A DNA stretch of 20,668 bases, from IMG/VR virus record IMGVR_UViG_3300009506_001163, positions 1-20,668 of that record, one strand, 5' to 3'. Position 1 is the first letter of the stretch. Every line of letters starts with the position of its first letter. The position numbers and the translations under genes are program-made. Below are positions 1 through 20,668 of this stretch, piece after piece. The notes beneath the pieces were generated by a model. The model had not been told where the DNA came from, made no database searches, and saw nothing but the letters and a program-made list of their open reading frames with translations. Origin of the DNA: a virus.

Positions 1-1
1 C

Positions 2-139
2 ATCGGGAACTGGTATGAGTTCATCGTCGCCGACGTGACACTCAAGCAGACCGCCGACGGGGCCCGCTCGGCCTCTCTCCGTTGCACCATCCCGGGGGCG
101 TACACCGGGGAAACACCGGAGGTGATGCCGTGGGCATGA
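2..139 (+). CDS. 3' end of a phage tail/baseplate gene (partial)
   Basis: An open frame runs in from the left edge and stops with TGA at 137-139. The 45 visible residues begin IGNWYEFIVADVTLKQ and end in a short beta-rich tail with TPEVMPWA. Its end overlaps the start of the next gene, so the two are probably translationally coupled. In Mu-type tail cassettes the gene before the spike is the hub protein (gp44/gpD-like), and the position fits. The fragment is too short to prove family membership, so the hub assignment is inference from gene order. Confidence 0.6.
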   Translation: MGNWYEFIVADVTLKQTADGARSASLRCTIPGAYTGETPEVMPWA

Positions 140-669
140 CGGGCATCATCAAAGAGATCACTACCGACGACGGGCTCATAGTCGCCAGTGTCGAGACGCT
201 CGCCACGAATAAGGCCGGAGGCCAGGCGCTCTCCGTAGTCATCGGTCAGGCGGCGGGGATGGAGTGCTATCCGTGCAAAGGGGACACGGTTTATTTTGAC
301 CTGCACGGCCCGGAGTACGTGGCGAAGGCGCTCTTCACGCAGGACACGTCGGCGGAGCCTGGAGAGGTGTACATTTTTTCCAGGAGTGCCCCGGAGGTCA
401 TCGCGGCGACCGTGCATCTCAAGTCGGATGGGTCGATTGAAATCAAGCCAGGGGCCGGGATGAATGCGGCGGTCGGCAATGGCTCGGACGCGGTGGCGAT
501 GGCCGCCAAGACGGACGCCAAGGTGGACGCGATAGCGAACGCCATCAGCGGAGCGGCGGTCGGATCGTCGGATGGAGGCGCGGCGTTCAAGGCGAATATC
601 ATGTCGATTCTAACCCCCGCGCTTGAGGATATTGGGTCCGTGGCCTCTACGAACCTGAAGGCGGATTGA
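130..669 (+). CDS. Mu gp45-like / gpV-like baseplate spike protein
   Basis: Encodes about 179 residues. The start is probably GTG at 130, because a near-perfect Shine-Dalgarno GGAGGTGAT (118-126) sits 7 nt upstream. ATG at 136 is the alternative and would shift the start by two codons. The N-terminal half is beta-rich with an OB-fold-like feel (GDTVYFDLHGPEYVAKALF). It is followed by GEVYIFSRSAPE and TVHLKSDGSIEI, a repeat style typical of baseplate spike/needle proteins. The C-terminus is Ala/Asp-rich and helical (AVAMAAKTDAKVDAIANAI). The product should form the central spike under the tail tube that punctures the outer membrane. Assignment rests on composition and on the gp46- and J-like genes immediately downstream. 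Confidence 0.72.
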   Translation: MGMTGIIKEITTDDGLIVASVETLATNKAGGQALSVVIGQAAGMECYPCKGDTVYFDLHGPEYVAKALFTQDTSAEPGEVYIFSRSAPEVIAATVHLKSDGSIEIKPGAGMNAAVGNGSDAVAMAAKTDAKVDAIANAISGAAVGSSDGGAAFKANIMSILTPALEDIGSVASTNLKAD

Positions 670-670
670 G

Positions 671-1129
671 ATGGGTGACTACCAAACCAATACGAACCAG
701 CAAGGTGATGTCCTCCTCTATCACGGAGCCGAGGACCGGGGCGACATCAACGAGGCCAACGGGCTCATCGAGATGACTACCGGATTCGAGACGATGGCCT
801 ACCTGGCGCTATTCGGAGGAAATGACGACGACGACGGGACCGCGGCGACCGAGAAACAGCAATGGTGGGGGAACGAGGGAGAGCCGGACGAGCAGCAATA
901 CCGGGGCCGGTTTCAATCGTATCTCACCGGAGAGCCCATCACATCTGCAACGCTCCCGGAGATGGAGGCGGCGGCCATCGAGGACCTCGCCGCTGCGTTC
1001 GTGCCGCTCTACGCTGAGTCTGTCACCTGCTCGCTTTCGCTGGTAACACCGAAGATGGTCAAGGCGGAAATCCAAATCAATCTCTACAACGCCGAGCCGG
1101 TACTGATAGCCCTGGAGGTGGAGGCATGA
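671..1129 (+). CDS. Phage GP46-family baseplate wedge protein
   Basis: 152 residues. The core LALFGGNDDDDG followed by WWGNEGEPDE matches the family signature of Mu gp46-like proteins (an LF-rich segment, acidic loop, then WWGD/N). These proteins are gpW/gp25-like wedge components that join the spike hub to the baseplate J ring. The C-terminal half (VTCSLSLVTPKMVKAEIQINLYN) is the expected beta segment. The gene starts one base after the previous stop, with AAGGCGG as a weak ribosome site. It overlaps the next gene by ATGA (1126-1129), so it belongs to the same translationally coupled baseplate operon. Confidence 0.82.
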   Translation: MGDYQTNTNQQGDVLLYHGAEDRGDINEANGLIEMTTGFETMAYLALFGGNDDDDGTAATEKQQWWGNEGEPDEQQYRGRFQSYLTGEPITSATLPEMEAAAIEDLAAAFVPLYAESVTCSLSLVTPKMVKAEIQINLYNAEPVLIALEVEA

Positions 1130-2340
1130 CCCCAAGGAAAACAGCAACTCAGATCAAAGACGCCATTATCGCCCAGCTCGAGACGAGCCTTAACACCACG
1201 ATTCCACTGCTTCCGAAGTCGTTCTGCCGGGTCATCGCCAAGGCGCTCGGGGGGGTGTTCGTGCTTCTATACTCGTTCGCGGGCGACATCCTGCTCCAGA
1301 TGTTCGTCAAGACCGCGAGCAACGAGCCATGGACCGTCAACGGCCAGACCATCACGCCGCTCAAGCTCTGGGGGGAGATCGCCCCTGGGGGACCGGTGAC
1401 ACAAGACGCTGGACAGCGGGCAGAGTTTGACATCGAGATCACCGTCATTACGCAGACGGGCTCGCTCACTAGCGGTATGCAGATCATCAACACGGCGACG
1501 GAGATGATTTACGTGCTCGTCGGGGACGTCACCCTCGACGCGGCGACGAAGGTGGCAACCGTAAGGGCGACCGAGCCCGGCGACCTCGGCAACGTCGACG
1601 TGGGTGAGACGCTCTCATTCATGAGCCCGCCGGCGACAGTGGAAAAAGAGGTCGAGGTGGTCTCGTCCGTGTCCCCGGTGCTCGGCACCGACCCCGAAGA
1701 AACCGAGGTGTTCAGGCAGCACGTGATCGACCGGTGGGCGGCGCGTCCACAGGGCGGGGCCTACGCCGACTATCGGGACTGGGCTCAGGCGGTGTCGGGG
1801 GTCAAGGCGGCTTATCCATATTCGGGATGGAGCTTCGAAACGGAATGGCCGAGCGGTGGGCCGGGGTACGTTTTCGTTTACATCGAGTCCACAGCGGACC
1901 CGGATGGGATACCAGACCCGCTTCCTGGAGGAGCACTGCTTCAGGCCGTACAGGACGCCATCGAACAGGACGACTCTGGAATTGCCAACCGTAGGAACAT
2001 CAACGCGAGAGTGAACATCTATCCAATCTCCCGCACGACCTTCGACATCTCATGTTCGACCCCGCAGTATGCCGAGGACGTGGACGAAGTAAAAGGCGGA
2101 ATCGAGGATGCTCTTGAAGAGTACTTTTTGGAGCGCGAGCCCTATATCTTCGGGCTCCACCTGCCCCCGCGAAAAGACCTAATCACCCGCGCCGAAGTGG
2201 GCGGGGTCGCGGGGCTCGTAGCGCAGGCGCTCGGTGGCATGATTTCGGAATTGTATATCTCCGTGAGCGGGACGAATTACGAGATTTATCCGCTCCAGGA
2301 AGGTGAGAAAGCCAAGCTCGGCACGATAACCTGGCTGTAG
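1126..2340 (+). CDS. Baseplate J-like protein (Mu gp47 type)
   Basis: 404 residues, normal for the family. The middle carries the classic baseplate J signature: an extended beta region ending GDLGNVDVGETLSFMSPP, then VVSSVSPVLGTDPEETEVFRQHVIDRW, then PQGGAYADYRDWAQAVSGVKAAYPY. The C-terminal part (FDISCSTPQYAEDVDEVKGGIEDALEEYF) resembles the helical domain that anchors fibres. The protein forms the wedge ring of contractile-tail baseplates and passes the contraction signal from fibres to sheath. It overlaps the gp46-like gene by 4 bp. Downstream the spacing opens to 15 bp, with a fresh ribosome site. Confidence 0.9.
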   Translation: MTPRKTATQIKDAIIAQLETSLNTTIPLLPKSFCRVIAKALGGVFVLLYSFAGDILLQMFVKTASNEPWTVNGQTITPLKLWGEIAPGGPVTQDAGQRAEFDIEITVITQTGSLTSGMQIINTATEMIYVLVGDVTLDAATKVATVRATEPGDLGNVDVGETLSFMSPPATVEKEVEVVSSVSPVLGTDPEETEVFRQHVIDRWAARPQGGAYADYRDWAQAVSGVKAAYPYSGWSFETEWPSGGPGYVFVYIESTADPDGIPDPLPGGALLQAVQDAIEQDDSGIANRRNINARVNIYPISRTTFDISCSTPQYAEDVDEVKGGIEDALEEYFLEREPYIFGLHLPPRKDLITRAEVGGVAGLVAQALGGMISELYISVSGTNYEIYPLQEGEKAKLGTITWL

Positions 2341-2355
2341 GCCAAGGAGGAAAAT

Positions 2356-2679
2356 ATGACGACAGGAACACCGATATATGATGTGAACGGACGCGAGATG
2401 GTGGGGCAGCCGGGTACCCCGGTGACAATTTCATTTGATGGTAGCGTGGCGTCTGCGTCGGCTCTTTCGGCTGGACAGATGTATGTATTTCAGGCTGATA
2501 AGGCATGTCACATTGTTTTCGGAGCGACGCCGACTGCTACAGTAGCCAATATGCCGCTGGCCGCGAATGTTCCGTACTACCTCACACCGCTGACAGCGGT
2601 AAAAGTTGCGGCAATCAAGGCAACCGGGGGCTCTGCCGGAACTCTTTGGATGACTCCAATGACGGGGTATACCGGATGA
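2356..2679 (+). CDS. Small beta-rich phage structural protein, unknown
   Basis: 107 residues beginning MTTGTPIYDVNGREMV. A strong ribosome site AAGGAGG (2343-2349) precedes the ATG. The sequence is Ala/Thr/Val-rich with short alternating beta segments and few charges (VTISFDGSVASASALSAGQ, NVPYYLTPLTAVKVAAIKA). That is typical of small phage decoration or fibre-associated beta-sandwich proteins. No catalytic motif, signal peptide or membrane segment is visible. It overlaps the following LamG-like gene by ATGA, so the two are probably made together and may form one adhesin assembly. Family not recognised. Confidence 0.65.
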   Translation: MTTGTPIYDVNGREMVGQPGTPVTISFDGSVASASALSAGQMYVFQADKACHIVFGATPTATVANMPLAANVPYYLTPLTAVKVAAIKATGGSAGTLWMTPMTGYTG

Positions 2680-3380
2680 TTCCGCTTCCGTTTCAGTTGT
2701 TGAGCCATCAACGGGCGGGTGCTATTTCGTCCGGTAGTTATGACGAAATGGTACTCGCCGAGTCCACCTTGCTGCACTTCTGGCCGGAGTTGACCACGGA
2801 CCTCAAGGGGGGCAAAACCATCAATCTTACCGGGACAACACAAGTGGCCGGGCAGATAGGGCTTGCCAGGTCGTTCAACGGCACGTCGAGTGACAAGGGG
2901 CAGACGGCGGCAGCAATTGACATGTCGGCCCACAACAAGTTGGTTGTAGAGTTTGTGGCCAAGTTTCCAACATACCCGGGTGATGAGATCGCGTTGGAGT
3001 TCGGCACGAACTTTTCTGACATTGGTCAATTCTATATTTCACCGAGCGCCGGGGGAAATCTTGTCTCACATCTGCGTGGCAACGTGAATTCGAACTATTC
3101 AAACTACAATAGGGTCACCGCGAACACGTGGTATCATTTCGCCATGGTGTTGGACATGTCGCTATCGGGGTACGAAACGGCCATATTTGTCAACGGTGCA
3201 GAGCTATCGCGGACGGGTGGATCCAACCCGAACAACACGGGCAACTTCGGTAACTACAAGTTAAATGTTGGCTGCCGTAACGGCACGGGGGTGTACTGCC
3301 AGATGACGATGGAGCGACTGGCGATTTATACAACTTTGACTCAAGACCGCATGCTTGCTCACTATAATCGGGGGTTCTGA
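2676..3380 (+). CDS. LamG/concanavalin-like fold protein in the tail module
   Basis: 234 residues from the ATG at 2676, which overlaps the previous stop. A longer in-frame start upstream would sit inside the previous gene and is not preferred. The middle and C-terminal parts match the LamG_3/concanavalin A-like jelly-roll pattern: GLARSFNGTSSDKG, KLVVEFVAKF, then TWYHFAMVLDMSLSGYETAIFVNGAEL, and a final MTMERLAIYTTLTQDRMLAHYNRG strand pair. These domains bind glycans. In phages they occur on fibres, baseplate appendages and head decorations. A role in adsorption to host surface sugar is likely by context but not shown. It is followed by a TGATG junction. Confidence 0.72.
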   Translation: MIPLPFQLLSHQRAGAISSGSYDEMVLAESTLLHFWPELTTDLKGGKTINLTGTTQVAGQIGLARSFNGTSSDKGQTAAAIDMSAHNKLVVEFVAKFPTYPGDEIALEFGTNFSDIGQFYISPSAGGNLVSHLRGNVNSNYSNYNRVTANTWYHFAMVLDMSLSGYETAIFVNGAELSRTGGSNPNNTGNFGNYKLNVGCRNGTGVYCQMTMERLAIYTTLTQDRMLAHYNRGF

Positions 3381-3622
3381 TGGCAGACTACGTGATAAAA
3401 CGCGACAGTAACACTCGATGGTGGACGGGCGAAAAGTGGGATGCGGACGGCGAGAAAATAAAGAAACTCAAGAAGAAAGATGTTGCTGATCTATTCGCAA
3501 CTTGGGGGCTGGGCACTGTGGACGACAAGGACGATCCATCTTACTGGCAGTATGAGGCCGATAGCACACCAACGGTGATTGTAGAAGAAATTGTTGAGGT
3601 CGTCGCAACAAGACTGGATTAG
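3380..3622 (+). CDS. Small hypothetical protein between baseplate genes
   Basis: 80 residues, starting in the TGATG overlap with the LamG-like gene. The N-terminus is aromatic and basic (MADYVIKRDSNTRWWTGEKW), the middle is lysine-rich (KIKKLKKKDVADLFATWGLG), and the C-terminus is acidic and beta-like (TVIVEEIVEVVATRLD). There is no signal peptide or membrane helix. The tight coupling to its neighbours and the tail-gene context suggest a small structural or assembly factor. I do not recognise a family. Confidence 0.6.
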   Translation: MADYVIKRDSNTRWWTGEKWDADGEKIKKLKKKDVADLFATWGLGTVDDKDDPSYWQYEADSTPTVIVEEIVEVVATRLD

Positions 3623-3624
3623 TC

Positions 3625-4434
3625 ATGGAACTTGATCGCTGGGTAAAAGTATTTGACCGATTGCTCCCCCGCTCGCGGGCGTGGAATTTGGTTTTCAATC
3701 GAGTGCTACGGAAGTTTTTTCACGGCATCTCGATTTTACCACAGCTCATCCATAACCATCTTGGATCCATCCTGCTAGAGGCATTCCCACAGACAACGAC
3801 CCATCTACATGACTGGTCATGGCAACTTGGGAGCCCGCTGGACTTCGACGCCGACGACCTCGAGGACGAGTATCAGGACGAGGGCGGGCAATCCCCGGGA
3901 TACCTGCAAGATCTTCTTCATCGGTACGGGTTCACGGATCTTTATGTTCACGAGTGGTGGGTGCCTGGTACAGATCCGCTGGAGTTCAGAGACTTTCACC
4001 AGTTTGTCGACACCGACCGCGTCCTCGTCAACGACCTGGCACAGGCACAGAAGAACTATCTGTTTCAGTTTGGTGCGCAGGATGGTGAGTCGGATTTCGT
4101 CTCCGATGGCGATGTCTACTTCGGGGCGTATGACGGGTGGTTCCTTGAATCCAAGAGGTATCCGTGCCCGGACATCGAGCAAGAGACCGTCTTTTACTAC
4201 TATGTATGCGGGGAGACGTGGCCCGACCGTGTGACCATCTATGAGTCGCAGTTGAGGACGCTTATCCGCCTCATCTACAAACAGAAGCCGTGTTACCTGC
4301 GGTGTATTCTCAGGCTCAACGTGATACCAGATCCGGGAGACGGAATTGATGGAGACTGGCAGGATGTCATCGCTGATCCGGATGACATCCAAGACGCGAT
4401 AGCGGCAGCTGATGACAACCAAGATGCCGCATAG
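3625..4434 (+). CDS. Mu gp48 / YmfQ-like baseplate protein (DUF2313-type)
   Basis: 269 residues. The N-terminus has the family hallmark: RLLPRSRAW, a helical stretch, then LLEAFPQTTTHLHDWSWQLG. This mirrors LLPRGRAW...EADPRTA..LL.DWE..LGLP in Mu gp48-like proteins. They form the outer part of the tail tube/baseplate and connect to fibres. A long acidic tail follows (DLEDEYQDEGG, and the C-terminal GDWQDVIADPDDIQDAIAAADDNQDAA), giving a protein longer than the usual 190-220 residues. The ribosome site is weak, so translation may depend on the gene 2 bp upstream. The fibre gene follows after 11 bp. Confidence 0.78.
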   Translation: MELDRWVKVFDRLLPRSRAWNLVFNRVLRKFFHGISILPQLIHNHLGSILLEAFPQTTTHLHDWSWQLGSPLDFDADDLEDEYQDEGGQSPGYLQDLLHRYGFTDLYVHEWWVPGTDPLEFRDFHQFVDTDRVLVNDLAQAQKNYLFQFGAQDGESDFVSDGDVYFGAYDGWFLESKRYPCPDIEQETVFYYYVCGETWPDRVTIYESQLRTLIRLIYKQKPCYLRCILRLNVIPDPGDGIDGDWQDVIADPDDIQDAIAAADDNQDAA

Positions 4435-4445
4435 GAGGTGATTAC

Positions 4446-6350
4446 GTGACCCTTTACACATACAGAATTTTCCACATCAGCGACGACCCTGCCGACATCA
4501 ACAACATGCAGTTGTGCTGTCAGGGTGCGGCTGACGCGGACCTCGGATTCAAGATGTGGTGCGGCAAGGACGACGACGGGCACATTACCAGATGGCTCGC
4601 CAAGGACGAGGCAGCCCGCGTCACGTCGCTCAACATCTCCGGGCTCACCGCTATCGCATCGCTCGTGAAGACCGACGGTGCTGGGAATCTTTCCGCAGGA
4701 CAAATCAGCATTGCAACGCTCAACTCGTTTCTGTCTGACGGACCGATTCCGACGTGTCCGGTCATCACCGCAGGGCAGGTGGTCTATGGGGGTGGAAGCG
4801 CTGGCACTCCAATAACATCAAAATCGTCGTTCTTCTTTGACTCGGCCAACAATTATCTCGGCATAGGACACGCTACACCAGATTGTGGCATCCATGTCGG
4901 AGCGAACAACCCGACCTACTCGAGCGGCGGCTCCGATGGCTTTATCACCGGGGATCTTGAAGTCACGAATATAGACCTAATCAACGCGATTCGCATGCAC
5001 GGATTGACGGCGGGGTCGATTCCCTATCTCGCGGGAAGTCCACCGGCAACTACGGAAGCAAACTCGAATCTCTACTACACCGAAGACACGCTTGGCCTGA
5101 AGGTCACGCCGACGGATGACGATGCACAGATCGATATCATTGCGGCTCCGGTTTTTTCGGCGGCTGGTGGAGGCGCTACAATAAATATAACTGCCACGTC
5201 ATCTGGAGCGCATTTTGGGAATATCAACATCGATTCCAGCGGTGATGCGTTGCTTCATGCATCAAATGACCTTACGATGCGAGCTGGTGCGACTTCAAAA
5301 TCCGCTATTTTCATGAATCCGGACACGGAGGACTCGATAAGATTTCAGACGCCATATACATACTCAAGCTGGGTTAAAACCTATCTCCCATTGGCGGAGA
5401 CTCAGACCGAGGAGGCAACCTACGTTGGTAATTTCGGGGAGGCATCTATTTTAGATGCTATGAATCAGCTCTACACGTTGGCTAGTGGCGGTGGTAGCCT
5501 CGATATGGATGACACCTATAACAACGGTCATTCAATTACCGCTGATTCTGGAGCCGTTGCGATCACTGTTCCAGACGCGTCATCGAATCCGGCATTAGCT
5601 ATTACTCAGAATGAGGGTGATACCCAATATGGTATGACCATCAGCACAACCGGGGGCGCGAGTGCTGTTAAAGCTGCAATAAAAATCGACACCGGCGGAA
5701 AAGAGATCGACGGAGCCGATATCGAATTATGGAACACCGGTATTTATGGACACAGGGTATGGGGAGAGGATGAGTTGTTAATTGCGGCGAGCGATGATCC
5801 TGATCCGAGTTCTGCTACAAATTGGGCAATCCTTCATGTTAACGCTGAATCGAGCAATCCATATGCCCGTTTGGCTGCAAGTTACGACGGTGGCGGGTAT
5901 GATGGAACTGTCACCGCCTTTACTATTACCGCGACAGGGGCCGCGGCTGGTTATGCATATTTTGAAGAAACGGATTACATTGATTTCAACGATGCTGGTT
6001 TCAGGGATATCGGATCCGTCGACTACGGTGCCGAGTTTGCAAACACGGTCTCATCGAATGACTTCGATTTCAGTCCCGACAATGGAATAATTCAAAAGGC
6101 GGTCATCTCTGCGGATTCGACCTGGAGTTTGAATGCTCCGAGCACTGGTAAAACGACGAGGACCAATTTGACCGTTGAGAACTCAGATTCATCGGATCAT
6201 ACACTCACACTAACGGGCTCGCCTACTGTAACTTGGTACGGTGGTGAAACTGATGGTCTTACAATTCCCGCAAGTTCGAGTGTATTGATTTCGGTAGTGT
6301 ATCGCGGATCGACTCCCGGGTGGCAGGTGGCGGTTGTGCAGGAGAGTTAA
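4446..6350 (+). CDS. Large tail fibre / receptor-binding protein candidate
   Basis: 634 residues, starting at GTG 4446 after a perfect AGGAGGTGAT (4433-4442). Residues 1-60 form a distinctive head (MTLYTYRIFHISDDPADIN, HITRWLAKDEAARV) that probably attaches to the gp48-like baseplate protein encoded just upstream. The rest is Gly/Ser/Thr/Asn-rich and repetitive in style, as in trimeric beta fibres: NNYLGIGHATPDCGIHVGAN, HSITADSGAVAITVPDASSN. It ends with a compact beta tip (STWSLNAPSTGKTTRTNLTV, TWYGGETDG). No intramolecular chaperone or enzymatic motif is seen. The next gene starts in a TAATG overlap, a usual place for a fibre partner or chaperone. The fibre role is inferred from position and composition. 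Confidence 0.7.
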   Translation: MTLYTYRIFHISDDPADINNMQLCCQGAADADLGFKMWCGKDDDGHITRWLAKDEAARVTSLNISGLTAIASLVKTDGAGNLSAGQISIATLNSFLSDGPIPTCPVITAGQVVYGGGSAGTPITSKSSFFFDSANNYLGIGHATPDCGIHVGANNPTYSSGGSDGFITGDLEVTNIDLINAIRMHGLTAGSIPYLAGSPPATTEANSNLYYTEDTLGLKVTPTDDDAQIDIIAAPVFSAAGGGATINITATSSGAHFGNINIDSSGDALLHASNDLTMRAGATSKSAIFMNPDTEDSIRFQTPYTYSSWVKTYLPLAETQTEEATYVGNFGEASILDAMNQLYTLASGGGSLDMDDTYNNGHSITADSGAVAITVPDASSNPALAITQNEGDTQYGMTISTTGGASAVKAAIKIDTGGKEIDGADIELWNTGIYGHRVWGEDELLIAASDDPDPSSATNWAILHVNAESSNPYARLAASYDGGGYDGTVTAFTITATGAAAGYAYFEETDYIDFNDAGFRDIGSVDYGAEFANTVSSNDFDFSPDNGIIQKAVISADSTWSLNAPSTGKTTRTNLTVENSDSSDHTLTLTGSPTVTWYGGETDGLTIPASSSVLISVVYRGSTPGWQVAVVQES

Positions 6351-7021
6351 TGACTATTACATATGTTGATACACTTGCTTCTTCTTCTGTTTCGGCGGCT
6401 GGTTTTTCGCCATCAGTACCGGGTTGGGTAGAAGACGGTCAATTATTGCTAACTCTTTTGTCTATTGGCAACGGGGAGTCTTTGACGGCTATTCCAGATG
6501 ATTGGTTTGAAATAGGCACTTCGGTGTCGCCTTACGTGGATTGGTGGCATCTATATGGTAAGGTTGCTGATGGTGAAGCGGGGAATTATACATGGACATG
6601 GGAAACTGCACAGAAATGTAGAATACAACTGGTTGGTTATTCAGGAGACTTTAATAAATCAAATCCAATAGGAAATGTTTCAAATTCATCGTATATTACG
6701 AGTGATACTACATTGAGAGCAGCGTCTTTTAATGTTCCAAAGGCGAATTCGGATATTATTTTTGTGGGTGGTGTTTATTATTCATCCAGTATGTCTTTCA
6801 CTCCACCGAGTAATCCCGGAAGTTTTACAGAGGATATTGATGCCGGTGATATAACGGCCGATTTGTGGAATACATTCGCACATTACAACTGGTCAGGCAA
6901 TGGAGCGACCGGAAACATAGATGCAACCATGAGCATATCTACGGGCTCCAAGCATGCATTTGCTTTTAATTTAAACCAGATGGGCGTCGGAGTCGGCGCT
7001 CTATTAGGCGGAGGATTTTGA
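6350..7021 (+). CDS. AT-rich adhesin-like protein, possible fibre tip
   Basis: 223 residues from the ATG at 6350 that overlaps the fibre stop. It is a beta-sandwich-like protein: WVEDGQLLLTLLSIGNGESL, WWHLYGKVADGEAGNYTWTW, CRIQLVGYSG. It ends in a glycine-rich tail (MGVGVGALLGGGF), which is common in fibre tip proteins. The DNA is visibly richer in A+T than the baseplate genes (many TTT, AAT and ATA codons). That is usual for exchangeable receptor-binding cassettes acquired by recombination. Position right after the large fibre suggests a tip or accessory adhesin. No recognised family beyond the general pattern of surface-exposed beta proteins. Confidence 0.65.
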   Translation: MTITYVDTLASSSVSAAGFSPSVPGWVEDGQLLLTLLSIGNGESLTAIPDDWFEIGTSVSPYVDWWHLYGKVADGEAGNYTWTWETAQKCRIQLVGYSGDFNKSNPIGNVSNSSYITSDTTLRAASFNVPKANSDIIFVGGVYYSSSMSFTPPSNPGSFTEDIDAGDITADLWNTFAHYNWSGNGATGNIDATMSISTGSKHAFAFNLNQMGVGVGALLGGGF

Positions 7022-7048
7022 TGCCCAAAAGGCAGAAAGGAAAATACA

Positions 7049-7375
7049 ATGCAATTTACTAGAAAAACAAAAAGTGACATGGACGAGGATCTCGTCTTCG
7101 ACAATGCTTTATACAAACTGGCTCAATGGAATATGTCTTTCGAGAGACGGGCGGCTGTTTTTCGCTTCAGCGTCTACGCAAGCGAGGCGGCAGCCGAGAA
7201 GGGTGCACGGCAGATCATGGATCCAGTCTCCATACGCATCGATGGAGAGTTGTTCGACACGTTGACCGATCACATCGCAGGCGGATCTGATGTCGTCAAA
7301 GACATCTTGGAAAAGGCGATTGTGAAACAGAACAATCTAGACGGCGAGAAGGAAAAGATCACATGGTCTAAGTAG
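7049..7375 (+). CDS. Small helical hypothetical protein
   Basis: 108 residues, preceded by AAAGGA about 10 nt upstream of the ATG. It is mostly helical and charged (MDEDLVFDNALYKLAQWNMS, RFSVYASEAAAEKGARQIM). The later part (SIRIDGELFDTLTDHIAGGSDVVKDILEKAIVKQ) reads like a small dimerising helical domain. No signal peptide, membrane segment or metal site is visible. It lies between the fibre genes and the single-helix membrane protein, so it could be a fibre chaperone or a lysis-region accessory. Neither can be proved here. Confidence 0.62.
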   Translation: MQFTRKTKSDMDEDLVFDNALYKLAQWNMSFERRAAVFRFSVYASEAAAEKGARQIMDPVSIRIDGELFDTLTDHIAGGSDVVKDILEKAIVKQNNLDGEKEKITWSK

Positions 7376-7389
7376 GTGGAGGTGCGGCA

Positions 7390-7647
7390 ATGACGCGGGA
7401 AGAAATCAAGGACATCGTCAGGCTCTCGGTTACAGAGCTTGATCTCCAAACGACAAAAGAGATCGGTGAACTCACCATTTCTTTTGAGAAGTTCAAGGCG
7501 AGTGTGCCTGAGATGATTGCCGCCGTCGTTGAGAAATGCCGCGTCCATCAGAACTCGCGGCGCCGTTGGAACATCAGCACGATGATTGCGTTGGCAGCTC
7601 TAGCGGTGTCTGGGTGTGCGTTCATTGCTACCCATTGGCCGTTGTAA
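7390..7647 (+). CDS. Single-pass membrane protein, holin/XhlA-like candidate
   Basis: 85 residues with a strong GGAGGTG ribosome site upstream. Residues 1-50 are an amphipathic helix, probably coiled-coil (MTREEIKDIVRLSVTELDLQ, EIGELTISFEKFKASV). A basic cluster SRRRW then precedes one hydrophobic C-terminal segment (ISTMIALAALAVSGCAFIATH). This layout, soluble helix plus positive charges plus a terminal membrane span, is that of XhlA-type holin partners and some small holins. The predicted topology is N-in. It lies about 1.4 kb before the protease and lipoprotein genes, so a lysis role is plausible but not proven. Confidence 0.66.
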   Translation: MTREEIKDIVRLSVTELDLQTTKEIGELTISFEKFKASVPEMIAAVVEKCRVHQNSRRRWNISTMIALAALAVSGCAFIATHWPL

Positions 7648-7656
7648 GGAGATATC

Positions 7657-9078
7657 ATGACGATAGGAATTTTTGACCGATACGGAAGCAGGGCTAACGC
7701 TGGCTCGGTAACGTATCCTGACGGGAGCTTCAAAAACGAAACCGCCCCGGGGATGAAGAACGGGACACCTGTCGAGCAGGACTGGGCGAACGATAAAGAG
7801 GCATGGTTCCAGAAACTCAGAAACAAGGCCGGAATCGTTGTGAACGGCGATGTAGACACAATCATCAATAACCAGAACTGGAACGCTTTTCTATCGGCCA
7901 TCTCTGGCACCGCGCCCCCGTCAGCGACCCCGGCCGACATCTGCGGCGGGATGCCAGACATCGACTGGATGGACCCAACTGCATCCCCAAACTTTCTCGA
8001 CACGGGAGAAACCATACGTGATGCCTGTGTCGGATGGGATGCGGAATACGGGCGCCCTTGTCTCTTCATTCTCTATGGCACCATCACCATATCGAAGGTA
8101 AGCGGCCCGTGGACGTATGGCTCGGCTCCGGTAGAGTCTCCCCTCTCCCCTTCATGGGGAACGACCCCGGACGATGTCCTCGCGATTTGTTGCGATGCAG
8201 ACTATCTCTATGTCGCGTGGAGGGTGACGAGCGGCAACGTCAAGCTCTCGAAATTCGCGCTCAACCCGTGGACCGGCACCGAGACATTCGTCCGTGATAC
8301 GGGCTACACCGCTTTCCCTATTTCTGGAAACCCGGCTGCGGCGCTCTGCGTCGCTGACAGCAACAACATAGGCGTCTTGATAAACGAGTTTCAGGGCGGC
8401 GCCGACCATCAGATTAGAATAGGGGTATGGGCGAAGGACAACGCCTCCTTTTTATCCGAGGGATTCACCGGCTACGACACCGACTTCAACGGCCATCAGA
8501 TTATCTCTGACGGTACATACCTCTACGCAATAGGACGCGACGAATCAGGTTCTCCCACCTACGACTACGCCCTTCTACGGGCGGACATTGCCGACCCGAC
8601 GACCCAGGCGGACATCGCCATCGCGTCCGTGAGCTCGTCGAATTACGACCTCTGGCCGACCTCTCTCTGCCGCGTGCGAGACCTCGTCATCATCACCGAC
8701 ATGAGAGGGCGCCTCTACGCTCACCAGAAGGCGTCTGCGTCGGTCGACATCATGTTTGGAGACCTCGCATTCAATGAATACGACTCCGGCTCTATCTACG
8801 GCTCGATGATGTGCTCAGATGGCAAGAACCTGCACATGCACCATATCGTTGACGGGGCGTCGGAGTACCACGCGGTGATGAAGATACCGCTCGGAGAGTT
8901 CGCGATTGAGGCAATCGAGTCTCCAGTTATCGACGTGCCGTTTTCGACGACGCGCATCGTGGAGTGCTCGAGCATCCCAACGAATCACATCATGGGGCGG
9001 ATGCTCTTCGACCGCCGTGATGTGTGGGTCGTTCTCTACACGGGTGAAATCCATCGCCTGTGTCAGCCAGGGAGCTGA
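7657..9078 (+). CDS. Fibre/tail-associated protein with propeller-like repeats
   Basis: 473 residues, with AAGGAGAT (7648-7655) just before the ATG. The N-terminus SFKNETAPGMKNGTPVEQDW followed by NDKEAWFQKLRNKAGI is a head module often seen on phage fibre-region proteins (a short beta segment, then helix, ending VDTIINNQNWNAFLSAISG). The rest consists of repeated blade-like units: DVLAICCDADYLYVAWRVTS, QIISDGTYLYAIGRDESG, GSMMCSDGKNLHMHHIVDG, FDRRDVWVVLYTGEIHRL. This suggests a beta-propeller, a fold suited to ligand or glycan binding. No catalytic residues are recognised. The propeller is inferred from the repeat pattern only. Confidence 0.7.
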   Translation: MTIGIFDRYGSRANAGSVTYPDGSFKNETAPGMKNGTPVEQDWANDKEAWFQKLRNKAGIVVNGDVDTIINNQNWNAFLSAISGTAPPSATPADICGGMPDIDWMDPTASPNFLDTGETIRDACVGWDAEYGRPCLFILYGTITISKVSGPWTYGSAPVESPLSPSWGTTPDDVLAICCDADYLYVAWRVTSGNVKLSKFALNPWTGTETFVRDTGYTAFPISGNPAAALCVADSNNIGVLINEFQGGADHQIRIGVWAKDNASFLSEGFTGYDTDFNGHQIISDGTYLYAIGRDESGSPTYDYALLRADIADPTTQADIAIASVSSSNYDLWPTSLCRVRDLVIITDMRGRLYAHQKASASVDIMFGDLAFNEYDSGSIYGSMMCSDGKNLHMHHIVDGASEYHAVMKIPLGEFAIEAIESPVIDVPFSTTRIVECSSIPTNHIMGRMLFDRRDVWVVLYTGEIHRLCQPGS

Positions 9079-9080
9079 AA

Positions 9081-9881
9081 ATGAGCATTTTAAAACAAAT
9101 CTTTTGGAGAAAGCGCGGGCTCGGATGGAAGCCGAACCCGGAGGATAACCGGGACCAGAAATACGCAGCCCGTCGGACGGACCTCCCTGCGGTGGTATCC
9201 CTCGAGAAGTGGGCCAAGGTAGTTGACCAGAAGAGCACTTCTTCGTGCGTCGGTAATGCCATCGCCGGAGCTGTCCACATCCAGGAGCAGCGAAGTGATA
9301 ACGCGGCGGGATACAACTACCCGTCCCGCATGTTCGTCTACTGGAACGCCAGGAGGCGCCACGACAAGCCACCTCTCAAGGATGGTGGCACCTACATCCG
9401 GGGAGCCTTCAAGGCACTCAGGGAGTTCGGGGTGTGCGACGAAACTGACTGGCCGTTCAAAACATCGAGAGTCAACGATCAACCCCGTGGATATGTCCCC
9501 TACGCGCACGCTGACCCCCGGAAAGATGGTGAATACCTGGCCATCACCGGCGGCGGGTCGACCCGCGTCGAGCGCATCAAGAGCGCCCTCGCCGACGGTT
9601 ATCCCGTGGTGTTCGGCACCGACCTCGCAAAGTCGTTCATGCCGGCAGCTGGCGAGCACGTCATTGACCGGCCGAAAAGCTCCGAGAAGATCGTCGGAGG
9701 GCACGCAATGGTCATCATCGGATACACGACCGACGGAGACGGATCGACTCTTTTCCGGGTTCTCAACTCATGGGGCAAGAGGTGGAGAGACGGTGGTCTA
9801 TGCTGGTTCACCGAGCGCTACATCACCTGGACGAATACGGGCGATTTCACCATTGTCCGGGGATGGCGGAGGCTGAAATGA
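9081..9881 (+). CDS. Papain-like (C1A) cysteine protease
   Basis: 266 residues from ATG 9081, 2 nt after the previous stop, with GGAG upstream. The catalytic set of the papain family is complete: oxyanion Gln50 and Cys56 in DQKSTSSCVGNA (six residues apart, as in papain), His208 in GGHAMVIIGY, and Asn229 in LNSWGKRWRDGG, the conserved NSWG motif. No signal peptide is visible and the propeptide, if any, is short (about 35 residues). Similar phage and bacterial C1 proteases occur near tail and lysis genes. Possible roles are cleavage of host surface proteins during entry, processing of fibres, or lysis. It overlaps the lipoprotein gene by ATGA. Fold and active site are well supported; the phage role is open. 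Confidence 0.88.
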   Translation: MSILKQIFWRKRGLGWKPNPEDNRDQKYAARRTDLPAVVSLEKWAKVVDQKSTSSCVGNAIAGAVHIQEQRSDNAAGYNYPSRMFVYWNARRRHDKPPLKDGGTYIRGAFKALREFGVCDETDWPFKTSRVNDQPRGYVPYAHADPRKDGEYLAITGGGSTRVERIKSALADGYPVVFGTDLAKSFMPAAGEHVIDRPKSSEKIVGGHAMVIIGYTTDGDGSTLFRVLNSWGKRWRDGGLCWFTERYITWTNTGDFTIVRGWRRLK

Positions 9882-10237
9882 TACGGTTTCTGATTCTGTT
9901 TTTCTTTTTTCTCTGCGGAATGGCCCTCGCCGTGCTCGTCTTCTCCGGGTGCGAGGTGGTCCCCGTTGACCCTGACACCGACGCGGACAGCGACGCCGAC
10001 GCCGGCGACGGGGGGATGGAGGGGTACGACTGCGCTGCGGCATGCGCCAACCTGGCGCGGCTCGGGTGCCCTGGGGCGGAAGGGTCACCGGGCCTGGACG
10101 AGGAGTACGGGACGCCCGATGACGTGCCCTGTGAGGCTGTCTGCGTCGATGTGGAGGCCAATGGGGTGTCGATGCATACCGCATGCACTGCGGCGGCGGG
10201 GAGCTGTGAGGCGGCGGACGGGTGCTTTAGTCGATGA
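9878..10237 (+). CDS. Predicted lipoprotein, cysteine-rich
   Basis: 119 residues. The start overlaps the protease stop (ATGA). A phenylalanine-rich signal segment (MIRFLILFFFFLCGMALAV) ends in a lipobox-like VFSGC with Cys25 as the probable lipid anchor. A short acidic linker (DPDTDADSDADAGDGG) follows, then a domain with about eight cysteines in the pattern CAAACxxLxxxGCP...CEAVC...CxxxxxxC. Export by Sec and anchoring by signal peptidase II are predicted. Its place after the protease could fit an Rz1-like spanin role, but it lacks the proline-rich small-protein look of Rz1. A surface or superinfection-exclusion lipoprotein is an alternative. Its last 11 bp overlap the converging gene's 3' end. 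Confidence 0.72.
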   Translation: MIRFLILFFFFLCGMALAVLVFSGCEVVPVDPDTDADSDADAGDGGMEGYDCAAACANLARLGCPGAEGSPGLDEEYGTPDDVPCEAVCVDVEANGVSMHTACTAAAGSCEAADGCFSR

Positions 10238-10718
10238 ACTCACAGCAATCCCATTGCCTAGTACACTGTCCAGGGATGATCCACCCACCGTGTTCGATGC
10301 AGGCATAATCACATTTTTCAGATGGACAGATCGGTATAATACAACACCTGTTTTCGCCAGAGCAGTCCCCGGTCTCGACAAGTTCCCCGCCGGCGTTTTC
10401 GCACCCTTCCCAGTTGAACTGGTCAGAGCAGAGTGAATCACCATCGAGCGACAGCGGGCAACTCTCCAGCGGCCCCGTGTCCGTGTCACCATCCCCATCA
10501 GCGTCGGTGTCGGAGTCCGAGTCTGAATCCGCGTCACTATCCGAGTCTGCATCCCCGTCCCCGTCCCCATCGCCGTCTCCGTCAGAATCGCCGTCCGTGT
10601 CCACGGAGCCGGTATCGTTGTCCGCGTCCGTATCGGTGTCAACCTCCACATCCTCGTCGACAACTGGGTTCTCGCAGGCGACCGCGAGCGCCATTAAAGG
10701 GATTATGATTGTCTTCAT
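10227..10718 (-). CDS. Predicted lipoprotein with long Asp-rich linker (moron-like)
   Basis: 163 residues, one of the few leftward genes here. The signal peptide MKTIIIPLMALAVAC has a lipobox LAVAC with Cys15 as the lipid site. Residues 21-82 are a near-pure Asp/Ser/Gly/Thr linker (DTDTDADNDTG, DSDADSDSDSDTDAD) that could bind calcium or act as a flexible spacer. The C-terminal 75 residues form a cysteine-rich domain (CPLSLDGDSLC, CCIIPICPSEKCDYAC, CCEFID). The ribosome site AAAGGAAAAG is seen on the minus strand. Opposite orientation, its own promoter-like site and AT-rich flanks suggest a moron expressed separately from the late operon, perhaps in the lysogen. The linker style resembles myxobacterial lipoproteins. 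Function unknown. Confidence 0.78.
   Translation of the reverse strand: MKTIIIPLMALAVACENPVVDEDVEVDTDTDADNDTGSVDTDGDSDGDGDGDGDGDADSDSDADSDSDSDTDADGDGDTDTGPLESCPLSLDGDSLCSDQFNWEGCENAGGELVETGDCSGENRCCIIPICPSEKCDYACIEHGGWIIPGQCTRQWDCCEFID
10476..10640 (-). repeat. Low-complexity Asp/Ser-coding repeat tract
   Basis: A run of imperfect hexamer-like units (GTCNGANTC on the plus strand) codes residues 27-81 of the leftward lipoprotein. It is probably length-variable by slippage, which could tune the distance between the lipid anchor and the folded domain. It is a coding repeat, not a CRISPR array or iteron set. Confidence 0.8.
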
Positions 10719-10743
10719 CGTCTTTTCCTTTTGTTTTTGTCTC

Positions 10744-10761
10744 CACTATACTATTATAGTG
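10744..10761 (-). promoter_or_regulatory. Promoter -10 inside an inverted repeat
   Basis: The plus strand reads CACTATA-CTAT-TATAGTG, a perfect 7-bp inverted repeat. On the minus strand it contains TATAAT (10758-10753), well placed 35 nt ahead of the lipoprotein ATG. The -35 is weak (TGCATG-like at about 17 nt). A repressor bound to the dyad would cover the -10 box. Confidence 0.45.
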
Positions 10762-10875
10762 TAATCATGGCAAACATGCATCGCAGTCACGGTGTGATGT
10801 TGTGCAATAAGTTTACCTCTTCACAGTCACTTTTGCGGATATCTGGAATTGTTGGTTTTTTGTATCATCTTACGA

Positions 10876-10905
10876 TTGGCACGAAACTTGAACAGAATGT
10901 ATAAA
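10876..10905 (+). promoter_or_regulatory. Candidate rightward promoter
   Basis: TTGGCA (10876-10881) and TATAAA (10900-10905) are separated by 18 bp, a good sigma70-type arrangement in an AT-rich stretch. It would transcribe rightward through the dyads toward the small ORF, the tmRNA and possibly the early operon. No start-site evidence is available from sequence alone. Confidence 0.35.
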
Positions 10906-10964
10906 AATTTCAAGCTATCGTTCCAGTTGTCGATTTTTGTATTTAAAACAATGGCTTATATGGT

Positions 10965-11059
10965 GCGTAAACTTTTACGCGCATGCGTACTCAGTTACGC
11001 ACAATGTAACATACCGATATTATTATAAACATGTTATTTCGCCGCGTAGCACTTTACGC
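10965..11059. promoter_or_regulatory. Three 16-bp operator-like dyads GCGTA-N6-TACGC
   Basis: Exact GCGTA-N6-TACGC sites lie at 10965-10980, 10985-11000 and 11044-11059. Centres are 20 bp (about two helical turns) and 59 bp apart. The first is a full 7-bp palindrome (GCGTAAA/TTTACGC) and the third extends to CCGCGTA/TACGCGG. An AT-rich stretch with -10-like boxes on both strands (TATTAT at 11018, minus-strand TATAAT at 11027-11022) lies between sites 2 and 3. This is the layout of a phage operator region bound by a dimeric repressor. Confidence 0.6.
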
Positions 11060-11423
11060 GGTAGACAGATTTTGGGATGTTTTCCATATTTGAAGCAATG
11101 TCGCGACGCATGAATAACTCAAGGAAAACGCCATGTTAAGCCAAAAAACATCCGGATTTGATATATTATGTAAAGTTGGCACACCTGTCGCATTAATCCC
11201 ACCAAGAGCGGGCAATGGTGCCCGAAACATCGCAGTCACAAAGTCTACAACGCGACTACATTTTTTAATGTGGTTGCAAAAAAGGAAAAAGTGATGCATT
11301 ATGCAATGCTCAAATATTGTGACTGCGTTGGAAAAGAGACGACAGAGAGATTGCTTTGTTCTTGGTCTTCAGAAGCCGAGCCCCAGAGACTACGGCTGTC
11401 GCGTAATCACGAGGAAAACAGCG

Positions 11424-11633
11424 ATGATGCACAGGATGATAGATGCGGGGCGGGCCTCCCTGCGTCGTCGAATGATAGCCCTCAAGCGGCCCCGTCTCTA
11501 CGAGTTGACGATCGAAGAAAAGGCCTGGCTCTTCCTGGCCAGAATCACCCCTTGTCTCGACGAAGACGAGGAGCGAATCATCAACTGGCTTACCCCGGTT
11601 CAGAGCCGAAAGCGTCGTTTCGGCGCGGCCTGA
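11424..11633 (+). CDS. Small basic hypothetical protein
   Basis: 69 residues from ATG 11424, chosen because GAGGAAAA (11411-11418) lies just upstream. The same frame opens earlier (11301) but without a ribosome site. The N-terminal half is Arg-rich (MIDAGRASLRRRMIALKRPR). The second half is helical and acidic then basic (YELTIEEKAWLFLARITPCL, DEDEERIINWLTPVQSRKRR). A small regulator is possible, but no helix-turn-helix is clear. It is the only protein gene between the operators and the tmRNA. Family not recognised. Confidence 0.42.
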   Translation: MMHRMIDAGRASLRRRMIALKRPRLYELTIEEKAWLFLARITPCLDEDEERIINWLTPVQSRKRRFGAA

Positions 11634-11657
11634 ACCTTTTCTTTTCCCCCTCCCCTG

Positions 11658-11682
11658 GCCCTCGGGGCTCGTCCCCGGGGGC
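11658..11682 (+). other. GC-rich hairpin just before the tmRNA
   Basis: GCCCTCGGGG-CTCGT-CCCCGGGGGC forms a 10-bp stem (one G-U pair) and is followed by TCCTTTCT. It could be a weak terminator for the upstream ORF, or a leader stem removed by RNase P when the tmRNA 5' end is made at 11691. Confidence 0.5.
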
Positions 11683-11690
11683 TCCTTTCT

Positions 11691-11972
11691 GGGGGCGAAC
11701 TGGTTTAGACATCCGAGAGAAAGATATCGTGCGTGCCCCGGGCGACGGCAGCCGGGTCAAAAAAGCCGCCATCATCGAACCGTCAAAGAAGACGAACTCC
11801 AGGAAGCCGCCTGAGCTTCCCGTGCTCCCGGAGAGTTCCCGTGTATCCGGGAGGGCGTCATTTAACGGGGCTCTTTTTTCTCCTTTATCCAACGGTCGTG
11901 AGACTACGCACGTGAACGAACGGTATCCAGATCGACAGATGGACCCGGGTTCGAGTCCCGGCGCCTCCACCA
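11691..11972 (+). ncRNA. ssrA: tmRNA (transfer-messenger RNA), phage-borne
   Basis: A complete tmRNA of 282 nt. The tRNA-like ends match the universal pattern. The acceptor GGGGGCG (11691-11697) pairs over all 7 bp, with one G-U, with CGCCTCC (11962-11968), followed by encoded ACCA. The D-loop analogue is AACTGGTTTAGAC (consensus TGGTTTCGAC). The T arm is CCGGG-TTCGAGT-CCCGG (11945-11961). Helix 2 pairs 11723-11729 with 11921-11927 and 11730-11735 with 11905-11910. PK1 is seen at 11737-11768. The tag frame ends at TGA 11812, inside the loop of helix 5 (GGAAGC 11802-11807 with GCTTCC 11815-11820), just as in E. coli. A later pseudoknot uses stem CTCCCGGA/TCCGGGAG (11825-11853) and loop CCCGT (11838-11842) with ACGGG (11865-11869). 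It rescues stalled ribosomes with SmpB. No smpB is in the window, so host SmpB is presumably used. Confidence 0.93.
11785..11814 (+). other. tmRNA tag reading frame
   Basis: Alignment with E. coli (GUC, resume codon, two codons, then GAA) puts the resume codon at AAA 11785, giving KEDELQEAA and stop TGA. Starting one codon earlier gives VKEDELQEAA. The C-terminal Ala-Ala needed for ClpXP-type degradation is kept, but the usual Leu-Ala-Ala or Val-Ala-Ala is Glu-Ala-Ala, and the resume amino acid would be Lys rather than Ala. The exact resume point is inference. Confidence 0.65.
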
Positions 11973-12269
11973 TAGCGTTGGCAGCTATGACCCGCGCCCT
12001 CGGAGATCGCTTCAATGGGGGCGCTCCTGTCTTACCGGTGGGATACACCGGACATTATGACACGCCCCTTCCGGTCTCAACCCCGGGAGGGGCACCGGCA
12101 CCGCATAACACCACAGCGGTACAGATGGTTTTGTCTTCGGCCTCCCCGGGGATGGTCTCCGGGGCGGTCTGCGGTGCCTTTCACCTTCCTTACCGGCGGG
12201 GATATACACCGGATCACTTACAAAGGCTCGACGGGTGCCGTGGTGAAAGAACCGAAAACCCGCCATCAT

Positions 12270-12330
12270 GCCACGATCCCGCAGGGGGACAGCGGTCAAA
12301 ATCCGAGTCGGGTTCGAGCCCCGGCGTGGC
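12270..12330 (+). other. tRNA-like element: T arm and acceptor without a normal body
   Basis: GCCACG (12270-12275) pairs with CGTGGC (12325-12330), and a canonical T arm TCGGG-TTCGAGC-CCCGG (12308-12324) sits directly before the 3' strand. Only about 61 nt separate the ends, there is no proper D arm, the anticodon arm is poor and no CCA is encoded. It is either a decayed tRNA or a tRNA mimic inside the structured tract. Confidence 0.45.
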
Positions 12331-12466
12331 TCTGAGAGCAGCTCAAAAACTGCCGTATGGGTGCGATGCCCTATGGGCGACCCTGCCGTGGGTGGAAAAC
12401 CGGTAAGACGTCCCATTCCAATATGCCACCGAAAGGCATCGGTGGGGAGGACACTCTTTGCCCGAG

Positions 12467-12492
12467 TGGGGTGCGACGCCCCCATCTTTTTT
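12467..12492 (+). terminator. Intrinsic terminator after the RNA tract
   Basis: TGGGG-(T)-GC / GAC / GC-CCCCA forms a short GC-rich stem with one bulge, followed by TCTTTTTT (12485-12492). This is a good Rho-independent terminator and marks the likely 3' end of the tmRNA and structured RNA transcript. Confidence 0.65.
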
Positions 12493-12494
12493 AT

Positions 12495-12582
12495 GGCGCC
12501 GTCCGATGGCCGTATACGGTTAGTGGCCTTTCGGCAACCGTTCCTGGGGTCAGGGCCCTTCGGGGCCCCGGCGCCGCTTTTT
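12495..12582 (+). promoter_or_regulatory. Folded leader before the early operon
   Basis: GGCGCCG (12495-12501) pairs with CGGCGCC (12569-12575). This closes a multibranch fold holding ACGGTT/AACCGT with inner GCC/GGC (12516-12541) and GGGCCC-TTCG-GGGCCC (12553-12568), followed by CTTTTT (12577-12582). The ribosome site AGGAGG starts at 12583. It could be a second terminator, an antitermination site, or a cis-regulatory leader. Confidence 0.5.
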
Positions 12583-12593
12583 AGGAGGGTGTG

Positions 12594-12806
12594 ATGACCG
12601 CTAAATGGTACCCGGTCTTGAAACGAGCAGGCGTCCCCGTCGGCATGGGAACCCCTTACCGCACAATCGCCGCCGCGCAGATAGTCTTTGAATTTCTCCG
12701 GTCCCCTGCCCTGCTTGCCGGCGGCTTCACAATGGACAGCTTCGAGCCGCGCCTCCTCACCGAGCGACAGGTCGCCGAGATGTGGGCGCAGAAAGGTGAC
12801 CAATGA
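12594..12806 (+). CDS. Small hypothetical protein at the head of the early operon
   Basis: 70 residues from ATG 12594, with AGGAGG (12583-12588) at good distance; a GTG one codon earlier is too close. The sequence MTAKWYPVLKRAGVPVGMGT then PYRTIAAAQIVFEFLRSPAL ends with EPRLLTERQVAEMWAQKGDQ. That last helix resembles the start of a helix-turn-helix excisionase-type motif (LTERQVAEMW), but the rest of such a fold is missing. The stop overlaps the ATPase start (ATGA), so it is translated as part of the early operon. Function unknown. Confidence 0.6.
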   Translation: MTAKWYPVLKRAGVPVGMGTPYRTIAAAQIVFEFLRSPALLAGGFTMDSFEPRLLTERQVAEMWAQKGDQ

Positions 12807-14164
12807 TACGAGTTAAAAAGATCGAGTTAAAACACGTCCTCGGGCTCAAAGAGTTCGGGATCGACGTGAACGGCTCTGTGACCCTGATCGAGGGCCGAAA
12901 TGCCGCCGGAAAGTCCTCTCTCCTTAAGGGTCTCCAAACCCTCATCGGGGGTGGTAACCTTGCTAGCCTCCAGAACAACGATGCGGGCGAAAACGAGCAG
13001 GCCGAGGGCGTCCTGGTGCTCAACTCCGACGAGCACGGAGAGATCATTGTTAAAAAGAAGGGGAACCGCCTCTCGGTAAAAAAGCAGGTCGGCGACAGTG
13101 CCGCCTTCGAGGACGTGAAGCCGGCGCAGCGCTTCCTTGACGCCCTCTTCGACGCCCCCGCGGCGAACCCTGTCACGTTCATCACATGTCGGGACAAGGA
13201 CCGCGTCCAGCTTCTCCTTGAGGCCATTGATCTCGACTACAACCACGACGCGCTCTGGGAGCGAATGGGTCTTGACTCGTCGCGGTTCAAATACCCGCGC
13301 GGGCTGCATCCCCTCAAAGAGATCGCCGAAATCCGCCAGGCAGTGTTTGACGAGCGCACCGGGGTGAACCGGGATGAGAAAGCCAAGCGGGCCACGGCAG
13401 AACAACTCCGCCGGCAGATACCGGCGACGACGCCGACCCCGGAGGATACCTCCGAGACCGAGGCTCGCCTGGCCGAGTTGCAGCGCAATCAGGCGACCAA
13501 ACGCGCCGAGGCCCACGCCCGGGCGAAACAGGTCAAGGCGGACGCCGTCAACGAGCTGAATGCCCTTGAGGCCGAGATGCGGTCCTCACTGGCCGAATAC
13601 GAGCAGCGGCTCAAAATTGAGATGGCTGAGAAGCTTGCAGCCGCCAAAGCCGAGGCGGAAGCGGAGCGAGCGGAAGCGCAGAAGCGGGCCACTGAGACCA
13701 CGGACAAGGCCGACGTAGATCTGGCCGACGACCTCGCCCGAGCAGAGCAGCTCACCGAGGAGATAAATACCCTTACCGCTGAGGTGGCCACTATGCGCGA
13801 GCGGGCCGAGGATGCCGTCAGAATCGAGACACTCCGCGAGCAGGCAGACGACCAGGAGAAAGGGGCAGAGAAGCTCTTGGCGTTTTCCAAGAGGCTCACA
13901 GACGCGCTGGGTGAGCTCGACCGATACAAGGCGGACATGTGCAGCGACCTACCGATCCCCGGTCTCGACGTATCCGGGAACGTCGTCAAAATCAACGGCG
14001 TCCTGTGGGACCAACTCAACACCGGGGAGCAAATAAAAACCGCCTACGGCTCCGGGACAAGCCGTTTAAACCCGTGTTCGTGGACGGCGCCGAGGCCCTC
14101 GACCAGGAGCAACTCGGCATCCTCGTCAAAGAGCTTGAATCTGTCGGAGCACAGCCATTCATAG
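12803..14164 (+). CDS. RecF/SMC-like AAA ATPase (reading frame broken near the C-terminus)
   Basis: 453 residues as read. The N-terminus IRVKKIELKHVLGLKEFGID leads to Walker A GRNAAGKSSL (31-40), typical of RecF/Rad50-like AAA_23 proteins of phage recombination operons. Residues about 190-370 form a long Ala/Glu/Arg coiled coil. Near residue 406, LNTGEQIKTA is the signature-type motif preceding Walker B. After that the frame ends in an unrelated Ser/Arg-rich tail, while the true end (PVFVDGAEALDQEQL) continues in the -1 frame to 14211. It starts in an ATGA overlap. A role with the YqaJ/RecT pair in DNA end processing or repair is inferred from family and context. Confidence 0.82.
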   Translation: MIRVKKIELKHVLGLKEFGIDVNGSVTLIEGRNAAGKSSLLKGLQTLIGGGNLASLQNNDAGENEQAEGVLVLNSDEHGEIIVKKKGNRLSVKKQVGDSAAFEDVKPAQRFLDALFDAPAANPVTFITCRDKDRVQLLLEAIDLDYNHDALWERMGLDSSRFKYPRGLHPLKEIAEIRQAVFDERTGVNRDEKAKRATAEQLRRQIPATTPTPEDTSETEARLAELQRNQATKRAEAHARAKQVKADAVNELNALEAEMRSSLAEYEQRLKIEMAEKLAAAKAEAEAERAEAQKRATETTDKADVDLADDLARAEQLTEEINTLTAEVATMRERAEDAVRIETLREQADDQEKGAEKLLAFSKRLTDALGELDRYKADMCSDLPIPGLDVSGNVVKINGVLWDQLNTGEQIKTAYGSGTSRLNPCSWTAPRPSTRSNSASSSKSLNLSEHSHS

Positions 14165-14211
14165 CCCGAGTCGCTGAAGGTCCCCTCACCGTGTCATCGG
14201 AGGTGCAGTGA
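14038..14211 (+). CDS. C-terminal part of the RecF/SMC-like ATPase in the -1 frame
   Basis: This frame holds KPFKPVFVDGAEALDQEQLG and continues to FIARVAEGPLTVSSEVQ, ending TGA 14209-14211. VFVDGAEALD is the Walker B/D-loop region expected about 16-20 residues after LNTGEQIKTA in the main frame. The switch must happen between about 14035 and 14055. One missing base after TACG (14045-14048) would restore IKTAY-x-LRDKPFKP. The A-run at 14035-14039 could alternatively support slippage. It does not start on its own: no start codon with a ribosome site is seen. Confidence 0.72.
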   Translation, partial: NRLRLRDKPFKPVFVDGAEALDQEQLGILVKELESVGAQPFIARVAEGPLTVSSEVQ

Positions 14212-14525
14212 TGGGCGCAGTTCGACCAGTGCCGTACCGGATAACAAAGCAGGAGCTCTACCGATTTCTTCTTAAGCTCCACCAGCGCGGGGTTGAGATC
14301 GTTGTGACGACCCCGTGGGGCGAGGACGGTTGGCAGATCCGCTTGAACAATCACGGCTCACAGGAGCTTTCTGCCATCTGCGAATCAACGCAGGTCAAAT
14401 CAGGCGGAGACCATTGGGCGCTCAACGAACACGACTACGTGATTATACTCGCCCGTGTCGGTATGCCGGAGAATATACAGGTGCTCTTCGATGGGGCTGC
14501 TCTTGGCAGGTGGGTGGATGCATGA
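14211..14525 (+). CDS. Hypothetical early protein
   Basis: 104 residues. ATG 14211 is chosen because GGAGGTG (14199-14205) lies 7 nt upstream and the start overlaps the ATPase end as TGATG. That overlap supports 14211 as the real end of the ATPase. The sequence is a small alpha/beta protein (YRITKQELYRFLLKLHQRGVE, IVVTTPWGEDGWQIRL, HDYVIILARVGMPENIQVLF). No known motif is seen. It overlaps the next gene by ATGA. Likely an accessory protein of the recombination operon. Confidence 0.68.
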   Translation: MGAVRPVPYRITKQELYRFLLKLHQRGVEIVVTTPWGEDGWQIRLNNHGSQELSAICESTQVKSGGDHWALNEHDYVIILARVGMPENIQVLFDGAALGRWVDA

Positions 14526-14725
14526 GGACCGTTGACATCACCATCCGCGTCGTAGTCCCGGACGGCTGCGACGGCGTCGCCATCAATGAGGACGGCACAC
14601 CGGTTGCGTTCTCCGAGTTCTCCGAGCCGTGCACCCTGCGCCACACTTGGGCGGTCAAGCGCGGTTTCATCAACTACTCCTGCGTCGAAAACTGGCGGGA
14701 CACGATAACAAGGGTGAAATCATGA
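14522..14725 (+). CDS. Small hypothetical early protein
   Basis: 67 residues from ATG 14522 in an ATGA overlap with the gene before; it also ends in an ATGA overlap with the YqaJ gene. The first half is a beta hairpin (MRTVDITIRVVVPDGCDGVA) and the second holds two Cys and aromatic residues (SEPCTLRHTWAVKRGF, NYSCVENWRDTIT). There is no zinc pair spacing that I can defend. The tight overlaps on both sides argue that it is real and co-translated. Confidence 0.66.
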   Translation: MRTVDITIRVVVPDGCDGVAINEDGTPVAFSEFSEPCTLRHTWAVKRGFINYSCVENWRDTITRVKS

Positions 14726-15624
14726 CATCGATATCCAGAAAAGAATGGCTCGCCAAACGCCGTGAGCTCATCACCGCGTCAGACGTGGCGGCGATCCTGG
14801 GCTTTGACGACCGCGCCGGCCGCTCCCCGCTCGAGGTTTTCGCAGCAAAAAAGACCGGCAAAAATTTGCCAGACAACGACCGCATACTATTTGGGCGAGA
14901 ATACGAGCTGGGTACAGCTGCCATCTACGCTCACAAGACCGGCCGTGCTGTCCGTGACATCGGCTCAACGCGTCTCACGATGCATCCCAATATCCCATGG
15001 CTCGGAGCGACCCTGGACCGCGTGACATGGCCACTGGACGCGGACCCGGAGATCGACCACGGTCACCCGCTCGAGTTGAAGTACATCGACGATTTCCGGA
15101 AGATTGCCGAGTTCACCGACGGTGATTGCCCGCTCTGGCTCCAGATACAACTCCAAATACAGATCGCTTGCCATGGGGCACTACTGGGATCTTGGGCGGC
15201 GAAGATCCCAGGCTCATTCGCATACGGCGACCTCGACCGCAACGACGGGTTTCTCGAATCCACTATCCCATTGCTCGAAGACTTCCGGCGGAGACTCCGG
15301 GAAGATGACCCGCCGCCGGTTTCATCGCCGCGAGATTTGGCTCCAATTAAGAAACTTTTTCCATTGGATAGTGGGGAAACTAAACAGTTATACGACACCG
15401 TGCTTGGGGTGGTGAACGAGTGGGAAGCGGCCAAGATAGATGTCAAAGCTGTTACGGACAAAGCAGAGCGTCTTGAAGCTGAAATCCGCTATGTGCTTGG
15501 CTCTGCGACGTTTGGAATTCTACCTGATGGCACGATGGTGACGCTGAAAACGACAGAAAAGAAAGGCTACACGGTGGATTATCCGCCGACGAGTTACAGG
15601 ACTTTGAGGAGGGTAAAGATATGA
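14722..15624 (+). CDS. YqaJ-family viral exonuclease/recombinase
   Basis: 300 residues. The YqaJ pattern is clear: a start helix then ITASDVAAILGFDD (17-30) and SPLEVFAAKKTG, GREYELGTAAIYAHKTGR (Glu60/Glu62), LGATLDRV with Asp99, LELK with Glu118 and Lys120, and QIQLQIQIACHG around 141-152. This is the D...ExK core of lambda exonuclease-type PD-(D/E)XK nucleases. It chews 5' strands of double-stranded ends to leave 3' single strands for RecT. A C-terminal extension from about residue 210 is helical and coiled (EAAKIDVKAVTDKAERLEAE). It overlaps its neighbours by ATGA and lies 162 bp before recT, the usual pairing. Confidence 0.9.
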   Translation: MTSISRKEWLAKRRELITASDVAAILGFDDRAGRSPLEVFAAKKTGKNLPDNDRILFGREYELGTAAIYAHKTGRAVRDIGSTRLTMHPNIPWLGATLDRVTWPLDADPEIDHGHPLELKYIDDFRKIAEFTDGDCPLWLQIQLQIQIACHGALLGSWAAKIPGSFAYGDLDRNDGFLESTIPLLEDFRRRLREDDPPPVSSPRDLAPIKKLFPLDSGETKQLYDTVLGVVNEWEAAKIDVKAVTDKAERLEAEIRYVLGSATFGILPDGTMVTLKTTEKKGYTVDYPPTSYRTLRRVKI

Positions 15625-15803
15625 TAAATTATAGAAAGATAACATGCGAAGACTGCACCTTTTTTGAACCTACAAATCCAAAGCAAGGATACGGCGAGTG
15701 TCGAATCAATGCGCCAACTTGGCCATGCGTCAAAAATGAAGATTGGTGCGGTGAATTTGAAGCAAAATCAGACGAGGAGGAAAGCAATGACACAGACAAT
15801 TGA
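15621..15803 (+). CDS. Small cysteine-rich protein, putative zinc binding
   Basis: 60 residues. CEDC (9-12), then GECR, WPCV and DWCGEF place five cysteines in the order CxxC...C...C...C. This pattern is common in small phage proteins of recombination operons that end in a DWCGEFE-like motif. Zinc binding is likely but the function is unknown. It starts in an ATGA overlap with the YqaJ gene and its end overlaps the recT start by 17 bp, so it is fixed between exonuclease and annealase. The tail is acidic (KSDEEESNDTDN). Confidence 0.7.
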   Translation: MINYRKITCEDCTFFEPTNPKQGYGECRINAPTWPCVKNEDWCGEFEAKSDEEESNDTDN

Positions 15804-16875
15804 ACAGGTGAAAAAACCGATGACCGTTCTGGGATTCCTCGAAGCAAAGCGCGAGGAGTTCTCGAAGGTCATCCCAAAACATATGAGCGCGGATCGTATG
15901 ATGCGGCTCGCCCTGTCGGCGATTAATACGACACCACATCTCGACGAGTGCACCATCCAATCCGTCGCAGTATCGCTCATGGCGTGCTCCGCGCTCGGCT
16001 TGGAGCCAAACACCCCGCTCGGACATGCATATCTCATCCCATACAACTGCAAAACGAAAAAGAACGGCAATTGGACTAAGGAATACCGCTGCCAGTTGAT
16101 CGTCGGGTATCGGGGTTACATCGAGCTTTTCTATCGCTCCGGTGTCGTCGACTCCGCTCAGGCGTTCCCTGTCTTCGAGGGGGACGAGTTTGAGATCAAG
16201 ATGGGTCTTCACCCAGACCTCATCCATGTCCCTTCGAAAGACAAATACCGATGGGATCCGAAGCGGCTCACTCACGTCTACGCTGTGATCCGGCTCAAGG
16301 ACACTGAGACGCCGATCTGGGCTGTGATGGACCGCAACCAGATCGAGCAGCGCCGCGCCCGGAGCAAAGCCAAGGACGACGGCCCCTGGATCACCGACTA
16401 CGTCGCCATGTGCTTGAAGACCGTCATCCGCGATATCGTCCGCTGGGTGCCATTCTCGGTCGACCGCCTCGCCGCCGCCTCCGAGACCGAGGGTGCCATC
16501 GACGCAGGAAGAGCAGACCGGGCGATACTAGCTCTTGGTCCCGAAGCAACCGAAGCCTCCGAGCGCCTCCTCGAGGGCGTGCCCGAAGACGAGCCGGAGA
16601 CTATCGAAGTGACCGAAAAACCGACCCTCGACACCGTCGCCGCCAAGAACCGGGAGAAGACCGCCGATGTCGCCCTGGAGGGGCTCAGGAAGGCCGTCAT
16701 CGCCGAGGCGGGGAAGCTCTGGGGGAACGACGAGGCCATGACCAGGCTCGCCGAGATGTGCCGGCAGTGCCCCGATGGGGGGTTCTCCGTCACCGCGTGC
16801 ACCGAGGCGCAGGGGAAGTGGGCGTTCCAGGAGGTGAGCGACAGGATCGCGGCCAGAGAAAGCGAGAGAGATTAA
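15787..16875 (+). CDS. recT: RecT single-strand annealing protein
   Basis: 362 residues. The start at ATG 15787 follows GAGGAGGAAAG; an upstream in-frame ATG lies inside the previous gene. The RecT core is clear: MRLALSAINTTPHLDECTIQ, SVAVSLMACSALGLEPNTPL, GHAYLIPYNCKTKKNGN, CQLIVGYRGYIELFYRSG, and WAVMDRNQIEQRR. RecT coats single strands made by the partner exonuclease and anneals them to homologous DNA. The region after about residue 245 is a longer acidic and Ala/Glu-rich extension (PEDEPETIEVTEKPTLDTVA) ending in a folded tail that may bind a host partner such as SSB. The GC content rises sharply in this extension. Confidence 0.93.
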   Translation: MTQTIEQVKKPMTVLGFLEAKREEFSKVIPKHMSADRMMRLALSAINTTPHLDECTIQSVAVSLMACSALGLEPNTPLGHAYLIPYNCKTKKNGNWTKEYRCQLIVGYRGYIELFYRSGVVDSAQAFPVFEGDEFEIKMGLHPDLIHVPSKDKYRWDPKRLTHVYAVIRLKDTETPIWAVMDRNQIEQRRARSKAKDDGPWITDYVAMCLKTVIRDIVRWVPFSVDRLAAASETEGAIDAGRADRAILALGPEATEASERLLEGVPEDEPETIEVTEKPTLDTVAAKNREKTADVALEGLRKAVIAEAGKLWGNDEAMTRLAEMCRQCPDGGFSVTACTEAQGKWAFQEVSDRIAARESERD

Positions 16876-17282
16876 TGGGATACAACACAAGATTTGAAGG
16901 CGTTCTGAAATTTACACCAGAGACCCCGGTCGCAGCAATCAGGCGACTAAAAGAAATCCTTGGCGACAACGAGGCAATGACACCAAAGGAGTATGGCAAC
17001 AACTACATCGACATCGTGATTACCGATGATCTCACCGGAATCAAATGGAACGATGAGTGTGAGAAAAGCTACGGAATGGTTGAAACCATCAATTACCTCC
17101 TGGACGAGGTGAGAAAAACCCATCCCGAATTTGGTCTCACGGGAATGCTTCTCGCCCAAGGAGAAGACATTAGAGACGTATGGAATATAGTAATCAAAGA
17201 TGGAACTGCAATTGAGAAAAGGATTGATCTCGGAGATTCACTAAAGACCTGCCCGGAGTGTGGGCATCAGTGGAGAGAGTAG
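16875..17282 (+). CDS. Conserved phage protein with C-terminal zinc knuckle
   Basis: 135 residues from ATG 16875 in the TAATG overlap with recT. The body (MGYNTRFEGVLKFTPETP, NNYIDIVITDDLTGIKWND, EKSYGMVETINYLLDEVRKT, FGLTGMLLAQGEDI) has the look of a protein family common in phage early regions. It ends in CPECGHQW, half of a zinc ribbon. The function is not known to me. It is co-translated with recT and precedes the replication gene, so a recombination or replication accessory role is likely by context only. Confidence 0.72.
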   Translation: MGYNTRFEGVLKFTPETPVAAIRRLKEILGDNEAMTPKEYGNNYIDIVITDDLTGIKWNDECEKSYGMVETINYLLDEVRKTHPEFGLTGMLLAQGEDIRDVWNIVIKDGTAIEKRIDLGDSLKTCPECGHQWRE

Positions 17283-17285
17283 GGG

Positions 17286-18443
17286 TTGGACTGGTCCAAT
17301 GAGCGGTATGTGCGCCTTTATGTGCGCGATACAAAAACATGGAAACTCCTTGGATGGGAAGGTCAAACCGTATTGTCTCTTTTGGCACGAAGATTTGACC
17401 GGTCTGGACTTCTTGACGACGTGCGAACCGGAGAGGACGTGGCAATCATGATCGGGTACGGGTTTCCAGAAGACGTCGCCGAGCGCGGACTGAAGAAACT
17501 CCTCAAAAAGGACGTTTGGAGAATCATCGATACCGGTCTGTTCTGGCCAAATTTCATGGAAGCTCAAGAGACCGCCATGAGTGACGCCCAGAGGCAGCGA
17601 GAGTCCAGGGCAAAGCGGCGGGTGAAAGCACTTCTCGGCAAGGTAGCCACAGAGGTTGAAAACATCGAGATCACCGGAGACTACACCATGGAGCAAGCTC
17701 ATTCGATGGTGGAAACAGCAATTCTTAACGGAGTTCTGGTCCGGGAAGAGTGCGAGATCTGTGGAGATACCAAAAGGATAGATGCCCACCATGACGATTA
17801 TTCAAAACCGCTGAAAGTCCGCTGGCTATGTAAATCATGTCACGGAAAGCTACATCATGATGTCACAAATTGTGACCAAAAGTCACAAGAAAACCGCTCC
17901 TGTCACGACGCAACCGCTCCTGTCACTCCGTGCTGTACCGTGCCTAACCGTACTGTACCGGATCTTGACAAGGGTATTACTACCCTTGTCCCCGTAGTAG
18001 AACAGGGTGTTTCTACTCAAGAAGATCTTCTCTTCCCCTCTCAGCATTCAGATCTTACGAGTGAAAAGAAAACAAGACGATCGAAGAAGACGAACGGCGC
18101 GAAGGGCGCCACAACCTGGGACGCCTACTCGGCGGCTTATGCGAAACGCTACGGAACGACCCCCGAGCGCAATGCCAAGACGAGCACCCTATGCTGTCGC
18201 GTCGTCGACCTCCTTGGGGCGGACAAGGCACCGCTCGTCGCCGGGTTTTACCCAACCGTGAGGACACAGCCCTACCTCGGCGCGGGCCACTGCCTGGAGC
18301 TCCTGGTCCGCGACTACCAGAAGATCGCGACCATGTGGGAGACCGGCCGCCAGATCACCCAGTCCGAGGCCCGCGAGGTGGACCAATTGCAAGGGCAGGG
18401 CGACGCGTGGAAGCGGGCGATTGAGAAACGGAGCGCGGAATGA
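17286..18443 (+). CDS. Phage replication protein with HNH-like zinc cluster
   Basis: 385 residues. TTG 17286 is the likely start: it is preceded by GGAGAG and GGGG and yields MDWSNERYVRLYVRDT, a common N-terminus of phage replisome organisers with a winged-helix domain (about 1-100). Residues 152-191 form an HNH-type zinc unit: CEICG (156-160), DAHHDDYSKPL, WLCKSC (182-185) and LHHD. It may be structural rather than nicking. Residues 192-250 are a low-complexity linker whose DNA carries the iteron-like repeats described separately. The C-terminal domain (TTWDAYSAAYAKRYGTTPER) resembles a helicase-loader interaction domain. It is probably the origin-binding initiator. It overlaps the helicase gene by 4 bp. 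Confidence 0.74.
   Translation: MDWSNERYVRLYVRDTKTWKLLGWEGQTVLSLLARRFDRSGLLDDVRTGEDVAIMIGYGFPEDVAERGLKKLLKKDVWRIIDTGLFWPNFMEAQETAMSDAQRQRESRAKRRVKALLGKVATEVENIEITGDYTMEQAHSMVETAILNGVLVREECEICGDTKRIDAHHDDYSKPLKVRWLCKSCHGKLHHDVTNCDQKSQENRSCHDATAPVTPCCTVPNRTVPDLDKGITTLVPVVEQGVSTQEDLLFPSQHSDLTSEKKTRRSKKTNGAKGATTWDAYSAAYAKRYGTTPERNAKTSTLCCRVVDLLGADKAPLVAGFYPTVRTQPYLGAGHCLELLVRDYQKIATMWETGRQITQSEAREVDQLQGQGDAWKRAIEKRSAE
17862..18031 (+). other. Candidate replication origin inside the initiator gene
   Basis: Within the linker coding region lie, in order: GTCACAA-A-TTGTGAC (17862-17876); two exact copies of AACCGCTCCTGTCAC 20 bp apart (17892 and 17912); two related CCGTGCTGT and CCGTACTGT sites (17928 and 17948, also 20 bp apart); a perfect 10-bp inverted repeat GACAAGGGTA/TACCCTTGTC with a 4-nt loop (17967-17990); AGTAGAA/TTCTACT (17996-18017); and the palindrome AGAAGATCTTCT (18020-18031). 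Direct iterons plus inverted repeats between two protein domains recall lambda ori in gene O. Confidence 0.55.
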
Positions 18444-20662
18444 GCCGAATTGAAGAATACCGCCAGTTTGTAGAGGCGAAGCAATACCGAGATGTTGAGT
18501 GTGGTTTTGACATCGACCCGGATATGCTCAATCATCATTTGAAACCATTTCAGCGGGCCGTGACCAGATGGGCTCTTGCCCGCGGTCGCGCTGCCATCTT
18601 CGAGGATACAGGTCTCGGGAAAACCATCCAGCTGCTTGAATGGGCCAATCAGGTTTGTACCCATACCGGAGGGCGCGTCCTCATCTTGTCGCCGCTCTGT
18701 GTGGCCCCGCAGACAGTCTCAGAGGCGCGCAAGTTCGGAATCGGCGGAGTTGAGTATCGGCGCGACGGGAGCAGTGGAGACAGCCGGATAGTGGTTACCA
18801 ATTATGAGATGATGGGGCACTTCAACCCGGCCGATTTTGTCGGGGTGGTCGCCGACGAGAGCAGTATAATCAAAAATGAGACCGGGAAAACACGGCAGGC
18901 CATTCTTGACGCGTTCCGTGATACGCCCTACCGGTTGAGTTGCACTGCGACGCCGAGCCCGAACGATTTCATGGAGCTCGGGAACCAGGCAGAATTTCTT
19001 GGTGTGATGTCATTCACTGAGATGCTCTCGATGTTTTTCGTTCACGATGGAGGTGAAACATCAAAGTGGAGATTGAAGGGGCATGGTCGTGAGCGCTTTT
19101 GGGAGTGGATGTCTACATGGTCTGTCGTAATCAAGCGCCCCAGCGATATTGGATTTGACGACGAGGGATATGACCTGCCCCCCCTCAACGTCCATGAGCA
19201 CATTGTTCAATCAGAGGCATCGATACCAGATGGCCAGCTTTTTGCATTACCAGCAGCCAGCCTGAACGATACCAGGAGGGCGCAACGGGAGAGCATCGAT
19301 CAGCGCACGGATGAGTGCGCCATGCTGGTTAACAACTCACCGGGGCAATGGGTAGTGTGGTGTCACCTCAACGATGAGAGTGACGCACTGGTAAAAAAGA
19401 TCAGTGGGGCAATGGATGTAAAAGGCTCGTATTCGGTTGATGTCAAGGAACAGCGCATAGCCGATTTTACATCTGGAAAACTACGCGTGCTAGTGTCGAA
19501 GCCGTCAATAACAGGATGGGGTCTCAACTGGCAGCATTGCAACAAGATGGCATTTGTAGGGCTCTCGTACTCATGGGAATCGTACTATCAAGCCGTGCGC
19601 CGATGTTGGCGGTTTGGTCAAGAGCACGAAGTTGATGTGCATCTAATACGAGCGGACACGGATGGGGCCGTAAAATCAGCATTGCAGCGCAAAGAACAAC
19701 AGGCGGATGAGATGAGCACAGCGATGGTCGAGCACATGAGCGACATCATGAAGCGAAAAATCAGAGGAGCGAAGATAGGAGAATACCACATGTTGACCGA
19801 TACCGCAGAAGGTGACGGATGGAAAATGTATCTCGGAGACTGCGTTGAAGTGATGAGCGAGATGGAGAGCGACAGTATACACTACTCGATATTTTCGCCT
19901 CCGTTCGCGTCTCTGTACACATACAGCAACAGCCCCAATGATATGGGCAATACCAAGTCACACGGCGAGTTTTACGACCAGTTCAAGTTCTGTGTCGAGC
20001 AACTCTACCGCGTCTTGAAGCCGGGTCGGCTGGTATCGTTTCATTGCATGAACATGCAGACATTGAAGCAGCGGGATGGATTCATAGGTTTAACTGATTT
20101 TAGGGGTGAATTGATACGGATGTTCTCCGATGCAGGTTTTATCTATCATTCCGAAGTTACCATCTGGAAAGACCCAGTCACTGCGATGCAGCGTACTAAG
20201 GCACTCGGACTGCTATGGAAACAAATCAAAAAAGACAGTTCGATGTGTCGGCAGGGGATACCGGACTATCTCGTTACCATGAGGAAACCGGGTGACAACG
20301 ATGAGCCAGTGTCCCATACAGCTGAGGAGTTTCCGGTTGCGCTCTGGCAGCGGTACGCCTCTCCGGTATGGATGGATATCAACCAAAGCGATACTCTCAA
20401 CCGTGCCGAGGCCCGCGAGGACGAAGACGAGCGACACATATGCCCTCTTCAACTCGGGGTCATACGCCGTGCTCTGAAGATATGGACAAATCCTGGAGAT
20501 ACCGTTTTGACACCGTTCGCCGGGATTGGCTCAGAGGTCTACGTCGCACTTCAAGAGGGTCGACGCGGAATCGGTATCGAGTTGAAACCGAAATACTTTG
20601 ACGTTGCGAAGCGGAATTGTTCATCCGCGATTGCACAGATGGGGTTATTCGATGCCATCTAA
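18440..20662 (+). CDS. Snf2-type helicase fused to a DNA methyltransferase
   Basis: 740 residues. Helicase part, about 30-420: Walker A EDTGLGKT (55-62), motif II DESS (139-142), motif III TATP (169-172), and motif VI QAVRRCWRFGQ (384-394), typical of Snf2/SF2 translocases. Methyltransferase part, about 455-740: motif IV SPPF (486-489) and the SAM-binding motif I TPFAGIGSEV (691-700) with IELKPKYF. Motif IV precedes motif I, the beta-class order of N4-cytosine/N6-adenine enzymes, and the region between is the target-recognition domain. Such fusions occur in phages and resemble the helicase-methylase DarB of phage P1. It may modify phage DNA against restriction, or link methylation to replication or injection. 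No paired nuclease is seen. Confidence 0.9.
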   Translation: MSRIEEYRQFVEAKQYRDVECGFDIDPDMLNHHLKPFQRAVTRWALARGRAAIFEDTGLGKTIQLLEWANQVCTHTGGRVLILSPLCVAPQTVSEARKFGIGGVEYRRDGSSGDSRIVVTNYEMMGHFNPADFVGVVADESSIIKNETGKTRQAILDAFRDTPYRLSCTATPSPNDFMELGNQAEFLGVMSFTEMLSMFFVHDGGETSKWRLKGHGRERFWEWMSTWSVVIKRPSDIGFDDEGYDLPPLNVHEHIVQSEASIPDGQLFALPAASLNDTRRAQRESIDQRTDECAMLVNNSPGQWVVWCHLNDESDALVKKISGAMDVKGSYSVDVKEQRIADFTSGKLRVLVSKPSITGWGLNWQHCNKMAFVGLSYSWESYYQAVRRCWRFGQEHEVDVHLIRADTDGAVKSALQRKEQQADEMSTAMVEHMSDIMKRKIRGAKIGEYHMLTDTAEGDGWKMYLGDCVEVMSEMESDSIHYSIFSPPFASLYTYSNSPNDMGNTKSHGEFYDQFKFCVEQLYRVLKPGRLVSFHCMNMQTLKQRDGFIGLTDFRGELIRMFSDAGFIYHSEVTIWKDPVTAMQRTKALGLLWKQIKKDSSMCRQGIPDYLVTMRKPGDNDEPVSHTAEEFPVALWQRYASPVWMDINQSDTLNRAEAREDEDERHICPLQLGVIRRALKIWTNPGDTVLTPFAGIGSEVYVALQEGRRGIGIELKPKYFDVAKRNCSSAIAQMGLFDAI

Positions 20663-20668
20663 AAAACT
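20652..20668 (+). CDS. Possible start of the next early gene (partial)
   Basis: An ATG at 20652 begins an open frame MPSKK that runs off the window and overlaps the helicase-methyltransferase stop by 11 bp, like other junctions in this operon. GGGG lies about 7-10 nt upstream. Only five codons are visible, so no function can be given. Confidence 0.35.

Follow-up and report, generated by a model that had tools for sequence, protein, structure and literature searches.

The DNA analysed here (the window) is a virus contig of 20,668 bases from IMG/VR, a 20.7 kb fragment from a tailed phage, and carries in mid-contig a complete one-piece tmRNA gene. The genes upstream encode baseplate J, other wedge proteins of the baseplate and a tail-fibre-like protein, and those downstream an AAA ATPase, an exonuclease of the RecE type, RecT and a fused helicase/methylase, in agreement with a preliminary description of the same DNA that had placed the tmRNA between the late and early modules. 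Directly 3' of the tail-fibre-like gene lies a papain-family cysteine protease gene (PF00112; 9060-9881, plus strand), and the minus strand encodes, at 10227-10718, a putative lipoprotein of 163 amino acids (MKTIIIPLMALAVAC...) with a long Asp/Ser/Gly repeat, adjoining an AT-rich stretch. Repeats of this kind are frequent in lipoproteins of Myxococcota and could be a pointer to a Myxococcota host. The features recognised in and around the tmRNA gene are:

11657-11683 (+): strong hairpin, -22.8 kcal/mol (fold; 4 of 200 shuffles as good)
11691-11972 (+): complete one-piece tmRNA gene, 282 nt (Rfam RF00023, full length)
11691-11697 (+): 5' strand of the acceptor stem, GGGGGCG, paired with CGCCTCC at 11962-11968 (sequence and covariance-model alignment)
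11698-11710 (+): D-loop-like block AACTGGTTTAGAC (sequence)
11710-11736 (+): 5' strand of helix 2 (covariance-model alignment and sequence)
11737-11768 (+): pseudoknot PK1 (H-type search; agrees with the PK1 position of the covariance model)
11782-11814 (+): tag reading frame VKEDELQEAA*, ten codons (translation; resume codon set by covariance-model alignment)
11802-11820 (+): helix 5 hairpin GGAAGC-CGCCTGA-GCTTCC with the stop codon in its loop (sequence and fold)
11825-11870 (+): pseudoknot PK2 (H-type search; equalled in 5 of 300 shuffles)
11871-11897 (+): U-rich linker of 27 nt at the usual site of PK3 and PK4 (large deletion relative to the covariance model)
11945-11961 (+): T arm, CCGGG-TTCGAGT-CCCGG (sequence and covariance-model alignment)
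12270-12331 (+): tRNA-like element lacking an anticodon arm (motif search with post hoc criteria; equalled in 1 of 2000 shuffles)

The search of the window against all Rfam families with cmscan returned a single match, to the tmRNA family RF00023, at 11691-11972 on the plus strand (E 1.5e-32). The match covers the model from position 1 to 374 of 374, is not truncated and scores 86.3 bits against a curated gathering cut-off of 47 bits, so that the complete tmRNA proposed in the preliminary description is recovered end to end, with identical coordinates, by the covariance model. Bacillus phage G, whose tmRNA is recognised as such, scores lower (67.6 bits), and cluster C mycobacteriophage Nappy scores nearly the same (84.0 bits). 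ARAGORN, the other program suggested as a check, reported no tmRNA in the window. It likewise overlooks two Gordonia phage tmRNAs that Rfam recognises, in GMA2 (94.6 bits) and in Sixama (88.1 bits), and its silence is therefore no counter-evidence.

The ends of the gene form a tRNA-like domain that lacks an anticodon arm. In the seven-pair acceptor stem G3 (11693) stands opposite U (11966), as seen both in the sequence and in the covariance-model alignment; G3-U70 is the alanine identity pair. The T arm is followed by the 3' strand of the acceptor stem, an A and an encoded CCA (11970-11972). The D-loop block, usually TTTCGAC in tmRNAs, reads TGGTTTAGAC, with A in place of the usual C of GGTTTCGAC; this TTTAGAC variant is shared with two other one-piece phage tmRNAs (contigs L008 and L010) and with the ssrA of Bacteroidales hosts. 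The exact 5' pattern of the gene seldom occurs, in viral and genome collections alike: across 84,980 species genomes it was found in 8 contigs only, in 5 of which it overlaps an Rfam tmRNA. The 5'-pattern matches L031, L033 and L034 were rejected as tmRNAs, there being no Rfam tmRNA at the site.

Helix 2 is built from three pairings: CATC with GATG (11938-11941), GATATCGT with ACGGTATC (11920-11927) and CGTGC with GCACG (11908-11912). PK1 consists of the stems CCCGG (11737-11741)/CCGGG (11752-11756) and CGGC (11746-11749)/GCCG (11765-11768), a combination equalled in 13 of 300 shuffles, and PK2 of CTCCCGGA (11825-11832)/TCCGGGAG (11846-11853) and TCCCGT (11837-11842)/ACGGGG (11865-11870). The same H-type search of the tmRNA found no pseudoknot at the place expected for PK3 and PK4, leaving PK1 and PK2 only. 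Four pseudoknots are typical of tmRNAs, though not universal and hence not strictly defining. The anatomy read in the preliminary description thus stands for the tRNA-like ends, the TGGTTTAGAC block, the T arm, helix 2, helix 5 and the tag frame, while its pseudoknots hold for PK1 and PK2 and not for PK3 and PK4. Seven bases 5' of the gene ends the hairpin 11657-11683, which, judged from its predicted fold, may terminate the upstream gene or serve as a processing signal.

The tag frame opens with GTC at 11782, a resume codon for valine rather than alanine, preceded by A at position -4 (GAACC|GTC), and closes with GCC GCC TGA, the stop codon (11812-11814) lying inside the loop of helix 5. As a control set, 92 bacterial one-piece tmRNAs annotated by ARAGORN were used, most of them from three phyla. 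Their lengths range from 345 to 400 nt, all above the 282 nt of the window tmRNA. Their tags end in LAA (73), YAA (14), AAA (3), VAA (1) or KAA (1) and start with A (88), G (3) or D (1), so that neither the valine resume codon nor the EAA end of the window tag occurs among the 92. Among the bacterial matches listed, full-length RF00023 matches scoring above 90 bits go down to 331 nt by coordinates. Some cyanobacterial tmRNAs lack some of the pseudoknots, and bacterial tmRNAs as short as 250 nt have been described (PMC1168896).

The tRNA-like element at 12270-12331 lies 0.3 kb downstream of the tmRNA and combines an acceptor stem GCCACG/CGTGGC with a T arm TCGGG-TTCGAGC-CCCGG that is 94% identical to the T arm of the tmRNA over 18 bases. 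It belongs to no significant Rfam family; two matches over 12250-12347, one to Hammerhead II with a broken CUGAUGA core (17.9 bits, E 0.23) and one to the Deinococcus Y RNA (13.7 bits, E 5.6), were not significant and were discarded. Of the overlapping windows examined over 11.97-12.6 kb, 12000-12199 on the plus strand is the only clear case folding better than its shuffles (z -3.6). A hairpin, CCGGTGGGATACACCGG, occurs at 12035-12051, with a partial second copy near 12197.

The integrity of the contig was assessed through its closest long relative, G011, a phage genome of 47,281 bases, which has homologs of both flanks of the tmRNA: the tail module at 22.9-29.8 kb, and the AAA ATPase, RecE and helicase/methylase at 35-42 kb. 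Its RecT match is weak and lies near 43 kb, the homologs are partly in other orientations, and no tRNA or tmRNA is found in G011.

Relatives of the window were chosen by homology to its proteins, many of the contigs being fragments, and RF00023 was searched in six named phages and contig L002, in 50 contigs recruited by a baseplate protein, in 50 recruited by the helicase/methylase, in two more by baseplate and in six by two other proteins. No one-piece tmRNA above the RF00023 cut-off was found in any of these viral contigs or in the six named phages, and weak tRNA-like matches appeared in four of the relatives' contigs. Conservation among homologous phages, which the preliminary description had proposed to look for, is therefore not seen in the largely fragmentary relatives at hand. 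The sole near-identical relative, L002 (94% in the baseplate region), is 4 kb long and ends short of the tmRNA locus; a search among phages found no near DNA relatives of the window, RecT used as bait recovered no relatives in the viral contigs, and distant DNA matches to the tmRNA cover its 3' end only. L039, the sole viral contig with the exact 3' end pattern, was rejected as a relative, since by sequence its tmRNA, 191 bases from the contig end, is an integration-type host ssrA. The gene looks like a lineage-specific gain, in a group whose sampling near the window is thin.

Taken together, the locus probably encodes a functional, compact, one-piece tmRNA that provides ribosome rescue for the phage. 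Its anatomy is compatible with trans-translation assisted by host SmpB. Since no smpB occurs among the window genes scanned, the host protein would have to serve. In the proposed sequence of events, the transcript would be trimmed at both ends in the manner of a tRNA and charged with alanine by virtue of G3-U70, and the alanyl-tmRNA would be bound by host SmpB and EF-Tu and enter ribosomes halted on mRNAs that are broken or lack a stop codon. These would be switched to the GTC resume codon, add VKEDELQEAA and be released on reaching the helix 5 TGA. The phage would thereby gain extra ribosome-rescue capacity during infection and possibly an altered fate of the tagged peptides. Against this reading stand the valine resume codon and the EAA end, both atypical with respect to the 92 bacterial tmRNAs, as well as the fragmentary contig and the fact that none of the close relatives searched shares the gene. 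Loss of PK3 and PK4 need not abolish function, by analogy with cyanobacterial tmRNAs, the bacterial forms of 250 nt and the tmRNA of Streptomyces phage Wofford. In E. coli, interchanging pk2-pk4 costs little tagging activity and the hp5-pk2-pk3-pk4 segment of another species is tolerated, whereas disrupting rather than swapping pk2-pk4 affects both tagging and maturation (PMC4236655). Because replacement of the segment is tolerated, the loss is compatible with function, without being proof of it.

Three other explanations have to be weighed against a functional tmRNA. A host ssrA could have entered the phage contig through misassembly, as a passenger or at a prophage boundary, and the facts that ssrA is a common integration site and that IMG/VR contigs can include host ends, as L039 does, speak for it. 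This is nevertheless very improbable: the tmRNA is located in mid-contig with phage genes on both sides, it is shorter than any of the 92 bacterial tmRNAs and has an atypical tag, and its exact 5' pattern is nearly absent from the species genomes. Since both flanks have their homologs within a single phage genome, the 47 kb G011, a chimeric contig or misassembled host ssrA, the case that the preliminary description had named as fatal to its proposal, is disfavoured. That description had also argued for a complete gene rather than a 3' fragment left by integration, and the whole molecule is indeed present, which makes it a phage-encoded gene and not an att-site remnant.

A once functional tmRNA now decaying, having begun to lose its 3' pseudoknots, would account for the missing PK3 and PK4, the change from TTTCGAC to TTTAGAC, the GTC resume codon and the fact that no relative examined has kept the gene. 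We regard such decay as unlikely, because G3-U70, the CCA, the T loop, helix 2, PK1, PK2, the -4 A and the ten-codon frame are intact together, as are the acceptor and the stop in its loop; moreover, TTTAGAC recurs in the tmRNAs of L008 and L010 and in Bacteroidales ssrA, and the Wofford tmRNA is equally short. The RNA might alternatively act as a decoy, dampening the host's trans-translation by binding to SmpB or to stalled ribosomes; the molecule of mycobacteriophage DS6A, consisting of the tRNA-like domain only, offers a precedent when expressed in E. coli (PMC4131195, PMC11915505). The divergent tag end and the second anticodon-less tRNA-like element downstream would suit such a role, but a decoy would need neither the resume codon nor the frame and stop, all of them intact here, and we give this role as little credence as decay.

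The tag ends of phage tmRNAs were compared in 14 non-redundant lineages, whose tags were taken from ARAGORN, from the deposited record or from inspection by eye. This is a convenience sample of lineages that are not fully independent, and the bacteria it is set against are not matched to the phages' hosts. An end other than [LY]AA is found in 10 of the 14 lineages versus 5 of the 92 bacterial one-piece tmRNAs (Fisher p ~8e-8, the lineages being partly related). The divergent ends are EAA in the window, QAA in L010, AAA in L008 (by eye), QVA in phage G, VAA in Kumao and in the Wildcat-like EniyanLRS, VGA in Rey, VLV in Phabba, and ALV in a Gordonia BlueNGold-like phage (deposited tag) and in the cluster C phages Nappy and Tonenili; LAA is kept in prophiGD54-2, Wofford, RcSimone-Hastad and CcrBL9. 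In E. coli, changes to LAA (e.g. to DAS) weaken ClpX binding (PMC9382460), and the pattern would for this reason be expected to alter degradation. A tentative and rather doubtful reading is that phage tmRNAs as a class uncouple rescue from degradation, the ClpX-type [LY]AA end having been lost repeatedly, so that ribosomes would be recycled while the tagged peptides avoid degradation or pass to another protease. The LQEAA end of the window would be one instance of such a loss. If the pattern holds, it would offer a testable handle on what phages gain from a tmRNA, namely ribosome recycling and not protein destruction.

The rarity of phage tmRNAs assumed in the preliminary description is not borne out. 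Bacillus phage G and nine mycobacteriophages were listed in 2014 (PMC4131195), and a 2022 survey found tmRNAs in 402 of 18,146 phage genomes (PMC9004378). Annotated tmRNAs were met here in Mycobacterium, Gordonia and Streptomyces phages, and complete matches without tmRNA annotation in GMA2, Sixama, RcSimone-Hastad and CcrBL9. The window tmRNA is thus a further case of an already known kind; what is new is the phage group, in which none of the sampled relatives has one, and that so compact a tmRNA was overlooked by a standard gene finder. As this and the Gordonia misses suggest, counts of phage tmRNAs based on ARAGORN only are too low. In GMA2 (L213, KR063281), a YrlA-like match below threshold (43.1 bits) and a Pistol ribozyme (56.8 bits) come after the complete unannotated tmRNA, next to tRNA genes.

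Several of these systems resemble the window in part. The tmRNAs of Nappy and Tonenili are likewise complete, one-piece and have non-host tag ends, but they measure 400-434 nt, encode 25-residue tags ending in ALV and adjoin tRNA genes. That of Bacillus phage G shares the reduced length (312 nt), and the end ELQVA of its tag AKLNITNNELQVA resembles DELQEAA, yet its gene sits among clustered tRNA genes of a 497 kb phage and has a lower covariance-model score. Melnitz (PMC9004378), RcSimone-Hastad and CcrBL9 also encode a complete tmRNA, in their case in two pieces (circularly permuted). Permuted tmRNA genes that are alike and lie in a tRNA cluster were also observed in the viral contigs L004, L005, L007 and L009 (33-56 kb), with long ARAGORN tags in L005 and L007, and in a contig of Comamonas odontotermitis (L038), whose genome has in addition a one-piece tmRNA elsewhere (190 bits). 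Streptomyces phage Wofford (NC_048722) is, like the window, a tailed phage with a one-piece tmRNA, in its case annotated, of 280-282 nt and with a short tag; its RF00023 match (98.7 bits) likewise has a large deletion where the model places PK3/PK4, a likeness at the level of the family consensus and of form. Unlike that of the window, the Wofford tag, ANSNVASAYALAA, retains an alanine resume residue and the host-type LAA end.
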